A DNA stretch of 64,000 bases from assembly GCF_009709575.1 (NCBI RefSeq), contig NZ_WIXO01000001.1:372001-436000 (forward strand), written 5' to 3'. The DNA is from Streptomyces taklimakanensis (GTDB lineage: Bacteria > Actinomycetota > Actinomycetes > Streptomycetales > Streptomycetaceae). The notes under the pieces were generated by a model, which saw nothing but the letters and a program-made list of their open reading frames with translations, did not search any database and was not told the DNA's origin. Position numbers and translations under genes: made by a program. Positions within the stretch are counted from its first letter, which is position 1, and every line of letters begins with the position of its first letter. Shown here in pieces: positions 1-64,000 of the stretch.

Positions 1-664
1 CGGGGTCCAGGTCCTGCCACACGAAGTGACTGGGGTCGAAGTTCAGCCCGAAGGCGGGACGGTGGTCGACGGCCCGGAGCGCCCGGTGGGTGGTCCAGTA
101 GTCGTAGGCGATCTCGCCGGGGTGGACCTCGTGGGCGAAGCGGACGCCCTCGGTGTCGAAGACGTCCAGGATCGGGTTCCAGCGGTCGGCGAAGTCGGTG
201 TAGCCCCGTTCGATCATCGCCTCCGACGCCGGCGGGAACATCGCGACCAGGTGCCAGATGGCCGAACCGGTGAAACCGACGACGGTGCGCACGCCGAAGG
301 CCGCGGCGGCGCGGGCGGTGTCGGCCATCTCGGCGGCGGCCCGCCGCCGCACTCCCTCGGGCTCGCCGTCGCCCCAGATCCGGGCGGGCAGGATGGCCCG
401 GTGCCGCTCGTCGACGATCGCGTCGCACACGGCCTGCCCGACCAGGTGGTTGGAGATCGCCCAGCACCTCAGGCCGTACTTCTCCAACAGGGCGCGGCGT
501 CCGGCGAGGTAGCCGGACTCGTTCAGGGCCCGGTCCACCTCGAAGTGGTCGCCCCAGCAGGCCAGTTCCAGTCCGTCGTAGCCGAAGTCCCGGGCCAGGC
601 GGCAGACCTCCTCCAGCGGCAGGTCCGCCCACTGCCCGGTGAACAGGGTGAAGGGTCGGGGCAC
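1..664 (-). CDS. sugar phosphate isomerase/epimerase (3' end cut by window edge)
   Basis: About 221 codons are visible; the C-terminus lies beyond base 1. The start is a GTG at 662-664 preceded by a strong GAGGAGG ribosome site, giving [12 protein letters not shown]. The protein looks like an AP-endonuclease-2-type TIM barrel: an early [14 protein letters not shown] segment, then AHEVHPGE and [12 protein letters not shown] near the visible end, which carry the Glu, His and Asp residues that usually bind the metal in xylose-isomerase-like epimerases. It is the last visible gene of the minus-strand sugar operon, 24 bases after the Gfo/Idh oxidoreductase gene, a common pairing in inositol and rare-sugar catabolism. 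The substrate cannot be named from sequence. Confidence 0.85.
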
Positions 665-688
665 GGTGCCTCCTCCTCGAAGAACGCG

Positions 689-1912
689 TCAGGCGGGAAC
701 GGGGGCCGCCGGTGTCACCGGCGGCACGGGGGTGTAGGCGGAGTTGTTCGCGGCGCTCTCCTCGACCGCGGCCAGCACCCGCTGCACCCGGAGGCCGTCG
801 TCGAAGGACGGCTCGGGCTGCTCCCCGGCGGCGACGGCGCACAGCAGGTCCCGCGCCTGGTGGACGAAGCTGTGTTCGTAGCCGAGGCCGTGGCCGGGCG
901 GCCACCAGCCTTCCAGGTAGGGGTGGTCGGGCTCGGTGGCCAGGATGCGGCGGAACCCGGCGGTGGACGCCGGCTCGGTGCCGTCGTAGAGGTACAGCTC
1001 GTTGAGGCGCTCCAGGTCGAAGACGAGCGATCCGCGCTCCCCGTTGAGCTCGACGCGCAGCGCGTTCTTGCGTCCGGTGGCGAACCGGGTGGCCTCGAAG
1101 GAGGCCAGCGCCCCGGAGGCGAGTCGCCCGGTGATCAGGGCGGCGTCGTCCACGGTGACCTCGCCCCGCCGGTCGCCCCCGGTGCCCGACAGCCCCGTGA
1201 CGGGCCCCTCGGGCAGCGGTCGTTCCCGCACGAAGGTCTCGGTCAGCGCGGAGACCCCGGTCAACGGCTCGCCCGCCAGGTACTGGGCGATGTCGATGGC
1301 GTGGGAGCCGATGTCCCCCAGCGCTCCGGAGCCGGCCTGTTCCCGGCGCAACCGCCAGGTCAGCGGGGCCTGTGGGTCGGTGAGCCAGTCCTGGAGGTAG
1401 GTGACCCGCACGTGCCGCAGCTCCCCGATCCGTCCCGTCTCCACCATCCGGCGGGCCAGGGCCAGGGCCGGCAGGCGCCGGTAGTTGAACCCCACCACGG
1501 CCAGCTGTCCGCGCCGCCGGGCGGCTCGGGCGGCATCGGCCATGGCCTCCGCCTCCGCCACGCTGTTGGCCAGCGGTTTCTCGCACAGGACGTGCTTGCC
1601 CGCCTCCAGAGCGGCGATGGCGATCTCGGCGTGGCTGTTGCCGGGGGTGCAGACGTCGACGAGCTGGACGTCGTCGCGGGCGATCAGCTCCCGCCAGTCG
1701 GTTTCGGCCGCGGCCCATCCCAACCGGTCCGCCGCGGCACGCACCGCGTCCGCGTCCCGACCGCACACGGCGGACATCACGGGGCTCAGCGGTAGGTCGT
1801 AGACGTGGGCGACGGTGCGCCAGGCCTGGGAGTGGACGGCGCCCATGAAGGCGTAGCCCACCATGCCCACACCGAGGGTGGGCCGCTTGCTCTCGTTGTC
1901 GGAAACGTCCAT
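689..1912 (-). CDS. Gfo/Idh/MocA family NAD(P)-dependent oxidoreductase
   Basis: A 407-residue sugar or cyclitol dehydrogenase of the Gfo/Idh/MocA family. The N-terminal Rossmann fold shows GVGMVGYAFMG (residues 14-24); the family EKP motif is at 111-113 (Lys112 expected in catalysis) and a GSHAIDIA stretch supplies His204 and Asp207. Length is normal. The ATG at 1910-1912 starts MDVSDNES, where the family fold begins; the open frame continues upstream but without homology. It follows the ABC binding-protein gene after an 80-base gap filled by a perfect 22-bp stem-loop, and precedes a sugar isomerase gene, so it probably oxidises the sugar imported by the upstream transporter. The exact substrate is unknown. 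Confidence 0.9.
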   Translation of the reverse strand: MDVSDNESKRPTLGVGMVGYAFMGAVHSQAWRTVAHVYDLPLSPVMSAVCGRDADAVRAAADRLGWAAAETDWRELIARDDVQLVDVCTPGNSHAEIAIAALEAGKHVLCEKPLANSVAEAEAMADAARAARRRGQLAVVGFNYRRLPALALARRMVETGRIGELRHVRVTYLQDWLTDPQAPLTWRLRREQAGSGALGDIGSHAIDIAQYLAGEPLTGVSALTETFVRERPLPEGPVTGLSGTGGDRRGEVTVDDAALITGRLASGALASFEATRFATGRKNALRVELNGERGSLVFDLERLNELYLYDGTEPASTAGFRRILATEPDHPYLEGWWPPGHGLGYEHSFVHQARDLLCAVAAGEQPEPSFDDGLRVQRVLAAVEESAANNSAYTPVPPVTPAAPVPA

Positions 1913-1942
1913 GGGGTCTCCAAATCGTCGTCCGCGTCGTCG

Positions 1943-1994
1943 GATCCGTACCCGGACGGCCCCCGCTCCGACGGGGGCCGTCCGGGTACGGATC
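1943..1994 (-). terminator. 22-bp perfect stem-loop between binding-protein and oxidoreductase genes
   Basis: Bases 1943-1964 pair perfectly with 1973-1994 around an 8-base loop. The stem invades the stop codon of the binding-protein gene (1993-1995). There is no U-tract. Placed after the gene needed in greatest amount, it could be a partial terminator or an mRNA-stabilising structure that raises binding protein over downstream enzymes; that role is inferred. Confidence 0.75.
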
Positions 1995-3042
1995 ACCGGA
2001 AGCCGGTCGGCAGGTACTGCTCGACGTTGTCCTTGGTGACGACGGCGGAGTAGAGGGTGAGGGAGGCCGGGATCTCGAACTCGGCGAGCCCGCCGATCCC
2101 CTTGCCCTGCCCGAGCGCGCGGGCCAGGTCGATGGCGGACGCGGCCATGGTGGGCGGGTAGAGCACGGTGGCCTTCAGCACGGTGTCGTCCGCCTTGATC
2201 GCGTCCATGGCGTGCTTCGAACCCGCCCCGCCGACCATGAAGAACTCGTCGCGCCCGGCCTGCTGGATGGCGCGTTCGGCGCCCACGCCCTGGTCGTCGT
2301 CGTGGTTCCACAGCGCGTCGAACTCGGGGACGGCGCGCAGCAACTGGGCCATCTTGGCCTGGCCGGACTCGACGGTGAACTCGGCGGCCTGGCGGGCGAC
2401 CTTCTCGATGTTGGGGTAGTTCTTCAGCGCGTCGTCGAAGCCCTGGGTGCGCTGCCGGGTCAGCTCCAGGTTGTCCAGCCCGGCCAACTCGACGACCTTG
2501 GCGTTCTCCTTGTCCTTGAGCCTCTCGCCGATGTAGCGCCCGGCGTTGAGTCCCATGCCGTAGTTGTCGCCGCCGATCCAGCAGCGGTACGCCTGCGGGG
2601 AGGCGAAGATCCGGTCGAGGTTGACCACGGGGATGCCCGCGTCCATGGCCTTCAACCCGACCTGGGTGAGGGCCTTGCCGTCGGCCGGGAGGACGACCAG
2701 GACGTCGACCTTCTTGTTGATGAGGGTTTCGATCTGACCGATCTGCTGGGCGGTGTCGTTGGACCCCTCGGTGGCCTCCAGGGTGACGTCGGAGTACGTC
2801 CCGGCGCGCTCGGTGGCCATCTCGTTGATGGCGTTGAGCCAGCCGTGGTCGGCCTGCGGACCGGCGAAGCCGATGGTCACCGGCTTCCCCGGCGCGTCGT
2901 CGGCGGCGTCGGCCCGGCGGGCGTCGGTGTCCTCCGCGTCGTTGTTCTCGTTGCTGGTGCAGCCGGTCAGGAGGGCGCCGGCGGAGACCGCGGCGGTGCC
3001 GAACAGCAGCCCTCTGCGACTGGGTAGGGAGAATGTGGACAT
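1993..3042 (-). CDS. sugar ABC transporter substrate-binding lipoprotein
   Basis: A 349-residue extracellular solute-binding protein of the ribose/galactose (periplasmic-binding-protein type 1) family. The N-terminus has a twin-arginine pair (Arg9-Arg10) and a lipobox LTGC with Cys28 as the lipid anchor, followed by an acidic Asn/Asp-rich linker and the fold beginning KPVTIGFAGPQADHGW. VVLPADGKAL and GIPVVNLDR are typical of sugar-binding members. The ATG at 3040-3042 has a GAAGGG ribosome site. It lies 79 bases after the permease gene, as expected for the third component of the importer. Confidence 0.92.
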   Translation of the reverse strand: MSTFSLPSRRGLLFGTAAVSAGALLTGCTSNENNDAEDTDARRADAADDAPGKPVTIGFAGPQADHGWLNAINEMATERAGTYSDVTLEATEGSNDTAQQIGQIETLINKKVDVLVVLPADGKALTQVGLKAMDAGIPVVNLDRIFASPQAYRCWIGGDNYGMGLNAGRYIGERLKDKENAKVVELAGLDNLELTRQRTQGFDDALKNYPNIEKVARQAAEFTVESGQAKMAQLLRAVPEFDALWNHDDDQGVGAERAIQQAGRDEFFMVGGAGSKHAMDAIKADDTVLKATVLYPPTMAASAIDLARALGQGKGIGGLAEFEIPASLTLYSAVVTKDNVEQYLPTGFR

Positions 3043-3121
3043 GACAGACCCTTCGTTCAACGTGTGGGGCTGTGGGCGAAAGGGGCGTCCGGGGAGGCGG
3101 ACGGAGACGGTCGGGTGGCGG

Positions 3122-4174
3122 TCAGGTGGAGGTGCCACCGCGCGCGGTGCGGTGCTGGACCAGGACGGCGGCGACGATGATCGCTCCCTTGGCGATCTGC
3201 TGGACGTCGCTCTGGAGGTTGTTGAGGGCGAACAGGTTGGTGATGGTGGTGAAGATCAGGACGCCCAGGACGGAGCCGGTGATGGTGCCGCGACCCCCGC
3301 TGAGGAGGGTGCCGCCGATGATCGCCGCGGCGATGGCGTCGAGCTCGTAGAGGTTGCCGTTGGTGTTCTGGCCGGAGCCGGTGAGGACGATCAGCATGAA
3401 GGCGGCGATGCCGCAGCACAGCCCGGACAGCAGGTACAGCAGCAGCCGGTGCCGCCTGACGTCGATGCCCGCCAGCCGGGCGGCCTCGGCGTTCCCGCCG
3501 ACGGCGACGGTACGGCGGCCGAAGGTGGTGCGCCCCAGCAGCAGCCATCCGGCCAGCGTGACGGCGGCGAAGATCAGCACCAGGGGCGGCACGCCCAACA
3601 CGTAGGCGTCGCGCAGCCCGAGCTCCAGCACCGCGTCGACCTCGACGACCTGGGTCTTGCCGTCGCTGATCTGCAGGGCCAGGCCGCGGGCCGAGGCGAG
3701 CATGGCCAGGGTGGCGATGAAGGGGACCATCGGTCCGTAGGCGACGAGCACGCCGTTGACCAGCCCGCAACCGAGTCCGACCAGCAGCGCGCACAGCAGC
3801 ATCCCGCCCAGCCCGAACTCCTGGGTGGCCACCGTGGTCGCCCACACCGAGGCCAGGGCGACGATCGCGCCGACGGACAGGTCGATGCCGCCTCCGATGA
3901 TCACGAAGGTGACGCCGACGGTGACGACGCCGATGACGGACGCCTGGGTGAGGACGAGCTGGAGGTTCCCGGTGCTCAGGAACTGCTCGGGCACGGTGAC
4001 GGCGCCGACGGCCACCAACACCGCCAGGACACCGAACAGGGACAGGTGGTGCAGGTCGATCGGCACGGACCCGATCCGACTCCCGCGGGACGGGGGCGCG
4101 GGGACGGCCTCGTCCCCGTCGGGGTTCCCTGCGGGGTCCTTCGGCGGCTTCCCGGCGGGCGCGGCGCTCAGCAC
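3122..4174 (-). CDS. sugar ABC transporter permease (RbsC-like)
   Basis: A 350-residue integral membrane protein with about ten hydrophobic segments after a Pro-rich cytoplasmic N-terminus. GGGIDLSVGAIVALASV and GNAEAARLAGIDVRRHR are signatures of ribose/xylose-type permeases, the latter including the EAA-type loop that contacts the ATPase. It starts with GTG at 4172-4174, overlapping the end of the ATPase gene by 7 bases, so translation is probably coupled. It forms the channel of the importer with the neighbouring ATPase and lipoprotein. Confidence 0.92.
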   Translation of the reverse strand: MLSAAPAGKPPKDPAGNPDGDEAVPAPPSRGSRIGSVPIDLHHLSLFGVLAVLVAVGAVTVPEQFLSTGNLQLVLTQASVIGVVTVGVTFVIIGGGIDLSVGAIVALASVWATTVATQEFGLGGMLLCALLVGLGCGLVNGVLVAYGPMVPFIATLAMLASARGLALQISDGKTQVVEVDAVLELGLRDAYVLGVPPLVLIFAAVTLAGWLLLGRTTFGRRTVAVGGNAEAARLAGIDVRRHRLLLYLLSGLCCGIAAFMLIVLTGSGQNTNGNLYELDAIAAAIIGGTLLSGGRGTITGSVLGVLIFTTITNLFALNNLQSDVQQIAKGAIIVAAVLVQHRTARGGTST

Positions 4175-5724
4175 TGCGTGCTCCCTTCCATGACGAGGTC
4201 GAGGACCCGGTGCTCGTCGAGCTCCCGGGCGGGGGCGGTGTGGACGACGTGTCCCTCGCGCAGCACCAGCACCCGGTCGGCCAGGCCGAGCACCTCGGGC
4301 ACTTCACTGGAGACCAGCAGCACGGCCCGTCCCGCCCCGGCCAACCGGCGGATCAGCGCGTACAGTTCGGCACGGGCTCCGACGTCGACGCCGCGGGTGG
4401 GCTCGTCCAACAGCAGGACCCGGCAGTCGCGCAGCAGCCAGCGCGCCAGGACGGCCTTCTGTTGGTTGCCGCCGGAGAGGGTGCGCACCGGGCGGTCCGG
4501 ATCGTCGGGGCGCAGGGACAGCTCACGGACGGCCGTGTGGGCGGCGGTGCGTTCGCGGGCGCGGTCCAGCCATCCGCCGCGGGCGTAGCGGGACAGGCAC
4601 GCCAGGGTCACGTTGCGGGTGACGGACTCCAGCATCAACAGCCCCTGGGTCTTGCGCTCCTCGGGCGCGAGCCCGAGCCCGGCGCGGACGGCGGCGGTGA
4701 CGCTGCCGGGGCGCAGGGGGCGCCCGTCGACCAGGACCCGGCCGGCGTCGGGGCGGCGGGCTCCGTAGATCGTCTCCAGGATCTCCGAACGCCCGGAGCC
4801 GACCAGCCCGGCCAGACCCACGATCTCCCCGGGACGCACCTGGAGGTCCAGCGGCGCGAACTCCCCCGCGCGCGCCAGGCCCTCGACCCGCAGCACCGGT
4901 TCGGTTCGAGGCGGACCGGGAGGACGTTCGGGGAAGACGTACTCCACGTCGCGTCCGGTCATCAGGGAGACGAGGTCGCGGGTGGGTGTGGTGCGGGCGG
5001 GCAGGCCGCGGGCGGCGGTGCGGCCGTCCTTGAGCACGGTGACGCGGTCGCCGATGCGGCGGATCTCCTCCATCCGGTGGGAGATGTAGAGGACGGCGAC
5101 CCCGTCGGCGGTGAGGGAGGCCACGACGCGGAAGAGGTTGTCCACCTCGTCGGGGCCGAGCGCGGCGGACGGTTCGTCCATCACGATCAGGCGTGCCCGG
5201 TGGGAGAGGGCGCGGGCCATGGAGACGATCTGCCGGCCGGCCGCGGGCAGCGCGCCGACGGGGGTGTCCGGGGCGATCTCGCCGTGACCGAGCCGGGCCA
5301 GGAGGGACGCGGTGCGGGCGCGGGCCTCACGGGACCGGACGAACCCGGCGGTGGCCCTCTCATGGCCGAGGAAGACGTTCTCGGCCACCGACAGGTGCTC
5401 CACCAGGTCCAGTTCCTGGTGGATGGTGGCGATGCCCAGCCGCACGGCGGCGACGGGCGATTTCGGGCGGACCGCCTCGCCGCGCCAGGTGATCTCCCCG
5501 CCGTCGGGTTGGTGGACTCCGGCGAGCACCTTGATCAGGGTGGACTTGCCGGCCCCGTTCTGGCCCAGCAGGCAGTGCACCTCTCCGGGGAGGACGTCGA
5601 GGTCGACCCCGTCGAGGGCGCGGACGCCGGGGAAGGACTTGGTGATGCCGGCCGTCGCCAGCAGGGGCGTCGAAGGGGAGGGCGAGCCGGAGGCGGGATC
5701 CGGCGGATCGTGCTCTGGTGCCAT
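4168..5724 (-). CDS. sugar ABC transporter ATPase with two nucleotide-binding domains (RbsA-like)
   Basis: A 518-residue fused double ATPase, the normal length for the RbsA/MglA/XylG family. Domain 1 carries the Walker A GQNGAGKST near residues 54-62 and the Walker B IVMDEPSAALG; domain 2 carries the signature LSGGNQQKAVLARWL and LLLDEPTRGVDVGA. Domain 2 has GLVGSGRSEI in place of a canonical Walker A, as is usual in this family. I start it at the ATG at 5722-5724, with GAGGAG upstream; the frame is open further upstream but lacks family sequence. It is the first transporter gene after the ROK regulator. Confidence 0.93.
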   Translation of the reverse strand: MAPEHDPPDPASGSPSPSTPLLATAGITKSFPGVRALDGVDLDVLPGEVHCLLGQNGAGKSTLIKVLAGVHQPDGGEITWRGEAVRPKSPVAAVRLGIATIHQELDLVEHLSVAENVFLGHERATAGFVRSREARARTASLLARLGHGEIAPDTPVGALPAAGRQIVSMARALSHRARLIVMDEPSAALGPDEVDNLFRVVASLTADGVAVLYISHRMEEIRRIGDRVTVLKDGRTAARGLPARTTPTRDLVSLMTGRDVEYVFPERPPGPPRTEPVLRVEGLARAGEFAPLDLQVRPGEIVGLAGLVGSGRSEILETIYGARRPDAGRVLVDGRPLRPGSVTAAVRAGLGLAPEERKTQGLLMLESVTRNVTLACLSRYARGGWLDRARERTAAHTAVRELSLRPDDPDRPVRTLSGGNQQKAVLARWLLRDCRVLLLDEPTRGVDVGARAELYALIRRLAGAGRAVLLVSSEVPEVLGLADRVLVLREGHVVHTAPARELDEHRVLDLVMEGSTQC

Positions 5725-5972
5725 GGCGGACTCCTCGGCTGGTTCGGCCGGTGAGGTGGACAGGGCCGGTTCAGGGCAGGTCTCGGGGCGGGGCCGGGTG
5801 TGGTGCGGCACCGCCGGACGCGGTGTGGTGCGGGGCGCACGGTGCGGACGCGGGGGTGCGCACGGTGGTGCCGTGGTGGGGTGGTGCGGCGGTGCCGTGG
5901 TGCCGTGGTGCGGTCGCGGTGCGTCGCGGGGACGGGAGGCGGATGTCGGAGGGGCGGTGCCGTGACCGGCCG
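5725..5972. repeat. gene-free GTG-rich stretch between ROK and ATPase genes
   Basis: A 248-base gap of G-rich low complexity. The 10-mer GTGCCGTGGT occurs at 5868-5877, 5892-5901 and 5900-5909, within many GTGGTG and GGTGCGG steps. No credible gene is present. It is long for an operon junction and may hold a separate promoter for the transporter genes, but no clear -10/-35 pair is visible. Confidence 0.6.
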
Positions 5973-7160
5973 TCAGGCCGGGGAGAACAGGTGGTCGCTG
6001 ATGAGCCGGGCCGCGCCGATGACTCCGGCGACGGGTCCCAGCTCACCGAGGACGATGGGGAGGTTTCCGGTGGCCAGGGGCAGGGACTGGCGGTAGACCT
6101 GGGTGCGGATGCCGGCCAGCAGGGTGTGGCCGAGACCGGTCACACCACCGCCGATCACCACCAGGCCGGGGTTGAAGAAGCTGACGAGACCGGCGACGAC
6201 CTGACCGATGCGGTCGCCGCCGTCGCGGATGAGACCGAGGGACGCGGTGTCCCCCGCCGCCGCGGCGGCCGCCACGTCGGCGGCCGTCAACCGTCCCGCC
6301 GTCTCCAGCCGGGAGGCCAGTTCGGGTGACCGGCCCTCCCGTGCGGCCTCCTCGGCGTCGCGCGCCAGCGCCGCGCCGCCGAAGTACGCCTCCAGGCAGC
6401 CTCGGTTGCCGCAGGCGCACTGGCGGCCCTGCGAACCGTGTTCCACCTGGATGTGTCCGATGTCGCCGGCGCTGCCCGTGGCGCCGCGGTAGACCTCGCC
6501 CCCCGCGACGATGCCACAGCCGATGCCGGTGCCGATCTTGACGCAGAGGAGGTCCTGCACCGATCGGGCCACGCCCGCGTGCCGCTCCCCCAGCGCCATG
6601 AGGTTCACGTCGTTGTCGACCATGACGGGGCAGCCCAACTCCTGGCTGAGCACCTCCCGGACCGGGAAGCCGTCCCAGCCGGGCATGATCGGCGGTGCGA
6701 CCGGGACGCCCTCGGGGAACCGGACCGGACCGGGCACTCCGACGCCCGCGCCGTCGAACCCCTCGGCCGCTCCGGTGGCGCGGAGCTTGGCCGCCATGGT
6801 CAGGGCCTGCTCGAAGACGGCGACCGGCCCCTCCCGGACGTCCATGGGCTGGTTGAGGTGGCCGAGGATCTCCAGTTCGGCGTTGGTGACGGCCACGTCG
6901 ACCGAGGTGGCACCGATGTCGATGCCCAGGAAACGCAGCCCCGGCGCGAGCCGGATGTTGTGGGAACGGCGCCCACCGCGCGAGGCGGCGAGTCCGTCGG
7001 CCACCACCAGACCGGTCTCCAGCAGGCGGTCGATCTCCACGGCCAGCTTGGAACGGGAGAGCTCGACCTGGTCGCCCAGCTGGGCACGGGAGTTGGGGCC
7101 TCCGTCGCGCAGCAGGCGGAGCAGTCGGGCCTGGTGCGGGTTCGCGGGCCGTGCCGTCAT
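5973..7160 (-). CDS. ROK family transcriptional regulator
   Basis: A 395-residue repressor of the NagC/Mlc/XylR type. The N-terminal winged helix (NPHQARLLRLLRDGGPNSRAQLGDQVELSRSKL) is followed by the ROK kinase-like domain with DIGATSVDVAV, VDNDVNLMALGE, KIGTGIGCGIV and the zinc-binding pattern GHIQVEHGSQGRQCACGNRGCLE. The ATG at 7158-7160 gives the natural N-terminus; AGGAGG lies about 14 bases upstream. It heads the sugar ABC operon and probably represses it until the imported sugar or a derivative binds. It is divergent from the PP2C phosphatase gene at 7417. Confidence 0.92.
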   Translation of the reverse strand: MTARPANPHQARLLRLLRDGGPNSRAQLGDQVELSRSKLAVEIDRLLETGLVVADGLAASRGGRRSHNIRLAPGLRFLGIDIGATSVDVAVTNAELEILGHLNQPMDVREGPVAVFEQALTMAAKLRATGAAEGFDGAGVGVPGPVRFPEGVPVAPPIMPGWDGFPVREVLSQELGCPVMVDNDVNLMALGERHAGVARSVQDLLCVKIGTGIGCGIVAGGEVYRGATGSAGDIGHIQVEHGSQGRQCACGNRGCLEAYFGGAALARDAEEAAREGRSPELASRLETAGRLTAADVAAAAAAGDTASLGLIRDGGDRIGQVVAGLVSFFNPGLVVIGGGVTGLGHTLLAGIRTQVYRQSLPLATGNLPIVLGELGPVAGVIGAARLISDHLFSPA

Positions 7161-7416
7161 CCGTCTCAAGCCGCCCTCCTCTCGCTGTCCGCGCCGGGGG
7201 AAACGCCGTGCCGGTCCGCCGGGGAACGTCTTCGGTTCCGCCGGGCTTTCACGGGGGAACATAGCAGCGCCTGTCGGAGTGGGGAAGAAGTTGTGCGGCG
7301 TTCCCTCTCGACTTTTTCCGCGCGCAGGACAAAGAGGGGGGCGGCGTTCCGCACCCCTCCCCCGCGTCGACCACCCACAGAGAGAAATATCCCTTTTGTG
7401 TAGATATGCTGACTGT
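7161..7416. promoter_or_regulatory. divergent intergenic region, ROK operon and PP2C phosphatase
   Basis: A 256-base gap between divergent genes. Near the plus-strand gene lies an AT-rich patch with TAGATA at 7401-7406 as a plausible -10, and a weak inverted repeat ATATC (7387-7391)/GATAT (7403-7407). No matching -35 was found. On the minus strand a CTATGT-like hexamer near 7260 could serve the ROK operon. All of this is inference from position. Confidence 0.4.
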
Positions 7417-10323
7417 GTGGGCCCTCGTCCGACACCTACGGAGAGCGACCGCCGTCAGCGGCCGCCCGAGGCCGACATGCGCGCGGAGATCCTCGCCTCC
7501 TGGCAACGCTCCCAGCGGCTCGGCATCGCCTCCGAGGGCGCGGAACTGCCGGTCGAGAGCGACCTCGACCCCGAGTCCCGGTTGGTCAGGGCCGCCGCCC
7601 CGGTGCTGCGGAGGCTGTACGAACGGTTCTCCGGCATGCCCGTCACCGTGGCCCTGGCCGACGCCCGGGCCACCATCGTGGACCGGCGCGGGGAGCGTCG
7701 GGGCCTGGAGCTGATGGACTCCGCCTTCCTGGTGCCCGGCGCCAACGTCGACGAGCGCTTCATGGGGACCAGCAGCGTCAGCATGGTGCTGAGCACCAGA
7801 TCACCGTTCGTGGTCGTCGGCCACGAGCACTTCCTGCACGACCTCAAGACCCTGACCTGCATGGCCGCCCCCGTCCGCGACCCGGTGGGCGGGACCGTGC
7901 AGGGCGCGGTCAACCTCTCCGTGCCCATGGAACTGGCCGAACCCGGCATGGCGACGGCGCTCCAGGAGGCCACCGACCGGATCGGCGAACGTCTGCTGGA
8001 GCTGAGTTCGGCCAGGGAACGCGCCCTGGTGGAGTCCTTCCTCCGCGCCCGGCGGCAGGGCGGCCACGCGGAACTCGACCTCCGTTCCGAGGGGCCGACC
8101 GGCCCTCGTGGTACCGCGCCCGAACTGGCTCCCGGGGAACACCTGGCGCTGTTGGAGGCCGCCACCGAACTGATCTCCTCCGGCGGCCGGCCGTTCGCCG
8201 AGGTGCCGCTGGCCGGCGGCCGGGTGGCCGTCCTGCGCCGCAGGCAACTGCACCACGGCGACGCGGAGGGGGCGGCCGTGGAGGTCGGCTTCCACGGCGG
8301 CGCCGGTGGGGACGCCCCCGGCGGTACGGACACGACCTCCGCGACCACGGCGATCGCCCCGGACCGGCGCCGGGTGCCCCTGCTGCGTCCGCCCTCCGCC
8401 ACGGGGCGCGAGGAGTCCGGAGCGCGGAGCACTCCACCGACCGAACGGTCCCCCGCGGACACCCGACCGGACAGCGAGCCGAGCAGCGAGTCGGACAGCG
8501 AGCCGGACAGCGAGCCGGGAGGTCGCTCCGACGCGTGGCTGCTGCTGGTGGGCGAACCGGGAGTCGGCCGCCTCGCCGTCGCGGCGCGCAGGCGGCTGTC
8601 GCTGCTCAACGAGGCCGGCACCCGCGTCGGCACCACCTTGGACATGCGGCGCACCGCCGCGGAGCTGGCGGAGATCGCGGTGCCGGAGTTCGCCGACGTC
8701 GCCGTGGTGGACCTGACCGAGGACGTCCTGACCGGCCGTGAACCGCGGTCGGGCCCGCCCGGCACCGGCACGACGCTGCGCCGGGTGGCCGTCCGCCCCC
8801 GCGGCGAACCCGGTGACCGGGACGAGGACCCGGCCGGCACCGTGGACTACCCGGCCGGCACGCCCCAGGCCCGCTGCCTCGCCGCCGGCCGCCCCGTGGC
8901 GGACTCGGTACCGACCGCCGCCCTGGCCGACCCCACCACGGGGAGCGAGCACCCCGTCGACCTGCTCGGCCAGGGAACCCACTCCTACCTGGGCGCCCCG
9001 CTGCGCGTCGGGGACACCGTCCTGGGACTGGTCGGTTTCTACCGCCGCGGCAGGGACCACCCCTACGAGGAGGACGATCTGACCCTGGCCGGCGAACTGG
9101 CCGCCCGCACCGCGATGAGCGTGGACAACGCCCGCCGCTTCGCCCGGGAGCGCGACGCCTCCCTCACCCTGCAGCGGAGCCTGCTGCCGCGCGAAACCCC
9201 CCGATCGACCGCCGCCGACCTCGCTTTCCGCTACCTGCCCGCGGATCCCGACACCGGGGTGGGCGGCGACTGGTTCGACGCGATCCCGCTCTCCGGGACG
9301 CGGGTGGCGCTGGTCGTCGGCGACGTGGCGGGGCACGGACTGCAGGCGGCGGCCACCATGGGACGGCTGCGCACGGCGGTGCGCACCCTGGCCGACCTGG
9401 ACCTGCCTCCCGAGGAGGTGCTCGCCCACCTGGACGACCTGGTCGGCCGCACGCCCGACGACCCGGCCACGGCCGCCACCTGCCTGTACGCGGTGTACGA
9501 CCCGGTCTCCTGCCGCTGCACCGCCGCCGTGGCCGGACACCCGCCGCCCGCCGCCGCCCCGCCGGGCGAGGAACCGTACCTGCTCGATCTGCCCACCGGG
9601 CCGCCGCTGGGGTTCGGCAGGTTCCAGCCGTACGAGTCCGCCGCCGTCGACCTGCCCGCCGAGACCCTACTGGCGCTGTACACCGACGGCCTGCTCAAGG
9701 AGGGCCGTGCCTACGGTGACCCCGACTCCCGCACCGGACGGTTGTTGGAGGTGCTCAGGGACGCCTCGTCGTCCCTGGAGACGGAGTGCGATCGCATCAC
9801 GGACACCCTGCTCTCCGGTGACTCCCACGACGACGTCGCCCTGCTGCTGGCCCGTGTGCACGCTCTGCCCCCGGACCGGGTGGCCTCCTGGGAGCTGCCC
9901 GCCGACCCGTCCGTGGTGGCGCGGGCCAGGGCCGCGGCGAGGCGGTGCCTCGACGCGTGGGGGCTGACGGAGCTGGAGTACGGAACCGGCCTGGTGGTCA
10001 GCGAGCTGGTGACCAACGCGGTGCGGTACGGCGGTGCGGGGCCGGTGTGCCTGCGGCTGCTGCGCGACGAGGAGAGCCTGATCTGCGAGGTGTCCGACCG
10101 CAGCAGCACCTCCCCGCGCATCCGGCGCGCGGCGACGACCGAGGAGGGCGGCCGCGGCCTGTTCCTGGTCGCGCGGTTCACCAGGAACTGGGGGGCCCGC
10201 TACACGCCCGAGGGCAAGACCGTCTGGGCCGAGCAGACGCGGTCGCCGACGGTGCGGGAACCGGGGCCGGACGCGGACGAGCGGACGCTGTTGGCCGCCT
10301 TCGGCGATCTCGACGACCTCTGA
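7417..10323 (+). CDS. multidomain SpoIIE-type PP2C phosphatase with GAF domains and C-terminal HATPase
   Basis: A 968-residue signalling protein. Order: an AcoR-type N-terminal GAF region (EILASWQRSQRLGI onward, with GANVDERFMGTSSVS), an acidic Ser/Glu-Pro linker near residues 335-372, a second GAF domain (about 382-578), a PP2C/SpoIIE phosphatase (about 595-815; GVGGDWFDAIPL, VVGDVAGHGLQAA, LALYTDGLLKEGR, SHDDVALLLA) and a HATPase_c_2 domain (about 829-938; LVVSELVTNAVRYGG, GGRGLFLVARF). Phosphatase and anti-sigma-type kinase are therefore in one chain, likely acting on STAS antagonists. GTG 7417 lies 10 bases after a TAGATA and may be leaderless; ATG 7477 is the alternative start. Confidence 0.88.
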   Translation: MGPRPTPTESDRRQRPPEADMRAEILASWQRSQRLGIASEGAELPVESDLDPESRLVRAAAPVLRRLYERFSGMPVTVALADARATIVDRRGERRGLELMDSAFLVPGANVDERFMGTSSVSMVLSTRSPFVVVGHEHFLHDLKTLTCMAAPVRDPVGGTVQGAVNLSVPMELAEPGMATALQEATDRIGERLLELSSARERALVESFLRARRQGGHAELDLRSEGPTGPRGTAPELAPGEHLALLEAATELISSGGRPFAEVPLAGGRVAVLRRRQLHHGDAEGAAVEVGFHGGAGGDAPGGTDTTSATTAIAPDRRRVPLLRPPSATGREESGARSTPPTERSPADTRPDSEPSSESDSEPDSEPGGRSDAWLLLVGEPGVGRLAVAARRRLSLLNEAGTRVGTTLDMRRTAAELAEIAVPEFADVAVVDLTEDVLTGREPRSGPPGTGTTLRRVAVRPRGEPGDRDEDPAGTVDYPAGTPQARCLAAGRPVADSVPTAALADPTTGSEHPVDLLGQGTHSYLGAPLRVGDTVLGLVGFYRRGRDHPYEEDDLTLAGELAARTAMSVDNARRFARERDASLTLQRSLLPRETPRSTAADLAFRYLPADPDTGVGGDWFDAIPLSGTRVALVVGDVAGHGLQAAATMGRLRTAVRTLADLDLPPEEVLAHLDDLVGRTPDDPATAATCLYAVYDPVSCRCTAAVAGHPPPAAAPPGEEPYLLDLPTGPPLGFGRFQPYESAAVDLPAETLLALYTDGLLKEGRAYGDPDSRTGRLLEVLRDASSSLETECDRITDTLLSGDSHDDVALLLARVHALPPDRVASWELPADPSVVARARAAARRCLDAWGLTELEYGTGLVVSELVTNAVRYGGAGPVCLRLLRDEESLICEVSDRSSTSPRIRRAATTEEGGRGLFLVARFTRNWGARYTPEGKTVWAEQTRSPTVREPGPDADERTLLAAFGDLDDL

Positions 10324-10353
10324 CGGCGCGGGGAGGCGCCCCGCCGGCGGGAC

Positions 10354-10373
10354 CCGGCCCCGGTCGGGGCCGG
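10354..10373. terminator. bidirectional terminator hairpin
   Basis: An 8-bp perfect GC stem (10354-10361 with 10366-10373) and 4-base loop between convergent gene ends at 10323 and 10385. Confidence 0.6.
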
Positions 10374-10384
10374 CCCCCTCGGCC

Positions 10385-11206
10385 TCAGGGTTTCCGTCCG
10401 ACCGCGCCGAACTGGGCGACCTCCGGGGGTTCGCCCGCGCCGTTCCCCTCCGTCGCGTGCCGCCAGTGCGCGCAGGAGACGATGCCGGGCTCCAGCAGTT
10501 CCGTGCCCGCGAAGAAACTCGCGAACTCCGCCCTGCTCCGGGCGGTGATCGGGGGTGTGGCGTGCTCGTTCCAGAACCGCATCGCCTCGGCGTTCGCCTC
10601 GCCGCCGAGCTCCAGCGTGGGGTGGGTGACGGCCAGGTGGCTGCCGGAGGGCACGGCCTCCAGCAGCCGCCGCACGATCGCCCGCGCCCGGTCGGTCTCG
10701 GAGACGAAGTTCAGGATGCCCAGCAGCATGATCGCCACGGGACGGGTGAAGTCCAGCGTCCCCTCCGCGGCGCGGAGGATCGCCTCCGGGTCGTGCGCGT
10801 CCGCGTCGACGTAGTCGGTGGCGCCCTCGGGGGAGCCGACGAGCAGGGCACGCGCGTGCGCCAGCACCACGGGGTCGTTGTCGACGTAGACGACCCGGGA
10901 CTCCGGGGCGATGCGTTGGGCGACCTCGTGGGTGTTCTCCGCCGTGGGCAGGCCCGTGCCGATGTCCAGGAACTGCCGGATGCCCGCCTCCCGCACCAGG
11001 TACCGCACCGCGCGCCCCAGGAAGGCGCGGTCGGCGCGGGCCACCTCGCGAATGGCCGGGTACACGCCGACGACGTGGTCACCGACCTGGCGGTCCACCG
11101 CGTAGTAGTCCTTGCCGCCCAGCCAGTAGTTCCACACCCGGGCGTTGTGGGCGACGTCCTCGTTCACCAGCGCCGCACCGCCCGGCCCGCCGTTCCTGCC
11201 GTCCAT
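10385..11206 (-). CDS. DUF574-type SAM-dependent methyltransferase (paralogue 1)
   Basis: A 273-residue protein of the actinobacterial DUF574 (Methyltransf-19) family. It shows ARVWNYWLGGKDYYAVD, the SAM-binding stretch FLDIGTGLPTAENTHEVAQ and VVYVDNDPVVLAHARALL. The start is an ATG at 11204-11206 with GAGAGG upstream; an in-frame GTG four codons earlier is possible. A close paralogue lies at 37767-38588 with the same landmarks, and both sit next to a SpoIIE phosphatase gene. The methyl acceptor of this family is not known to me. Confidence 0.9.
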   Translation of the reverse strand: MDGRNGGPGGAALVNEDVAHNARVWNYWLGGKDYYAVDRQVGDHVVGVYPAIREVARADRAFLGRAVRYLVREAGIRQFLDIGTGLPTAENTHEVAQRIAPESRVVYVDNDPVVLAHARALLVGSPEGATDYVDADAHDPEAILRAAEGTLDFTRPVAIMLLGILNFVSETDRARAIVRRLLEAVPSGSHLAVTHPTLELGGEANAEAMRFWNEHATPPITARSRAEFASFFAGTELLEPGIVSCAHWRHATEGNGAGEPPEVAQFGAVGRKP

Positions 11207-11430
11207 GGCCTCTCCCACCCCTCGTCAGCGCGCTTCCGCCCCGACGCCGTGCCGACACGTCCGCTCCCATGCTTCCGGTTGCCACCGGGAAAGATCAACC
11301 TGACCGTGACGTCCACCGAACGGATTTCGCCGCGGCAGCGCGACCCGGTTCCCCGGTTCCCCGTCCGGTCGCCCACCGCTCCGTCGCGGGGGTCTCGGCG
11401 CACGGCGGGCCAGGGCACCGTGCCGGCTCC

Positions 11431-12030
11431 TCAGGGGACTCGTTCCCCGTCCGCCGTCCCCGTCGACGCCGGTCCGGCGGGGCGACGGCCGTCCCCGCGC
11501 CGGCTTGGGAGGTTGACCACCACCAGCGCGAGGCCGGCGAGCACGACGTTGCGCGCCGCCGCGTCCAGCCCGTTCCAGTCCGAGGACTGCCACATGGCGA
11601 ACCACTCCCCGCCGATGGCGAAGAAGCCCAGCCCGAACAGGAGCAGGACCATCGTCAGTCCCAGGGTGGCGGCCCGGCGGGCCCGTTCGTGGCCGCCGTC
11701 GCGCAGGCTCGCCACCCAGAGCCAGGTGGCGAGGAGGAGGACGAGGGCGGTGAGGGTCTCCCAGGCGATGATGGCGACGTAGGCGGCGTCCTGCAGGGCG
11801 GGCGACTCGATCGCCCGCCACATCAGATCCGGGTCCCGGAAGGTGGTGTCCATCGCCAGGACGTGCCGGACGAACTCCCGGTTGGTGTCGAAGTCGGTGA
11901 TGTTGCCGAAGGCGACCAGGGCCATGTAGACCGCGACCGTTCCCGTCAGCGCGGTCGCCGCGACGGGCAGGGCGCCCGACGACAGCGGCCGTCCCGATCC
12001 GTTGCCGGCGCTTCCTTCCCCGCCTGCCAT
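11431..12030 (-). CDS. DUF2165-family membrane protein
   Basis: A 199-residue predicted small integral membrane protein with about four hydrophobic segments. The motifs NITDFDTNREFVRHVLAMDTTF and AIESPALQDAAYVAIIAWE are characteristic of DUF2165. The ATG at 12028-12030 has a good GGGAGGA ribosome site. It lies downstream of wrbA, separated from it by a strong hairpin, and is probably transcribed on its own. Function unknown. Confidence 0.85.
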   Translation of the reverse strand: MAGGEGSAGNGSGRPLSSGALPVAATALTGTVAVYMALVAFGNITDFDTNREFVRHVLAMDTTFRDPDLMWRAIESPALQDAAYVAIIAWETLTALVLLLATWLWVASLRDGGHERARRAATLGLTMVLLLFGLGFFAIGGEWFAMWQSSDWNGLDAAARNVVLAGLALVVVNLPSRRGDGRRPAGPASTGTADGERVP

Positions 12031-12124
12031 GTGTCCTCCCCCTGCTCGTCCCGAGACCTTCTCCCCATCTTCGCAGGGTGGTTCGGGAAAGCGCTCGGCA
12101 TTCGCACCGGTCTCCGACACCGGT

Positions 12125-12165
12125 GGGCGCGCCGACCGCACTGCCGTCGTGCGGCCGGCGCGCCC
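12125..12165 (-). terminator. terminator downstream of wrbA
   Basis: A 17-bp stem with one mismatch (12125-12141 against 12149-12165), 7-base loop, just after the wrbA stop at 12194. Confidence 0.6.
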
Positions 12166-12193
12166 GGGTCGGGACCCGTCCGCCGGGGTGGGA

Positions 12194-12814
12194 TCAGGCG
12201 GTGGCGAGGCCGGCCTTGAGGGCGGAGGCTATCCTCACGACGCGCTCGGCCTGGACGCGGGCGGCGGTGCGGGTGGCGTCGTCGACGGGGTTGTTGCCCT
12301 GGGCGTCGACATGGGAGGTGCCGTAGGGGTTGCCGTCGACGAACTTGGCCGGGTCGGTGTAACCGGGGGCGACGAGGATGCCGCCGAAGTGGTGGATGGT
12401 GTTGTACAGGGCCAGCAGGGTGGACTCCTGGCCGCCGTGGGCGGTGGAGGAGGAGGTGAAGCCGCTGTAGACCTTGTCGGCGAGCTTGCCCTGGGCCCAC
12501 AGGCCGCCGAGGGTGTCGATGAACTGCTTCAACTGCGCGGCGATGTTGCCGTAACGGGTGGGGGAACCGAAGATCACCGCGTCGGCCCACTCCATGTCGT
12601 CGGCGGTGGCGTGGGGGATGTCGGCGGTGGCGGCGGCGTTCGCGGCCCAGGCCGGGTTGGAGTCGATCGCGGCCTGCGGGGCGAGTTCGGCGACCTTGAG
12701 CAGGCGCACCTCGGCGCCGGCCTTCTCCGCGGCCTGACCGATCTCCTTGGCCACCTCGGCGATGGTGCCGGTGGAGGAGTAGTAGACGACGGCGAGCTTG
12801 ATCTGGGGGCTCAC
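12194..12814 (-). CDS. wrbA: NAD(P)H:quinone oxidoreductase, WrbA family
   Basis: A 206-residue flavodoxin-like enzyme that reduces quinones by two electrons with FMN. The N-terminus (IKLAVVYYSSTGTIAEVAKEI) contains the phosphate-binding SSTGT loop; GSPTRYGNIAAQLKQFID and the STAHGGQESTLLAL stretch are WrbA hallmarks. The GTG at 12812-12814 is chosen because GGAG lies upstream and the fold starts at once. Upstream there is an unusual AT-rich patch that may hold an operator. It probably protects against quinone or electrophile stress. Confidence 0.92.
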   Translation of the reverse strand: MSPQIKLAVVYYSSTGTIAEVAKEIGQAAEKAGAEVRLLKVAELAPQAAIDSNPAWAANAAATADIPHATADDMEWADAVIFGSPTRYGNIAAQLKQFIDTLGGLWAQGKLADKVYSGFTSSSTAHGGQESTLLALYNTIHHFGGILVAPGYTDPAKFVDGNPYGTSHVDAQGNNPVDDATRTAARVQAERVVRIASALKAGLATA

Positions 12815-13136
12815 GGTTGTGGTCTCCGTTCCATTGGTGTCGTTCGTGCGGCCGGCGCGAAGGGCTCGCGCCGAGCCCGCCCCGACGGTCCGTCGCCACG
12901 GGACGAGCTGTAAGTTGAACCTTAAACCATATTCGCCGTCCGAGTCCCACCGGATGGCACGGACGTCCCGGACCGCGCGCAGGTCGTGCAGGTCGTGCGG
13001 GTCGTGCAGGCGGCACGACCTGACCCCCGACGAAGGGCGCCCTCCCGGGGCACGGAAGTCGAGCCGGGGCCCAAAGACGGACGAGGCCGGGCGTCCCGGC
13101 CTCGTCGCACGAGGCGCGCGCTGCGGTGATCCGCCG
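12815..13136. promoter_or_regulatory. wrbA upstream region with AT-rich site and short repeats
   Basis: No gene in these 322 bases. TAAGTTGAACCTTA at 12911-12924 is an imperfect palindrome (TAAG...CTTA) in an AT-rich island, a candidate operator for a MarR- or HxlR-type regulator. About three 9-base repeats of the CAGGTCGTG type lie near 12978-13010. Confidence 0.45.
13081..13105 (-). terminator. terminator of the cysteine-desulfurase-like gene
   Basis: An 11-bp perfect stem (13081-13091 with 13095-13105) and 3-base loop, 32 bases past the stop codon at 13137. Confidence 0.65.
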
Positions 13137-14351
13137 TCAGGCGGGACCCCGGGACGCCAGTTCCGCGACACCGGCGAGCAGTCGGTCGACGTCCTCGACG
13201 GTGTTGTAGGGGGCCAGGCCCGCTCGGACGGCGCCCTCCTCCCCCAGGCCGATGTGGCGGACCGCCTCGATCGCGTAGAAGTTGCCCGCGGGCGCGTTCA
13301 CGCCGAGTCGGGCCAGGTGCTCGTACACCTCGCGGGGCGTACACCCCGCCACGGAGAACAGGACGGTGGGGGTGCGCCGCTCCGGCGAGCCGTACGGGAC
13401 GACGCCGTCGAGGGCCGTCAGCCCGTCCAGCAGCCGGCCGAACAACTCCTCCTCGTGGGCCTCCACCCGCCGCATCGACTCCAGCAGCCTGACCCGCCGC
13501 TCGCCGGCCGGCGGCCCGCCGAGATCGGCGATGAAGTCGACGGCGGCCGTCGTCCCGGCCAGCGTCTCGTAGGGCAGCGTGCCGAGTTCGAAGCGCTCGG
13601 GCACGGCGTCGGTGGAGGGCAGCAGCTTGTCGGGGCGGATCGTCTCCAGCAGTTCCGGGGCGGCGGCGACCACACCGTGGTGCGGCCCGAAGAACTTGTA
13701 CGGCGAACAGGCGTAGAAGTCCGCGCCCCAGTCCGTCATCGCGACGGCGGCGTGCGGGGTAAGGTGCACGCCGTCCACGTACACCAGCGCGCCCACCGCA
13801 TGGGCCGCCTCGGCGATCGCGGGGACGTCGGGCCTGGTGCCGAGCAGGTTGGACGCCGCGGTCACCGCCACCAACCGGGTGCGCGGTGTCAGCACGGCGA
13901 CCACGTCGTCCACCGTGAGGTCGCCCGTCACGGGATCGAAGTCGGCCCACCGCACGGTCGCGCCGGCCGCCTCGGCGGCGATGATCCAGGGTCTGATGTT
14001 CGCGTCGTGGTCGAGGCGCGTCACCACGATCTCGTCGCCCTCGCCCCACCGTCCGGCCAGGGCGCGCGCCAGGTCCATCGTCGCCTGCGTCATCGACCGC
14101 GCGAACACCACGCCCTCGGGGCGGCAGCCCAGCAGGTCGGCCATGGCCGACCTGGCCTCTCGCACCACGGTGTCGGCCCGCAGCTCGGCCGCGGTGACGG
14201 TACCGCGGTTGGCGATGCCGCCGCACAGGGTGTCGGCGACGGCCCGTGCCACCTGTCGGGGCACCTGCGACCCGCCCGGCCCGTCGAAGTGGGCCACCCC
14301 CCGGGCGAGGGCGGGGAAGCAACCGCGGATCCGATCGGTGTCGAGACGCAT
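13137..14351 (-). CDS. cysteine desulfurase-like aminotransferase class V protein
   Basis: About 404 residues, a fold-type I PLP enzyme. HFDGPGGSQVPRQV and MTQATMDLARALAGRW lie early, VYVDGVHLTPHAAVAM carries the PLP-binding Asp, and CSPYKFFGPHHG holds the Schiff-base lysine. These are the landmarks of the cysteine-desulfurase-like group rather than of housekeeping IscS/SufS, and no SufU or IscU gene is adjacent. The ATG at 14349-14351 has a G-rich site; an ATG at 14358-14360 is an alternative. Substrate unknown. Confidence 0.85.
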   Translation of the reverse strand: MRLDTDRIRGCFPALARGVAHFDGPGGSQVPRQVARAVADTLCGGIANRGTVTAAELRADTVVREARSAMADLLGCRPEGVVFARSMTQATMDLARALAGRWGEGDEIVVTRLDHDANIRPWIIAAEAAGATVRWADFDPVTGDLTVDDVVAVLTPRTRLVAVTAASNLLGTRPDVPAIAEAAHAVGALVYVDGVHLTPHAAVAMTDWGADFYACSPYKFFGPHHGVVAAAPELLETIRPDKLLPSTDAVPERFELGTLPYETLAGTTAAVDFIADLGGPPAGERRVRLLESMRRVEAHEEELFGRLLDGLTALDGVVPYGSPERRTPTVLFSVAGCTPREVYEHLARLGVNAPAGNFYAIEAVRHIGLGEEGAVRAGLAPYNTVEDVDRLLAGVAELASRGPA

Positions 14352-14465
14352 GGCCCCCATCCTTCACGGCTCGGGGTCCGCGTCAAGATCCCCCGTTCCC
14401 GGAAGCGCCTCGCCCGCCGCGGCCCCCGGGGACGCCCGCCCGGCGCGGGGACGGGCGCGCGGATC

Positions 14466-15428
14466 TCAGGAGCCGCTCCGCGTCGCCACCGGCTCCCGCA
14501 CGCGGCGCCGCGCGACGGGCACCACCAGCGGGGTTCCGGTCTCCGGATCGTCGATGACCCGGCAGGGCAGGCCGAAGACCTCCTCCACCAGGTCGGCCGT
14601 GACGATCCGCGAGGGGGGTCCCGCGGCGACGACCCGTCCGTCGCGCATGGCGATCAGATGGGTGGCGTAGCGGGCGGCGTGGTTGAGGTCGTGGAGGACG
14701 GCGACCAGGGTGCGGCCCTCCTCCTCGTGGAGACGGGTGCACAGGTCGAGGACGTCGATCTGGTGGGCGAGGTCGAGGTAGGTGGTCGGCTCGTCCAACA
14801 GCAGCAGGGGCGTCTGCTGGGCCAGGGCCATGGCGATCCACACCCGCTGCCGCTGTCCGCCGGAGAGTTCGTCCACGGCGCGGTCGGCGAGTTCGGCGAC
14901 CCCGGTGGAGGCCATGGAGTCGGCGACGACGCGCTCGTCCTCCCGCGACCACTGGCGCAGCAGTCCCTGGTGCGGGTAGCGCCCGCGGGAGACCAGCTCG
15001 GAGACGGAGATGCCCTCCGGGGCGACGGAGGACTGCGGCAGCAGGCCGAGGGTCCGGGCGACCTGCTTGGCGTTGAGCGAGGAGATGTCCCTGCCGTCCA
15101 GGAGCACCGAACCGGCGGCCGGCTTGAGCATCCGGGACAGGGCACGCAGCAAGGTGGACTTGCCGCACGCGTTGGGTCCGATGATGACGGTGAAGGAGTG
15201 GTCGGGTATCGCGACCGTGAGCTCCCGCGAGATCGTCCGCCGGTCGTAGGCGAGGGTGAGGCTCTCGCCGCCCAGCCTGGTCTCCCCGACCGCCGCGGAG
15301 ACGGTGGCTTCCGCCGTCGCGGAAGCGGCGTGGTGGCCCTGCGTCATCGGTTCTGCTCCGTCCTGGAAGTGTTCGCCGTCGGTGTCCGCCGTGGGGGGAC
15401 GCGTGGGAGTCCCGGTGCGCGCCCTCAT
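14466..15428 (-). CDS. Fe(III)-siderophore ABC transporter ATPase (FecE-like)
   Basis: About 320 residues. Walker A GPNACGKST, Q-loop LLPQSS, signature LSGGQRQRVWIAMALAQQ and Walker B LLLLDEPTTYLDLAHQ are intact. The ATG at 15426-15428 overlaps the permease stop as ATGA, the same junction found between the two permease genes, which is why I prefer it; an internal ATG at 15345-15347 with GGAG would remove 27 residues. It powers uptake of a ferric siderophore, most likely ferrioxamine given the divergent desE. Confidence 0.9.
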   Translation of the reverse strand: MRARTGTPTRPPTADTDGEHFQDGAEPMTQGHHAASATAEATVSAAVGETRLGGESLTLAYDRRTISRELTVAIPDHSFTVIIGPNACGKSTLLRALSRMLKPAAGSVLLDGRDISSLNAKQVARTLGLLPQSSVAPEGISVSELVSRGRYPHQGLLRQWSREDERVVADSMASTGVAELADRAVDELSGGQRQRVWIAMALAQQTPLLLLDEPTTYLDLAHQIDVLDLCTRLHEEEGRTLVAVLHDLNHAARYATHLIAMRDGRVVAAGPPSRIVTADLVEEVFGLPCRVIDDPETGTPLVVPVARRRVREPVATRSGS

Positions 15429-16453
15429 ATGCGTCCCGCCTTCCGTTGGGTGGCCAGCAACCAGATCAGGTAGCCGCCGCCGAGCATTCCGGTGATCACG
15501 CCCACCGCGAGCTGTCGTCCGGCGAAGAGGTTCTGGGCGACCCAGTCGGCCGCCACCAGCAGGGCCGCCCCCATGCAGGCGGCGGGCACGAGGTTGGGGC
15601 CGGGGGCGCGGGTGAGGCGCTTGGCGAGCTGGGGCGCGGTGAGCGCCACGAAGGAGACCGGCCCGGCGCAGGCGGCGGCGAAGGAGGTCAGGACGACGGC
15701 GGAGCCCAGCAGCACGGCGCGGGACCGCTCGACGCGGACCCCCAGGGAGTGGGCGGCGTCGTCGCCCATCTCCGTCATCAGCAGGCTGCGCCCGAAACCG
15801 ACGACGACGACCGGCCCCAGCACCAGCAGCGCGATGAGCAGGGGGGTGAGTTCGGGCCAACCGCGGCCGTCCAGACTGCCCGTCATCCACAGGATCGCGC
15901 GGGATGCCTCCATCAGCTTGCCGCGGGTGAGCAGATAGCTGTTGACGCCGGTGAGCATCGCCATGACGCCGATGCCGGTGAGGACCAGTCGGTAGCCGTG
16001 GACCCCCCGGCGCCAGGCGAGCGCGTAGATCAGCGTCCCGGTGAGGAGGCCGCCGGCGACGGCGCCGCCGGCCAGCGCCGCGCTGCTGCCACCGGCGAGG
16101 ACGACCAGGAGCGCGCCGGTGGAGGCTCCCTGGGTGAGGCCGAGCATGTCGGGACTGCCGAGCGGGTTGCGCACCACGGACTGGAAGACCGCTCCGGCCA
16201 GGCCGAGGGAGGCGCCGACGAGGAGGGCCGCCAGTACCCGGGGCAGTCGCAGCTCGTTGACGACGAAGTTCTGGGCGGGGGTGCCGCCGCCGCCGAGGGT
16301 GGTCAGCACCTCGCCGGGGCTCATGGGGTAGTCGCCGCCGCCGATGGTGACGACGCCGACGGCCAGGGCCACGAGGAGGCAGCCGAGCACGGCCGTCAGG
16401 GCCCGGGGGCGGTAGCGGAGGCTGAGGGTCTGTCCGACGCGGAGGGTTCTCAT
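15425..16453 (-). CDS. Fe(III)-siderophore ABC transporter permease (FecCD family), second subunit
   Basis: A 342-residue permease with about nine membrane segments. NELRLPRVLAALLVGASLGLAGAVFQSVVRNPLGSPDMLG is the classic FecCD signature, and GVITGMLGGGYLIWLL closes the protein. The ATG overlaps the stop of the preceding permease gene (ATGA at 16450-16453), so the two half-channels are translationally coupled. It forms the heterodimeric channel with the product of 16450-17520. Confidence 0.92.
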   Translation of the reverse strand: MRTLRVGQTLSLRYRPRALTAVLGCLLVALAVGVVTIGGGDYPMSPGEVLTTLGGGGTPAQNFVVNELRLPRVLAALLVGASLGLAGAVFQSVVRNPLGSPDMLGLTQGASTGALLVVLAGGSSAALAGGAVAGGLLTGTLIYALAWRRGVHGYRLVLTGIGVMAMLTGVNSYLLTRGKLMEASRAILWMTGSLDGRGWPELTPLLIALLVLGPVVVVGFGRSLLMTEMGDDAAHSLGVRVERSRAVLLGSAVVLTSFAAACAGPVSFVALTAPQLAKRLTRAPGPNLVPAACMGAALLVAADWVAQNLFAGRQLAVGVITGMLGGGYLIWLLATQRKAGRI

Positions 16454-17520
16454 GCCGCCGCCACCTTCCGCCGCCGCAGGATGTAGAGGAAGAGGGGGCC
16501 GCCCAGGACGGCGGTGACGACGCCGACCTGGAGTTCGCCGGGACGGCCGAGGAGCCGGCCGAGCACGTCGGAGCCGAGCAGCAGCACGGGGGCGAGCACC
16601 GCGCAGTAGGGGAACATCCAGCGCAGGTCGGGACCGGTGATGGCGCGGACGAGGTGGGGCACCATCAGCCCGACGAAGACGATGGGACCGGCGGCCGCGG
16701 TGGCGGCGCCGCACAGCAGGGTGATGGCGACGATGCAGGCGATCCGCACCCGTTCGGGCCGGGAGCCCAGCGCGCGGGCCTGGTCCTCGCCGAGCGCGAG
16801 GGCGTTGAGCGGGCGGGCCAGCGCGAAGGCCGCCAGCACACCGGCGGATATCCACGGCAGCACCTGGACGACGGTGTCCATCCGGGCCGTGGCCAACGAG
16901 CCGACCGTCCAGAAGCGCATGCGCTCCAGCGAGGCACTGTCCATGATCATCGCCGCGTTGACGTAGGAGAACAGGGCCGCGTTGAGCGCGGCACCGGCCA
17001 GGGCCAGCCGCGCCGGAGTGGCGCCGCGTCCGCCGCCGATCGTGTAGACGAGGGCGGAGACGGCCGCGGCACCCACCATGGCGAAGCCCACGTAGCCGGT
17101 GAAGCCCGTCACGCCGAGGAAGGTGATGGCGGTGACGACGGCGGCCGATGCCCCGGCGTTGATGCCCAGCAGTCCGGGGTCGGCCAGCGGGTTGCGGGTC
17201 AGGGCCTGCATCACCGCTCCGGCCAGACCGAGCGCGACGCCGATCAGCAGCCCGAGCAGGGTGCGCGGCAGCCGCATCTCGTGGACCACGGCCCAGGTGG
17301 GCGAGCCGCTGTCGAGGAGGCCGTCCCAGATCTGGTCCATCGACAGCGACCGGGCGCCGAAGCCCAGGCTCAGCACCAACAGCAGCAGCAGGACGCCCAG
17401 GGCGCCGACCAGTCCGGCGGAACGCAGGGCGTCACGGGCTCCGGAGGAGCGGCTCTCGGCGGGAGGCGGCGGCTCCGGTGCCGCGCTCCGCTGGGCGGGC
17501 GGTGGCTTGATCACTGACAC
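16450..17520 (-). CDS. Fe(III)-siderophore ABC transporter permease (FecCD family), first subunit
   Basis: A 356-residue permease. After a Pro/Ala-rich cytoplasmic N-terminus it carries HEMRLPRTLLGLLIGVALGLAGAVMQALTRNPLADPGLLG and VGLMVPHLVRAITGPDLRW, standard for FecCD proteins. It starts with GTG at 17518-17520 with GGAG upstream. It is the first gene of the minus-strand importer operon and lies 48 bases from an iron box shared with desE, so iron should repress it. Confidence 0.92.
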   Translation of the reverse strand: MSVIKPPPAQRSAAPEPPPPAESRSSGARDALRSAGLVGALGVLLLLLVLSLGFGARSLSMDQIWDGLLDSGSPTWAVVHEMRLPRTLLGLLIGVALGLAGAVMQALTRNPLADPGLLGINAGASAAVVTAITFLGVTGFTGYVGFAMVGAAAVSALVYTIGGGRGATPARLALAGAALNAALFSYVNAAMIMDSASLERMRFWTVGSLATARMDTVVQVLPWISAGVLAAFALARPLNALALGEDQARALGSRPERVRIACIVAITLLCGAATAAAGPIVFVGLMVPHLVRAITGPDLRWMFPYCAVLAPVLLLGSDVLGRLLGRPGELQVGVVTAVLGGPLFLYILRRRKVAAA

Positions 17521-17567
17521 GTGCGGACTCCGGTGGTGCCGGGCTGGACGCCCCCTTGGGCTCGGAC

Positions 17568-17586
17568 TTTGGTTAGGTTAACCTAA
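17568..17586. promoter_or_regulatory. iron box (DmdR1/IdeR-type operator) between importer operon and desE
   Basis: TTTGGTTAGGTTAACCTAA matches the 19-bp iron-box consensus TTAGGTTAGGCTAACCTAA at 17 of 19 positions and contains a perfect 16-bp palindrome at 17572-17587. It is centred between divergent genes, so one Fe-DmdR dimer pair could repress both the importer operon and desE. Confidence 0.9.
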
Positions 17587-17648
17587 CAGCCGCGACCGGT
17601 CGTCCGGCCCCGTCGTCATCCATGTGCGTTTGCTAGAGAGGCACAGCC

Positions 17649-18686
17649 ATGTCCCACGCAAGAACCGTCAACCTCTCCCGTCGGGGGCTCCTCGCGGCAG
17701 GCGGCGCCCTCGGGCTGGGCGCCCTGCTCTCGGCGTGCGGGGACGGCGGCGGTTCGGGGACTTCGAAAACCGCCGACAAGGGCAGCGGCCCCTGGTCGTT
17801 CACCGACGACCGGGGGGAGAAGGTCACCACCGACGGAACGCCCGAGCGCATCGTGGCCTTCACCGGCACCGCCGCCGCCCTGGCCGACTTCGGACTGAAG
17901 GACAGGATCGTCGGCGTCTTCGGCGAGACGACCCTGGAGGACGGCTCGGCCCATCCGCAGGCCGGCGACCTGGATGTGAAGAAGATCGAGGTCATCGGGA
18001 ACGTCTGGGGCGAGTTCGACATCGAGAAGTACGCGGCCCTCAACCCCGAGCTGCTGGTCACCCACCAGTACGACGAGGGCTCGCTGTGGTACGTGCCGGA
18101 CGAGAGCAAGGACAAGATCCTCAAGCTCGCCCCCAGCGTCGCCGTCCAGGTGGCCGACGTCTCCCTCCTCAAGCCGATCCAGCGCTACGCGGAGCTGGCC
18201 GAGTCCCTCGGCGCCGACCTGAAGTCCCAGCAGGTCACCGACGGCAAGGCCCGGTTCGAGGCAGCGGCCGAGAAGCTCCGCAAGGCCGCCAAGGCGAGCG
18301 GCGGACTGCGGGTGCTGGCCGCCTCCGGCAGCGCCGACTACTTCTACGTCTCCACCCCCGCGCCCGCGGCCGACCTGAAGTACTTCGCCGAGCTCGGCGT
18401 GAACTTCGTCGTTCCCGAGGACGTCGAGGCCTCCGGCGGTTACTTCGAGAGCCTCAGCTGGGAGAACGCCGGGCAGTACGAGGCGGATCTGATCATCCTC
18501 GACAACCGCGACACCGCGCTGCAGGCCGAGGATCTGGAGTCCAAGCCGACCTGGAAGGCGCTCCCGGCCGTCAAGGCCGGTCAGGTCGCCGAGTGGGACC
18601 CGGTTCCGCGCTTCTCCTACCAGGGCGCCGCCCCGCTGCTGGAGAACCTGGCCGACGCCATCGAGAAGGCCGAGAAGCTCGGCTGA
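17649..18686 (+). CDS. desE: ferric siderophore-binding lipoprotein (DesE-like)
   Basis: A 345-residue FhuD/FepB-type binding protein. Twin arginines at 11-12 and lipobox LSAC (Cys30) indicate Tat export and lipid anchoring. The fold runs from FTDDRGEKVTTDGTPERIVAFTGTAAAL to a typical C-terminus with GQVAEWDPVPRFSYQGAAPLLENL. It is followed by desF and desABCD exactly as in the S. coelicolor des locus, which supports ferrioxamine as ligand. The iron box at 17568-17586 lies about 60 bases upstream. Confidence 0.9.
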   Translation: MSHARTVNLSRRGLLAAGGALGLGALLSACGDGGGSGTSKTADKGSGPWSFTDDRGEKVTTDGTPERIVAFTGTAAALADFGLKDRIVGVFGETTLEDGSAHPQAGDLDVKKIEVIGNVWGEFDIEKYAALNPELLVTHQYDEGSLWYVPDESKDKILKLAPSVAVQVADVSLLKPIQRYAELAESLGADLKSQQVTDGKARFEAAAEKLRKAAKASGGLRVLAASGSADYFYVSTPAPAADLKYFAELGVNFVVPEDVEASGGYFESLSWENAGQYEADLIILDNRDTALQAEDLESKPTWKALPAVKAGQVAEWDPVPRFSYQGAAPLLENLADAIEKAEKLG

Positions 18687-18734
18687 CGCCGGGTGCGGGC
18701 ACCGACGGGCGCTCGCGCCCGCCTCCGCACGCCC

Positions 18735-18770
18735 GTTCCCGACCGCGTTCCCGACCGCGTTCCCGACCGC
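18735..18770. repeat. three perfect tandem 12-base repeats
   Basis: GTTCCCGACCGC occurs at 18735-18746, 18747-18758 and 18759-18770 in the gap between desE and desF. No function is apparent; copy number could vary between strains. Confidence 0.85.
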
Positions 18771-18804
18771 GCAGGACAGCCACCTCCGAGAAGGAGTCCC
18801 GCAG

Positions 18805-19695
18805 ATGACACCGCGCACCGCCGTCCCGACCGCCCCCCGGCCGGCGCCCCGCCGCACCGCCGCCCGGACCGAGTCGCCGTTCCGCTTCTTCACCGCCGCG
18901 GTCGTGCGGCGCCGCAGGCTCGGGGCCTCCCTGGTCCGGATCACCTTCGGCGGGGAGGAGCTGAGGGAGTTCGCCGGTGGCGGCCGGGACCAGAGCCTCT
19001 CGCTCTTCCTGCCGCACCCCGGCCAGGCCGAGCCGGTCGTCCCGGTGGAGTTGGGCGACGCCTGGTTCGCCGCCTGGCGGGCGACGGACCCGGCGGTGCG
19101 CGCGGTCATGCGCTCCTACACCGTGGCCGGACAGCGGCCCCGGGAGGGCGAGGTGGACATCGACTTCGTCCTGCACGGCGACACCGGGCCCGCCACCCGG
19201 TGGGCGCGCCGCGCGCGGCCGGGGGACCGGGTGCGTCTGTTGGGGCCGCGGACCGCGGAGAACAAGAGCGTCGGCTTCCGCCCGCCGTGGGACGCCGACT
19301 GGGTGCTGTTGGCGGCGGACGAGACGGCGCTGCCGGCCGTGGCGGGCATCCTGGCGTGGCTGCCCGCCGGGGTCCGGGTGCGCGCGTGGATCGAGGTGCC
19401 CCGGGCGGAGGACGTCCGCGAACTGCCCACCGCGGCCGACGCCGAGGTCACCTGGCTGCCCAGGGAGGACCGGCACCGACACGGGACGGTGGTCGACGCC
19501 GTACGCGCGGCCGCGTTGCCCGAGGGCGCCCCGTACGCGTGGGTGGCCGGCGAGTCCGGCGCGGTGCGGGCGCTCCGCCGTCACCTGGTGCACGAACGCG
19601 GTGTCGCCCGCGGCCGGGTGTCCTTCTCCGGCTACTGGCGGCTGGGGGTCTCCGAGGAGGCCCTGCGCGCCGAGGCGCTCGCCGGCGCCGCCTGA
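18805..19695 (+). CDS. desF: siderophore-interacting FAD-dependent ferric reductase (DesF-like)
   Basis: A 296-residue SIP-family protein. RSYTVAG is the FAD-binding motif and DWVLLAADETALPAVAGIL the pyridine-nucleotide half; the C-terminal SFSGYWRLGVSEE is typical of the family. It is expected to release iron by reducing ferric siderophore in the cytoplasm. The ATG has an excellent AAGGAG site. It sits between desE and desA as in S. coelicolor. Confidence 0.92.
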   Translation: MTPRTAVPTAPRPAPRRTAARTESPFRFFTAAVVRRRRLGASLVRITFGGEELREFAGGGRDQSLSLFLPHPGQAEPVVPVELGDAWFAAWRATDPAVRAVMRSYTVAGQRPREGEVDIDFVLHGDTGPATRWARRARPGDRVRLLGPRTAENKSVGFRPPWDADWVLLAADETALPAVAGILAWLPAGVRVRAWIEVPRAEDVRELPTAADAEVTWLPREDRHRHGTVVDAVRAAALPEGAPYAWVAGESGAVRALRRHLVHERGVARGRVSFSGYWRLGVSEEALRAEALAGAA

Positions 19696-19713
19696 GGCGG
19701 AACGATTCCGCGT

Positions 19714-19749
19714 GGAGCCCCGCGCACCGTGAGAGGTACGCGGGGCTCC
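19714..19749 (+). terminator. terminator of the desEF transcript
   Basis: An 11-bp perfect stem (19714-19724 with 19739-19749) around a 14-base loop, just after the desF stop and upstream of the desA iron box. It separates the desEF and desABCD units. Confidence 0.7.
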
Positions 19750-19767
19750 GACATGATCAAAAGTAAC

Positions 19768-19786
19768 TTAGGATAGGCTCACCTAA
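19768..19786 (+). promoter_or_regulatory. iron box overlapping the desA promoter
   Basis: TTAGGATAGGCTCACCTAA matches the iron-box consensus at 17 of 19 positions. The hexamer TAGGAT at 19769-19774 inside it is a good Streptomyces -10, so repressor binding would block the desABCD promoter directly. Confidence 0.9.
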
Positions 19787-19817
19787 CTAAAAGCCCCCCG
19801 ATCCGGAGGACCTTCGC

Positions 19818-21395
19818 GTGCGCCCCCAGGGATCCCCCTCCCCCCTCGCTCGTGCCGACGCGGCCGGCCGCCCCGCCGACGATCCCCGTTCCCACCTGCT
19901 GAACAACGCCACCGCCGAGGAGTACCGGCGCCTGGTGTCCGACGGTGTGGCCCGGGTCGCCCGCACCGTCGCCGGAACCACCCGCCCGTTCACCGGGACC
20001 ACTCCCGGGGAGTTGGCCCCCGTGGTGGACGCCATCGACCTCGACCGCCCCCTGGGCGACGCGAGCGCCGCCCTGGAGGAGTTGGAGCGGGTCTACCTCC
20101 GCGACGCGGTCTACTTCCACCACCCCCGCTACCTGGCCCACCTCAACTGCCCGGTGGTACTCCCCGCCCTTCTCGGCGAGGCCGTCCTCTCCGCCGTCAA
20201 CTCCTCCCTGGACACCTGGGACCAGAGCGCGGGCGGCACGCTGATGGAGCGTCGGCTCGTCGACTGGACCGCCGCGCGCATCGGTCTGGGCCGGGCCGCC
20301 GACGGCGTCTTCACCAGCGGCGGCACCCAGTCCAACGTCCAGGCGCTGCTGTTGGCCCGCGAGGAGGCCTTCCGACTGCTGCGGAAGAACTCCGCCGCCC
20401 CGCCGCCGGTCTCCGCGATGCTGCCGAAACTGCGCGTCCTGACCTCCGAGGCCGCACACTTCTCCGTCCTCAAGGGCGCCAAGCTCCTCGGCCTGGAGCC
20501 GGACGCCGTCGTCCCCGTCCCCTGCGACGCCTCCCGTCGGATGCGCGTCGACGCCCTCGCCCACGAGGTGCGCCGCTGCCGGGAGGAGGGCCTGACGGTG
20601 ATGGCCGTCTCCGCCACCGCCGGCACCACCGACTTCGGTTCCATCGACCCCCTGCCGGAGATCGCCGCGCTGTGCGAGGAGGCCGGGGTGTGGTTCCACG
20701 TCGACGCCGCGTACGGCTGCGGACTGCTGGCCTCCCCCACCCGGCGGCACCTGCTGGACGGCATCGAACGGGCCGACTCGGTCACCGTCGACTACCACAA
20801 GTCCTTCTTCCAGCCGGTCAGTTCCAGTGCCGTCGTCGTCCGCGACGGCACCACCCTGCGACACGCGACGTACCACGCCGACTACCTCAACCCGGCCCGC
20901 AACGTCGAGGAGCGCATCCCCAACCAGGTCGACAAGTCGATCCAGACCACCCGCCGCTTCGACGCCCTCAAACTGTGGCTGACCCTGCGCGTCATGGGCG
21001 CCGACGCCGTGGGCGAACTCTTCGACCGGGTCGTGGACCTGGCCGCCGACGCCTGGCGACTGCTGGACGCCGACCCCCGCTTCACGGTCGTCACCGAGCC
21101 CACCCTCTCCACCCTGGTCTTCCGCTACGTCCCCGCCCGCGCCGGGAACGGCGGCCCCGCGGCCGACGAGACGGCCGTGGACCTGGCCAACCTCCACGCC
21201 CGCGAGGCGATCGCCGCCTCCGGCGAGGCCGTGGTCGCCGCCACGGTCGTCGACGGTCGCCACCACCTGAAGTTCACGCTGCTCAACCCGGAGACCACGC
21301 TGGACGACATCCGCGCCGTCCTGGACCTGCTCGCCGCGCACGCCGAGGACCACCTCACCCGGAACGCCCGCCTGACCGGCACACCCGCCGCCTGA
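19818..21395 (+). CDS. desA: L-lysine decarboxylase DesA, desferrioxamine biosynthesis
   Basis: A 525-residue group II PLP decarboxylase that makes cadaverine from lysine, the first step of desferrioxamine synthesis. GVFTSGGTQSNVQALL, FHVDAAYGCGLL and DYHKSFFQPV (Lys328 binds PLP) are visible. The GTG start at 19818 follows GGAGGA by 7 bases. It opens the desABCD operon under an iron box. Confidence 0.95.
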   Translation: MRPQGSPSPLARADAAGRPADDPRSHLLNNATAEEYRRLVSDGVARVARTVAGTTRPFTGTTPGELAPVVDAIDLDRPLGDASAALEELERVYLRDAVYFHHPRYLAHLNCPVVLPALLGEAVLSAVNSSLDTWDQSAGGTLMERRLVDWTAARIGLGRAADGVFTSGGTQSNVQALLLAREEAFRLLRKNSAAPPPVSAMLPKLRVLTSEAAHFSVLKGAKLLGLEPDAVVPVPCDASRRMRVDALAHEVRRCREEGLTVMAVSATAGTTDFGSIDPLPEIAALCEEAGVWFHVDAAYGCGLLASPTRRHLLDGIERADSVTVDYHKSFFQPVSSSAVVVRDGTTLRHATYHADYLNPARNVEERIPNQVDKSIQTTRRFDALKLWLTLRVMGADAVGELFDRVVDLAADAWRLLDADPRFTVVTEPTLSTLVFRYVPARAGNGGPAADETAVDLANLHAREAIAASGEAVVAATVVDGRHHLKFTLLNPETTLDDIRAVLDLLAAHAEDHLTRNARLTGTPAA

Positions 21396-21416
21396 CTCCC
21401 CTCACCCGGAGACGAC

Positions 21417-22718
21417 GTGTCCACCCAGCACGATTTCATAGCCATCGGGCTCGGCCCCTTCAACCTGGGCCTGGCCTGCCTCACCGAGCCGATCGACGAC
21501 CTCGACGGGCTCTTCCTGGAGAGCCGCTCCGAGTTCGACTGGCACCCCGGCATGCTGTTGGAGGGCGTCACCCTGCAGACGCCGTTCATGGCGGACCTGG
21601 TGACCCTGGCCGACCCGACCTCCCCGTACTCCTTCCTCAACTACCTCAAGGAGTCCGGACGGCTGTACCCGTTCTACATCCGCGAGAACTTCTATCCGCT
21701 GCGGAGCGAGTACAACGCCTACTGCCGTTGGGCCGCCGCCCGCCTCTCGTCGGTCCGCTTCGGTCGGGAGGCCGTGGCCACCTCCTACGACGAGACCGAC
21801 GGCCTCTACACCGTCACCACCCGCGACACCGCGACCGGCGAGCGCACCGAACACCGCGCCCCCCGGCTGGTGATCGGCACCGGCACCCCGCCCTACGTGC
21901 CCGAGGCGTGCGAGGGCCTGGGGGGCGACGCGATCCACAACTCCCGCTACCTGGAGCACCGGGAGGCCCTGAAGGCCAAGCGGAGCGTCACCGTCGTCGG
22001 CAGCGGCCAGAGCGCCGCCGAGATCTACCACGACCTGCTGTCGGAGATCGACACCCGCGGATACCGGCTGAACTGGGTCACCCGCTCCCCGCGGTTCTTC
22101 CCGCTGGAGTACACCAAGCTGACCCTGGAGATGACCTCCCCGGACTACATCGACTACTTCCACGCCCTGCCGGAGGCCACCCGACACCGGCTGGAGGGTG
22201 AGCAGAAGGGCCTGTTCAAGGGCATCGACTCCGAGCTGATCAACGACATCTTCGACCTGCTGTACGCCAAGAGCGTCACCGGTCCCGTCCCCACCCGGCT
22301 GTTGACCAACACCGCCCTCACCTCCGCCTCCCACGACGAGGCGAGCGGCACCTACACCCTGGGCCTGCACCAGGTCGAGCAGGACAAGGAGTTCACCCTC
22401 ACCACCGAGGGCCTGATCCTGGCCACCGGCTACCGCCACCGTGTCCCCGCCTTCCTCGACGGCATCCGCGACCGGCTCCGCTTCGACGGCTCGGGCCGCT
22501 TCGACGTCACCCGCGACTACGCCATCGACGTCACCGGCCACGGCGTCTTCCTCCAGAACGGCGCCGTCCACACCCACAGCGTCACCTCGCCGGACCTGGG
22601 CATGGGCCCCTACCGCAACGCGTGCGTCATCCGCGACATCCTCGGCCGTGAGGTCTACCCGGTCGAGAAGTCCATCGCCTTCCAGGACTTCGGCGCCCCC
22701 GAGGGAGGCATCGCGTGA
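21417..22718 (+). CDS. desB: cadaverine N-hydroxylase DesB
   Basis: A 433-residue FAD- and NADPH-dependent N-monooxygenase of the lysine/ornithine hydroxylase family, making N-hydroxycadaverine. The FAD loop GLGPFNLGL is near residue 11 and the NADPH loop [12 protein letters not shown] near residue 195; LILATGY is the conserved C-terminal motif. It starts with GTG 21 bases after desA and overlaps desC by a GTGA junction. Confidence 0.95.
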
Positions 22719-23287
22719 GCGACGTCCTCTTCCACCGCGAGGATCCCGAACTGGGCGGATTCTCCGTGGTCACCCTCGACCCCCGGGCCGACGCCCCCCT
22801 GCTGCACTCCTGGGTGACCCACCCCAAGGCCGTGTACTGGATGATGCAGGACGCCGACGAGGCGCGGGTCGCCCACGAGTACGAGAGGATCGCCGAGCAC
22901 CCCCACCACGACGCCTTCCTCGGTCTGCACCAAGGCCGCCCGGCGTTCCTCGTCGAACGTTACGACCCCGCGCACGTGGAGCTGGCCGGGCTGTACGACA
23001 ACGAGCCGGGCGACGTCGGGATGCACTTCCTCACCGCGCCGTCCGACACGCCCGTCCACGGCTTCACCCGGGCCGTGATCACCACGGTGATGGCGATGCT
23101 CTTCGCCGACCCGGCCACCCGGCGCGTGGTCGTCGAGCCCGACGTCCGCAACACCGCCGTGCACGCCCTCAACGCCGCCGTCGGGTTCGAGGTCGTCGAG
23201 ACGATCGCCAAGCCCGAGAAAGAGGCCCTGCTCAGCATCTGCACCCGCCGGCAGTTCGAGGAAGCCGTACGAGGAGCCGCCCTGTGA
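22715..23287 (+). CDS. desC: N-hydroxycadaverine acyltransferase DesC
   Basis: A 190-residue IucB-like GNAT acyltransferase that adds acetyl or succinyl to N-hydroxycadaverine. [20 protein letters not shown] and [25 protein letters not shown] are family landmarks. The GTG start overlaps the desB stop and the gene ends in a GTGA overlap with desD. A diverged relative lies at 28989-29612. Confidence 0.95.
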
Positions 23288-25116
23288 CCACCCCTTCCCG
23301 GACCTCCCCCCACAGCGTTCCGCCGCACTCCGATCCGCACGGTGCCGTGGCCCACCTGACCCCCGCCACCTGGGACACCGCCGTACGGCTGCTGCTGCGC
23401 AAGGCTCTGTCGGAGTTCTCGCACGAGCGCCTCCTGACCCCCACCGCGCTGGGCGACGGGCGCTACGCCGTCACCGGCGACGACGGCCGCGTCGAGTACC
23501 GCTTCACCGCCCGGCTGATGGCACTCGACCACTGGTGGATCGACGCCGACAGCATCACCCGGCTGCGCGGGGGCGCCGAGGTGCCGTTGGACGCCTTCGC
23601 CTTCTTCACCGAGTTCCGCGGCGCGCTCGGCCTGAGCGACGAGGTCCTCCCCGTCTACCTGGAGGAGATCGGCTCCACCCTCGCGAGCACCGCGTACAAG
23701 CTGACGAAGAAACCCGTCACCGCCGAGGAGTTGGCCGCCGCCGACTTCCAGGCGATCGAGACCGGCATGACCGAGGGGCATCCCTGTTTCGTCGCCAACA
23801 ACGGCCGCCTGGGCTTCGGTGCCCACGAGTACCTGGCCTACGCCCCCGAGGCCGCCTCCCCGGTGCGGCTGTTGTGGGTGGCCGCCCACCGCGACCACAC
23901 CACCTTCACCTGCTCCGGCGACACCGACTACGACACGCTGCTCCGCGCCGAGCTGGGCGAGGCCACCGTGGAGCGCTTCGCCGCCGTCCTGCGCGGTCAG
24001 GGCCTGGAGCCGGCGGACTACCTGCTGATACCGGTCCACCCCTGGCAGTGGTGGAACAAGCTCGCCGTGACGTTCTCCGCCGAGGTCGCCCAGCGACGCA
24101 TCGTCCCGCTGGGCGAGGGCGAGGACGAGTACCTGGCCCAGCAGTCCATCCGGACCTTCTTCAACACCGACGACCCGACCAAGCACTACGTCAAGACGGC
24201 CCTGTCCGTGCTCAACATGGGCTTCATGCGGGGGCTGTCCGCCGCCTACATGGAGGCCACCCCCGCCATCAACGACTGGCTGGCCGACCTGATCGCGGGC
24301 GACCCCGTGCTGCGCGCCACCGGACTGAGCGTCATCCGCGAACGCGCCGCCGTCGGTTACCGGCACCCCGGCTACGAGGCGGCCACCGACCGCTACTCGC
24401 CCTACCGCAAGATGCTCGCCGCACTGTGGCGGGAGAGCCCCGTCCCACAGCTCCGGCCGGGGCAGCGCCTGGCCACCATGGCGTCCCTGCTCCACGTCGA
24501 CCGCGACGGGAACTCGCTGGCCGCCGCGTTGATCGCCCGCTCCGGACTGAATGCCGAGGAGTGGTTGGGCCGCTACCTGGACGCCTACCTCACCCCGCTG
24601 CTGCACAGCTTCTACGCCCACGACCTGGTGTACATGCCGCACGGCGAGAACGTCATCCTCGTCCTCGAGGACGACGCCGTGGCACGGGTGGTGTTCAAGG
24701 ACATCGCCGAGGAGATCGTGGTGATGGACCCGGAGGCGCAGGTGCCGCCGGAGGTGGAGCGCATCCGCGCCGAGGTCCCCGAGGACATGCGGTTGCTGTC
24801 GATCCTCACCGACGTCTTCGACTGCTTCCTGCGCCACCTGGGGGCGATCCTCGCCGACCGGGGCGTGCTGACCGAGGACGCCTTCTGGCGCACCGTCGCC
24901 GACGCCGTGGTGCGCTACCAGGAGTCCGTGCCGGAGCTGGCCGAGCGCTTCGAGCGGTACGACATCTTCGCCGAGGAGTTCGCCCTGTCCTGCCTCAACC
25001 GGCTCCAACTGCGCGACAACCGGCAGATGGTGGACCTGGCCGACCCCTCCGGGGCGCTCCAGCTCGTCGGCACCCTGCGGAACCCCATCGCCCCCTACGC
25101 GCCCACGGGGGCCTGA
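23284..25116 (+). CDS. desD: NIS synthetase DesD, desferrioxamine assembly
   Basis: A 610-residue IucA/IucC-family NRPS-independent siderophore synthetase that oligomerises and cyclises N-succinyl-N-hydroxycadaverine with ATP. TEGHPCFVANNGRLGFG, PVHPWQWWNK, KTALSVLNMGFMRGLS and YMPHGENVILVLED are typical ATP- and substrate-site motifs. It starts with GTG overlapping the desC stop (GTGA at 23284-23287). Confidence 0.95.
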   Translation: MTTPSRTSPHSVPPHSDPHGAVAHLTPATWDTAVRLLLRKALSEFSHERLLTPTALGDGRYAVTGDDGRVEYRFTARLMALDHWWIDADSITRLRGGAEVPLDAFAFFTEFRGALGLSDEVLPVYLEEIGSTLASTAYKLTKKPVTAEELAAADFQAIETGMTEGHPCFVANNGRLGFGAHEYLAYAPEAASPVRLLWVAAHRDHTTFTCSGDTDYDTLLRAELGEATVERFAAVLRGQGLEPADYLLIPVHPWQWWNKLAVTFSAEVAQRRIVPLGEGEDEYLAQQSIRTFFNTDDPTKHYVKTALSVLNMGFMRGLSAAYMEATPAINDWLADLIAGDPVLRATGLSVIRERAAVGYRHPGYEAATDRYSPYRKMLAALWRESPVPQLRPGQRLATMASLLHVDRDGNSLAAALIARSGLNAEEWLGRYLDAYLTPLLHSFYAHDLVYMPHGENVILVLEDDAVARVVFKDIAEEIVVMDPEAQVPPEVERIRAEVPEDMRLLSILTDVFDCFLRHLGAILADRGVLTEDAFWRTVADAVVRYQESVPELAERFERYDIFAEEFALSCLNRLQLRDNRQMVDLADPSGALQLVGTLRNPIAPYAPTGA

Positions 25117-25122
25117 TCCACC

Positions 25123-26673
25123 GTGCCGACGACCGACCCGACCGCCCAAGCGGCGGCCCCGCCCCCCGGTCCGGTCCCCGAGGCCGGCGGCAGGGACGGA
25201 CAGCCCGGCGGGCACCCGGCCCGCTGGGCGATCCTGGCCGTCGTCTGCCTGGCCGAGCTGGTGGTGGTGCTCGACAACACCGTGCTCAACGTGGCGATCC
25301 CGTCCCTCACCTCCGAGCTGGGCGCGTCCACCGCCGACGTGCAGTGGATGATCAACGCCTACGCGCTGGTGCAGGCGGGCCTGCTGCTGACCGCGGGCAG
25401 CGCCGCCGACCGCTACGGCCGCAAGCGGATGCTGCTGGCCGGACTGGTCCTGTTCGGGGCCGGCTCGCTGGCCGCCGGACTCGCCACCTCCGCCGATGGG
25501 CTCATCGCGGCCCGCGCCGGCATGGGCGTGGGCGCGGCCCTGCTGCTGACCACCACGCTCGCCGTGGTGATGCAGGTCTTCGAGGCCGAGGAACGCCCGA
25601 AGGCCATCGGCGTGTGGGGGGCCGTCAACGCCCTCGCCTACGCGGCCGGGCCGGTCGTCGGCGGTGTGGTGCTCGGCCACTACTGGTGGGGCGCGATCTT
25701 CCTGATCAACATTCCGGTGGTGCTGCTCGGCCTCGTCGCCGTCACCGTCCTCGTTCCCGAGAGCCGCGAGCCGCACGCCGGCCGGCCGGACCTGCCCGGG
25801 GTCGTGCTCTCCGTCATCGGCATGACCTCGGTCGTCTACGCCGTCATCACCGGCCCGGAGGAGGGCTGGACGTCACCGGGCGTCCTCGCCCCGGCCGCCC
25901 TCGGCGCCGTCGTGCTGGCCGCCTTCGTCGGCTGGGAGCGCCGCGCGGAGCACCCGATGCTCGACATGGACCTGTTCCGCAGCCGCCGCTTCACCGGGGC
26001 CGTGACGGGCGTCGTGCTGATCACCTTCGGCAGCGGCGGCGCCCTGTACCTGCTCACCCAGCAGTTCCAGTTCGTCCGCGACGACTCCCCGCTCCAGGCG
26101 GGGCTCAACCTCGCGCCCTTCGCCCTGACCGTGGTGCTGGTGAACTTCACCGGCGCCTCGGCCCGGCTCATCGCCCGCCTGGGCCTGCCGCTCTCGATCG
26201 CCTCCGGCATGGTGACGATGGCGGCCGGGCTGGCTCTCGTCGCCCTCGTCGGCGACGGCGGCTACGGCGGAGTGCTGGCCGGGCTGGTGCTGATGGGGGC
26301 GGGGTGCGGCGTGGCCAACCCGGCGATCGCCGAGGCCGTTATGGGCGCGATCCCCAAGGAGAAGGCGGGCGCTGGCGCGGGGGTCAACGGCACCCTGTCG
26401 GAACTGGGCACCGGGCTGGGCGTCGCCGTGCTCGGTGCCGTCCTCGTCTCCCGGTTCGCCGCCCTGCTGCCGGACTCGGTGGGCACCGCCGAGTCGCTGC
26501 CCGCCGCGCTGGAGGCGGCCGCCGGTGCGGCCGAGCGCGCGATGGTGGCCGAGGCGTTCGCCTCGGGGTTGCGCGTCGGCCAGTTGGTCGGCGCGGGCGC
26601 GGTCCTGCTGGGCGGCTGCGTGGCCGGGCTGCTGTTGGGCCGGGCCGTGCGGCCGCGGCGGCGAGGGGAGTGA
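25123..26673 (+). CDS. DHA2-family MFS exporter
   Basis: A 516-residue transporter with about 14 membrane segments. VVVLDNTVLNVAIPSL (motif D1), GSAADRYGRKRMLLAG (motif A) and GPVVGGVV (motif C) mark the drug:H+ antiporter-2 group (EmrB/QacA). It starts six bases after desD on the same strand with no terminator between, so it is probably cotranscribed. The likely role is export of desferrioxamine or a tailored derivative; a general drug pump is the alternative. Confidence 0.9.
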   Translation: MPTTDPTAQAAAPPPGPVPEAGGRDGQPGGHPARWAILAVVCLAELVVVLDNTVLNVAIPSLTSELGASTADVQWMINAYALVQAGLLLTAGSAADRYGRKRMLLAGLVLFGAGSLAAGLATSADGLIAARAGMGVGAALLLTTTLAVVMQVFEAEERPKAIGVWGAVNALAYAAGPVVGGVVLGHYWWGAIFLINIPVVLLGLVAVTVLVPESREPHAGRPDLPGVVLSVIGMTSVVYAVITGPEEGWTSPGVLAPAALGAVVLAAFVGWERRAEHPMLDMDLFRSRRFTGAVTGVVLITFGSGGALYLLTQQFQFVRDDSPLQAGLNLAPFALTVVLVNFTGASARLIARLGLPLSIASGMVTMAAGLALVALVGDGGYGGVLAGLVLMGAGCGVANPAIAEAVMGAIPKEKAGAGAGVNGTLSELGTGLGVAVLGAVLVSRFAALLPDSVGTAESLPAALEAAAGAAERAMVAEAFASGLRVGQLVGAGAVLLGGCVAGLLLGRAVRPRRRGE

Positions 26674-26697
26674 CGGAGGCGGTATGGAGGGGACACG

Positions 26698-28992
26698 GTG
26701 AGGGGGACCGACGTGGCCGTGGAGGTCCACCGGGACGACCGGGGCGTCCCGCACCTGCGCGCGGGCGACGCGAGGGAGCTGGCCCGGGCCCAGGGACGCA
26801 ACGCGGCGTTGGACCGCGCCTGGCAGATCGAGGTCGAGCGGCACCGCGCCCGGGGGACCACGGCCGCCTTCCTCGGCGCCGAGGCCGTCCCGTGGGACCG
26901 GTTCGCGCGACAGGCGTGTCTGGAGGACACCGCCCGACGGTGCGCGGAGACCCTGGAACGGGTGGACCCGGACACCGCCGCCTGGGTGGGGGCCTACGTC
27001 GACGGGGTCAACGAGGCCCTCGCCGAGGGAGCCCGCAGGGCGCCGGAGTTCGAGGCGGTCGGCCTCTCCCCCGGCACCTGGCGGCCCTGGACGCCGCTGG
27101 CCGTCTGGCTCTCCACCCACGTCCTGTTCGCCGGCTTCCCCACCAAGTTCTGGCGCGACGCCGTGGCCCGCCGCCTCGGCCCCGAGTGGATCGGGGTGTT
27201 CGCCACCGACGGCCCCGGGACCTCCGGCAGCAACGGTTGGCTGGTGGCCGGGGAACGCACCGCCACCGGCGCCGCGATCATCGCCGGGGACCCCCACCGG
27301 TTCATCGAGGCCCCCGGCGTCTACCAGCAGATCCGGCTGGCCTGCCCGGAGTTCGACGTCGTCGGGCTCGCCGTCCCCGGTGTCCCCGGCATCGCCCACT
27401 TCGGCCACACCGGCCACGTGGCCTGGGCCATCACCAACGCCATGGCCGACTACCAGGACCTGTACCGCGAGCGGCTCCGACGCACCGGCCCGAACGGCAC
27501 GGAGCTGGAGGCCCTGGGGCCGGACGGCTGGCGGCCCGCCACCCGCCGCACCGAGACGATCGAGGTGGCCGACGCCGCCCCGGTGACGGTCGAGGTGATC
27601 GAGACCGAACGCGGTCCGGTGGTGGTCGACGGCCCCGAGGCGGAGGCGTGGTGCTCGGACGTGTCGGAAGTCTCGGACGTGTCGGAGGTCTCGGCGGAGC
27701 GGGGCGGCGACGCGGACGCCTGGTGGGCGATCGCCCTCCGCCATCCGCCGCGCGTCCGCGGGGACCTCGGCTTCGGTGTGCTGCCCGCGCTGCTGCGGGC
27801 CCGTGACGTCGCCGACGTGGACCGGGCCCTGGACGGCTGGGTGGAGCCCGTCAACGTCGTCCTGGCCGCCGACACCGCCGGCGGGACGCTGCACCGGGCG
27901 GCCGGTGCCGTCCCCGTGCGCCACCCGGACAACCGACTGCGGATCGTGCCCGCCTGGGATCCCGAACACGCCTGGCGGGGGTGGTTCGCCCCCATGCCGC
28001 GCGAGCGCGTCGAGGGCACGGCGGTCATGGCCAACGACAGGGGAGTCGCCGCGCCGCTCGGCGTGGAGTTCGCGCCCCCGCACCGGGCCGAGCGCATCCG
28101 GGAACTGTTGGAGGAGTCGGACCGCTGGTCCGCCGCCGACATGGTCGCCGTCCACCGGGACACCCTTCTGGCCTCGGCCGCTCCCCTGTTGGCCCTGCTG
28201 GCCCTGCTGGATCGGCCGGACCTGCCGGATCGGCGGAGGGCACCGGACGGGGACGGCCCCGGGAACGGTTCCGGAGACGGTTCCGGGGCCTTCGACCGGC
28301 CGCTGAGTCCCGCCGCCCACCGGCTGCGGGAGCGGCTGCTGCGCTGGGACCGCCGCATGGACGCCGACAGCGTCGACGCCGCGTCGTTCGCCGCCGTCCG
28401 CACCGGGACCGTACGGCGGCTGGCGGACCATCCGCTGCTGCGTCCGCTCGCGGACCTCCCGCCCCTGCCCGAGGTGCTGCGTCCCTGGCTCGCGCTCGTG
28501 CCGCGCGTCGGCTACGCCCTGGAACACCTGTTGGCGACGGACCGACTGCCGTTCGCGGACCGTGTCGCCGCCGTACGGGCGGCCCTGGAGGAGGTGGCGG
28601 CGCGGGAGGCCGACGCGGCCGGGCCGCCCGCGCGCTGGGGCGACACGCACCGACTCGCGCCCTGGCAGGCCCTGCCCTGCGACGGTCCCGACCCGTGGCC
28701 GGGCCTGTCCGGCGACCACGACTGCGTGCGGGCGACCTCCAGCGTTCCCGGCGTCACCGACCTGTGCGCCCGCGCCTCCGCCGCCCGCTACGTGTGGGAC
28801 CTCGCCGACCGGGGGAACAGCGCCTGGGTGGTGCCGCTGGGCACCTCGGGCGTACCCGGACACCCACACCACCGCGACCAGCTCCCGCTGTGGGTACGCT
28901 GCGACCTCGTTCCCGTCGTCACCGACTGGGACCGGCTCGTCCGGGAACCGGCCGAGCCGCCCGGCACCCCACCCGACCGAGGAGAGACGTGA
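26698..28992 (+). CDS. penicillin acylase family Ntn hydrolase (cytoplasmic)
   Basis: A 764-residue penicillin-amidase-family protein. The presumptive autocleavage site is TSG/SNGWLVAG, with Ser178 as the new N-terminal nucleophile; IIAGDPHRFIEAPGVYQQIRL and HFGHTGHVAWAITNAMADYQDLY follow as in acylases. There is no signal peptide, so it should act inside the cell, unlike classical secreted acylases. A DVSEVSDVSEVS repeat sits near residues 321-332. It lies 24 bases after the exporter and overlaps the next gene by GTGA. It could trim or exchange acyl groups of siderophores. Confidence 0.88.
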   Translation: MRGTDVAVEVHRDDRGVPHLRAGDARELARAQGRNAALDRAWQIEVERHRARGTTAAFLGAEAVPWDRFARQACLEDTARRCAETLERVDPDTAAWVGAYVDGVNEALAEGARRAPEFEAVGLSPGTWRPWTPLAVWLSTHVLFAGFPTKFWRDAVARRLGPEWIGVFATDGPGTSGSNGWLVAGERTATGAAIIAGDPHRFIEAPGVYQQIRLACPEFDVVGLAVPGVPGIAHFGHTGHVAWAITNAMADYQDLYRERLRRTGPNGTELEALGPDGWRPATRRTETIEVADAAPVTVEVIETERGPVVVDGPEAEAWCSDVSEVSDVSEVSAERGGDADAWWAIALRHPPRVRGDLGFGVLPALLRARDVADVDRALDGWVEPVNVVLAADTAGGTLHRAAGAVPVRHPDNRLRIVPAWDPEHAWRGWFAPMPRERVEGTAVMANDRGVAAPLGVEFAPPHRAERIRELLEESDRWSAADMVAVHRDTLLASAAPLLALLALLDRPDLPDRRRAPDGDGPGNGSGDGSGAFDRPLSPAAHRLRERLLRWDRRMDADSVDAASFAAVRTGTVRRLADHPLLRPLADLPPLPEVLRPWLALVPRVGYALEHLLATDRLPFADRVAAVRAALEEVAAREADAAGPPARWGDTHRLAPWQALPCDGPDPWPGLSGDHDCVRATSSVPGVTDLCARASAARYVWDLADRGNSAWVVPLGTSGVPGHPHHRDQLPLWVRCDLVPVVTDWDRLVREPAEPPGTPPDRGET

Positions 28993-29612
28993 CCTCCGAC
29001 GCCACCCCCTCGTCCGCGTCCGCCGGGGCTTCCCCGCCCCGGCGCCGCGAGGCCGTGCACGAGACCCACGTGGACGGCTTCGGCACGGTCCGCGTCGTCC
29101 CCGTGGACCCCGACCGCGACGCCGACCTGCTGCACGCCTGGGTGACCCAGGACAGGGCCCGCTACTGGGGGATGCTCGACCACACCCGCGAGCAGGTCCG
29201 GGAGATCTACGCCCACCTGGATTCCCTGTCCACGCACCACGCGTACCTGATCCACCGCGACGACCGCCCGGTCGCGCTCTTCCAGACGTACCTGCCCGAG
29301 GCCGACCCGATCGGCGAGCACTACGACATGCGGCCGGGGGACTTCGGCTTCCACCTGCTGATCGGCCCCGCCGACGGCGCGCCGGAACCGGGCTTCACCG
29401 ACACGCTGGTGACCGTCTTCCTCACCCACGTGCTGACCGAGGATCCCGGCCGCCGGCGGATCGTCGCCGAACCCGACGCCCGCAACCACAAGGCCCACGC
29501 CCGTCTGGCGCGGATCGGGTTCGTCCTCGGTCCCGAGGTCGAACTGCCGCACAAGCGGGCCCGGATGGCCTTCCTGGACCGGGACGCCTTCCTCTCCCGC
29601 ACCGCGCGCTGA
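28989..29612 (+). CDS. second DesC/IucB-like siderophore acyltransferase (GNAT)
   Basis: A 207-residue acyltransferase clearly related to DesC: LLHAWVTQDRARYWGMLDH aligns with [19 protein letters not shown], and RRIVAEPDARNHKAHARLARIGFVLG with [26 protein letters not shown] 20-residue Ser/Pro-rich N-terminal extension is extra. The GTG start overlaps the acylase stop (GTGA), so the two are probably made together. It may install a different acyl group on a hydroxylamine or free amine of the siderophore. Confidence 0.88.
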   Translation: MTSDATPSSASAGASPPRRREAVHETHVDGFGTVRVVPVDPDRDADLLHAWVTQDRARYWGMLDHTREQVREIYAHLDSLSTHHAYLIHRDDRPVALFQTYLPEADPIGEHYDMRPGDFGFHLLIGPADGAPEPGFTDTLVTVFLTHVLTEDPGRRRIVAEPDARNHKAHARLARIGFVLGPEVELPHKRARMAFLDRDAFLSRTAR

Positions 29613-29742
29613 TCCCGGCGCGGGCGGTACCCGGCGCGGGGACCGGTCGGGACGCGGACGTGGTGCGGCGGGGGTGTGGGGACCGCCGAACGGCCGCGCC
29701 CCGGGTGTCGCCACCGCGGGTCCATCGGCCATACTTCCCGCC

Positions 29743-30342
29743 GTGGAACAGCGCATAGGTGAGATGACCCCGTCCGTGCCCGCCGCCGGGGTGGACCCGG
29801 CCTCCATCCCCGGCATCACCTCGCCCGGTCCCGACGAGGCGGAGGGCGCCACCGCCGGGGCGGCCGGGGCCGAGGGGAGTCCGCGGCGGTCCTCCGAGCC
29901 CCTCGACGAGGTGGTGGACGCCGAACCCGACGCGGCGGCGGTGGAGGCCGAAGAGAGCCAGGAGAGCGAGGAGGACGACGACACCGGGGGGCCGACCTTC
30001 GAGGTCCACGACCACCGCGGTTCGATCCTCGCCGGCCGCTCCGGCGTCACCCTCCGGCTGGACGGCGAGGAGGCCCGGTTCGACTGGGACGAGATCGGCG
30101 CGGTCCAGATCGACCTTCCCCGCTTCGGCCGCCGGTTCTCCGTCACCGTCCACACCGTCGCCCGCCGTTGGTACGACGCCGACGTCCTGGCGCCCTCCCG
30201 GAACGCCCTCGGGGAGTGGGAGGCACGGCTCGACGCCGTTCTGGACGCCTACTTCGAGGACTCCTCCGCCACGGACGGCGCGGAGGGCGAGTCGGGGGAG
30301 GCGGACGAGGGAGCGGAGAGGGGAGCGGACACCGGGTCGTAG
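29743..30342 (+). CDS. acidic protein of unknown function
   Basis: About 199 residues. The first 85 are Ala/Pro/Glu-rich and disordered-looking; a compact domain follows (FEVHDHRGSILAGRSGVTLRLDGEEARFDWDEIGAVQIDLPRFGRRFSVTVH...), then an acidic tail. I do not recognise the family. GTG 29743 lies eight bases after a CATACT hexamer and could be leaderless; ATG 29764 is the alternative. No signal peptide or membrane segment is seen. Confidence 0.65.
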   Translation: MEQRIGEMTPSVPAAGVDPASIPGITSPGPDEAEGATAGAAGAEGSPRRSSEPLDEVVDAEPDAAAVEAEESQESEEDDDTGGPTFEVHDHRGSILAGRSGVTLRLDGEEARFDWDEIGAVQIDLPRFGRRFSVTVHTVARRWYDADVLAPSRNALGEWEARLDAVLDAYFEDSSATDGAEGESGEADEGAERGADTGS

Positions 30343-30420
30343 GGCTCCACGGCGCCGGCTCCCGGCGCGTGCGGCCGCGCGCCGCCGGTCGGTGGACCGG
30401 TCGAGGAGCGCGGGTGGAAT

Positions 30421-30445
30421 GTCTGACCTGCGAAGGAGAGGGTAT
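30421..30445 (+). promoter_or_regulatory. sigma-B-like promoter of the hemerythrin gene
   Basis: GTCT (30421-30424), 15-base spacer, GGGTAT (30440-30445) fits the Streptomyces sigma-B/sigma-H stress promoter pattern GNNT-N14-16-GGGTAY. It lies about 49 bases before the ATG at 30494. Confidence 0.55.
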
Positions 30446-30493
30446 CCGCCGGGCCGGACCACACCGAAGCCCACGATGTGAGGAGCCGTCACC

Positions 30494-30994
30494 ATGTCGT
30501 CCGACACCGACGTCGTCGAACTGATCCTGCGCGACCACCGCAGGATGGAGGACCTCTTCCGCACCCTGCGCAACGTCGAGGCCGACCGGGCCGGTGCGTT
30601 GGCGGAGTTCTCCGCGCTGTTGATCGCCCACGCCCGGGCCGAGGAGGAGAAGGTCTACCCCGCCCTGCGGCGTTACAAGAACGTGGACGACGAGGACGTC
30701 GAGCACGGTGTGCACGAGCACCAGGAGGCCAACGAAGCCCTGCTCGCCCTGCTGCGGGTGGAGGACACCGCGTCCGAGGAGTGGGGGGAGAAGCTGGAGG
30801 AGCTGGTGACGGCGGTCAACCACCACGCGGACGAGGAGGAGCGCACCCTGCTCAACGACGCGCGGGAGAACGTGAGCGACGAGCGACGCGCACAGCTCGG
30901 GAAGGACTTCCACAAGGCCCGCTCGGAACACCTGGCCGCGGACTGCGGGAGCGTGGAGAACGTGCGGGCGATCGTGGAGTCGGCCGACGACTGA
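30494..30994 (+). CDS. hemerythrin-domain protein
   Basis: A 166-residue protein with an HHE-type hemerythrin domain. Candidate di-iron ligands lie in LILRDHRRMEDLF, LIAHARAEEEKVYPAL, VHEHQEANEAL and VNHHADEEERTLL, in the usual four-helix order. The ATG at 30494 follows GAGGAG. Such proteins bind oxygen or nitric oxide or sense redox state; a sigma-B-like promoter upstream fits a stress role. Confidence 0.88.
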   Translation: MSSDTDVVELILRDHRRMEDLFRTLRNVEADRAGALAEFSALLIAHARAEEEKVYPALRRYKNVDDEDVEHGVHEHQEANEALLALLRVEDTASEEWGEKLEELVTAVNHHADEEERTLLNDARENVSDERRAQLGKDFHKARSEHLAADCGSVENVRAIVESADD

Positions 30995-31003
30995 GCCCGT
31001 TCC

Positions 31004-31066
31004 CCCTCGCGCCGGGGCGCCCGGACCACCACGTTCCCGTGTGGTCCGGGCGCCCCGGCGCGAGGG
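31004..31066. terminator. 26-bp perfect bidirectional terminator
   Basis: 31004-31029 pairs perfectly with 31041-31066 around an 11-base loop, between convergent hemerythrin and symporter genes. The stem ends four bases from the symporter stop. Confidence 0.85.
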
Positions 31067-31069
31067 CCG

Positions 31070-32632
31070 TCAGCGGATGGTGAGCGTCTCCGCCACGGCC
31101 GCGCCGTCGGAGGCGGGTGGCGCGTCCCGCAACCGCTTCTCCACGGCGGCTCGTTCGGCCTCCGACGGATCGCTGTCGAGGGAGCCGACCAGAAGGTCGC
31201 GCGTCGCGCTCCCCTCGGGCCGGACCAGTCCGACGACCAGGTAGAGCACCAGCGAGGTGAGCACGGGGAGGCCGACGTTGGCGGTCTGGGACGCGTCCTC
31301 GACGATCCAGTAGAGGTACGCCCAGACGGCGAGGCCGCCGGCCCAGGAGGTCAGGGCCGCCCGCGGGCCGTGGCGCCTGAACCACGGCAGCAGACCGAGC
31401 ATCAGCGGGATGGAGATCGGCCCCATGGTGGCGGCGACGATGCTGACCACGACCGTCATGATGAAGCCGTCGGGGTCGGTGACGAGGGCGAGCGCCATGC
31501 TGGCGGTGACGAAGGCGACGGTGGTGACCCGGGCGAACAGCAGCCGGCCGGCCTGTGTCAGACGGCGCGTGCGCGGGACGAGTACGGGGGCGAGGTCCCG
31601 GGTGATGACGGCGGTGATGACGTTGGAGTCGGAGGCGACCATGGCCATGGTGTGGGAGAAGAACCCGGCCAGGAGCAGTCCGATGATGCCCGCGGGCAAC
31701 AGTTCCTGGGCCAGCATGATGTAGGACTTCTCACCGTCCTCGATCCCGGGGACGACCAGGGGCGCGGCGATCATCGGCAGGAAGAGGACGAACGGCCACA
31801 CGATCCACAGGAAGCTGGAGAGCAACGCGGACTTCTTCGCCCGGGAACCGGAGGGCGCGGCCATGTAGCGCTGTGCCAGGTTCCACATGCCGCCGTTGTA
31901 CTCGAAGGTCTTCACCAGCAGGAACGCCATGATCAACCCGCTGGTGACCGGGCCGTTGATCGGGTCGCCGTGGCCGTCGGGCAGGTCGCCCCACATCGTC
32001 CAGAGGGTGGCGACGCCGTCGAGGTGGGCGAGGAGCGCGAAGAGCATCGCGAGTCCGGCGACGGCCTGGATGACGAACTGGCCGAAGTCGGTGAGGACAT
32101 CGGCCCACAGTCCCCCGAAGGCCATGTAGAACATGGTGCAGACGCCGGTCAGGATGATGCCCCACACCAGTGGGATGTCGGCGAAGCCCTGGAGCAGCAG
32201 GGCGATGGCCACCCACTTGGCGGCGATGTCGACGACCTTGAGGGCGGCGCCGCTGTAGGCGAGGACCTGTTGGGTGGGCAGGTCGTAGCGGACGGCGAGG
32301 TAGGCCAGGGGCGAGTTGACCCCGTGCCGGGCGCGCAGCCGGTTCCAGCGGGCGGCGAAGAGGAAGGCCCCGATTCCGACACCGAGTCCGATGGTGAGGG
32401 GCCACCAGAAGTAGACGGTGACACCGTGGTCGTACGCGACCGCCGCGAAGGTCACGAACATGATCGCGCTGTAGCCGGACATGTGGTGCGATATCCCGGA
32501 GAGCCACCACGGTATGCGGCCGCCGGCCGTGAAGAAGTCGGCGATGGTGTGAACGCGTTTCCTCGACCACAGGCCGATGGCCACCATCACGAGGAAGTAC
32601 GCACCCAGCACGATCCAGTCCAGAGTGGCCAT
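31070..32632 (-). CDS. sodium:solute symporter (SSS family)
   Basis: A 520-residue symporter with about 13 membrane segments. DFFTAGGRIPWWLSGISHHMSGYSAIMFV and GFFSHTMAMVASDSNVITAVITRDL are SSS-family landmarks (APC superfamily, LeuT fold). The ATG at 32630-32632 has GGAG. It has its own promoter (32691-32719). Next to KDG dehydratase and uronate dehydrogenase genes it probably imports a uronate, aldarate or related sugar acid; this is inferred from context. Confidence 0.9.
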   Translation of the reverse strand: MATLDWIVLGAYFLVMVAIGLWSRKRVHTIADFFTAGGRIPWWLSGISHHMSGYSAIMFVTFAAVAYDHGVTVYFWWPLTIGLGVGIGAFLFAARWNRLRARHGVNSPLAYLAVRYDLPTQQVLAYSGAALKVVDIAAKWVAIALLLQGFADIPLVWGIILTGVCTMFYMAFGGLWADVLTDFGQFVIQAVAGLAMLFALLAHLDGVATLWTMWGDLPDGHGDPINGPVTSGLIMAFLLVKTFEYNGGMWNLAQRYMAAPSGSRAKKSALLSSFLWIVWPFVLFLPMIAAPLVVPGIEDGEKSYIMLAQELLPAGIIGLLLAGFFSHTMAMVASDSNVITAVITRDLAPVLVPRTRRLTQAGRLLFARVTTVAFVTASMALALVTDPDGFIMTVVVSIVAATMGPISIPLMLGLLPWFRRHGPRAALTSWAGGLAVWAYLYWIVEDASQTANVGLPVLTSLVLYLVVGLVRPEGSATRDLLVGSLDSDPSEAERAAVEKRLRDAPPASDGAAVAETLTIR

Positions 32633-32644
32633 GGCGGCTCCTAG

Positions 32645-32660
32645 TGTTCACATACGTGAA
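32645..32660 (-). promoter_or_regulatory. candidate operator in the symporter 5' UTR
   Basis: TTCAC-ATAC-GTGAA (32647-32660) is a palindrome with 5-bp arms. The string TGTTCACATNCGTG occurs here (32645-32658) and again at 32773-32786, on either side of the symporter promoter. Confidence 0.5.
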
Positions 32661-32690
32661 TTACTGTCGAGCTCATGAACGGGTGCCGTT

Positions 32691-32719
32691 ACAGTAGAAG
32701 CGCCACTCCTGGGCGTCAA
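32691..32719 (-). promoter_or_regulatory. promoter of the symporter gene
   Basis: On the minus strand: -35 TTGACG (32714-32719), 17-base spacer, -10 TACTGT (32691-32696), a good vegetative-type promoter. The transcript would start near 32684, leaving a leader that includes the candidate operator. Confidence 0.65.
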
Positions 32720-32772
32720 TACGCGTGGAGCGCTCTCCCGCAAGAAGGACACGGGATCACCTGGTGGAGAGA

Positions 32773-32786
32773 TGTTCACATGCGTG
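32773..32786 (-). promoter_or_regulatory. second copy of the TGTTCACATNCGTG motif
   Basis: TGTTCACATGCGTG, identical to 32645-32658 except one base, located 54 bases upstream of the symporter -35. Candidate second operator. Confidence 0.45.
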
Positions 32787-32813
32787 GCCAACGGATGCGC
32801 ATGTGCCGCACCG

Positions 32814-32852
32814 CGCCCGGGGGCACGCCCGCGAAGGGCGCACCCCCGGGCG
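32814..32852 (-). terminator. terminator of the KDG dehydratase gene
   Basis: Outer stem of 10 bp (32814-32823 with 32843-32852), a CA/CA internal loop, and an inner 5-bp stem (32826-32830 with 32836-32840), 17 bases past the stop. It separates the dehydratase transcript from the symporter. Confidence 0.7.
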
Positions 32853-32869
32853 ACCGCCGACCGCCGACC

Positions 32870-33817
32870 TCAGACCGCACCGCGCGGCGCGTCCGCCAGG
32901 AGGGCACGCCCACGTTCGACGAGGGCGGCCAACTCCGCCACGTGCTCCTCCTTCGGGTCGCTCAGCGGCGACCGCACCCCACCCACGTCCAGGCCCCGCA
33001 GTCGCACCCCGGCCTTGACGAGCGAGACGGCATAGCCGCGCCCCTTGTCCCGCAACTCCACCAGGGGCCGGTAGAAGCCGTCCAGCAGGCGACGCACCGT
33101 CGCCTCGTCCCCCTCGGAGAGCGCCCGGTGAAAGGCGAGGGCGATCTCCGGCGCGAAGCAGAAGGCGGCGGAGGAGTAGAGGGTGACCCCGATGCCGCGG
33201 TAGGCGGGAGTGGTGAGTTCGGCGGTGGGCAGTCCGTTGAAGTACAGGAACTCCCCGTCGGGGTCCGCGGCGCGCACGGCGCTGATGATCCGCTGCATCA
33301 GGTCGAGGTCCCCCACCCCGTCCTTCAGGCCGACGATCCGGGGGTGGCGGGCGAGTTCGGCGACGGTTCCGGGAGCGAGGACCGCGTTGTCGCGCTGGTA
33401 GACGACGACGTCCAGCCCCGCCGCGTCGGCGAGGGCGGTGTAGTGGTCCAGCAGTCCCCGCTGGTCGGGCACCACCAGGTAGGGGGGCATGGCGAGCAGC
33501 CCGTCGGCGCCCGACTCCCGCGCGGCACGGGCGTACCGGACGGCGAGGGCCGTGCCGTATCCGACCCCGGCGACCACCGGCACCTCTCCCGCGACCTCCT
33601 CCACCGCGGCGGACACGCACCGGCGGAACTCCTCGGGCGTCAGGGCGTGGAACTCGCCGGTGCCACAACAGGCGAAGACGGCGCCGGCGCCGGCGTCCAC
33701 GCCGGCGCGCACGTGCTCGCGGAACACGTCGATGTCGAGATCCCCGTCCGGCCCGTACGCGGTGACGGGGAAGAAGAGCAGACCGTCGAGCCGGGCGGCG
33801 AGAGAGGCTGTGGTCAC
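32870..33817 (-). CDS. kdgD: 5-dehydro-4-deoxyglucarate dehydratase (KDG dehydratase)
   Basis: A 315-residue DapA-superfamily TIM barrel. LLFFPVTAYGPDGDLDI, FACCGTGEFHALTPEEF, VVVYQRDNAVL (active-site Tyr) and RIVGLKDGVGDLDLM (Schiff-base Lys) identify the KDGDH group, which converts 5-keto-4-deoxyglucarate to 2-oxoglutarate semialdehyde with loss of CO2 and water. The GTG at 33815-33817 has GGGAG. It lies divergent from uronate dehydrogenase, consistent with an oxidative uronate/aldarate pathway. Confidence 0.9.
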   Translation of the reverse strand: MTTASLAARLDGLLFFPVTAYGPDGDLDIDVFREHVRAGVDAGAGAVFACCGTGEFHALTPEEFRRCVSAAVEEVAGEVPVVAGVGYGTALAVRYARAARESGADGLLAMPPYLVVPDQRGLLDHYTALADAAGLDVVVYQRDNAVLAPGTVAELARHPRIVGLKDGVGDLDLMQRIISAVRAADPDGEFLYFNGLPTAELTTPAYRGIGVTLYSSAAFCFAPEIALAFHRALSEGDEATVRRLLDGFYRPLVELRDKGRGYAVSLVKAGVRLRGLDVGGVRSPLSDPKEEHVAELAALVERGRALLADAPRGAV

Positions 33818-33868
33818 GGTACTCCCTGGGCTTGCGGCAGGGCGGATCATGTCCGCAACTGTGATCGA

Positions 33869-33886
33869 TGTTTATATTTCTGAACA
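33869..33886 (-). promoter_or_regulatory. candidate operator at the kdgD transcription start
   Basis: TGTTTA-N6-TGAACA, an 18-base inverted repeat with one mismatch, directly downstream of the kdgD -10. The TGTTCA half-site recurs in the two symporter sites. Confidence 0.55.
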
Positions 33887-33889
33887 GAT

Positions 33890-33918
33890 ACGGTAGGACA
33901 GCGCCCTGCGGCGGTCAA
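33890..33918 (-). promoter_or_regulatory. promoter of kdgD
   Basis: Minus strand: -35 TTGACC (33913-33918), 17-base spacer, -10 TACCGT (33890-33895). Confidence 0.65.
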
Positions 33919-33996
33919 GCCGCCCCCTCCTCACGTTCACTCGGCCCTGACGCCCCATCAGAGAGAAAGCGGCCCGGAACAGGTAGGCGTCTACAC

Positions 33997-34025
33997 TTGA
34001 CGACGCACCGATGACTCCTTAGCGT
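33997..34025 (+). promoter_or_regulatory. promoter of uronate dehydrogenase gene
   Basis: -35 TTGACG (33997-34002), 17-base spacer, -10 TAGCGT (34020-34025). The expected start point is about 34032, leaving an 86-base leader. Confidence 0.65.
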
Positions 34026-34033
34026 GCCCATAG

Positions 34034-34052
34034 CCTTGGACTCCGTCCAAGG
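34034..34052 (+). promoter_or_regulatory. perfect palindromic operator at the udh start
   Basis: CCTTGGAC-TCC-GTCCAAGG, two perfect 8-bp arms with a 3-base centre, at the expected transcription start of udh. It is unlike the TGTTCA sites of kdgD and the symporter, so a different (LacI- or GntR-like) regulator is suggested. Confidence 0.65.
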
Positions 34053-34117
34053 ATGCGAACTCAGCCATCCACGCGCCGCGCCTCCGCGCCCCGATCCCCG
34101 CACCGAGGAGATCGCCC

Positions 34118-34957
34118 ATGCCCGCTCCCCGCACCGTCCTGCTCACCGGCGCAGCCGGCGGCCTCGGCACCCTGATGCGGGAGCTGCTGCCCTCTCACGG
34201 ATACGCCCTGCGGCTCCTCGACGTCGTCCCCGTCGAGCCGCTTCCCGGCCGGAGCGGACACCCCGCCCCCGACGAGGAGACGATCACCGCCGACCTCGCC
34301 GACCGGGAGGCGCTGCGCGAGGCCGTGCGGGGCGTGGACGCCGTCCTCCACCTCGCCGGGATCTCCCTGGAGTCCTCCTTCGACAAGATCCTGCGGGCCA
34401 ACATCGAGGGCACCTACAACCTCTACGAGGCCGTCCGCGAAGAGGGTGTGCGCCGCGTCGTCTTCGCCTCCTCCAACCACGCCGTCGGCTACACCCCCCG
34501 CCCGGGCGAGGGCGATCCGCTGATCCCCGTCGACACCCCGCGCCGCCCCGACACCTTCTACGGCCTGTCCAAGTGCTTCGGCGAGGACCTGGCCCAGCTC
34601 TACTGGGACCGGCACGGCATCGAGACCGTGTCCGTGCGCATCGGCTCCTGCTTCCCCGAGCCGAAGACGGTGCGGATGCTCTCCGTCTGGATGAGTCCCG
34701 CCGACGGTGCCCGCCTCTTCCACGCCGCGCTGACCGCACCCGACGTCGGCCACACCGTCGTCTACGGCTCCTCGGCCAACACCCGGCTGTGGTGGGACCT
34801 CTCCTCGGCGCGCGCGCTGGGATACGAACCGCAGGACGACTCCGAGCCGTACGCGGCGAAGCTCATCGCCGAGCAGGGCGAACTCGACCCCGACAACCCC
34901 GAACACGTCCGACTGGGCGGCCACTTCACGACCAACCCGCCCATCTGGCCGCACTGA
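34118..34957 (+). CDS. udh: uronate dehydrogenase (NAD-dependent epimerase/dehydratase family)
   Basis: A 279-residue extended short-chain dehydrogenase. TGAAGGLGTLM is the NAD loop, FYGLSKCFGEDL holds the Tyr-X3-Lys pair, and VRIGSCFPEPKTVRMLSVWMS is a hallmark of uronate dehydrogenases, which oxidise glucuronate or galacturonate to the aldarolactone. The divergent kdgD would act two steps later. No aldarate dehydratase is in the window, so the pathway must be completed elsewhere. Confidence 0.88.
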   Translation: MPAPRTVLLTGAAGGLGTLMRELLPSHGYALRLLDVVPVEPLPGRSGHPAPDEETITADLADREALREAVRGVDAVLHLAGISLESSFDKILRANIEGTYNLYEAVREEGVRRVVFASSNHAVGYTPRPGEGDPLIPVDTPRRPDTFYGLSKCFGEDLAQLYWDRHGIETVSVRIGSCFPEPKTVRMLSVWMSPADGARLFHAALTAPDVGHTVVYGSSANTRLWWDLSSARALGYEPQDDSEPYAAKLIAEQGELDPDNPEHVRLGGHFTTNPPIWPH

Positions 34958-34968
34958 CGGCCCCGGCC

Positions 34969-35013
34969 GTCCCCCGTTCGGCTTCGACGGTCCGTCGAAG
35001 CCGAACGGGGGAC
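34969..35013. terminator. 20-bp perfect bidirectional terminator
   Basis: 34969-34988 pairs with 34994-35013 around a 5-base loop, between the convergent udh gene and the ATP-binding protein gene. Confidence 0.85.
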
Positions 35014-35014
35014 G

Positions 35015-35479
35015 TCACGGTTCGACCGCGATCCGCACCCTGATCCGCTTGCCGATCGGCTCCCGCCGCACGTCGAAGCCCTCGCACTGGGCCAGGACGA
35101 GTTCCAGGCCGTGTTGACCGACCCGGCCCGGCTCGGCCGCTCGGGCGATCGGCAGCACCGGGCTGGTGTCCCACACCGTGATCCGCAGTTCGGCCCCGGC
35201 CAGCTCCAGGTCCACGCTGCACGGCCCGGGGGCGTACTTGCAGGCATTGGTGACCAGCTCGCTCACCACCAGTCGGGCCACTCCCACCGTGTGGGAGGAG
35301 ACGGGGACGCCGTGGTCGGCCTGGCCCCGGGCCAGGAAGTCGGCCGTGAACCAGCGGGCCGCCGCGATGGACTCCGGCTCGCCGCCGTAGGCGGCGCAGG
35401 CCCGCAGGGCAGGCGGCGTGGCCACCGGTTCCGCGGCGACGCCGTCCGGCGCCCGCTCCCCCTCGACCAGTGTCACCAT
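35015..35479 (-). CDS. anti-sigma-factor-type ATP-binding protein (HATPase_c_2)
   Basis: A 154-residue histidine-kinase-like ATPase of the RsbW/SpoIIAB type. ARLVVSELVTNACKYAP is the N-box and GQHGLELVLAQC the ATP-lid region. Streptomyces encode dozens of such proteins; their partners are often unknown. The ATG at 35477-35479 has a G-rich site. The reading frame stays open upstream with no family sequence. Confidence 0.85.
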   Translation of the reverse strand: MVTLVEGERAPDGVAAEPVATPPALRACAAYGGEPESIAAARWFTADFLARGQADHGVPVSSHTVGVARLVVSELVTNACKYAPGPCSVDLELAGAELRITVWDTSPVLPIARAAEPGRVGQHGLELVLAQCEGFDVRREPIGKRIRVRIAVEP

Positions 35480-35647
35480 GTCCGCCCCCTGTCGTCCGTT
35501 CCCGTGTGAGCCACGGCGCGTATACCCCGCCCGCACGCCGGTATCCCCACGGGTTTCGCCGTCACCGCCCGACCCGGACGGCCCGGACGCGGCCCGGACG
35601 GTCGGCGCCCCCACGGACGCCACGCCCCGAGTCGCGGACATCCGGTC

Positions 35648-36121
35648 TCAGGACGCGTCGCCCGCCGCTCCGCCGCTCAGCCCCCGGTCCATGGGCCCCC
35701 ACGCCCCCCGCTGGCGGGCCACCTCCTGCTCGGCGTCGGTGATCACCCGGGCGTCGACCCAGGCGATCGGCACCACCTCCCGGACCAACGGTTCGTTGTC
35801 GGGGCCGCGGCCGACCTCACTGCCGCGCAGCACCCAAGGCCTCACCCCCGGCCCCTTCGAGCTGCGCAGATGGCTGTAGTCGTACAGGCGGCGGGCCACC
35901 CACAACCGCACGGGCCGACGGGACCACCACGCCTCGACGTCCAAGGCGTTGGCGGACAGGCCGGGCAGGGAAACGCCGGTCAGGTCGTCGGTGCTCGCCA
36001 TGCCTCCCAGGTCGGCCCGTGGACCGCGGGACCACCGCACGTAGAGGTTCCTGCCGCTCTCCACCAGACGGGCCAACTCGTCGAGCGAGGTGACGGTGGG
36101 AAGCTCGGACGGAACGGTCAT
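35648..36121 (-). CDS. DUF6098-like protein of unknown function
   Basis: A 157-residue cytoplasmic protein with ELARLVESGRNLYVRWSRGPRADLG and ARRLYDYSHLRSSKGPGVRPWVLRG. It resembles what I remember as DUF6098 proteins of Streptomyces, which have no assigned role; that family name is from memory. The ATG at 36119-36121 has GAGGAG 13 bases upstream. It is divergent from the cellulase gene. Confidence 0.75.
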   Translation of the reverse strand: MTVPSELPTVTSLDELARLVESGRNLYVRWSRGPRADLGGMASTDDLTGVSLPGLSANALDVEAWWSRRPVRLWVARRLYDYSHLRSSKGPGVRPWVLRGSEVGRGPDNEPLVREVVPIAWVDARVITDAEQEVARQRGAWGPMDRGLSGGAAGDAS

Positions 36122-36435
36122 ACCGGGGTTCGCTCCTCGGATCGTGCCTGCCGGCCTTCTGTGGCACCCCCGATGACCAGGCTCTCTCTCCGAGAGGCGG
36201 CACCGCCGGGCCGGCACGTGCTCGCGTGCCCACCGATGGGTGCGGAAAACCGGTCCGTGCGCCGGATGGCGCACGGACCGGTCCGGAAGGGGGCGCGGCA
36301 CGGGGCGGGACGGGCCGGTTCCCGGTGGGGCCTCCCCCGTTTTCGTCGACACCATTGACAGGAAACATTACTGACGATTGTCTACCGAGCGACCGACGCA
36401 CCTCCCCACAACGCTCGGCCAAGGAGCAGTCAGCG
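36122..36435. promoter_or_regulatory. divergent region upstream of the cellulase, with hairpin and promoter
   Basis: No gene in 314 bases. A perfect 14-bp stem with a GGAT loop lies at 36250-36281. TTGACA at 36355-36360 followed 17 bases later by TTGTCT (36378-36383) is a possible cellulase promoter with a good -35 and a weak -10. No CebR-type box was seen. Confidence 0.45.
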
Positions 36436-37524
36436 ATGTCCGCTTCTCCACGCGCTCGCGCGAAGTCCCTGTTCGCCACCGCGGCGACCCTCGTCTCCAC
36501 CGCCCTCTTCGGCGGTCTCCTCGCCCTCTCCCCCACAACGGCCGCCTCGGCCGCGTCCGCCCCCGGTACCGGTCCGGCCGTCGCCCCACCCGGCTCGCCG
36601 GTGGACGCCAACGGGCGACTCTCGGTGTGTGGCACCAAGCTCTGCAACAGCCACGGCAAGGCCGTCCAGCTGCGCGGCATGAGCACCCACGGCACCCAGT
36701 GGTACGCGCACTGCGTCACCGACGGCTCGTTGGACGCCCTCGCCGGCGACTGGCGCGCGGACGTGCTCCGGGTGTCCACCTACGTCCAGGAGGGCGGCTA
36801 CGAGACGAACCCCCGGTACTTCACCGATCTCGTCCACCGGATCGTCGAGCAGGCCACCGCTCGCGGCATGTACGTGATCGTCGACTGGCACATGCTCAGT
36901 CCCGGCGACCCGCACCACAACCTCGACCGTGCCCGGACCTTCTTCACCGAGATCGCGGAGCGTCACCGGGACAAGCCCAACGTCCTGTACGAGATAGCCA
37001 ACGAACCCAGCGGAGTGAGCTGGACCCGCATCAGGGACTACGCCGAGCGGATCATCCCCGTCATCCGCGCCCAGGACCCCGACGGCGTCGTCCTGGTCGG
37101 CACCCGCGCCTGGTCCTCGCTCGGCGTCTCCGAGGGGGCCGACGAGTGGGAGGTGGTCAACGCCCCGGTACGTGCCTCCAACATTATGTACACGTTCCAC
37201 TTCTACGCGGCTTCGCACCGCGACTGGTACCTGGAGACCCTCTCCCGGGCCGCCGACCGCCTGCCGATGTTCGTCACCGAGTTCGGCACGCAGGACTACG
37301 CGGGCGAGGGGCCCAACGACTTCGCCATGGCGCAGCGGTACCTGGACCTGATGGCGGAGAAGAAGATCGGCTGGGTCAACTGGAACTTCTCCGACGACCA
37401 CCGCTCCGGAGCCGTCTTCCGGGAGGGCACCTGCGCCGCGAACTCCGTCTGGGCCGGCACCTCGGTGCTCAAGGAGGCCGGAGTGTGGATCCGCGCGCGC
37501 ATGCGCACACCCGACGACTTCTGA
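36436..37524 (+). CDS. secreted GH5 endoglucanase (cellulase)
   Basis: A 362-residue glycoside hydrolase family 5 enzyme. The N-terminus is a Sec-type signal peptide (ARAKSLFATAATLVSTALFGGLLALSP with ASA before the mature part). The acid/base Glu190 lies in YEIANEPSG and the nucleophile Glu282 in MFVTEFGTQ; VIVDWHMLSPGDP is also conserved. There is no carbohydrate-binding module. It hydrolyses beta-1,4-glucan outside the cell. The ATG follows AAGGAG by nine bases. Confidence 0.93.
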   Translation: MSASPRARAKSLFATAATLVSTALFGGLLALSPTTAASAASAPGTGPAVAPPGSPVDANGRLSVCGTKLCNSHGKAVQLRGMSTHGTQWYAHCVTDGSLDALAGDWRADVLRVSTYVQEGGYETNPRYFTDLVHRIVEQATARGMYVIVDWHMLSPGDPHHNLDRARTFFTEIAERHRDKPNVLYEIANEPSGVSWTRIRDYAERIIPVIRAQDPDGVVLVGTRAWSSLGVSEGADEWEVVNAPVRASNIMYTFHFYAASHRDWYLETLSRAADRLPMFVTEFGTQDYAGEGPNDFAMAQRYLDLMAEKKIGWVNWNFSDDHRSGAVFREGTCAANSVWAGTSVLKEAGVWIRARMRTPDDF

Positions 37525-37557
37525 CCTCCGGCCCCGGCACGAGCCGCCCGGAAGCCC

Positions 37558-37603
37558 CCGGCCTTCGCCGGTCGTCCCGCGCGGGACGACCGGCGAAGGC
37601 CGG
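37558..37603 (+). terminator. terminator of the cellulase gene (46-nt perfect palindrome)
   Basis: 37558-37580 is perfectly complementary to 37581-37603, with no spacer, 34 bases after the stop. Confidence 0.8.
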
Positions 37604-37766
37604 TCCGTGCGGGCCGCCTCGGTCACCGGCCGAAACCGGCACCCGGACGGTGGGCGGCGGTCCCGACGCCCTCCCTCCCGTCGTTTCGATCACCCCTGTG
37701 GAGAAAGCGAGTTGACGCCGCGTAGGTTGAGCGCAGCAACCATCGGAGCGCAGGGAGGCCGTCCCC

Positions 37767-38588
37767 ATGGCAGACGCAACGTCCACACCCGACCGGGTCT
37801 CGCCCCGGATCGACACGACCGTCCCCCACTCGGCCCGGATGTGGGACTACTGGCTGGGCGGCAAGAACTACTACGAGGTCGACCAGGCCGCCGGCGACCA
37901 GGTGCGCAGCATCCACCCCGGCATCCTCGACTACGCGCGCGCCGACCGGGCGTTCCTGGGCCGTGCCGTCGGCCACCTGGCGGGCGAGGTCGGGATACGG
38001 CAGTTCCTGGACATCGGCACCGGTCTGCCGACGACCGACAACACCCACGAGGTCGCCCAGCGCATCGCCCCGCGGTCGCGCATCGTCTACACCGACAACG
38101 ACCCCATCGTGCTGGCCCACGCCCGCGCCCTGCTCACCTCCACTCCGGAGGGCGCCACCGACTACCTCGACGCCGATCTGCACGACCCCGACACCATCCT
38201 GGAGGGCGCGGCCCGGACGCTGGACTTCTCCCAGCCGATCGCGGTCATGCTGCTGGGCATCGTGATGTTCGTGGAGGACACCGAGCGGGCCCACGCGATC
38301 GTGAGGCGACTCATGGACGCGGTTCCCTCCGGCAGTCACCTGGTGCTGTCGCACACCATCACCGCGCCCGGTCTGAGCGACGTGGACGCGGCGGTGGAGT
38401 TCTGGAACAGCGTCGGCACGCCGAAGCTGCACCAGCGCACCCCCCAGGAGGTCGAGCGGTTCTTCGACGGCCTGGAGCTGCTGGAGCCCGGCGTGGTGTC
38501 GTGCTCGCGGTGGCGCCCCGAGCCCTCTCCCACGGGCGAGCTCCCCGACGAGGTGGCCTTCTACTGCGGCGTGGCCCGCAAGCCCTGA
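37767..38588 (+). CDS. DUF574-type SAM-dependent methyltransferase (paralogue 2)
   Basis: A 273-residue protein with ARMWDYWLGGKNYYEVD, FLDIGTGLPTTDNTHEVAQRIAP and VYTDNDPIVLAHARALL. It has the same length and landmarks as the protein at 10385-11206. The ATG at 37767 is preceded by GGGAGG. The next gene is again a SpoIIE phosphatase. Methyl acceptor unknown. Confidence 0.9.
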   Translation: MADATSTPDRVSPRIDTTVPHSARMWDYWLGGKNYYEVDQAAGDQVRSIHPGILDYARADRAFLGRAVGHLAGEVGIRQFLDIGTGLPTTDNTHEVAQRIAPRSRIVYTDNDPIVLAHARALLTSTPEGATDYLDADLHDPDTILEGAARTLDFSQPIAVMLLGIVMFVEDTERAHAIVRRLMDAVPSGSHLVLSHTITAPGLSDVDAAVEFWNSVGTPKLHQRTPQEVERFFDGLELLEPGVVSCSRWRPEPSPTGELPDEVAFYCGVARKP

Positions 38589-38937
38589 ACCAGGCCGGCG
38601 CCCGCGCTCCGGTCCACCCCGGCCACCCGCCGGGGCGGACCGGCCACGGTCTCGCTTCCGCTCCCCGGCCGCCGCGCTCCATGGCGCGTCGCCGCACGTC
38701 GCGGTGCCTCGGCGTCGCCCCCGGAGTGCCGCTTTCCAATATTTTCCTATCATTTCCTTATGTACTCTTTGGGTGTCTTCCGCCGCTCTCCGAGGCCATC
38801 ACGCCCCGGCGACACCGACGCCTCCGGCACGGCGGTGACAGCGACGACGGCGGTGCGGGCGGCACGGCCGTGCCGCCCGCTCCGCCCGCACCCCGGGCGG
38901 AGCCGCGCCCCCCGAGCGGGCGGGGAGGATTGAGGGG
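38589..38937. other. gene-free stretch with AT-rich island and hairpin
   Basis: 349 bases without a gene. An unusually AT-rich patch at about 38738-38775 may hold a promoter. A perfect 26-nt palindrome (38855-38867 with 38868-38880) lies 58 bases before the phosphatase start and would sit in the leader if transcription begins in the AT-rich patch. Confidence 0.5.
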
Positions 38938-41145
38938 GTGCGAGGGCCCGCCGCCCCCGGATCCGCCGCGGACTTCGGCCTGCGGCTGCTGGAGCCTGTG
39001 CTCACCGAGTTGGCGCGCGACACCGGCGCCTCCGGGTACCTGCTCTACCTGCTGCCACCGGGTGAGGGAACGCTGCGGCTCGCCGCCCTGTACGGGGCTC
39101 CCCCGGAGATCGCCGCCCCGTGGACCCGAGTGCCGCTGGAGTCCCCGATCCCGGTCGCGGACGCCGTGCGCGAGCGGCGCCTGGTGTGGCTCGGAGGCCG
39201 GGAGGAGATGGCGCGCCGCTATCCGCGGCCCGCGCTCGTGCTGCCGTACTCCTTCGTGATGGCCGCCGCCCCGATCGCCACCGACACCGCGACGTGGGGC
39301 GGCCTGGCCCTGATGTGGCCGGGGTCCCACGCGCCCCGGCCCAGCCCCCACGAACGGGGTCTGATCTCGGCCGCCTGCCGTCGCCTGGGCCTGCTGCTGG
39401 GGCACGCGGCCGACAGCGGGCACCCGGTGCTGCCCGGCCCCCGACCCCACGTGCTGACGCGCCCGCGCACCCACGTCCCCGGACGGAGCGAGGCGCTGGC
39501 CGCGGCCGACTTCGCCGAGCGGCTCCCCGGAGGATGCTGCTCGCTGCGCATGGACGGCCGGATCGCCTTCGTCGACTCCGCCGCCGCCGAACTGCTCGGG
39601 GCCGACATCGGCGAACTCCTGGGCACCCTGCCCTGGCGCGTCCTGCCCTGGCTGGACGGCCCCGCCTTCGAGGACCGCTACCGAGCCGCGCTGGTCGGCC
39701 GCCAGCCCACCTCCTTCACGGCCCTGCGCCCCCCGGACCGCTGGCTCTCCTTCCAGTTGTTCCCGGACGCCACCGGCATCAGCGTCCGGGTCTTCCCGGC
39801 CCTGGAACACATCGGGGACCCCCTGCCCCCACCCGGCTCACCGGACGTCGACGACCCCGGGGAGGCCGCGGAACGGACGCGCCCGTCGGTGCCCACCGCG
39901 GCGAGCGAGACGACCGCGCTGTACCACCTGATGCACCTGGCCGCCACGCTCACCGAGGCGATCGGCGCGCGGGACGTGGTCGAGCGGGTGGCCGACCAGC
40001 TGCTGCCCGCCTTCGGGGCCGAGGGCATCATGCTGTTCGTCGCCGAGCACGGCAGGCTCCGGATCGTCGGTCACCGCGGCTACAGCGCCGAGGTCGCGGA
40101 GCGCTTCGACGGGTTGCGGCTGACGACCGGGGAGAGCCCGGCCGCGCGGACCCTGAACACCGGGGTGCCCGCCTTCTTCGGGAGCCCCGAGGAACTGGAG
40201 CGGCTCTACCCCGGGCTGACCACCCTGACCGGCAAGGGGGCCTGGGCCTTCCTGCCCCTGATCGTCTCCGGGCGTCCCGTCGGCTCGCTGGTGCTCTCCC
40301 ACGCCCGTCCCCACACCTTCCCCCCGGACGAGCGCGCCGTCCTCACCTCGATCGCCGGACTGATCGCCCAGGCCCTGGACCGCGCCCGCCTCTACGACGT
40401 CAAGGACCAGCTCTCACGTCGTCTCCAGGCCGGGCTGCTGCCCCACACCCTGCCCCGGATCCCCGGCCTGGACGTCGCCTCCCGTTACCTGCCCGCCGGA
40501 CACGGCATGGGGGTGGGCGGCGACTTCTACGACCTGATCCGTCTCGGCCCCGCCGCGGTCGGCGCGGCCATCGGCGACGTCCAGGGACACAACGTCACCG
40601 CCGCCGCGCTCATGGGACAGGTCCGCACCGCCGTCCACGCAACCGCCGGGGCGTCGCCCGGCGAGGTCCTCGCCCGCACCAACCGGCTGCTCACCGATCT
40701 GGACCCGGGCCTGTTCACCAGCTGCCTGTACGTCCACATCGACCTGGCGCACCACACCGCCCTCCTGGCCGGCGCCGGGCACCCGCCTCCGGTGCTGCGC
40801 CACCCCGACGGACGTGCGGAGGTCCTCGACCTGCCGCACGGTCTGTTGCTGGGCATCGATCCCACCGCCGACTACCCGACGACCGAGATCCCCCTGCCAC
40901 CGGGCGCGGTCCTCGCCCTGTACACCGACGGGCTGGTGGAGGTGCCCGGCGTCGACCTGGGAGACTCGATCGACGAGCTCGCCGGGCACCTCGAACGGGC
41001 CGGACACGAGAGCATGCGCGCCCTGGCCGACACCCTTCTCCGCCGGGTCGGGCAGCCCACCCCGCGCGGCGACGACACGGCCCTGCTCCTCGTCAGCCCC
41101 CGGCACGGCACCGGACGCTCCCGGTCCTCCGGCGTCCGGACGTGA
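38938..41145 (+). CDS. SpoIIE-type PP2C phosphatase with GAF and PAS domains
   Basis: A 735-residue sensor phosphatase. Order: GAF-like domain (about 5-165), PAS-like domain (about 195-285; GGCCSLRMDGRIAFVDSAAAELLG), GAF domain (about 320-480; GAEGIMLFVAEHGRLRIVGHRGYS), PP2C domain (about 500-725; GVGGDFYDLIRL, AIGDVQGHNVTAAA, LALYTDGLVEVPG, GDDTALLLV). Unlike the protein at 7417 it lacks a C-terminal HATPase. It probably dephosphorylates a STAS antagonist. GTG 38938 follows GGGGAGG. Confidence 0.88.
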   Translation: MRGPAAPGSAADFGLRLLEPVLTELARDTGASGYLLYLLPPGEGTLRLAALYGAPPEIAAPWTRVPLESPIPVADAVRERRLVWLGGREEMARRYPRPALVLPYSFVMAAAPIATDTATWGGLALMWPGSHAPRPSPHERGLISAACRRLGLLLGHAADSGHPVLPGPRPHVLTRPRTHVPGRSEALAAADFAERLPGGCCSLRMDGRIAFVDSAAAELLGADIGELLGTLPWRVLPWLDGPAFEDRYRAALVGRQPTSFTALRPPDRWLSFQLFPDATGISVRVFPALEHIGDPLPPPGSPDVDDPGEAAERTRPSVPTAASETTALYHLMHLAATLTEAIGARDVVERVADQLLPAFGAEGIMLFVAEHGRLRIVGHRGYSAEVAERFDGLRLTTGESPAARTLNTGVPAFFGSPEELERLYPGLTTLTGKGAWAFLPLIVSGRPVGSLVLSHARPHTFPPDERAVLTSIAGLIAQALDRARLYDVKDQLSRRLQAGLLPHTLPRIPGLDVASRYLPAGHGMGVGGDFYDLIRLGPAAVGAAIGDVQGHNVTAAALMGQVRTAVHATAGASPGEVLARTNRLLTDLDPGLFTSCLYVHIDLAHHTALLAGAGHPPPVLRHPDGRAEVLDLPHGLLLGIDPTADYPTTEIPLPPGAVLALYTDGLVEVPGVDLGDSIDELAGHLERAGHESMRALADTLLRRVGQPTPRGDDTALLLVSPRHGTGRSRSSGVRT

Positions 41146-41215
41146 ACCGCGGCCCGCCCCACCCCGGCGTCCGGGACGGTGCGGGAGGGTGCGGGAGGGT
41201 GCGGGACGCGGCGGT

Positions 41216-41806
41216 TCACCCGGTCGCGGGCCGGGCACGCACGTGCATCCGTTCGCCCTGCGGCCCGAAGATGCTGATGAACTCCACGGGCTCCGTACCG
41301 GCGTTGCCGAACCCGTGAGGGGTGCGGGTGTCGAACTCCGCGGCCTCCCCGGCCCGGAGGACGAGGTCGTGTTCGCCCAGGGCCAGGCGCAACCGGCCCG
41401 ACAGGACGTAGAGCCACTCGTACCCCTCGTGGGTCTGCTGCTCCGGGCGGTCCTCTCCCCCGTACCCGGCGGGCATGACCTGTTTGTAGGCGTGCAGACC
41501 GCCCAGGTTGCGGGTGAGCGGCACGAAGGTCTGTCCGTATCGGGTGAAGGGGCGGGGGCGGATCCTGGGGTCGCCCGTCGGAGGCGCTCCGACCAGCTCG
41601 TCCAGAGGGACGTCGTAGGCCCTGGCCAGGGGGAGCAACAGTTCCAGGGTGGGTCTGCGCCGTCCGGACTCCAGGCGCGAGAGGGTGCTGACCGAGATCC
41701 CCGTGGTCTCGCTCAGTCGGGTCAGCGTGGTGCCCCGCGCCCGGCGCAGTGCGCGCAGTCTCGGCCCCACCTCGGTCAGCACGCTCGTGACCTCGTCTCC
41801 CGCCAT
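41216..41806 (-). CDS. XRE-family regulator with C-terminal cupin domain
   Basis: A 196-residue repressor. The helix-turn-helix is LRRARGTTLTRLSETTGISVSTLSRLESGRRRPTLELLLPLARAYDVPLDEL (about 15-65) and the cupin runs from ETHEGY-like HEGYEWLYVLSGRLRLALGEHDLVLRAGEAAEFDTRTPHGF. The ATG at 41804-41806 is chosen; a GTG two codons earlier is possible. Family members commonly repress a divergent gene and themselves. The three half-sites at 41830-41859 lie just upstream. Confidence 0.9.
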   Translation of the reverse strand: MAGDEVTSVLTEVGPRLRALRRARGTTLTRLSETTGISVSTLSRLESGRRRPTLELLLPLARAYDVPLDELVGAPPTGDPRIRPRPFTRYGQTFVPLTRNLGGLHAYKQVMPAGYGGEDRPEQQTHEGYEWLYVLSGRLRLALGEHDLVLRAGEAAEFDTRTPHGFGNAGTEPVEFISIFGPQGERMHVRARPATG

Positions 41807-41829
41807 GTCCACCGTTCCCTCACCCTCTT

Positions 41830-41859
41830 TTGCCGTTCCGGCAAGGAATTTTGCCGGAA
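41830..41859. promoter_or_regulatory. three-half-site operator for the XRE-cupin regulator
   Basis: TTGCCG-TTC-CGGCAA (41830-41844) overlaps TTCCGGCAA-GGAATT-TTGCCGGAA (41836-41844 and 41851-41859). Both inverted repeats are perfect and share the middle half-site. It is 24 bases from the regulator start and 48 from the flavoprotein start. Confidence 0.7.
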
Positions 41860-41906
41860 GCTCGGATGCGGGGCGACCCTGTGCCGTGAACGAAGGGATG
41901 CGCGAC

Positions 41907-42923
41907 ATGACACACCACAACCGTCACCTCGTTTCCTCCGATCCCCCCTCCGCGTACGGCGGACGCCGCCACGACGTGGTGGTCGTCGGCGGCGGCGCCG
42001 CCGGACTGAGCGGTGCGCTGGTCCTGGCACGGGCACGGCGTTCGGTACTGGTCGTCGACTCCGGGCAGCCGCGCAACGCCCCCGCGGACGGTGTCCACGG
42101 CTATCTGGGACACGAGGGTGTCCCTCCCTCCGAACTCCTGGCCCGGGGCCGCGCGGAGGTGGCCGAGTACGGCGGCGAGGTCGTCCCCGGCACCGTCGTG
42201 GCCGCCGAACGGGCCGGGGACGGGTGGTTCCGACTCGTCCTCGACGACGGAACCGCCCTCCTGGCGGGCCGTTTGCTGATCACCACCGGACTGGTGGACG
42301 AGTTGCCCGACGTACCCGGTCTCGCCCGACGGTGGGGACACGACGTGCTGCACTGCCCGTACTGCCACGGCTGGGAGGTGCGCGACCGGCCCGTCGGCGT
42401 CCTGGCCACCGGACCGCTCGCCGTGCACCAGGCCCTGCTCTGGCGTCAGTGGACCGACGACGTGGTCCTGTTCCGGCACACCGGGCCCGAATTCGACCGG
42501 GCGGAGCACGAGCGGCTCGCCGCGCGCGGGATCGCGGTCGTCGACGGGGAAGTGGCCGCGCTGGAGGTGACCGGTGACCGCCTCACCGGGGTGCGACTGG
42601 CCGGCGGCCGGACCGTTCCCCGACGGGTGCTGGTGGTCGCCCCACGGCTGACCGCCCGCGGCGGCCTCCTGGCCGGGCTCGGCGTGGAGACCGTCGAGCA
42701 GGAGTCCGGCGGCCACGGCATCGGCCGCCACGTCCCCGCCGATGCCACCGGCGCGACCTCCGTGCCGGGGGTGTGGGTGGCGGGCAACGTCACCGTCCTG
42801 ACCGAACAGGTCGTCGGCGCCGCGGCGGCGGGCGCGCGGGCCGCGGCGGCGATCAACGCCGATCTGATCACCGAGGAGACCGACCGGGCCGTCGCCGCCC
42901 GTGCGAAGGAGGCACTGCGATGA
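41907..42923 (+). CDS. thioredoxin-reductase-like FAD/NAD(P) oxidoreductase
   Basis: A 338-residue flavoprotein. The FAD loop is VVVGGGAAGLSGALVLARA, the redox pair lies in HCPYCHGWEVRD, and GVWVAGNVT is the second FAD motif. It resembles the short thioredoxin-reductase-like group found with MerR/XRE regulators rather than housekeeping TrxB. I use the ATG at 41907, nine bases after GAAGGG; in-frame GTG 41886 and ATG 41898 are alternatives. It overlaps the next gene by ATGA. Confidence 0.88.
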   Translation: MTHHNRHLVSSDPPSAYGGRRHDVVVVGGGAAGLSGALVLARARRSVLVVDSGQPRNAPADGVHGYLGHEGVPPSELLARGRAEVAEYGGEVVPGTVVAAERAGDGWFRLVLDDGTALLAGRLLITTGLVDELPDVPGLARRWGHDVLHCPYCHGWEVRDRPVGVLATGPLAVHQALLWRQWTDDVVLFRHTGPEFDRAEHERLAARGIAVVDGEVAALEVTGDRLTGVRLAGGRTVPRRVLVVAPRLTARGGLLAGLGVETVEQESGGHGIGRHVPADATGATSVPGVWVAGNVTVLTEQVVGAAAAGARAAAAINADLITEETDRAVAARAKEALR

Positions 42924-43567
42924 GCGGGAACACGAACGGCACCCCGGCCGGGGAGTACTGGGAGGACTTCTACGGCGCGCGCGACCACGTCTGGAGCGGC
43001 AGGCCCAATGTCGCCCTGGTGCGCGAGACCGACGGACTGCCCCCGGGAACCGCGCTGGACCTGGGGTGCGGCGAAGGGGCCGACGCGATCTGGCTGGCAC
43101 GACGGGGCTGGCGGGTCACCGCCGTCGACGTCTCCGGGACCGCCCTGGAACGCGGGGCCGAGCACGCGCGCCGGGCGGGCGTCGCCGACCGGATCGACTG
43201 GCGGCGACACGATCTGGCCGAGTCCTTCCCCACCGGTTCCTTCGATCTGGTCTCCACCCATTTCCTGCACTCCCCCGGCGACGTCGAGCTGCCCAGGGAG
43301 CGGATCCTGCGCGACGCGGCGGCGGCCGTCTCACCGGGCGGGGTGTTGCTGGTCGTCGGCCACTTCGGCCCTCCTCCCTGGGAGACCGACCACGACCACG
43401 ACGTGCGCCTGCCCTCGCCCGAGGAGGTCCTGGAGACGCTCGGGCGGCCGGGCCGCGAGTGGGAGCTGCTGGTGTGCGGCGAGCACCGACGCACCGTGAC
43501 CGGGCCCGACGGGCAGCCGGCCGAACTCACGGACGGCATCGTCGAGCTCCGGCGCCCGGCCGGCTGA
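42920..43567 (+). CDS. class I SAM-dependent methyltransferase
   Basis: A 215-residue methyltransferase. EYWEDFYGARDHVWSGRPN is typical of thiopurine/tellurite-type (TehB-like) enzymes, and ALDLGCGEGADAIWLARRGWRVTAVDVS is the SAM site. It is translationally coupled to the flavoprotein (ATGA at 42920-42923) and under the same XRE-cupin operator. A role in detoxifying a small molecule or metalloid fits, but is inferred. Confidence 0.88.
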   Translation: MSGNTNGTPAGEYWEDFYGARDHVWSGRPNVALVRETDGLPPGTALDLGCGEGADAIWLARRGWRVTAVDVSGTALERGAEHARRAGVADRIDWRRHDLAESFPTGSFDLVSTHFLHSPGDVELPRERILRDAAAAVSPGGVLLVVGHFGPPPWETDHDHDVRLPSPEEVLETLGRPGREWELLVCGEHRRTVTGPDGQPAELTDGIVELRRPAG

Positions 43568-43569
43568 GT

Positions 43570-43623
43570 CCCCCGTCCGGAGGCGGTGCCGTACCGGCGG
43601 CGCGCGGGCCCGCCGGACGGGGG
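43570..43623. terminator. bidirectional terminator with long loop
   Basis: An 11-bp perfect stem (43570-43580 with 43613-43623) between the convergent methyltransferase and osmC-like genes; the 32-base loop is itself GC-rich. Confidence 0.55.
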
Positions 43624-43639
43624 CGTCGCGCCCGGGGCG

Positions 43640-44068
43640 TCAGACCAGCCGCGCGTCCAGGGTGATGTTCTCGACCCCCGCCAGGGCCTGGCTGACCGGG
43701 CAGTTGGCCTTGGCGTCCTGGGCGGTCGCCTGGAAGTCCTCCTCGGACAGCCCGGGAACGGTGGCGCGGACGGTCAGCTTGATGGCGGTGATCCCCTCGC
43801 CCGGCTGGAAGGTGACGTCCGCCTGGGTGTCGATCCTCTCGGCCGTGTGGCCCTTGCGCGCCAGGGCGCCCGAGAAGGCCATGGAGAAGCAGGAGGAGTG
43901 GGCCGCCGCGATCAGCTCCTCGGGGCTGGTCTTGCCACCGGGCTGCTCGGCGCGGGCCGGCCAGCTCACGTCGTAGGTGCCGATCCCGGAGGACTCCAGG
44001 GCGACGGTGCCCTTGCCCTCCATGAGGTTGCCCTCCCAGTTGGTCCTGGCGGTACGGGTGGTTGCCAT
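43640..44068 (-). CDS. OsmC family peroxiredoxin
   Basis: A 142-residue organic-hydroperoxide reductase. The two catalytic cysteines lie in AAHSSCFSMAFSG and KANCPVSQAL, and GKTSPEELIAAAH is conserved. The ATG at 44066-44068 has GGGAG. It has normal length for the OsmC branch, detoxifying lipid and organic peroxides in the cytoplasm. Confidence 0.93.
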   Translation of the reverse strand: MATTRTARTNWEGNLMEGKGTVALESSGIGTYDVSWPARAEQPGGKTSPEELIAAAHSSCFSMAFSGALARKGHTAERIDTQADVTFQPGEGITAIKLTVRATVPGLSEEDFQATAQDAKANCPVSQALAGVENITLDARLV

Positions 44069-44345
44069 GGCGATCACTCCCGATGGGTCGGTGTGTACGA
44101 ACCGGACGTGGATGACTGCGGTGATCAGTCTAGGCAGTGCGACGACGGGGTTCCGGCGGACCCGCCGCCGTGCGACGGGGACGCGGGGGCCGGAACGCCC
44201 GCGAGGGGAGCCGTGTGGCCGGCGGTTCACCGCGCCGCTGCCGCCCGTTCCCGTGGGCACCCGGCCGGGCGTCTCCCGCGCCCCCGCGGCGGCTCCCTGG
44301 GCACGGGGCGGGAACCGGGGGACAAAGCGCGCGGGCGCCCACCGG

Positions 44346-44819
44346 TCAGAGTTCCGAGCAGATCCGCCGCGCCTCGTCCAGGTCCTTCATCACGTCCGCG
44401 TCGAAGTCGAAGACCCTGAGGTGCCGGGCCTGCGCCCGTCGGAGCGCCGTGGCGAGCGGCTCGTACTCCTCGTCGCCCGCGGCGGCCGCCGCCGCGAGGG
44501 ACACGGCCCCGCCCCAACGGTTCATCGCCTTCTCACCGGCCGGTCCCTCGGTCCCGTAGTCGGACTCCTCGAAGCGGTCGAGGGCACCACAGGCCGCCCG
44601 CGCGTCGGCCGACGGGTCGGCCGCGCCCGTCCGCTCCGCGCCGCCGACCTCGTCGGTGAGGGCCCAGGCGGTGCCGACGCCGCCCCCACCGACCAACAGC
44701 CCGACGACCACGGCCAGGACGGCCGTTCTCGTGCGCCGACCGGACACCGGGGCGTAGGGCGGGGGAGCCGGCTCGCTCGGGGGGACGGGGGCGGAGAAGG
44801 ACGGTTGTTGACGCTGCAT
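44346..44819 (-). CDS. small membrane-anchored protein of unknown function
   Basis: A 157-residue protein with a Pro-rich N-terminus, one hydrophobic segment (TAVLAVVVGLLVGGGGVGTAWAL, about 32-54) and an outward Ala/Glu-rich helical domain containing ACGALDRFEESDYG. This layout is common among uncharacterised Streptomyces proteins. I do not recognise a family. It is divergent from the YndJ-like gene. Confidence 0.75.
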   Translation of the reverse strand: MQRQQPSFSAPVPPSEPAPPPYAPVSGRRTRTAVLAVVVGLLVGGGGVGTAWALTDEVGGAERTGAADPSADARAACGALDRFEESDYGTEGPAGEKAMNRWGGAVSLAAAAAAGDEEYEPLATALRRAQARHLRVFDFDADVMKDLDEARRICSEL

Positions 44820-44963
44820 GGAGTCGAAGGGTACTGCCGCACGACCGGCGGGCCGGCGGCGCCCCGTCACCGGACTCCCGGAGCGAGGGCCGCCCGGCGG
44901 CGTGCACGGCTCCGGGCGTAGGGTCGGTGACGGGCCGCAGGATCTCAGGGGGGAGCTTCCGTC

Positions 44964-45782
44964 GTGACCGTACTGGTGAACCTCGTCGTCATGTTGGGCA
45001 TGTTGGTCGTCGTCCCCGTCGGGCTGACCCTGATCGACGACTCCGTGCCGGTCCGGGCGCGCCTGTGGTGGCTGCTGGGCGCCGTGCCGGGGGCCGTGTC
45101 CCTGTGGTTGCCCCGCGGTGTGCCCGCCACCGTCCTGGCGGCCCTCTACGCCCTGGCCACGGTCGCGCTCGCGCTCCGGGCACCGCTGCGGGTGGCCCGT
45201 ACGCGGTCGTTCGCCCCGGCGGAGGTCGCCGTGTTGACCGCGCTGGTGACGCCGTCCGTCGCCGGGGTGGCTCTGGTGGCCGAGCGCCACGGGTACGAAC
45301 TGTTCGGCTTCGGTCTGGGGATCCTGGCCCTGACCGTGCCGCACTTCCACTTCGCCGGGTTCGCCGCGGCGCTGGTCGCCGGGCTCGTCTGCCGGGCCGC
45401 GGCGGGGCGGGCGAGCCGGCTGGCGGCGTGGAGCGTACCGGCCGGAACACTGCTCGTCCTGGCCGGATACTTCGTCGACGACTGGGTCGAACTCGCCGGA
45501 ACCGCCGTGCTGACCGTCGGCATGTGGCTCGTGGGGTACGTCACCTGGCGGGACCCCCGCGTCCGCGGTACGGACCGCACGACCCGAAGGCTGTTGACGG
45601 TGTCGGCGGCGGTACTGGTGGCGACCATGCTGCTGGCCCTGAGCTGGGCGGTGGGTGAGGCCACCGGCCTCCCGCACCCCTCCCTGACCTGGATGGCCGC
45701 CACCCACGGTCTCGGCAACGCCCTCGGCTTCGCCCTGTGTTCGCTGCTCGCCTGGCGGCGTCTGGCGCGCACCGCGCTCTGA
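44964..45782 (+). CDS. YndJ-like integral membrane protein
   Basis: A 272-residue protein with about eight membrane segments. ALTVPHFHFAGFAAALVAG and MAATHGLGNALGFALCSLLAWR contain the paired His motifs that I associate with the YndJ family. Function unknown. The GTG at 44964 follows GGGGGAG. A hairpin at 45917-45954 lies downstream. Confidence 0.8.
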   Translation: MTVLVNLVVMLGMLVVVPVGLTLIDDSVPVRARLWWLLGAVPGAVSLWLPRGVPATVLAALYALATVALALRAPLRVARTRSFAPAEVAVLTALVTPSVAGVALVAERHGYELFGFGLGILALTVPHFHFAGFAAALVAGLVCRAAAGRASRLAAWSVPAGTLLVLAGYFVDDWVELAGTAVLTVGMWLVGYVTWRDPRVRGTDRTTRRLLTVSAAVLVATMLLALSWAVGEATGLPHPSLTWMAATHGLGNALGFALCSLLAWRRLARTAL

Positions 45783-46208
45783 GGCCCGGCGGGGCCACCC
45801 CGGCGGCGGAGCCCTCCTCGGCGGCCCCGCCCGGTCCGCTCCGGCGGACGAACGCAGCTCGGTCCGTGCCGAGTCGGTCCTCCCGGCGCGCGGTGCCACG
45901 GCGCCCGTGACCGGCGCGGCGTACGACGAGGCGCGGGCTCCCCGTCGTACGCCGTGCCCCGCCTCCGTTTCGCCCCGCGCGCCTCGGGCACCCGCAGGTG
46001 GCCGTGCCACGCCTCTCCGCCGTTCGGCACGGGGCGGCGGGCCCGTCCCGCCGACCGTGCCCGTCCGCCGGCCGTGTGCGACGCGGCACGGCGCCGCGGC
46101 TTCACCCACTCTCGGAGTCCGAACTGAGAGTATTGCCGTAAATGTCGGGTGTGTAGTTGTATCCGCATGCGCGCCAGGGTGCCCACCCTGCGCCGGGAAG
46201 GAGCCGCG
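45783..46208. other. gene-free region before the carotenoid operon
   Basis: No gene in 426 bases. It holds a 12-bp perfect stem (45917-45928 with 45943-45954), probably the YndJ-like gene terminator, and an AT-richer end (46108-46165) with the inverted repeat ACTCTC...GAGAGT (46108-46113 and 46126-46131). TTGCCG at 46133-46138 and TTGTAT at 46157-46162 (18-base spacing) are a possible crtE promoter; GAAC at 46121 could instead be an ECF-type -35. Confidence 0.5.
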
Positions 46209-47519
46209 ATGCGGCAACAGGCCGCCGAACCGGCAGTCGTCCCCGCCACGCCCGCACCCGCACATCCGGCACCGGCCCCCCGGACGCGGGCCGGGGACGG
46301 TGCTCCCCGACCGCCCCACCCCGCGGAAGGCCCCCGCGGCGCCTCTCCCCCCGACCCCGTCGCCGATCCCGACCGTGACGTCGCGTCCGCCGTGGAGGCC
46401 GTGCTCGACGACTACCTGACGCGGCGGCGCGAGGACGCGGCGCGGACCAGCGACCGCTTCGCCGCCGACATCGCGGACTGTCTGATCGATCTGGTGCGGC
46501 GCGGCGGCAAACGGCTGCGCCCGGCCTTCCTGTGGTGGGGCTGGCGGACGGCCGGCGGGCGGCCCGGGGACGGCGAGGCGGAGGCCGTGCTGCACGCGGC
46601 CGCGGCACTGGAGTTGGTCCAGGCGTGTGCCCTCGTGCACGACGACCTCATGGACGACTCCCCGTCGCGACGCGGTGCGCCGGCCGCCCACGTGGCCCTC
46701 GCCGACCTCCACCGGGCCGGGGGGCTGAGGGGCGACCCCGCCGTCTTCGGTGCCTCCGCCGCCCTTCTGACGGGTGATCTGGCGCTGGTGTGGGCCGAGG
46801 ACCTGTGGGACGAGGCGTCCCCGTCCCCGGAGGCCCGCCGCCGGACCCGCCCGGTGTGGCGGGCGATGCGCACCGAGATGGTGGCGGGCCAGTACCTGGA
46901 CCTGCACGGCCAGGCGTCCGGCGCTCCCTCCCCCTCGTCCTCCCTGCGTGTCGCGCACCTCAAGAGCGGGTTGTACACCGTGGAACGCCCACTGCACCTG
47001 GGCGCGGCGCTGGCGGACGCCGGCCCGCGGGTCACCGCCGCACTGCGGCGGGCGGGACGGAGCGCCGGGACGGCGTTCCAGCTGCGCGACGACCTGCTGG
47101 ACGTCTTCGGGGATCCGGCCCGCACCGGCAAGCCGGCGGGCGAGGACGTCCGCCGGGGCAAGTCCACGTACCTGATGGCCGTCGGCCTGCGCCTGGCACG
47201 GGGCCGGGGACGTGAGCGGCGGGCGGCCCGGGAGTTGCTCGACCGCGCGCTCGGCGATCCGGTGCTGGGCCACGGGGAGGTGGAGCGGGTACGCGCCGTC
47301 CTGACCGAGCTGGGCGCCCGCGCCGCCGTGGAGCGACACATCGCCGAGCTGGCGCAGGATGCGCTGGCCGCCCTGGAGGAGTTGGGACAGCCGGCGGGTC
47401 CGAACCTCCCGGCGGGGTCAGAGGACGCCCCCGTCCGGCGACTGGCGTCCCTGGTCCGCGCCGTCCTGGGGGACACGCCCGACGCCCTTGCCGCTCCCGT
47501 CACCGCACCCGTCCGTTGA
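46209..47519 (+). CDS. crtE: geranylgeranyl diphosphate synthase, carotenoid operon
   Basis: A 436-residue polyprenyl synthetase. GGKRLRPAFLWWG, the first aspartate-rich motif VHDDLMDDSPSRRG and the second LRDDLLDVFGD are intact, as is the KSTYLMAVGL lysine region. The first 65 residues are a Pro/Ala-rich extension. The ATG follows AAGGAG. It makes GGPP for CrtB and is the first gene of the crt operon. Confidence 0.93.
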   Translation: MRQQAAEPAVVPATPAPAHPAPAPRTRAGDGAPRPPHPAEGPRGASPPDPVADPDRDVASAVEAVLDDYLTRRREDAARTSDRFAADIADCLIDLVRRGGKRLRPAFLWWGWRTAGGRPGDGEAEAVLHAAAALELVQACALVHDDLMDDSPSRRGAPAAHVALADLHRAGGLRGDPAVFGASAALLTGDLALVWAEDLWDEASPSPEARRRTRPVWRAMRTEMVAGQYLDLHGQASGAPSPSSSLRVAHLKSGLYTVERPLHLGAALADAGPRVTAALRRAGRSAGTAFQLRDDLLDVFGDPARTGKPAGEDVRRGKSTYLMAVGLRLARGRGRERRAARELLDRALGDPVLGHGEVERVRAVLTELGARAAVERHIAELAQDALAALEELGQPAGPNLPAGSEDAPVRRLASLVRAVLGDTPDALAAPVTAPVR

Positions 47520-47538
47520 GCGACCGAAGGGATCCCGG

Positions 47539-49107
47539 ATGAAACGGCTGCGCGAACCGAGCGACCACGTCGTCGTGGTCGGAGCGGGCCTGGCGGGGCT
47601 GTCCGCCGCGCTGCACCTGCTGGGTGCCGGGCGCTCGGTCACCGTGGTGGAACGGGAGACCGAACCGGGTGGCCGGGCCGGCCGCACGGAGCTGTCGGGG
47701 TACCGGGTCGACACCGGCCCCACCGTGCTGACCATGCCCGACCTGATCGACGAGGCCATGTCCGCGGTGGGCGCCAAGCTCTCCGACCGGGTCGAGCTGA
47801 TCGGTCTCGTCCCGGCCTACCGGGCCCGCTTCGCCGACGGCAGCTCCCTCGACGTGTTCACCGATCCGGAGGCCATGGAAGCCGAGATCAACCGGGTCGT
47901 CGGCCCCGCGGACGCCGCCGGGTACCGGCGGCTGCGCCACTGGCTGGAACGCCTGTACCGGGTGCAGATGCGCTCGTTCATCGACGCCAACTTCGACTCC
48001 CCGCTCGGGCTGCTCGGCGCCGACCTGGCCCGGCTCGCCGCGCTGGGCGGGTTCGGCACCTGGCACGGGCGCGTCGCGCGCTTCGTCGAGGACGAGCGGC
48101 TGCGCCGCGTCTTCTCCTTCCAGGCCCTGTACGCCGGGGTGCCGCCCACCAGGGCCCTGGCCGCGTACGCCGTCATCGCCTACATGGACACCGTCGCCGG
48201 CGTCTGGTTCCCGCGCGGCGGCATGCACGCCGTGCCCCGCGCCATGGCGGACGCGGCCGAGGCCGCCGGGGCGCGCTTCGTGTACGGAGCCGAGGTGACG
48301 GAGCTGGAGCGCTCCCCGGGTGGGCGCGCGGCGGCCGTCCGCACGTCGGACGGGCGGCGCGTCCCGTGCGACGCGGTGGTGCTCACCTGTGACCTGCCCG
48401 TCGTCCACCGGCTGCTGGGCGGTGCCCCACGCCGTCCGGTGCCGCTGCGGTACGCGCCCTCCGCCGTGGTGCTGCACGCCGGTGGCGACCGCACCTGGCC
48501 GGACGAGCTCGCCCACCACACCCTGTCGTTCGGAGCCTCCTGGGAGGACACGTTCCGCCGGCTCACCCGGACCGGCGAGCCGATGGACGACCCGTCGCTG
48601 CTCGTCACCAGACCCACCGCGACCGACCCCTCGCTCGCGCCGCCGGGCAGGCACCTGCACTACGTGCTCGCGCCCTGCCCGAACCTGGTCACCGGCCCCC
48701 GCGACTGGGACCGGATCGGTCCGAGCCACCGCGACGGACTGGTCGCCGAACTGGAGCGTCGGGGACTGACGGGGTTCGGCGACTCGATCGAGGCCGAGCG
48801 GTTGGTCACACCGGCCGACTGGGCCCGCCGGGGACACGCGGCGGGCACCCCGTTCTCCGCCGCGCACACCTTCGCCCAGACCGGCCCGTTCCGTCCCCGG
48901 AACCTGCCGCGCGGCTGGGACAACGTCGTCCTGGCCGGCTGCGGCACCACCCCCGGCGTCGGGGTGCCGACGGTGGTGGTCTCCGGCAAGCTCGCCGCCG
49001 CCCGCGTCACCGGCCCTCCCGGCCGCGCGCCCGCGGGGACGAGCGGCACGGCGACCGCGTCCCGGGCGACGGTCGCGCGGGACACCGCCGAGGGGGCCAC
49101 GGCGTGA
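47539..49107 (+). CDS. crtI: phytoene desaturase
   Basis: A 522-residue FAD-dependent desaturase. [21 protein letters not shown] is the dinucleotide site; [20 protein letters not shown] and the C-terminal [25 protein letters not shown] are CrtI landmarks. It converts phytoene to lycopene. The ATG at 47539 lies 19 bases after crtE; the gene overlaps crtB by GTGA. Confidence 0.95.
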
Positions 49108-50129
49108 CCGCCCGCGAGCTGGACGCGGCGGGCGTCCACGACCCGGCGCTGCGCGCCGCCTACAGCCGGTGCCGGCAGCTCAACGCCCGTCACGGCAGGA
49201 CGTACTTCCTCGCCACCCGGCTGCTGACCCCGCGCCAGCGCCCGTCCGTGCACGCCCTGTACGGCTTCGCGCGCTGGGCCGACGACATCGTCGACGACCT
49301 CGACGCCGGTCTCGCCGCGGAGCGGCGCGCGGCGGCCCTGGCGGAGTTGGGCGGGACGCTCTCCGAGGCGCTGCGCACCGGCCGCAGCGACCACCCCGTG
49401 ATCGCCGCCCTGGTCGACACCGCGGCGCGCCACGCCATCGACCCCCGGCACTTCGCCGACTTCATGCGTTCGATGGAGATGGATCTGCGCGTCACCGAGT
49501 ACGCCACCCACGAGGACCTGATGGACTACGTGCACGGCTCGGCGGCCGTGATCGGCCTCCAGGTACTGCCCGTGCTGGACACGGTGGTGCCGCGCGAGGA
49601 GGCCGCCCCGCACGCCGCGGCCCTGGGCGTCGCCTTCCAGCTCACCAACTTCCTGCGGGACGTGGGCGAGGACCTGGACCGGGGTCGGATCTACCTGCCG
49701 CTGGACCGGCTCGCCGCGCACGGCGTCGACCGGGAACTGCTGCTGTGGTGTCGCCGCACCGGACGCACCGACCCCCGGGTGCGGGCCGCGCTGCGGGAGC
49801 TGTGCGAGACCACCCGCGGCGTCTACCGGGAGGCGGAGCCCGGCATCGGCATGCTGCATCCCGTCTCCCGGCCCTGTGTGCGCACCGCGTTCGTCCTCTA
49901 CGGGGAGATCCTGGACCGGATCGAGGACGCCGACTACGCGGTGCTGCGCCGGCGCGCCGTGGTGTCCCGGCGCCGGAGGGCGGCCGTGGCGCTCGGCGGG
50001 TTGGCCGGCCTCGCCGTCTCCCGTGCCCGTGGTTCCCTCACCGGTGACCTGCCCGGCGCGCCCACCGGCGGCGGAGGGCCCCGGCGTGTCCGGGGCGCCC
50101 GTCCCCGCGGAGGAGGAGTCCCGTCGTGA
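49104..50129 (+). CDS. crtB: phytoene synthase
   Basis: A 341-residue squalene/phytoene synthase. The two Asp-rich motifs are [10 protein letters not shown] and [19 protein letters not shown] Gly/Arg-rich tail of about 40 residues follows the catalytic domain. The GTG start overlaps the crtI stop and the gene ends in a GTGA overlap with the Rieske gene, so all three are translationally linked. Confidence 0.95.
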
Positions 50130-51139
50130 AGCGTCCGACCGCCCGGCGCCGTTGGCGCAGTCCGCTGCGGTTGATCCCCGACCCCGGCCGGAGCCGTCGG
50201 GAGCCCACCTGGCGCGCGGCCCGGCCCCGTCTCGTCGCCGACGCGTTGAAGCGGGCCACGGCCCGGCCCTCGGGCAACTGGTACGTGGTGGCCGCCGGTC
50301 GGGAGATCCGTCCGGACCGTCCGTTCGGGCGGACGGTCGCCGGGGTGGAGGTCGTCGCGTGGCGGACGGGTTCGGGCCGGGTGGTGGCCGGGCCGGGCGC
50401 CTGCCCGCACCTGGGAGCGCCGCTGTGCGAGAGCGTGGTGGAGGCCGGACGGTTGATCTGCCACTGGCACGGCCTGGCCCTGACCGGGGACGGCATGCCC
50501 GGCTGGGAGACCTTTCCCGTGCACGACGACGGAGTGCTGGTCTGGGTGCGCCTGGACTCCGCCGGCGGCGAGGAGCCCACGGAACGCCCCTGTCTGCCGG
50601 AGCGCCCGGACGTGGCCGCCTCGGTGGACGCGGTGACGACCGTGGTGGGCGACTGCGAGCCGGAGGACGTGGTGGCCAACCGGTTGGACCCCTGGCACGG
50701 TGCCTGGTTCCACCCCTACGCCTTCACCCGTCTGACGGTCGTCGAGGAGCCCGACCCGGCCGTCAACGGGGACCGCTTCCTGGTGGACGTGGCCTACCGC
50801 GTCGGATCGTGGGCCGGGGTGCCGGTACGGGCGGAGTTCACCGCTCCGGAGCCGCGCACGGTGGTGATGCGCATCGTCGCCGGCGAGGGCGAGTCGTCCG
50901 TGGTGGAGACCCACGCCACGCCGCTCACCGCGCCCGGCGACCCCAACCCGCGCACCGCCGTGATCGAGGCCGTGCTGGCCACCTCCGGGCGTCCCGGCTT
51001 CGCCGTCGCCCGAGCCGCCGCGCCGCTGCTGCGCCCCCTGGTGCGGCGGGCCGCGGCCCGGCTGTGGCGCGACGACCTGGCCTACGCCGAGCGCCGCCGC
51101 CTGCTGCGGGAGCGGGGGCGCTTCCCCGGGGCGACGTGA
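50126..51139 (+). CDS. Rieske [2Fe-2S] protein of the carotenoid operon
   Basis: A 337-residue protein with an N-terminal Rieske domain; the cluster ligands are in CPHLGAPLC and CHWHG. The C-terminal part (about 150-300; [28 protein letters not shown]) resembles the substrate domain of ring-hydroxylating or DUF5914-type proteins. It starts with GTG overlapping the crtB stop. It occupies the place where crtV lies in some Streptomyces crt clusters and may oxygenate or otherwise tailor the carotenoid. Confidence 0.85.
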
Positions 51140-51359
51140 CGGTGGGCGGCGAACACCGCGTCGAAGGGGCCGCGCACGCTCCGCCCGGGGCGCGGTGACC
51201 GGCAGCGCGGCGGTGGACGCGCCGGCGCGCGGCCGCGGGGGCGTGGCCGGGGCGGGACGGGTACCCGGCGGGTGGTGGCGGGAGCGCGCCCGTGCGGGAG
51301 CGGCCGGGGGAGGGACGGAACGGACGGGGCGGAGGGAACGCCCGGGAAAGGGGACGGTG

Positions 51360-52664
51360 GTGACGGACGCGGACGTCGTCGTGGTCGGCGCGGGCGCGGC
51401 GGGCCTGTCGTTGGTCGAGCACCTGTCGACCGCCGGGCTGCCCCGGGAGTACGGCATCGTGGTGGTGGAGCCGCCCCCGGGCCCCGGGCGCAGCCCCGAC
51501 CGCACCTGGTGCTTCTGGGAGGACGAGGCTCCGGACGGCGGCGAGCCCGCCGACTCCGACGGGCTCGCCGGGCTGGTCACCGCCTCCTGGGGACGGCTGG
51601 TGGTGCGCGCCCCCGACGGGGGCACCGCAGGCGGTGCCTCCCCCCGGCGTTACCGGATGGTTCGTTCCCCCGACTTCCTCCGCGCGGCCGACGTCCGACT
51701 GTCCGCGGATCCGCGGGTGACCCGGGTCCGGGGCACCGTGACCGGGATCGACGACGGTCCGCACGGCGCGCGGGTGACCGGTGTCGGCGCCGACGGACGG
51801 CCCTTCGCCGTGACCGGTCGCTGGGTCTTCGACTCCCGCCCGCCGAGGAGGCTGCCACCCGCCCGCACCACCTTGCTCCAACACTTCCGGGGCTGGTTCG
51901 TGCGCACCGAGGAGGACCGGTTCGACCCGGGGACGGCCGAACTGATGGATCTGCGCACCCCCCAGCCCCGGCGCGGCCTCTCCTTCGCCTACGTGCTGCC
52001 GTTCTCGTCACGCGAGGCCCTGGTGGAGTACACCGAGTTCGCGCCCTCCGTCCTGGACGACGAGGGCTACGAGGCGGCTCTGCGGCACTACACGCGGCGG
52101 GTGCGGCCGTTGGGCGCCCTCACCGTCACCGGTGTCGAGCAGGGCGTCATCCCCATGACCGACGGACGCTTCCCACGCCGGGTCGGGAGGTCGGTGTTCC
52201 GCATCGGCACGGCCGGTGGCGCGACCCGTCCCGCCACCGGCTACACCTTCGCCACGGTCCGACGCCAGAGCGCCCGGATCGCCGCCGCGTTGGCCGACGG
52301 CCGCGTCCCGTCGCCGCCCCGGCCCCACGCCCGCCGTCACCTGGCCATGGACGCCGCCCTGCTGCGCGCCCTGGCCACCGGCCGGATCGACGGGGCGGCG
52401 TTCTTCGCCGACCTCTTCCGCCGCAACCCCCTCCCCAGCGTGCTGCGTTTCCTCGACGGAGGCTCCTCCCCGCGCGAGGAGGTGGCGATCGGGCTGCGCT
52501 CCCCCGTGTGGCCGATGGCCCGTTCCCTGGTCGAACTCCCCCTGGTGCGCCGTCGGCCGTCCGCCGGCGGCGGCCCGCGCGGGCCCGTGGCCCCTCTCCG
52601 GCCTCCCGGCGCCGCCCGTCCCGCCGGTCCCCTCGACCCCACCCGTGGAAAGGCCCCCCGTTGA
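51360..52664 (+). CDS. crtY: lycopene beta-cyclase
   Basis: About 434 residues, CrtY-type flavoprotein cyclase. VVVVGAGAAGLSLVEHL begins a few residues from the start, TWCFWED is conserved, and AELMDLRTPQ plus YVLPFSSREALVEYT and FRIGTAGGATRPATGYTF complete the family pattern. I choose GTG 51360 because AAGGGG lies six bases upstream and the fold starts there; the open frame reaches 51195 with non-conserved Arg/Gly-rich sequence. It makes beta-carotene from lycopene. Confidence 0.9.
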   Translation: MTDADVVVVGAGAAGLSLVEHLSTAGLPREYGIVVVEPPPGPGRSPDRTWCFWEDEAPDGGEPADSDGLAGLVTASWGRLVVRAPDGGTAGGASPRRYRMVRSPDFLRAADVRLSADPRVTRVRGTVTGIDDGPHGARVTGVGADGRPFAVTGRWVFDSRPPRRLPPARTTLLQHFRGWFVRTEEDRFDPGTAELMDLRTPQPRRGLSFAYVLPFSSREALVEYTEFAPSVLDDEGYEAALRHYTRRVRPLGALTVTGVEQGVIPMTDGRFPRRVGRSVFRIGTAGGATRPATGYTFATVRRQSARIAAALADGRVPSPPRPHARRHLAMDAALLRALATGRIDGAAFFADLFRRNPLPSVLRFLDGGSSPREEVAIGLRSPVWPMARSLVELPLVRRRPSAGGGPRGPVAPLRPPGAARPAGPLDPTRGKAPR

Positions 52665-54325
52665 GGTTCCCGTACCCGCTTCCGTTCCGCTTCCCGCGCC
52701 CCGCGGGGTTCGACGGCCGTCCCCGGCTCGCCCGCGACCGCCGTGCCGTCCACCGGCCCGCCCCCGCCGGCGCGCCGGCGGTCTCCGGCCGGGTGCGTGC
52801 CGCCGTGGTGGGCGGCGGCATCGCCGGTCTCACCGCCGCCACCGCGCTGGCCGAACGCGGTGTGGCGGTGGACCTGATGGAACGCCACGACGTCCTGGGC
52901 GGACGCGTCGCCGGTTGGCCCACGCGGCTCGCCGACGGCACGACCGTCACCATGAGCCGTGGTTTCCACGCCTTCTTCCGGCAGTACTACAACCTGCGGA
53001 ACCTGCTGCGCCGTGTCGATCCGGACCTGTCGATGCTCACACCGCTGCCCGACTATCCGCTCTGGCACGGCGACGGCGCACGGGACGGTTTCGCCCGCGT
53101 TCCGCGGACCCCGCCGTGGAGCGTCCTGGGCTTCACGGCGCTCAGCCCGACGTTCACCCCCTCGGGGCTGGCGGGGATGGCCCCCCGCGCGGCGCTGCCC
53201 CTGGTGGACGTGCGGGTCCCGGACGTCCACGAACGGCTCGACGGCGTCGGTGCCGCCGACTTCCTGGACTCCGTGGGCTTCCCGGAAGCGGCCCGGCACC
53301 TGGCCTTCGAGGTGTTCTCCCGCAGTTTCTTCGCCGATCCGCGCGAGCTGTCGGCCGCCGAGCTGGCGCTGATGTTCCACATCTACTTCCTGGGCTCGGC
53401 CGAGGGACTGCTCTTCGACGTGCCGAACGAGCCGTTCCCCACCGCCCTGTGGGATCCGTTGGCCCGGCGGCTGGAGCGGCTGGGCGTCGCCGTCCGCACC
53501 GGCACCGCCGTGCGGGCGGTGCGTCCGGAGCGGGACGGCTTCACCGTCGTCTCCGGTGACGGCGGCAGCGGGTCGGGGGCGGGCGGCGAGCGGGCCGAGC
53601 GCTACGACGCGGTCGTGCTCGCCCTGGACGGTGCGGGGCTGCGGGACCTGGTCGAGGGCTCCCCGGGCCTGGGCGGCCCCGGTTGGCGGGCGGCGGTGGC
53701 CCGGCTGCGGGAGGCCCCGCCGTTCCTGGTCTCCCGCTACTGGCTGGACCGCCCCGTGGCCCCCGACCGTCCCGGTTTCCTGGGCACCGGCGGCTACGGG
53801 CCGCTGGACAACGTCAGCGTCCTGGAACGCTGGGAGGGCGAGGCCGCCCGCTGGGCCGCGCGGACGGGCGGCAGCGTGGTCGAACTGCACGCCTACGCCG
53901 TCGCTCCCGGGGCCGACCGCGACGCCGTGCGGCGACGTCTGGTGGCCGAGCTCGCCCGCGTCTATCCGGAGACGGCCGACGCCTGTGTCGTCGACGAACG
54001 GCACGAGTGGCGGCGGGACTGCCCGCTGTTCGCCACCGGCACCTGGCGGGACCGCCCCGGGGTGCGCACCGGTCACCCCCGCCTCGTGCTCGCCGGCGAC
54101 CTGGTGCGCACCCCGCTGCCGGTCGCGCTGATGGAACGGGCGGCCACCACCGGCTTCCAGGCGGCCAACGCCCTGTTGGCCACGTGGGGGGTGCGCGGGC
54201 ACCCCCTGTTGACGGTGCCGCTCAGGGGGCGTTCGGCCCCGCTGCGCCTGCTGGCCGCGGCCTGGGGACGCCCTCCCTCCCCGGCGGACACCCGGGCCTT
54301 CCGGGGCGTCGCGGGAGTTCGGTGA
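52661..54325 (+). CDS. crtU: beta-carotene desaturase/methyltransferase (isorenieratene synthase type)
   Basis: About 554 residues. RAAVVGGGIAGLTAATALAERGVAVDLMERHDVLGGRVAGW is the FAD site; SRGFHAFFRQYYNLRNLLRR and a C-terminal LVLAGDLVRTPLPVALMERAATTGFQAAN match CrtU. It aromatises beta-rings. The start is TTG at 52661, overlapping the crtY stop as TTGA; no ATG or GTG fits the conserved N-terminus RFPYPLPFRFPRPAGFD. It ends the crt operon. Confidence 0.92.
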   Translation: MRFPYPLPFRFPRPAGFDGRPRLARDRRAVHRPAPAGAPAVSGRVRAAVVGGGIAGLTAATALAERGVAVDLMERHDVLGGRVAGWPTRLADGTTVTMSRGFHAFFRQYYNLRNLLRRVDPDLSMLTPLPDYPLWHGDGARDGFARVPRTPPWSVLGFTALSPTFTPSGLAGMAPRAALPLVDVRVPDVHERLDGVGAADFLDSVGFPEAARHLAFEVFSRSFFADPRELSAAELALMFHIYFLGSAEGLLFDVPNEPFPTALWDPLARRLERLGVAVRTGTAVRAVRPERDGFTVVSGDGGSGSGAGGERAERYDAVVLALDGAGLRDLVEGSPGLGGPGWRAAVARLREAPPFLVSRYWLDRPVAPDRPGFLGTGGYGPLDNVSVLERWEGEAARWAARTGGSVVELHAYAVAPGADRDAVRRRLVAELARVYPETADACVVDERHEWRRDCPLFATGTWRDRPGVRTGHPRLVLAGDLVRTPLPVALMERAATTGFQAANALLATWGVRGHPLLTVPLRGRSAPLRLLAAAWGRPPSPADTRAFRGVAGVR

Positions 54326-54367
54326 GCGGTGAGCGGTGACCGGGGCCGTGGGCGCGGTCGGACTCGG

Positions 54368-54751
54368 TCAGCCGTCGCCCGACCGGTCCTCGGCCCCACC
54401 GTCCCCTTCGACGGGAGAGGTGAGGTGGGTGAGGGTGCCGGTGATGTCGAGCAGCCGTTCCAGGAACGGCGGCCGACGGTCGAGGTGGAACCGGGCGCCG
54501 TGGTCGCCCGCGAGACGGTGGACCCGCAGCAGGGCGGACAGTCCGGTGGAGTCGCAGGATCTCGCTCCGGCCAGGTCGAGGTGGAGGTCGTCGGGCGCTT
54601 CCGCCCCCGCTCCCGGGGCCAGGTACCGCCGCGCGGCCTCCACCAGGGCTTCGGAGGTGTCGTAGTCCAGGTCGCCGGCGACGAGGAGGCGGACCGCTCG
54701 GGGAGCGGTCTCGACGGTGAGGCTGAAGGACGGGCGCTGGGCGGGGGTCAT
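54368..54751 (-). CDS. STAS-domain anti-sigma factor antagonist
   Basis: A 127-residue SpoIIAA/RsbV-like protein. VAGDLDYDTSEALVEAA and LDLAGARSCDSTGLSALLRVH carry the expected phosphorylatable Ser (DST). The ATG at 54749-54751 has GGAAAG. It is convergent with the crt operon, 42 bases from crtU. It could be a substrate of the SpoIIE phosphatases in this window, but pairing cannot be told from sequence. Confidence 0.88.
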   Translation of the reverse strand: MTPAQRPSFSLTVETAPRAVRLLVAGDLDYDTSEALVEAARRYLAPGAGAEAPDDLHLDLAGARSCDSTGLSALLRVHRLAGDHGARFHLDRRPPFLERLLDITGTLTHLTSPVEGDGGAEDRSGDG

Positions 54752-55110
54752 GCGGGCTTTCCGGGGCTGGGGTCTTCGGGGCCGGGTCGTCGTCCGGGCT
54801 GCCGCGGTCGTTCGGTCCTCGTCGAGGTCCCCAAGGGCGGCCCGGGAACGCCCGGTGCCGGGTGCGGGGAGACCGTACGGGAGCCCTCCGACCGGCCAGG
54901 ATACCCACGCCCGGGTGACGCCCCGGGCCGGCGGAGCGCCACGTCCCGCCGGGCGCCCTCCGCGGGCCGCGTCCGGCGGGAGGAGGCGGGTCGCCGCGCT
55001 CGGCCCGGTCCCGTGCGGCGGTTCCCCCCGGCCGTGGGGAACAAAGGTGGCGCCGGGCGGCGCTGTCAACGATGAACGTCCGGCGGTGCGAGAGGAAAGG
55101 CGTGGGAACG

Positions 55111-55431
55111 ATGGCGGAGACAGGACGGACGCACGGCCACCCGGCCGACCAGGCGTCGATGCTGACCTCCTGCGCTCGGCGGATCACCGTGAAGTGTCTG
55201 CGGCTGCCCACGGCGGGCCGGCCGATCAGTCGCGTCACCCTGGACCTGGGCCCGGAGGACGACGGGGTGCCGGGCACCTGGACGGCGCTGACTCCCCGGG
55301 AGGCGCGCGAGCTGGCGAGGCGGCTCCTGGACCAGGCGGCCGCCGCCGATCGGGACGCGGCCGCCGTCCGTGCGGAGGATCCCGGCACGACCTCCTCCCC
55401 CTGCGGTCCGTCGACGGGCCACGCGGCCTGA
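55111..55431 (+). CDS. small hypothetical protein
   Basis: About 106 residues, no signal peptide. The middle (CARRITVKCLRLPTAGRPISRVTLDLGPEDDGVPGTWTALTPREARELARRLLDQAAAAD) looks folded and ends in an amphipathic helix. I do not recognise a family. ATG 55111 is used; GTG 55102 or ATG 55072 are in frame. It is divergent from the STAS gene. Confidence 0.55.
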   Translation: MAETGRTHGHPADQASMLTSCARRITVKCLRLPTAGRPISRVTLDLGPEDDGVPGTWTALTPREARELARRLLDQAAAADRDAAAVRAEDPGTTSSPCGPSTGHAA

Positions 55432-55476
55432 CCCGGGCCCGGCCCGCACGGCCCCGGTCGGCTCCCACGGGCCCCT

Positions 55477-55512
55477 CGGCCCCGCCGGTCCCGGAAGGGA
55501 TCGGCGGGGCCG
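55477..55512. terminator. bidirectional terminator
   Basis: An 11-bp perfect stem (55477-55487 with 55502-55512) between convergent gene ends at 55431 and 55585. Confidence 0.65.
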
Positions 55513-55584
55513 GGCCGCCTCACCGGGTCGAGGGGGTTCCCCCGGTCGGGGCGGCCCCGTGCCCGGCATCGGCGTCACATGCCG

Positions 55585-56412
55585 TCACCAGATGGCCTCG
55601 ACCCACTCCGGGTGGTCGATGAACGGGTTCCGGTTGTGCTGGTAGTGGCGGTGGATGACCTCGTTGCGGTTCCGCTCGAAGGAGTCCGGCGGGTCCTGCC
55701 GGTGCCACTGCTTCAGAACGTCGAGACGACCGTGGTACGGGGCGGAGCCGTTGCCCACCCGGTCGTTGGGCTCCAGGTCGGCGAATCCGTCGTCGCCCTC
55801 GTAGCGCACGGCCATGTAGAGGATCATGCGGGCGACGTCTCCCTTGACCGCGTCACGGGGCTCGAAGCTGTCGCCGTCGGTGTGGTTGCCGGGGGCGCCG
55901 GAGACCGGGTCGCCGCCGTTGTCGAAGTCCTTGTTGCCGCGAATGCTGTTGATCCGGACGTCCGTGGGGCGCAGGTGGTGCAGGTCGGTGCCGGGTCCGG
56001 TGACGGTGCCGAAGTCCCCGTGCGACTTGGCCCAGACGTGTTCGCGGTTCCAGTCGCCCAGGTTCCCGCCGTGCTCGGACTTCGCCTGCGATCGCCCGGT
56101 GTACAGCAGGATCACGTTGTCCGGGTTGGCGGGGTCCTCGTCGGTGTCGCCGAGGGCGTCCCACACCTGGCGGTAGGAGAGCTTGGTCTGGTTGTCGATG
56201 ATGTCGTGCAGGGCCGCCTTCAACGCCTCACCGGTCTTCCCCTGCGCGGGGGCGTAGTAGTCCTCCGACGCGGCGGAGACGGGAGCGGTGGGAGCGTCGG
56301 CGGGGGCCGGAGCGGCCGACACGGGGACGGGGGCGGCCACGGCCAGCAGTGCCGCCGCGGCCAGTCCTATGCCTCCGGCCACGGAGCGTCGGGAAGCGCG
56401 GGAACGGGACAT
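55585..56412 (-). CDS. secreted endonuclease I family nuclease
   Basis: A 275-residue extracellular nuclease. A signal peptide (RRSVAGGIGLAAAALLAVAAPVPVSA) precedes an endonuclease I domain with NREHVWAKSHGDFG (catalytic His in the beta-beta-alpha-metal motif), DLHHLRPTDVRINSIRGN and ARMILYMAVRYEG. Such enzymes degrade DNA and RNA outside the cell, often for phosphate. The ATG is at 56410-56412. Confidence 0.9.
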   Translation of the reverse strand: MSRSRASRRSVAGGIGLAAAALLAVAAPVPVSAAPAPADAPTAPVSAASEDYYAPAQGKTGEALKAALHDIIDNQTKLSYRQVWDALGDTDEDPANPDNVILLYTGRSQAKSEHGGNLGDWNREHVWAKSHGDFGTVTGPGTDLHHLRPTDVRINSIRGNKDFDNGGDPVSGAPGNHTDGDSFEPRDAVKGDVARMILYMAVRYEGDDGFADLEPNDRVGNGSAPYHGRLDVLKQWHRQDPPDSFERNRNEVIHRHYQHNRNPFIDHPEWVEAIW

Positions 56413-56816
56413 GTGGGGGTGCCCTTTCGACGAGCCCCTGTTCGGGACTGCTCACGGATGTTCGATATGCGGAGCCTTCCATAGCGGCATGTCCCTGCCA
56501 ACAGCACGGCACGGGAAGATCGTGTGACCGTTGCGGGAACGCCGCGCGTCGCGACCCGACCGGGACGCGACGGACGGTTCCGCGCGCTCGCCGCCCGTCC
56601 GACCTCCCACGGCCGCCGGTACCCCCCGTGGGGGCGACGGCCCCGTTCCGGGTCCGACGCACCGGTGCGTCGGACCCGCCCCGGCTGCGACACTGCCCGA
56701 CGGAGGCCGGCGCGACCCCGCCGCCGTCCGCCCGCGCCCCACCGCACCCCGGCCGGCGCCACCGTGACGCCGGCCGGCCCGTGGCAACCGACCGTCGACC
56801 GAGGAGCGTCCCCCAC
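56413..56816. promoter_or_regulatory. divergent region, nuclease and GH43 genes, with 30-nt palindrome
   Basis: No gene in 404 bases. A perfect 30-nt palindrome spans 56649-56678 (two 15-base arms, no spacer), about 140 bases before the GH43 start. It could be an operator or a strong hairpin. No clear -35/-10 was found. Confidence 0.5.
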
Positions 56817-58250
56817 ATGAGCCGATTACGTCTCCGGTCCCTCCTGCTCGCCCTCTGCCTGGCCCTGGCCGGCACCCTCACCACCGCCGGCACCGGGCAG
56901 GCCGCGCCCGTGACCGTCGACAACGGCGTCCGGTTCACCGACACCTCCGGCGATCCGCTGCACGCGCACGGCGGCGGCGTCCTCAAGGTGGGCTCGTACT
57001 ACTACTGGTTCGGCGAGCACCGCAACGCCGACAACACCTTCCGGGCCGTCTCCGCCTACCGCTCCACGAACCTGCGCGACTGGGAGTTCCGCCGCCACGT
57101 GCTGACCCAGCGGAGCGACCCCGAACTGGCCGTCGCCAACATCGAGCGCCCCAAGGTGATGTACAACCGACGCACCGGGCGGTTCGTGATGTGGATACAC
57201 AAGGAGAACGGCCGCGACTACGGCGAGGCCCGCGCCGCCGTGGCCACCTCGTCCACCGTCGACGGCGACTACACCTGGCACGGCTCCTTCCGGCCGCTGG
57301 GCCACATGTCCCGCGACATCACCGTCTTCGCCGACACCGACGGCACCGGCTACCTGGCCTCCGCCGCCCGGGACAACTACGACCTGCACATCTACCGGCT
57401 CACCGACGACTACACGCGGGTCGCCTCGCTGGTGGCCAACCCCTGGCCGGGCGGCCACCGCGAGGCCCCGGCCCTGTTCGAGCGGGACGGCGTGTACTTC
57501 ATGCTGACCTCCGGCGCCACCGGCTGGTCCCCCAACCAGCAGAAGTACGCCACCGCCACCTCGCTCGCGGGCCCGTGGAGCGAGATGCGGAACGTCGGCG
57601 ACTCCACCGCCTACGGCTCGCAGACCGCCTTCGTCCTGCCGGTGCGGGGCAGCCGCACGACCTCCTACCTGTACCTGGGCGACCGGTGGGGCAACTCCTT
57701 CGGCGGCACCGTCAACGACTCGCGCTACGTCTGGCTGCCGCTGTCCTTCCCCTCCCCCACCAGCATGACCATGGACTGGTATCCGCAGCTCGCCATCGAC
57801 GCCGAGGCGGGCACGGTCACCGGCTCCGGCGGTCCGTACGAGACGCTGACCGCCCGGCACAGCGGCAGGTGCCTGGACGTGCGGGACCGATCCCTGGCCG
57901 AGGGCGTCGAGGTCGTCCAGTACGACTGCAACGGCGGCGGCAACCAGCGGTTCTGGTTCCGGGACGCCGGCGACGGGACGGTGCGTCTGGCGGCCCGGCA
58001 CAGCTCGATGTGCCTGGGCGTGCGCGGCGCGTCGACCTTCGACGGCGCGGTGCTGGAACAGCAGTGGTGCGACGACGGCGCGCACCAGCGGTGGCGCGTG
58101 GAGGACGCGGGCGACGGCCACGTCCGGCTCCGCGCGGCGCACAGCGGCAGGTGCCTGGACGTGCTCGACGAATCGACGGCGAACATGGGTCGTGTCGCCC
58201 AGTGGTCCTGTACGGGCGGCGCCAACCAGCAGTGGCGGCGGGCCTCCTGA
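56817..58250 (+). CDS. secreted GH43 glycosidase with ricin-type lectin domain (exo-galactanase-like)
   Basis: A 477-residue enzyme. A signal peptide (about 1-30) is followed by a five-bladed GH43 domain; LHAHGGGVLKVGSYYYWFGEHR, DITVFADTDGTGYLA and APALFERDGVYFMLTSG resemble subfamily 24 exo-beta-1,3-galactanases. A C-terminal CBM13/ricin beta-trefoil (about 340-477) has three repeats with GRCLDV-type starts and QxF/QxW ends (NQRFWF, HQRWRV, NQQWRR). The ATG follows GAGGAG. Likely target: arabinogalactan side-chain or galactan polymers. Confidence 0.88.
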   Translation: MSRLRLRSLLLALCLALAGTLTTAGTGQAAPVTVDNGVRFTDTSGDPLHAHGGGVLKVGSYYYWFGEHRNADNTFRAVSAYRSTNLRDWEFRRHVLTQRSDPELAVANIERPKVMYNRRTGRFVMWIHKENGRDYGEARAAVATSSTVDGDYTWHGSFRPLGHMSRDITVFADTDGTGYLASAARDNYDLHIYRLTDDYTRVASLVANPWPGGHREAPALFERDGVYFMLTSGATGWSPNQQKYATATSLAGPWSEMRNVGDSTAYGSQTAFVLPVRGSRTTSYLYLGDRWGNSFGGTVNDSRYVWLPLSFPSPTSMTMDWYPQLAIDAEAGTVTGSGGPYETLTARHSGRCLDVRDRSLAEGVEVVQYDCNGGGNQRFWFRDAGDGTVRLAARHSSMCLGVRGASTFDGAVLEQQWCDDGAHQRWRVEDAGDGHVRLRAAHSGRCLDVLDESTANMGRVAQWSCTGGANQQWRRAS

Positions 58251-58268
58251 CCGTTCCACCGCCGCGCC

Positions 58269-58305
58269 GGGGGTGTCCGGTGGACCGCCGGCCCGCCGGA
58301 CCCCC
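58269..58305 (+). terminator. terminator of the GH43 gene
   Basis: An 11-bp stem with one bulged T (58269-58280 with 58296-58305) about 20 bases after the stop. Confidence 0.5.
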
Positions 58306-58319
58306 TCCGGCCGTTCCTT

Positions 58320-58344
58320 CCGACCGGCCCGGCGGGCCGGTCGG
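58320..58344 (-). terminator. terminator hairpin at the end of LLM homology
   Basis: An 11-bp perfect stem (58320-58330 with 58334-58344) with a 3-base loop. It begins exactly where the LLM oxidoreductase stops looking like its family, but no stop codon precedes it in that frame. Confidence 0.6.
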
Positions 58345-59390
58345 CTCCAGGCGGGCATGATCCGGTCGTGGATCAGTCGGAGCTGCTCGTCCACGTCGGC
58401 GACGCCGTCCAGCTCCCTGCCGGTGAAGGCCCTGACCAGTCCGCCGTCGGTGACGGCGCAGACGACGTGGCCGACCCCGCTGGGTTCGATGTCCCGGCGG
58501 ATCCTCTCCAGACACTCCTCGGGCATGCCCGAGATCGACAGCCGTTCGGTGACGTCGGGGGTGGTCAGCTCGATGCCGCGGGCCAGGTCGCCCGCGGCGA
58601 CCGCCTCGATCACCGGCCTCGGCTCCGCCGGGGCGACCCCGTTGCGCCGCAGTTGCTCCTCGGGCATCGACGAGGCGTAGATGCCGACCATGGAACGGGC
58701 GGCCTCCTTCGCCGCGGCACCGTCCGGTCCGGTGGCGAGGACGGCCCACGCCCCGATGTCCAGGCTCCGCCAGTCCTTCCCCGCGCGCTCGGCTCCCGCC
58801 CTGATGTGCCGGACGGCGTAGTCGTAGGCCTCGCGGGTGCAGCTCAGCGCGTGGTGACAGCCGTCGGACAGTTCCCCGGCCGCCTCGAAGGATCTCGGAC
58901 CGCGCATCGCGCCGAGTTTGACGGGGAGGTGGTCCTGCACGGGCCGGGCGAAGGTGAACAGTCCGTCGTAGGTGAAGAACTCCCCGCTGTGGGTGATGGC
59001 GCCCTCGTCCAACAGGGTGCGCACCACGTGCAGCGCCTCCTTGGTGCGGGACAGCGGGCGGACGCGCTTCCAGTCGACGCCGTACTGCGCGAGCAGTCCG
59101 AAGTTGCCGCAGGACAACACGCCTTCGGCGCGCCCTCCGGAGGGCTCGTCGAGGGTGGCCAGGGACTGGGCGATCAGCGTGGGCTCGCGCAGGACGACGG
59201 AGGACAGACTGGGGCCCAGCCGGATGCGGTCGGTCTGCCCGGCCGCCGCCGCGAAGAGCAGCCACATGTCCTTGTGCCAGGTCTCGTCGGCCGCGTAGCA
59301 GGCGTGGAAACCCAACTCGTCGGCGAGCCGGATCGAGGCCAGTGACTCCTGGAGCGGGTGGTCGGGCAGCAGCGCGTAACTGAACTTCAC
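58344..59390 (-). CDS. LLM-class flavin (F420-type) oxidoreductase, no in-frame stop at its natural end
   Basis: About 349 residues of luciferase-like monooxygenase fold, starting with GTG at 59388-59390 (VKFSYALLPDHPLQESLASIRLADELGFHACYAADETWHKDMW). SGGRAEGVLSCGNFGL, LPVKLGAMRGPRSFEAAGELSDGCHHAL and a C-terminal LIHDRIMPAW fit F420- or FMN-dependent members of normal length. After that point the frame meets no stop and stays open, antisense to the whole GH43 gene, down to 56826. The end given here is where homology and the terminator hairpin lie, not a stop codon. A lost stop, a small indel or a sequencing error is likely. Confidence 0.75.
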
Positions 59391-59658
59391 CGGACGACCT
59401 CTCTTCGGGGCTCCCCAAGGGCCGGTGGACGGACCACCGCACCGTCGAGACTGGCTCCCTCCCCACCGTCTGCCCGGGGCCTCCCGGTCGCACCGCACGC
59501 CTGCCGGCCGCCGGGTGCGGATGTCCGTTGGGGAGGCGCGACGGCATCCACGAGGCCCTCCTCGCCCTCGGGCGCGCGTCGCCCTGCCGGCGGCGCCCGA
59601 ACTCCCGACAGGAGCTTCGGGACGAGTACGGCTTGCATCGACAGCCCGGTGGCCGATC

Positions 59659-60399
59659 TCAGGTGGGCTTGCGCCACACGGAGATGTGCTCCGTGGAGTC
59701 CTGGGTGAACGGCGCCCCGTCCCAGTCCGCGACGCGACGTTCCGGTTCGAGCCCGGCGATCCGGGCCATCAGGTCGAGCTCCGCCGGCCAGGCGTACCGG
59801 TGACGGGAGTTGCCGCGACGGTAGCGGCCGTCGTCACCGTCGCGGGTGAAGTGGTGCGAGACGAGGATCTGCTCCACCAGGTCGAAGGTGTCGAAGCCGA
59901 GATGCCGCTCGGAGACGTCGAACGGCACCGCGACCTGGCCGGGCGGCAGGAACCGCAGCGGCGGCACGGCCAGCTCGACGACGAATCGGCCACCGGGCTC
60001 CAGATGACGTGCGGCGTTGCGGAAGCACTCGACCTGCTCGTCCTGTGTGAGCAGGTTCGTGATGGTGTTGTAGACGAGATAGACCAGGCTGAACTCGCCG
60101 GGAACCACGGTGGTGGCCATGTCCCCGATGACCACCGGAAGCGTGCTCTCGTCGACCTTGCGCCGCAGAACCGCCGCCATGTGCTCGGACAGTTCGATGC
60201 CCACCACCGGCACGCCGCGTTCCCGGAGCGGGACGCCCACGCGTCCGGTTCCGATGGCGAACTCCAGCGCCCGGCCGTCTCCGGCGAGCTCGGCGAGGAA
60301 GTCGAGAGTCGGTCCGAGAACGGCAGCCGAGAACATCTCGGTCTCTTCGGCGTCATAGCGGTCGGCGGCCGCGCGGGTCCACAGTTCACTGCTCGTCAC
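59659..60399 (-). CDS. class I SAM-dependent methyltransferase
   Basis: A 246-residue protein with ALEFAIGTGRVGVPLRERGVPVVGIELSEHMAAVLRRK (SAM site) and GGRFVVELAVPPLRFLPPGQ. It is of the Methyltransf-25 type. The GTG start at 60397-60399 has no convincing ribosome site. It stands alone between the LLM gene and the MocR gene; substrate unknown. Confidence 0.82.
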   Translation of the reverse strand: MTSSELWTRAAADRYDAEETEMFSAAVLGPTLDFLAELAGDGRALEFAIGTGRVGVPLRERGVPVVGIELSEHMAAVLRRKVDESTLPVVIGDMATTVVPGEFSLVYLVYNTITNLLTQDEQVECFRNAARHLEPGGRFVVELAVPPLRFLPPGQVAVPFDVSERHLGFDTFDLVEQILVSHHFTRDGDDGRYRRGNSRHRYAWPAELDLMARIAGLEPERRVADWDGAPFTQDSTEHISVWRKPT

Positions 60400-60514
60400 A
60401 GGAGGCCACTTTGCCCAGTGCCGAGGGGCGCTGTCGACGTGTTTGTTCTCCGCCGGCTCCGACCGCGCCGGGCGGGACAGGCCGGTACATCCCCCCGACG
60501 GGTCGTCCGACAGG

Positions 60515-61903
60515 TCATCCGGCGGGCGCGTCCCGCGGTGTGGAGCGGGCGAGCGCGGCGAGGGTGGTCAACGCCCGGTCCAGGACGTCCACGGGCGGCG
60601 ACGCCAGCGCCAGGCGCACCGCGCGCGGGGCGCGTCCGGTGTCGGCGGCGAAGGCCGCCGCCGGGGTGACCGCGATGTCGTGGCGAGCCGCCGCGGCGAC
60701 GAACGCGTCGGCGCGCCACGGCGACGGCAGCTCCCACCAACAGAAGTACGACAGCGGATCACCGCGCACGGTGAAGCCGTGCAACCGTCGGGCGGCGATC
60801 TCCCGGCGGCCGGCGGCGTCCCGCCGCTTGGCGTGGACGACCCGCCCCACGGCGTCGTCGGCCGACCAGCGGGTCGCCGCCTCCAGGGCGAACCGCGCGG
60901 GCCCCCACCCCCCGGAGCGCAGTGCCTCGGCGACGGCGGGCACCAGTGCGCGGGGGGCGACGGCGTACCCCACCGTCAGGCCGGGGGCCAGCCGCTTGGA
61001 GAGGCTGTCCACCAGGACCGTCCGCTCGGGGAGCAGGGCGGCCAGCGGCGGCAGGTCGTCGCGGAGGAAACCCCAGACGGCGTCCTCGACCACGTCCACC
61101 CCCAGCCGGCCGAGCACGTCGGCCAGTTCCTCCCGGCGCCGCTCGGGCATCACCAGGCCCAACGGGTTGTGCACGACCGGCTGCACGTAGACGGCTCGCA
61201 GCGGCGCGGTGCGGTGGGCGGCGGCGACGGCCTCGGGCACCACTCCGGCCTCGTCCACCGCGAGCGGGACGATCTCCACCCCGAGTCGCGTCGCGACGGA
61301 CCGCAGCACCGGGTAGGTCAACTCCTCGACGCCCAGCCGTCCACCGGCCGGGACCAGCGCGGCGATCGCCGCCGCGATGGCCTGGCGACCGTTGCCGGCG
61401 AACAGCACCCGATCCGCCTCCGGGCGCCAACCGCCGCGGGTCAGGAGGGCGGCGGCGGTGTTCCGGGCCGCGGGCGTGCCGGCGACGCCGACGGGGCGCG
61501 AGGCGGACTCCAGGACACCGGGGCGCAGCAACGGAACGATCCCGGCGGCGAGAAGCGCGGACTGCTCGGGCACCACCGGGTGGTTGAGTTCCAGATCGAC
61601 CCCGTCATCGGCCGGTTCGGCCGTCGCCGTCCTCGACGGCCGCGGGGCGGCCCGGACGAAGGTGCCCCGGCCGACCTCGCCGGTCGTCAGGCCGCGGCGG
61701 GCCAACTCGCGGTAGACGCGCGCCGCCGTCGAGTTGGCGATGCCGTGGAGCCGGGCGAACTCCCGTTGCGTCGGGAGGCGGTCGCCCGGTCTGCGCCGCC
61801 CCGAGGCGATGTCCGCCGCCACCCCGTCGGCGATCCGCCGGTAGTCCTCCACACACCGCTCCTGGTTCCGCCGACATTGCCGGCACCCAACCAACCACAC
61901 CAT
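60515..61903 (-). CDS. MocR-type regulator (GntR helix-turn-helix fused to aminotransferase)
   Basis: A 462-residue PLP-dependent regulator. The GntR winged helix is YRRIADGVAADIASGRRRPGDRLPTQREFARLHGIANSTAARVYRELARRGL; the aminotransferase domain has NPLGLVMPERRREELAD, VEDAVWGFL and LVDSLSKRLAPGLTVGY (PLP lysine in SLSK). The ATG at 61901-61903 is used; a GTG 17 codons later is possible. It probably controls the divergent LysE gene. Confidence 0.9.
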   Translation of the reverse strand: MVWLVGCRQCRRNQERCVEDYRRIADGVAADIASGRRRPGDRLPTQREFARLHGIANSTAARVYRELARRGLTTGEVGRGTFVRAAPRPSRTATAEPADDGVDLELNHPVVPEQSALLAAGIVPLLRPGVLESASRPVGVAGTPAARNTAAALLTRGGWRPEADRVLFAGNGRQAIAAAIAALVPAGGRLGVEELTYPVLRSVATRLGVEIVPLAVDEAGVVPEAVAAAHRTAPLRAVYVQPVVHNPLGLVMPERRREELADVLGRLGVDVVEDAVWGFLRDDLPPLAALLPERTVLVDSLSKRLAPGLTVGYAVAPRALVPAVAEALRSGGWGPARFALEAATRWSADDAVGRVVHAKRRDAAGRREIAARRLHGFTVRGDPLSYFCWWELPSPWRADAFVAAAARHDIAVTPAAAFAADTGRAPRAVRLALASPPVDVLDRALTTLAALARSTPRDAPAG

Positions 61904-61913
61904 TGATCCGAGA

Positions 61914-61930
61914 GCAATATCCTTTATTGC
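61914..61930. promoter_or_regulatory. inverted repeat between MocR and LysE genes
   Basis: GCAATA-N5-TATTGC, perfect 6-bp arms in an AT-rich gap of 93 bases, 11 bases from the MocR start. Candidate operator or promoter element. Confidence 0.5.
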
Positions 61931-61996
61931 ACTTCGCCAGGAGAGTGCATACGCTCGGTGGCCACGACCCCGGAAGGGAAGACGGAGGGCACTGTC

Positions 61997-62644
61997 ATGC
62001 TCGGAGCGGGTGAGGTGCTCGGCGTCGCCGCGATCTCCCTGGGAATGGTCCTCACCCCCGGGCCGAACATGATCTACCTGGTGTCCCGGAGCATCACCCA
62101 GGGACGCCGTGCCGGAATCGTCTCCCTCGGCGGGGTCGCCCTCGGCTTCCTGGTCTACCTGTCGGCCGCGAACCTCGGCCTGTCGGTGGTCTTCCTGGCC
62201 GTGCCCGGACTGTACGCCGCGGTCAAGTTCGCCGGCGCCGGATACCTGGCCTGGCTCGCCTGGCAGGCGCTCCGCCCCGGCGGGACCTCCCTCTTCGCCA
62301 CGCGCGAGGTCCCGCACGATCCGCCGCGCCGGCTCTTCGCCATGGGACTGGTGACCAATCTGCTCAACCCCAAGATCGCCATCATGTACCTCTCGCTCAT
62401 ACCGCAGTTCGTCGACCCGCGGGGCGGCCACGTCCTCGTCCGGGGGATCGCCCTCGGCGCGGTGCAGATCGTCGTGAGCGTGGTCGTGAACCTGGCGATC
62501 GTCCTGGCCGCCGGGACCATCGCCGCCTTCCTGGCCCGGCACCCCTCCTGGCTCCGCGTGCAGCGGTACGTCATGGGGTCCGTCCTCGGCGCGCTGGCCG
62601 TCTCCCTGGCGGTCGACAACAGCCGCCCGACGCGGACGGTCTGA
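61997..62644 (+). CDS. LysE family amino-acid exporter
   Basis: A 215-residue translocator with about six membrane segments. GMVLTPGPNMIYLVSRSITQGRRAGIVSLGGVALGF and MGLVTNLLNPKIAIMYLSLIPQFV are RhtB/LysE signatures. ATG 61997 follows GGAGGG; the frame is open to GTG 61958. The divergent MocR gene suggests control by an amino acid or amine. Confidence 0.92.
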   Translation: MLGAGEVLGVAAISLGMVLTPGPNMIYLVSRSITQGRRAGIVSLGGVALGFLVYLSAANLGLSVVFLAVPGLYAAVKFAGAGYLAWLAWQALRPGGTSLFATREVPHDPPRRLFAMGLVTNLLNPKIAIMYLSLIPQFVDPRGGHVLVRGIALGAVQIVVSVVVNLAIVLAAGTIAAFLARHPSWLRVQRYVMGSVLGALAVSLAVDNSRPTRTV

Positions 62645-63467
62645 CCCCGCCTCACCGCCGGCGCCCGAGCGACCGGTCGTCGCCGCGGACACCCACCGCG
62701 TGACGTACCAGCGCGTGGCGTCCCACCGCGTGGCGCCGACCGCCGATCCGGCCCCGAACCACCCTCGCAGGGGCGGCGGCCGCGTCCCGCGTCGGCCCGA
62801 CCGCGACCTCCACTCCGGGCCCGGACGAGGTCCCGGCCCGCACCCGCCCACGCGTCGAGGGTCTCCTCCGACCCCCGGCCACCGAAGTCCGTCACGTGGT
62901 TGTTCGCCAGACCGCAGACGTCGGGGCGGACGGCCGTCAGGGCGGGAAGGTTGCCGGGGTTCACCCGGTGGTGGACGCCCTCGCCCGGCGCGAGTCCGTT
63001 CTCGCGCCTGACCGGGTCCCCGCTCACACCCCCAAGGGTGGGAAACTCCCCGTTCGGCGTGTCCCGGGCCGGAGCCGCCCGGTCGCGGGGCACCGACACC
63101 ATCGGACCGCGCCGGGTGTGGGCCGGTCGGCCCATCGGCACCGGCCCGTCCGCCCTGCGGCTCCGGTGCCGCCCGTGGTGTCATGGTGGCGGACCGCGGA
63201 GGCGGCCACCGGGCGCGGAGGAGCGGAGCGAGACCGCGCACCGCGCGATCGGAACCCGTGAGACACGGGTGGCCTCCGACGGTCCGCGCGCCCGGCGTGG
63301 CCCCCCCCCGTACGCCGGGCGCCTCCACGCGGTCCGGCGGGCCCGCTCCCCCCTTCACCCGCCCCCGCCGTCCGGTCCCGGCGGACATGTTCCGCACGTG
63401 CCGTTTTCTCCGCGTTTCCCGGGAAACCCGAAGGTCCGAACGTCACGACCCGGAGGATGGTGAACCG
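62645..63467. other. gene-poor region holding a decayed capA remnant
   Basis: 823 bases without an intact gene. On the minus strand it contains the CapA fragment listed separately. A 14-nt palindrome GTTTCCCGGGAAAC lies at 63414-63427, about 40 bases before the next start. Several open frames here are only high-GC artefacts. Confidence 0.6.
62833..62991 (-). pseudogene. CapA-type (poly-gamma-glutamate synthesis/phosphoesterase) gene remnant
   Basis: One short frame reads GEGVHHRVNPGNLPALTAVRP then DVCGLANNHVTDFGGRGSEETLDAWAGAG, which closely resembles the metallophosphatase core of CapA proteins (NPGN...LANNHxxDFG, where Asn and His bind metal). Neither the N-terminal half nor the C-terminal two-thirds is present on either side, so this is a heavily deleted relic. 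Confidence 0.7.
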
Positions 63468-63710
63468 ATGGCAACCGGAGAGACCGGATTCAGCGACGTC
63501 GTCTACGACCTGATCTCGGTGCAGTACCACGCGCTGAAGGCCGGACACGACTACGGGCAGTACGTCCGCGACGCCGAGAACGCCGGCAAGCAGGAGATCG
63601 CCGACTTCTTCCGCAAGGTGATGGAGGAGGACTCCCGCCGCGCCGCCCAGTGCCACACGTACCTGGCGCAGCTTTCCGGCACCGAGGACGCGGGCCCGGC
63701 CGTTCAGTAG
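63468..63710 (+). CDS. small helical protein, ferritin-like in appearance
   Basis: An 80-residue protein (SDVVYDLISVQYHALKAGHDYGQYVRDAENAGKQEIADFFRKVMEEDSRRAAQCHTYLAQL). Two long helices with Tyr/His/Glu spacing resemble half of a rubrerythrin or ferritin-like bundle, but the metal ligands are incomplete. I cannot assign a function. The ATG follows CGGAGG by about ten bases. Confidence 0.75.
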   Translation: MATGETGFSDVVYDLISVQYHALKAGHDYGQYVRDAENAGKQEIADFFRKVMEEDSRRAAQCHTYLAQLSGTEDAGPAVQ

Positions 63711-63750
63711 GGCCCGCGGGAACGCCCCACGGGAAACGGCTCCCACCCCC

Positions 63751-63774
63751 GGCCGCGCGGATCCCCGCGCGGCC
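63751..63774. terminator. terminator hairpin after the small helical protein gene
   Basis: A 10-bp perfect stem (63751-63760 with 63765-63774) and 4-base loop, 40 bases after the stop and 14 before the next start. Confidence 0.65.
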
Positions 63775-63788
63775 GTCACCATGGGGAC

Positions 63789-64000
63789 ATGTCCCGACGT
63801 CGATCACGCCCGCGACCGGCCGCACCGGCCCCCACCGCCACCGATCCGGCCGCCCCCTGCCCCTGCGGCCTGTCCGCCCCCTACGGCGAGTGCTGCGCCC
63901 GGTACCACCGGGGCCCCTCCCCCGCCCCCACCGCCGAGGCGCTGATGCGCTCCCGCTACAGCGCCTTCGCCGTGCGCGACCGGGGATACCTGCTGCGCAC
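63789..64000 (+). CDS. YchJ-like SEC-C motif protein (3' end cut by window edge)
   Basis: The first 70 codons are visible. After an Arg/Pro/Ala-rich N-terminus comes CPCGLSAPYGECCARYHRG, a SEC-C zinc-binding motif, then PTAEALMRSRYSAFAVRDRGYLLRT, the conserved YchJ/UPF0225 N-terminal block. Function of the family is unknown. The start is the ATG at 63789-63791. Confidence 0.85.
   Translation, partial: MSRRRSRPRPAAPAPTATDPAAPCPCGLSAPYGECCARYHRGPSPAPTAEALMRSRYSAFAVRDRGYLLR

Follow-up and report, generated by a model that had tools for sequence, protein, structure and literature searches.

The window, that is, the whole stretch of 64,000 nucleotides analyzed from Streptomyces taklimakanensis, carries the desferrioxamine (DFO) biosynthesis genes desABCD, which are followed on the same strand by a DHA2-type MFS pump and the pair desG and desH (Table 1). 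The gap between desD and the pump is 6 bp, that between the pump and desG is 24 bp, and the desG stop codon overlaps the desH start codon in GTGA. These boundaries had been given in a preliminary description and match the sequence to the base; the families named there, i.e., DHA2 efflux, penicillin amidase, and siderophore-type GNAT, are confirmed by Pfam and NCBIfam profiles. As had been claimed for the region between desD and the three genes behind it, a search of the plus strand from position 19000 to 31000 gave no terminator-like site. Judged from the gaps and overlaps, desABCD-MFS-desG-desH would be transcribed as one unit. The locus is wider than first described, extending upstream over desF, desE, and a divergent FecCD/ABC importer and including two iron boxes. 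Directly 3′ of desH, a 192-amino acid protein without a Pfam or NCBIfam match is encoded on the same strand (window positions 29764-30342).

Table 1: Features of the desferrioxamine locus. Positions are those of the window.
Feature	Position	Strand	Evidence or remark
Divergent ferri-siderophore ABC importer	14466..17520	-	two FecCD-type permeases and an ATPase
Importer ATPase	within 14466-15890	-	ABC_tran E=1e-29
Importer permease 2	within 15425-16855	-	read from ORF sequence
Importer permease 1	16450-17520	-	FecCD PF01032 E=9e-91 for 16453-17520
Iron box 1 (TTTGGTTAGGTTAACCTAA)	17568..17586		between importer and desE; 2 mismatches to palindromic consensus
desE, ferri-siderophore binding lipoprotein	17649..18686	+	Peripla_BP_2 PF01497 E=5.5e-18
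desF, siderophore-interacting protein (ferri-siderophore reductase)	18805..19695	+	SIP PF04954 E=2e-40
Iron box 2 (TTAGGATAGGCTCACCTAA)	19768..19786		before desA; exact match to TTAGGNTANGCTNANCTAA
desA, lysine decarboxylase	19818..21395	+	Pyridoxal_deC PF00282 E=6e-65
desB, cadaverine N-monooxygenase	21417..22718	+	Lys_Orn_oxgnase PF13434 E=2e-128
desC, N-hydroxycadaverine acyltransferase (succinyl)	22715..23287	+	Acetyltransf_8 PF13523 E=1e-51
desD, NIS synthetase	23284 (GTG)..25116, stop 25114-25116	+	IucA_IucC PF04183 E=6e-87; FhuF PF06276 E=1e-40
DHA2-type MFS pump, candidate desferrioxamine exporter, 516 aa	25123 (GTG)..26673	+	TIGR00711 above cut-off; des-linked clade
desG, penicillin-acylase-family Ntn hydrolase, 764 aa	26698 (GTG)..28992	+	PF01804 E=8e-159, residues 8-746
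desH, DesC-related GNAT, 207 aa	28989 (GTG)..29612	+	Acetyltransf_8 PF13523 E=3.6e-49

Six other Streptomyces (L004-L008, L010) have these genes in an identical order, so that the arrangement is not due to chance. Strains with this layout include S. megasporus NRRL B-16372 and S. albus NRRL F-4971. Pairwise identities, measured for three of the six, are 77-85% for the pump, 73-80% for the acylase, and 76-78% for the GNAT. The dN/dS values of the operon genes all lie below 1 and are given little weight, because the very high third-position GC compresses the synonymous rates.

Iron Boxes

Both boxes match, as sequences, the 19-bp iron box of the DmdR1/IdeR regulon. For iron box 2, 0.03 matches would be expected by chance, and it is a candidate DmdR1 operator for the entire desABCD-MFS-GH unit. 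For iron box 1, 0 such matches are expected in shuffled sequence, and an identical box is found at the equivalent position in L004-L010. The whole 6.1-Mb genome contains five iron boxes at up to three mismatches, two of them in this locus; those elsewhere are one at a divergent DesJ-like reductase/DesH-like pair, one at a FecCD/binding-protein pair, and one in an unclear setting. No transporter of the pump family was found near these other three boxes (within 1.5 kb on each side, and within 20 kb around the reductase pair). One iron box (G000:C1:777658-777676, L127) has two mismatches and no obvious iron gene in the surrounding 3 kb.

DesG and DesH

By sequence, the acylase/GNAT pair is assigned as DesG/DesH, and the statement in the preliminary description that such pairs have been so named was correct. 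It had also regarded their biochemical role as unsettled; a role was published in 2025. Stop-codon knock-outs of desG (SCO4049) and desH (SCO4050) in S. coelicolor lower DFO-B by approximately 1000-fold and 16-fold, respectively, with a rise in DFO-E, and complementation brings DFO-B back (PMC12161575). According to the proposal made there, the succinyl group of N-hydroxy-N-succinylcadaverine is taken off by DesG and an acetyl group is put on by DesH, by which DesD is provided with the acetyl monomer of DFO-B. Of 46 sequenced DFO producers, 36 have homologues of both genes, and strains without desGH make only uncapped DFOs (PMC12161575). The acyl-editing role is, hence, already known, and is transferred to the present locus by homology. 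The swap of acyl groups suggested earlier holds insofar as the pair would exchange such groups; the proposed substrate, however, is the monomer before DesD and not the finished desferrioxamine, because the knock-outs are explained by desuccinylation followed by acetylation (PMC12161575).

The acylase contains a full-length Penicil_amidase domain with the Ser/Asn/His catalytic residues, and S178, N179, H200, and N446 are invariant among 11 homologues, Ser178 being the nucleophile. Glutaryl-7-ACA acylase and D-succinylase are among its best relatives of solved structure, and the closest characterized ones cleave glutaryl or succinyl groups. With these two enzymes DesG shares the Ntn-hydrolase family, the Ser nucleophile followed by Asn, and H200, which corresponds to the conserved His23 of their beta chain; action on dicarboxylic acyl groups is predicted likewise, and DesG is, thus, a predicted N-hydroxy-N-succinylcadaverine desuccinylase. 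Glutaryl-7-ACA acylase and D-succinylase are processed from signal-bearing precursors. DesG, in contrast, is devoid of a signal peptide; one is impossible, since just 8 open codons separate the start from the last in-frame stop codon before it, which bears out the earlier claim of a cytoplasmic acylase. The AlphaFold model of DesG has a mean pLDDT of 49, a confidence too low for use.

DesG and DFO synthesis occur together. DesD is present in 86 of 86 DesG-bearing Streptomyces (150-genome sample) and in 36 of 39 DesG-bearing genomes of a class-wide sample. That DesG might instead have nothing to do with DFO and act as an acylase on quorum signals (AHLs) or antibiotics, as family-level likeness to PvdQ and penicillin G acylases could suggest, is hardly conceivable in view of a score of 36.5 bits with the PvdQ model, whose cut-off is 950 bits, of the impossible signal peptide, and of the constant company of DesD in the Streptomyces sampled. 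Three genomes of a single genus (G063, G126, and G220; g39) encode a DesG-like protein of 53-57% identity and no DesD at the cut-off used; these organisms may make another hydroxamate or borrow siderophores.

The kinship of the GNAT to DesC, noted earlier, amounts to 37% identity over 171 residues, and DesH is a predicted N-hydroxycadaverine acetyltransferase. A comparison of alignment columns between DesC and DesH was tried as a test for acetyl versus succinyl transfer. The columns differ, but they cannot decide between the two groups, because the FWGM motif of DesH is also present in DfoC, which serves a DFO-E maker; the comparison was therefore discarded as not diagnostic. In a tree of 43 sequences, the DesC and DesH clades are separate (100/100), and the DesH of this operon groups with other des-linked DesH proteins (99/94). 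The genome encodes a third GNAT of the DesC/DesH type, DesH-like and 58% identical to DesH (L084:9144-10678; G000:C1:5667144-5668678), which groups with DesH of the desJGH type with moderate support (84/84). Its gene and that of a DesJ-like reductase diverge from an iron box with one mismatch, and desG is absent, so that this seems to be a desJ locus without desG but with a DesH. From the placement of the two DesH proteins in the tree, the desGH pair of the operon is probably a separate lineage from the detached desJGH set and not merely a relocated copy. In nearly all loci mapped, desG and desH are adjacent or fused. Fusions into a single open frame of 820-945 codons were seen in L026, L087, L089, L095, and L101, which belong to several families; such fusions have already been reported for S. 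atratus and Micrococcus.

Acylated or arylated siderophores had been put forward as the product of the operon. DesG and DesH would in that case add aryl or fatty-acyl caps to desferrioxamines, and the pump would be needed for the more hydrophobic products. DesG was in fact first hypothesized to make phenylacetyl-capped DFOs (reported in PMC12161575), and non-acetyl capped DFOs are among those reported from DFO producers. The S. coelicolor knock-outs, however, alter DFO-B and DFO-E, no arylated DFO was found there (PMC12161575), and the nearest characterized relatives of DesG act on succinyl or glutaryl groups. Such capping is considered unlikely; the product expected from monomer editing is ordinary acetyl-capped DFO-B, for which arylated forms are not required.

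The Pump

The pump scores 235.2 with the DHA2 efflux model TIGR00711 (curated cut-off, 230.2), and resembles the DHA2 drug:H+ antiporters, relatives of EmrB, LfrA, and SmvA, in fold family and length; a crude hydropathy count gives 12 segments versus the 14 of the family criterion. Unlike these antiporters, it is embedded in a siderophore operon and does not reach the cut-off of any named drug-pump model. A search of one genome each for 84,980 species yielded 133 relatives, and the further analysis covered the best 80. Among these best 80 of 133, the collinear arrangement desEF-ABCD-pump-GH (layout A) is found in L004-L008 and L010, with desF not detected in L010; desABCD-pump with divergent GH (layout B) in L011, L025, L049, L026, and L060; desABCD-pump with GH not within reach (layout C) in L009, L041, and L067; and stand-alone pumps (layout E) in Streptomyces. 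In layout D, seen in Micromonospora and Salinispora (L022, L038, L050, L052-L054, L058, and L079), a DesH-like gene, an iron box, a reductase, and the pump lie together. An iron box is present in all loci of layouts A to D and in none of layout E.

Twenty-four pumps whose genes are linked to desABCD, or else to a reductase (SIP)/DesH-like locus with an iron box, form one clade that spans Streptomycetaceae and Micromonosporaceae (layouts A to D without L067, and with L087 and L089 added). Its support is SH-aLRT 98 in a tree with 76 rows and UFBoot/SH-aLRT 100/98 in one with 50. In 16 of the members, the pump gene immediately follows desD, and DesD is encoded in every clade genome examined for it. 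Kept in two families and under several gene orders, the linkage is good evidence, by association, for export of desferrioxamine, or of a very similar product, by the clade; the pump of the present operon is accordingly a strong candidate for a DFO exporter.

According to another explanation, the pump would have come into the operon as an efflux pump for resistance or housekeeping and would not export desferrioxamine, with DesG and DesH acting as described above. DHA2 pumps are mostly drug exporters, and stand-alone paralogues of 60-68% identity, without an iron box, are common in Streptomyces with or without desD. These paralogues fall outside the clade, no unlinked member of which was found in the set examined; the linked pumps, by contrast, have siderophore genes with iron boxes next to them in two families and several layouts, which makes a casual insertion rather unlikely. 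The pump might also recycle iron-free siderophore after intracellular iron release, or export borrowed siderophores, instead of newly made DFO. This would suit its position in Micromonosporaceae, where the pump gene immediately follows that of a siderophore-interacting reductase and the two form part of a second iron-box locus, apart from desABCD. The eight Micromonosporaceae genomes concerned all have DesD (69-73% identity), however, and together with the 16 pumps directly behind desD this renders such a role decidedly unlikely. The interpretation of these eight loci as those of strains that lost DFO synthesis is ruled out by the DesD found elsewhere in all of them.

The pump L067:9992-11485 of Streptomyces sp. 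RPT161 lies directly behind desABCD, yet outside the des-linked clade. Forcing it inside is rejected (AU test, p 0.028, for a grouping chosen after seeing the tree), and an independent recruitment is possible; no DesG was found in this genome. At two loci of the Micromonosporaceae type (L060:2569-4521 and L087:13297-14541), a second, different MFS protein is located directly behind, or apparently joined to, a DesJ-like reductase beside desGH.

Rarity of the Arrangement

Adjacency of desD and the pump is rare. In a class sample of 297 actinomycete genomes, it was found in 3 of the 66 that bear desD (G000, G095, and G197), and in the 150-genome genus sample in 3 of 119 desD-bearing Streptomyces (G000, G324, and G358). 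The pump can, therefore, not be the general DFO exporter, and other producers must use other exporters. Co-occurrence of exporter, acylase, and acyltransferase with desD, which the preliminary description had proposed to look for, is seen in the six other Streptomyces, but in most genomes with DesG/DesH the pump does not stand beside the pair, and in several genomes it occurs with no desGH next to it, so that acyl editing can be separated from export. Of the coherent editing-and-export unit postulated earlier, the collinearity of the trio with desABCD and the sense of including an exporter stand.

Pumps of at least 58% identity are encoded in 80 of 119 desD-positive versus 15 of 31 desD-negative Streptomyces (150-genome sample). 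Since stand-alone pumps also occur in the latter, the wider pump family has other substrates and is no marker of DFO. The source genome has a stand-alone paralogue of its own (C1:3101033), 64% identical to the pump. In many Streptomyces, stand-alone paralogues are situated 13-26 kb from the detached desJGH (G209:C28, G294:C1, G057:C1, G133:C1, G262:C1, and others), which is probably core synteny; they are a possible source of the des-linked pump. As DFO exporters, the stand-alone pumps were dismissed, having no iron box nearby and being present in desD-negative genomes, and are treated as core-genome neighbors.

The dfoS gene product of Pantoea, which we take to be a permease/exporter, invites comparison. 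Its gene comes fourth, after the synthetase, in the DFO biosynthetic operon dfoJACS; unlike in the present operon, no desG/desH counterpart is mentioned for this enterobacterial system (PMC3137637). Colocalization of desG with the DFO cluster is on record for other actinomycetes (Cruz-Morales et al. 2017, as cited in PMC12161575), and desG beside desABCD was likewise found here, either divergent (layout B) or collinear (L094-L097). The four collinear loci, from other families, differ in having no exporter between desD and desG. With desJGH of S. coelicolor (SCO4048-4050; PMC12161575) the present operon shares the desG-desH pair, a DesC-related GNAT, an amidase-family DesG, and, as predicted from its boxes and by homology, respectively, iron-box control and control of DFO-B via a succinyl-to-acetyl swap on the monomer. 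In S. coelicolor, however, the set is detached from desABCD and lies beside the reductase gene desJ, whereas here the pair is inside the desABCD operon behind the pump, its DesH belongs to the des-operon lineage, and a second DesH-like gene stands without desG at the desJ-like locus.

Proposed Pathway and Significance

Summarizing, the locus would represent an iron-repressed transport-and-synthesis unit in which DesGH edit the monomers and the DHA2 pump exports desferrioxamines; a probability of roughly 0.7 is assigned to this reading. At low iron, a repressor of the DmdR/IdeR type would leave the box before desA, and desABCD-MFS-desG-desH would then be transcribed together. DesA, DesB, and DesC would provide N-hydroxy-N-succinylcadaverine, from part of which cytoplasmic DesG would strip the succinyl group, and DesH would re-acylate the freed N-hydroxycadaverine using acetyl-CoA. 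Given both succinyl and acetyl monomers, DesD would form DFO-B as well as DFO-E, as deduced by homology from the S. coelicolor knock-outs. The finished, iron-free desferrioxamines would be exported by the pump through proton antiport, and the iron complex would eventually be brought back and reduced by the divergent ABC importer, DesE, and DesF.

What is new here is the exporter candidate, a well-supported addition to the acyl editing known before. Desferrioxamine B, produced by Streptomyces, is used as a medicine, and no exporter for it is known; none is encoded in the DFO locus of S. coelicolor, for which the unlinked pumps SCO0680 or SCO6822 have been suggested (PMC12161575). By tying one pump to DFO genes, the operon and the clade offer a direct, testable candidate, and the operon is a compact cassette for DFO-B production. 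The balance leans slightly towards a broader scenario, in which the pump belongs to a dedicated actinobacterial DFO exporter family that arose by a single specialization of a generic Streptomyces DHA2 pump and has been carried with desABCD, or with a reductase/DesH-like iron-box locus, across Streptomycetaceae and Micromonosporaceae. If this is true, a single operon would cover import, reduction, synthesis, editing of monomers, and export.

Follow-up and report, generated by a model that had tools for sequence, protein, structure and literature searches.

Transcription starts on both strands of one short stretch of DNA at the bidirectional promoters of Escherichia coli, where the promoters are opposed and polymerase cannot occupy both (Warman et al. 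2026, PMC12825309). The E. coli pairs share a -10 element, and their starts are most commonly 18 bp apart. In Corynebacterium glutamicum, the XRE-family regulator MsrR acts at divergent, overlapping promoters and represses both itself and the divergent gene (PMC7532634); it senses oxidants through Cys62, and the main text of that paper does not contain the word "cupin". On the side of the enzymes, HlmI is an O2-dependent dithiol oxidase; its disruption cut the production of holomycin and increased sensitivity to this compound, and S-methylated intermediates accumulate in an hlmI mutant (PMC3826145). Another bacterial dithiol oxidase, DnoP, gives Pseudomonas aeruginosa protection against gliotoxin and related toxins (PMC11317636).

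In this report, we describe a locus within a 64,000-nucleotide stretch of Streptomyces taklimakanensis DNA (hereafter, the window) at which an XRE-cupin regulator gene diverges from genes for a flavoprotein and a methyltransferase. An earlier note, whose span of 41806-42923 corresponds to the regulator start and the flavoprotein stop, had proposed that three TTGCCG/CGGCAA half-sites constitute an operator shared by these genes, and that the two overlapping palindromes formed by the half-sites permit alternative placements of one dimer. The observation is real. Our analysis makes the claim of an operator stronger and that of a two-palindrome switch weaker, and it reassigns the third half-site to a -35 element.

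As in E. coli, starts are predicted here on both strands of a short stretch. However, the element that the opposed promoters share in this type of locus is the -35 (TTGACAA/TTGTCAA), and the predicted starts lie back to back, roughly 66 bp apart; we therefore rejected a bidirectional promoter of the shared -10 type, with starts about 10-23 bp apart. MsrR is the nearest regulated layout among the literature compared, and its repression of two genes is what we propose for the window's regulator (P0002), although the sensor differs. Among the matches listed by our literature search, which covered few subscription papers, we found no description of a promoter pair with a shared -35, and none of a binding site for this actinobacterial XRE-cupin family.

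Half-sites and their conservation

The half-sites, as read from the window, are TTGCCG (41830-41835), CGGCAA (41839-41844), and TTGCCG (41851-41856). All three sit in the 91 bp (41807-41897) that separate the regulator start codon from an ATG at 41898. The palindromes with spacings of 3 and 6 reported in the earlier note are both exact, and the latter extends to arms of 9 bp. The flavoprotein likely starts at one of two nearby in-frame ATGs, 41898 or 41907; GTG 41886 is another in-frame alternative, and the frame is open further upstream. The methyltransferase start overlaps the flavoprotein stop as ATGA (Table 1). No Rfam family was detected in 41000-43700 at gathering score, and an RNA element was rejected.

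Table 1. Features of the divergent locus, in coordinates of the window
Feature	Coordinates	Strand	Comment
XRE-cupin regulator P0002 (196 aa)	41216..41806	-	ATG at 41806; HTH_3 and Cupin_2
FAD flavoprotein P0003, HlmI/DepH-like	41907..42923	+	Pyr_redox_2; 4ntd match; CPYCHG
SAM-dependent methyltransferase P0001	42920..43567	+	Methyltransf_25, 7.1e-16
Probable core operator TTGCCG-TTC-CGGCAA, convergent palindrome	41830..41844		Conserved in relatives; sole perfect copy in genome
Third half-site TTGCCG, predicted flavoprotein -35	41851..41856	+	Aligns with TTGTCA on enzyme strand of relatives
Predicted flavoprotein -10, GACCCT, 18-base spacer	41875..41880	+	xAnnnT pattern in relatives
Slot of predicted regulator -35 of relatives (TTGACA)	41852..41857	-	CCGGCA in window; lost
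Slot of predicted regulator -10 of relatives (GGCAAA/TGCAAT)	41829..41834	-	Overlaps operator; spacer of 17 from TTGACA
Divergent palindrome with 9-bp arms, TTCCGGCAA-GGAATT-TTGCCGGAA	41836..41859		

Dinucleotide shuffles of the 91 bp contain a 9-bp inverted repeat (spacer of at most 12) in 37 of 5,000 cases and at least three hexamer half-sites, in both orientations, in 301 of 5,000. Because shuffling produces such arrangements at these rates, single-sequence statistics are no more than suggestive, and a chance origin of the half-site arrangement is, on these statistics, only moderately unlikely. TTGCCG is not significantly enriched in the window (39 occurrences where 30.4 are expected, a count equalled or exceeded in 8 of 100 shuffles). 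The strong evidence for the site is its phylogenetic conservation and its rarity in the genome.

For conservation, we started from 147 loci with a regulator match and removed 15 that had identical 120-base surroundings and 8 that were paralogues in the same genome or repeats of the window, which left the window and 123 relatives. Eighty of these relatives are the best 80 of at least 520 candidates (53 of the 80 are Streptomyces by record title), and the other 43 are best matches from further genomes, mostly Streptomyces. Genera among the 80 include Streptomyces, Kitasatospora, Nonomuraea, Geodermatophilus, Amycolatopsis, Actinoplanes, and Pseudarthrobacter. Since the relatives were collected by similarity of the regulator, they are not independent of each other. 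The cuts used below (10 of 12 operator positions, 45% identity for neighbors, and the xAnnnT pattern) were set after the sequences had been viewed; the spacer profile and the loci without an enzyme neighbor serve as an internal control for the xAnnnT cut.

TTGCCG-N3-CGGCAA is found at 10 or more of its 12 positions in 118 of the 123 relatives, within -200 to +30 of the regulator start. In a subset of 92 loci, it occurs in 88, versus 29 of 1,710 control windows drawn from that same subset. The five loci that fall below the cut are L010, L019, L057, L108, and L132, of which L057 and L132 resemble variants of the operator by eye. The 6.14-Mb genome has one perfect copy of this pattern, and also one of CGGCAA-N6-TTGCCG, both at this locus. 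Because it is kept in relatives and unique in the genome, the convergent 15-bp palindrome is the probable operator of the XRE-cupin regulator. Thus, the part of the earlier note that proposed an operator common to the regulator and the flavoprotein-methyltransferase pair is supported, by confirmation of the families to which the proteins belong and by conservation of the site; its two-palindrome switch is not supported as stated.

We rejected a wider regulon, because with at most one mismatch allowed the genome has three further copies of the operator, and GC-biased open frames enclose two of these. Under the same tolerance, the operator pattern occurs 4 times per strand, fewer than the 27 of its reversed control; the 6-spaced pattern is likewise rarer than its control (10 versus 28). 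One of the one-mismatch copies, CTGCCGGGACGGCAA (L119, C1:1507896-1507910 of the same genome), lies outside GC-biased open frames of 80 or more aa, and is a possible weak second target of the regulator. Two own-genome paralogues, L082 and L084, carry TTGCCATCCTGGCAA and TTGCCAGTGAGGCAA upstream; for this reason, sites of the type TTGCC-N5-GGCAA may be shared throughout the wider regulator family.

Predicted promoters on the two strands

In what follows, columns are numbered along the regulator strand, with the operator beginning at column 0. Ninety relatives have TTGACA at columns -13 to -8, followed 17 bases later by GGCAAA (52 of the 90) or TGCAAT (23 of the 90). The first ATG or GTG is at columns 22-24 in 87 of these 90 loci, and in all 87 it is in frame and open into the regulator gene. 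The regulator promoter of relatives is therefore probably leaderless, with an mRNA that begins at the start codon. Given that the operator covers the spacer and most of the predicted -10, binding is expected to silence the regulator's own gene, and autorepression is likely. As xAnnnT is absent from the regulator strand at spacers of 16-18 from TTGACA in all 90 relatives, the -10 assignment uses only position and the fixed start codon. Both predicted -10 elements, for the regulator and for the enzymes, match TATAAT poorly, and a consensus sigma-70 scan of 41700-42000 in the window found no promoter.

Seven loci (L033, L036, L044, L045, L051, L054, and L062) have a regulator match that begins inside the operator (TTGCCGCTATGGCAA and similar). 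By eye, a TAnnnT-like hexamer precedes the match in each, which suggests that their regulator promoter has shifted.

Counting the window, TTGACAA is present at the presumed shared -35 place in 86 of 119 operator-bearing loci. Read on the enzyme strand, it is TTGTCAA, so this near-palindromic sequence can be a -35 in both directions. Within this class, xAnnnT occurs on the enzyme strand at a spacer of 17 or 18 in 35 of 35 loci with the flavoprotein and in 13 of 14 with the methyltransferase only, versus 2 of 37 with neither enzyme. At other spacers from 8 to 31, it occurs 0 to 3 times per neighbor group. Among all operator-bearing relatives, the enzyme -10 is found in 64 of 66 with an enzyme neighbor versus 7 of 52 without.

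For these neighbor calls, a match of at least 45% identity had to lie in the flank fetched for the locus, and some of these flanks are short. The calls divide the 123 relatives into 19 with both enzymes, 33 with the flavoprotein only, 16 with the methyltransferase only, and 55 with neither. Exceptions to the association are L025 and L042, which have an enzyme neighbor and no -10, and L004, L040, L051, L062, L064, L070, and L142, which have a -10 and no neighbor; the methyltransferase match of L040, at 43%, is just below the cut. Thus, the divergent -10 goes with the enzyme neighbor, whereas loci that lack the neighbor still have the operator and the regulator promoter. Like the anatomy of the locus and its conservation, this association is an observation. 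We consider the assignment of TTGACAA as a regulator -35 alone to be incomplete, since an enzyme-strand -10 at fixed spacing accompanies the enzyme neighbor. From the common position of the predicted -35 elements, polymerases on the two strands are expected to exclude each other.

In the window, the enzyme strand reads TTGCCG-N18-GACCCT, which we predict to be the -35 and -10 of the enzyme promoter. The center of the operator is about 50 bases upstream of the predicted transcription start. Among the loci compared, the nearest relatives by regulator identity (84-85%) are L126, L127, and L001. They carry TTGACAAACATCTTTGCCGGATCGGCAAATGG or a near copy, whereas the window carries CCGGCAAAATTCCTTGCCGGAACGGCAAAAGA. 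Their third position is TGACAA instead of CGGCAA, and they lack the perfect 6-spaced palindrome, which seems to have arisen by change in the lineage of the window, where relatives have their putative -35. In the window, the regulator-strand -35 is lost, and the enzyme-strand -35 is kept, altered from TTGTCA to TTGCCG. TTGCCA or TTGCCG is found at the enzyme -35 in 8 of the 71 relatives that have an enzyme -10. The third half-site is therefore most likely the -35 of the enzyme promoter. In the same three relatives, a further single half-site, CGGCAAG, follows the shared -35 ahead of the start of the flavoprotein and touches the enzyme -10.

The regulator may possibly contact the third half-site as well, with a weak G[A/G]CAA contact and three contacts in all. 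This form of the half-site is widespread among relatives. Indirect evidence comes from 19 loci that have an enzyme -10 but no longer the TT of the regulator -35. At column -10, ten of them have G, seven A, two C, and none T, although a T there would give the enzyme -35 its consensus TTGAC. In TTGACA loci without enzyme neighbors, A is present at column -7 in 37 of 41 and at column -6 in 30 of 41, and both positions fall outside the TTGACA hexamer.

The regulator and the enzymes

P0002 has an N-terminal HTH_3 domain (1.8e-16) and a C-terminal Cupin_2 domain (1.4e-17), both above the Pfam cut-off, as in the XRE-cupin family. PuuR-type XRE-cupin repressors (NF007408) have the same HTH and cupin architecture, and their model matches residues 13-182 of P0002; the score of 44.4 bits versus a cut-off of 211 excludes P0002 from the PuuR equivalog. 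In an alignment of 124 regulators that includes the window's, H126 and H164 are present in all and E130 in 119. Cysteine is absent from P0002 and from 106 of the 124, and the other 18 have one or two. With no cysteine in P0002, a thiol switch of the MsrR type was ruled out. This lack, together with the conservation of H126, E130, and H164, makes it likelier that P0002 senses a bound ligand or metal and not thiol state. A more distant XRE-cupin paralogue (L083, 39% identity) is at C1:122319-123267 of the same genome, opposite a flavoprotein fragment that matches just residues 23-103 of P0003, at 64%, and is perhaps a truncated second copy of it.

P0003 matches Pyr_redox_2 (1.7e-19), and its best PDB match (8.1e-82) is 4ntd, which we take to be HlmI. 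In the PDB search, 4ntd is titled "Thioredoxin reductase", and our literature search for 4ntd and HlmI named together returned nothing. Further matches are 3fbs, DepH (2.4e-47), and, more distant, GliT (4.9e-23). CPYC is at residues 150-153, and CPYCHG aligns with 4ntd, 3fbs, and DepH. By sequence similarity, with its CxxC motif and closest solved relatives, P0003 groups with HlmI, DepH, and GliT. Like those enzymes, it lacks NADPH-binding motifs; unlike in their setting, its gene adjoins genes for a methyltransferase and an XRE-cupin regulator. We conclude that P0003 resembles dithiol oxidases of the HlmI/DepH type, with that activity predicted. Thioredoxin reductase TrxB was rejected on the score (78 bits versus the TIGR01292 cut-off of 343.45), and the NADPH motifs GxGxxA and HRRxxxR found in the genome's TrxB-type protein are absent from the aligned places in P0003.

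P0001 has 53 PDB matches of many kinds, some of which are named thiol methyltransferase (best 9h0d, 4.4e-8). Tellurite methyltransferase TehB, which the inducers listed in the earlier note had brought to mind, was rejected, since P0001 scores 41.6 bits versus 218 for NF008405 and 26.6 versus 219.5 for TIGR00477. An OsmC-family gene (Pfam, 5.1e-19) at 43668-44068 on the minus strand is oriented towards the methyltransferase gene; it encodes another thiol-peroxide-type protein, next to the dithiol-type enzyme pair.

Models of control

Our favored reading, held with moderate confidence, is that this is a shared control region through which the regulator represses itself and probably the enzyme operon, and from which a cupin ligand releases it. 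In relatives, both promoters of the divergent pair would use one -35 position, with a single operator adjoining. A dimer of the XRE-cupin protein would bind the 15-bp TTGCC-N5-GGCAA, which overlaps the spacer and -10 of the predicted leaderless regulator promoter, with autorepression as the most likely result. The putative enzyme -35 is separated from the operator by six bases, and the bound regulator would probably repress this promoter too by crowding or contacting the -35 at the third half-site. A ligand of the cupin domain would then release the regulator and turn the enzyme operon on. The enzymes would probably neutralize reactive dithiols: the HlmI-like flavoprotein by oxidizing dithiol to disulfide, and P0001 presumably by S-methylation. 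We infer DNA binding by P0002, promoter activity, repression, the ligand, and the enzyme activities from sequence. A repressor that acts by blocking would not classically sit where the operator is centered, about 50 bases upstream of the predicted enzyme start, and this position would suit an activator too. Also, because 55 of the 123 relatives have no enzyme neighbor in the fetched flank, the regulator is not seen to serve the enzyme pair locally in those loci.

A more general proposal, which we regard as tentative, is that actinobacteria have a widespread switch consisting of two divergent, often leaderless promoters whose common near-palindromic -35 (TTGACAA/TTGTCAA) is a degenerate third half-site. 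The orientation of polymerase and occupancy by the regulator would then compete for the same bases, and lineages like that of the window would have made the -35 a perfect half-site, lost the regulator promoter, and kept the enzyme promoter.

Repression of both genes is our first choice, and an autorepressor that is also an activator is our second. In the latter model, which by itself is somewhat unlikely, the dimer represses its own gene and activates the enzyme promoter opposite, where a weak -10 ([G/C]AnnnT) would not suffice unaided; blocking the regulator promoter would also free the shared -35 for polymerase facing the enzymes. Consistent with this model, the enzyme -10 at a spacer of 17 or 18 begins with G or C in all of the 35 flavoprotein loci listed, and the operator covers the regulator -10 yet lies upstream of the enzyme -35. 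It also accords with E. coli bidirectional promoters, at which activators of one direction tend to repress the other (PMC12825309). However, known XRE-cupin regulators are mostly repressors, and -50 is not a standard position for an activator. It is unlikely that a second dimer binds cooperatively beside the first, with the third half-site as one arm, and covers the enzyme -35: half-sites 1 and 3 form a direct repeat with a register of 21 bp, or two helical turns, and the A's kept past TTGACA fit such contact, but columns -21 to -17, where the second arm should lie, are only weakly conserved in a GC-rich background. A neighboring dimer two helical turns away is nonetheless a more natural use of the third half-site than a shift of one dimer.

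Such a shift, between overlapping palindromes as concentration changes and hence between autoregulation and target control, was the earlier note's model, and we judge it highly unlikely. The three perfect half-sites, the widespread G[A/G]CAA form of the third, and the lack of T at column -10 are in its favor. However, the half-sites of the 3-spaced palindrome converge (TTGCC>..<GGCAA) and those of the 6-spaced one diverge (<GGCAA..TTGCC>), so on geometric grounds a dimer suited to one palindrome could fit the other only if both of its recognition helices were reversed, and any three alternating half-sites yield one palindrome of each polarity. Moreover, only the convergent palindrome is kept throughout relatives, and the three nearest ones lack the perfect 6-spaced palindrome. 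That the palindromes are products of chance, or form an RNA hairpin, and have no operator function is extremely improbable: shuffles supply three half-sites in 301 of 5,000 cases, but the site is conserved across many genera and, in 87 of 90 TTGACA loci, ends just before the in-frame start codon of a predicted leaderless mRNA, which means that it would not be transcribed with the regulator gene.

As the third half-site coincides with the predicted start signal for genes of thiol chemistry, a single short segment of DNA probably governs two genes that face apart. For a large family of actinobacterial XRE-cupin regulators, the probable operator supplies a recognition motif that is ready to be tested. 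The divergent -10, gained or lost with the enzyme neighbor, offers a natural experiment in the origin of divergent promoters next to a gene under autoregulation, and the sharing of a -35 instead of a -10 would, if true, extend what is known of bidirectional promoters. The methyltransferase, with its HlmI-like oxidase partner, is a candidate for S-methylation of the kind that dithiol intermediates undergo in an hlmI mutant (PMC3826145). If the enzymes do act on dithiols, the operon is a candidate inducible defense against dithiol antibiotics.
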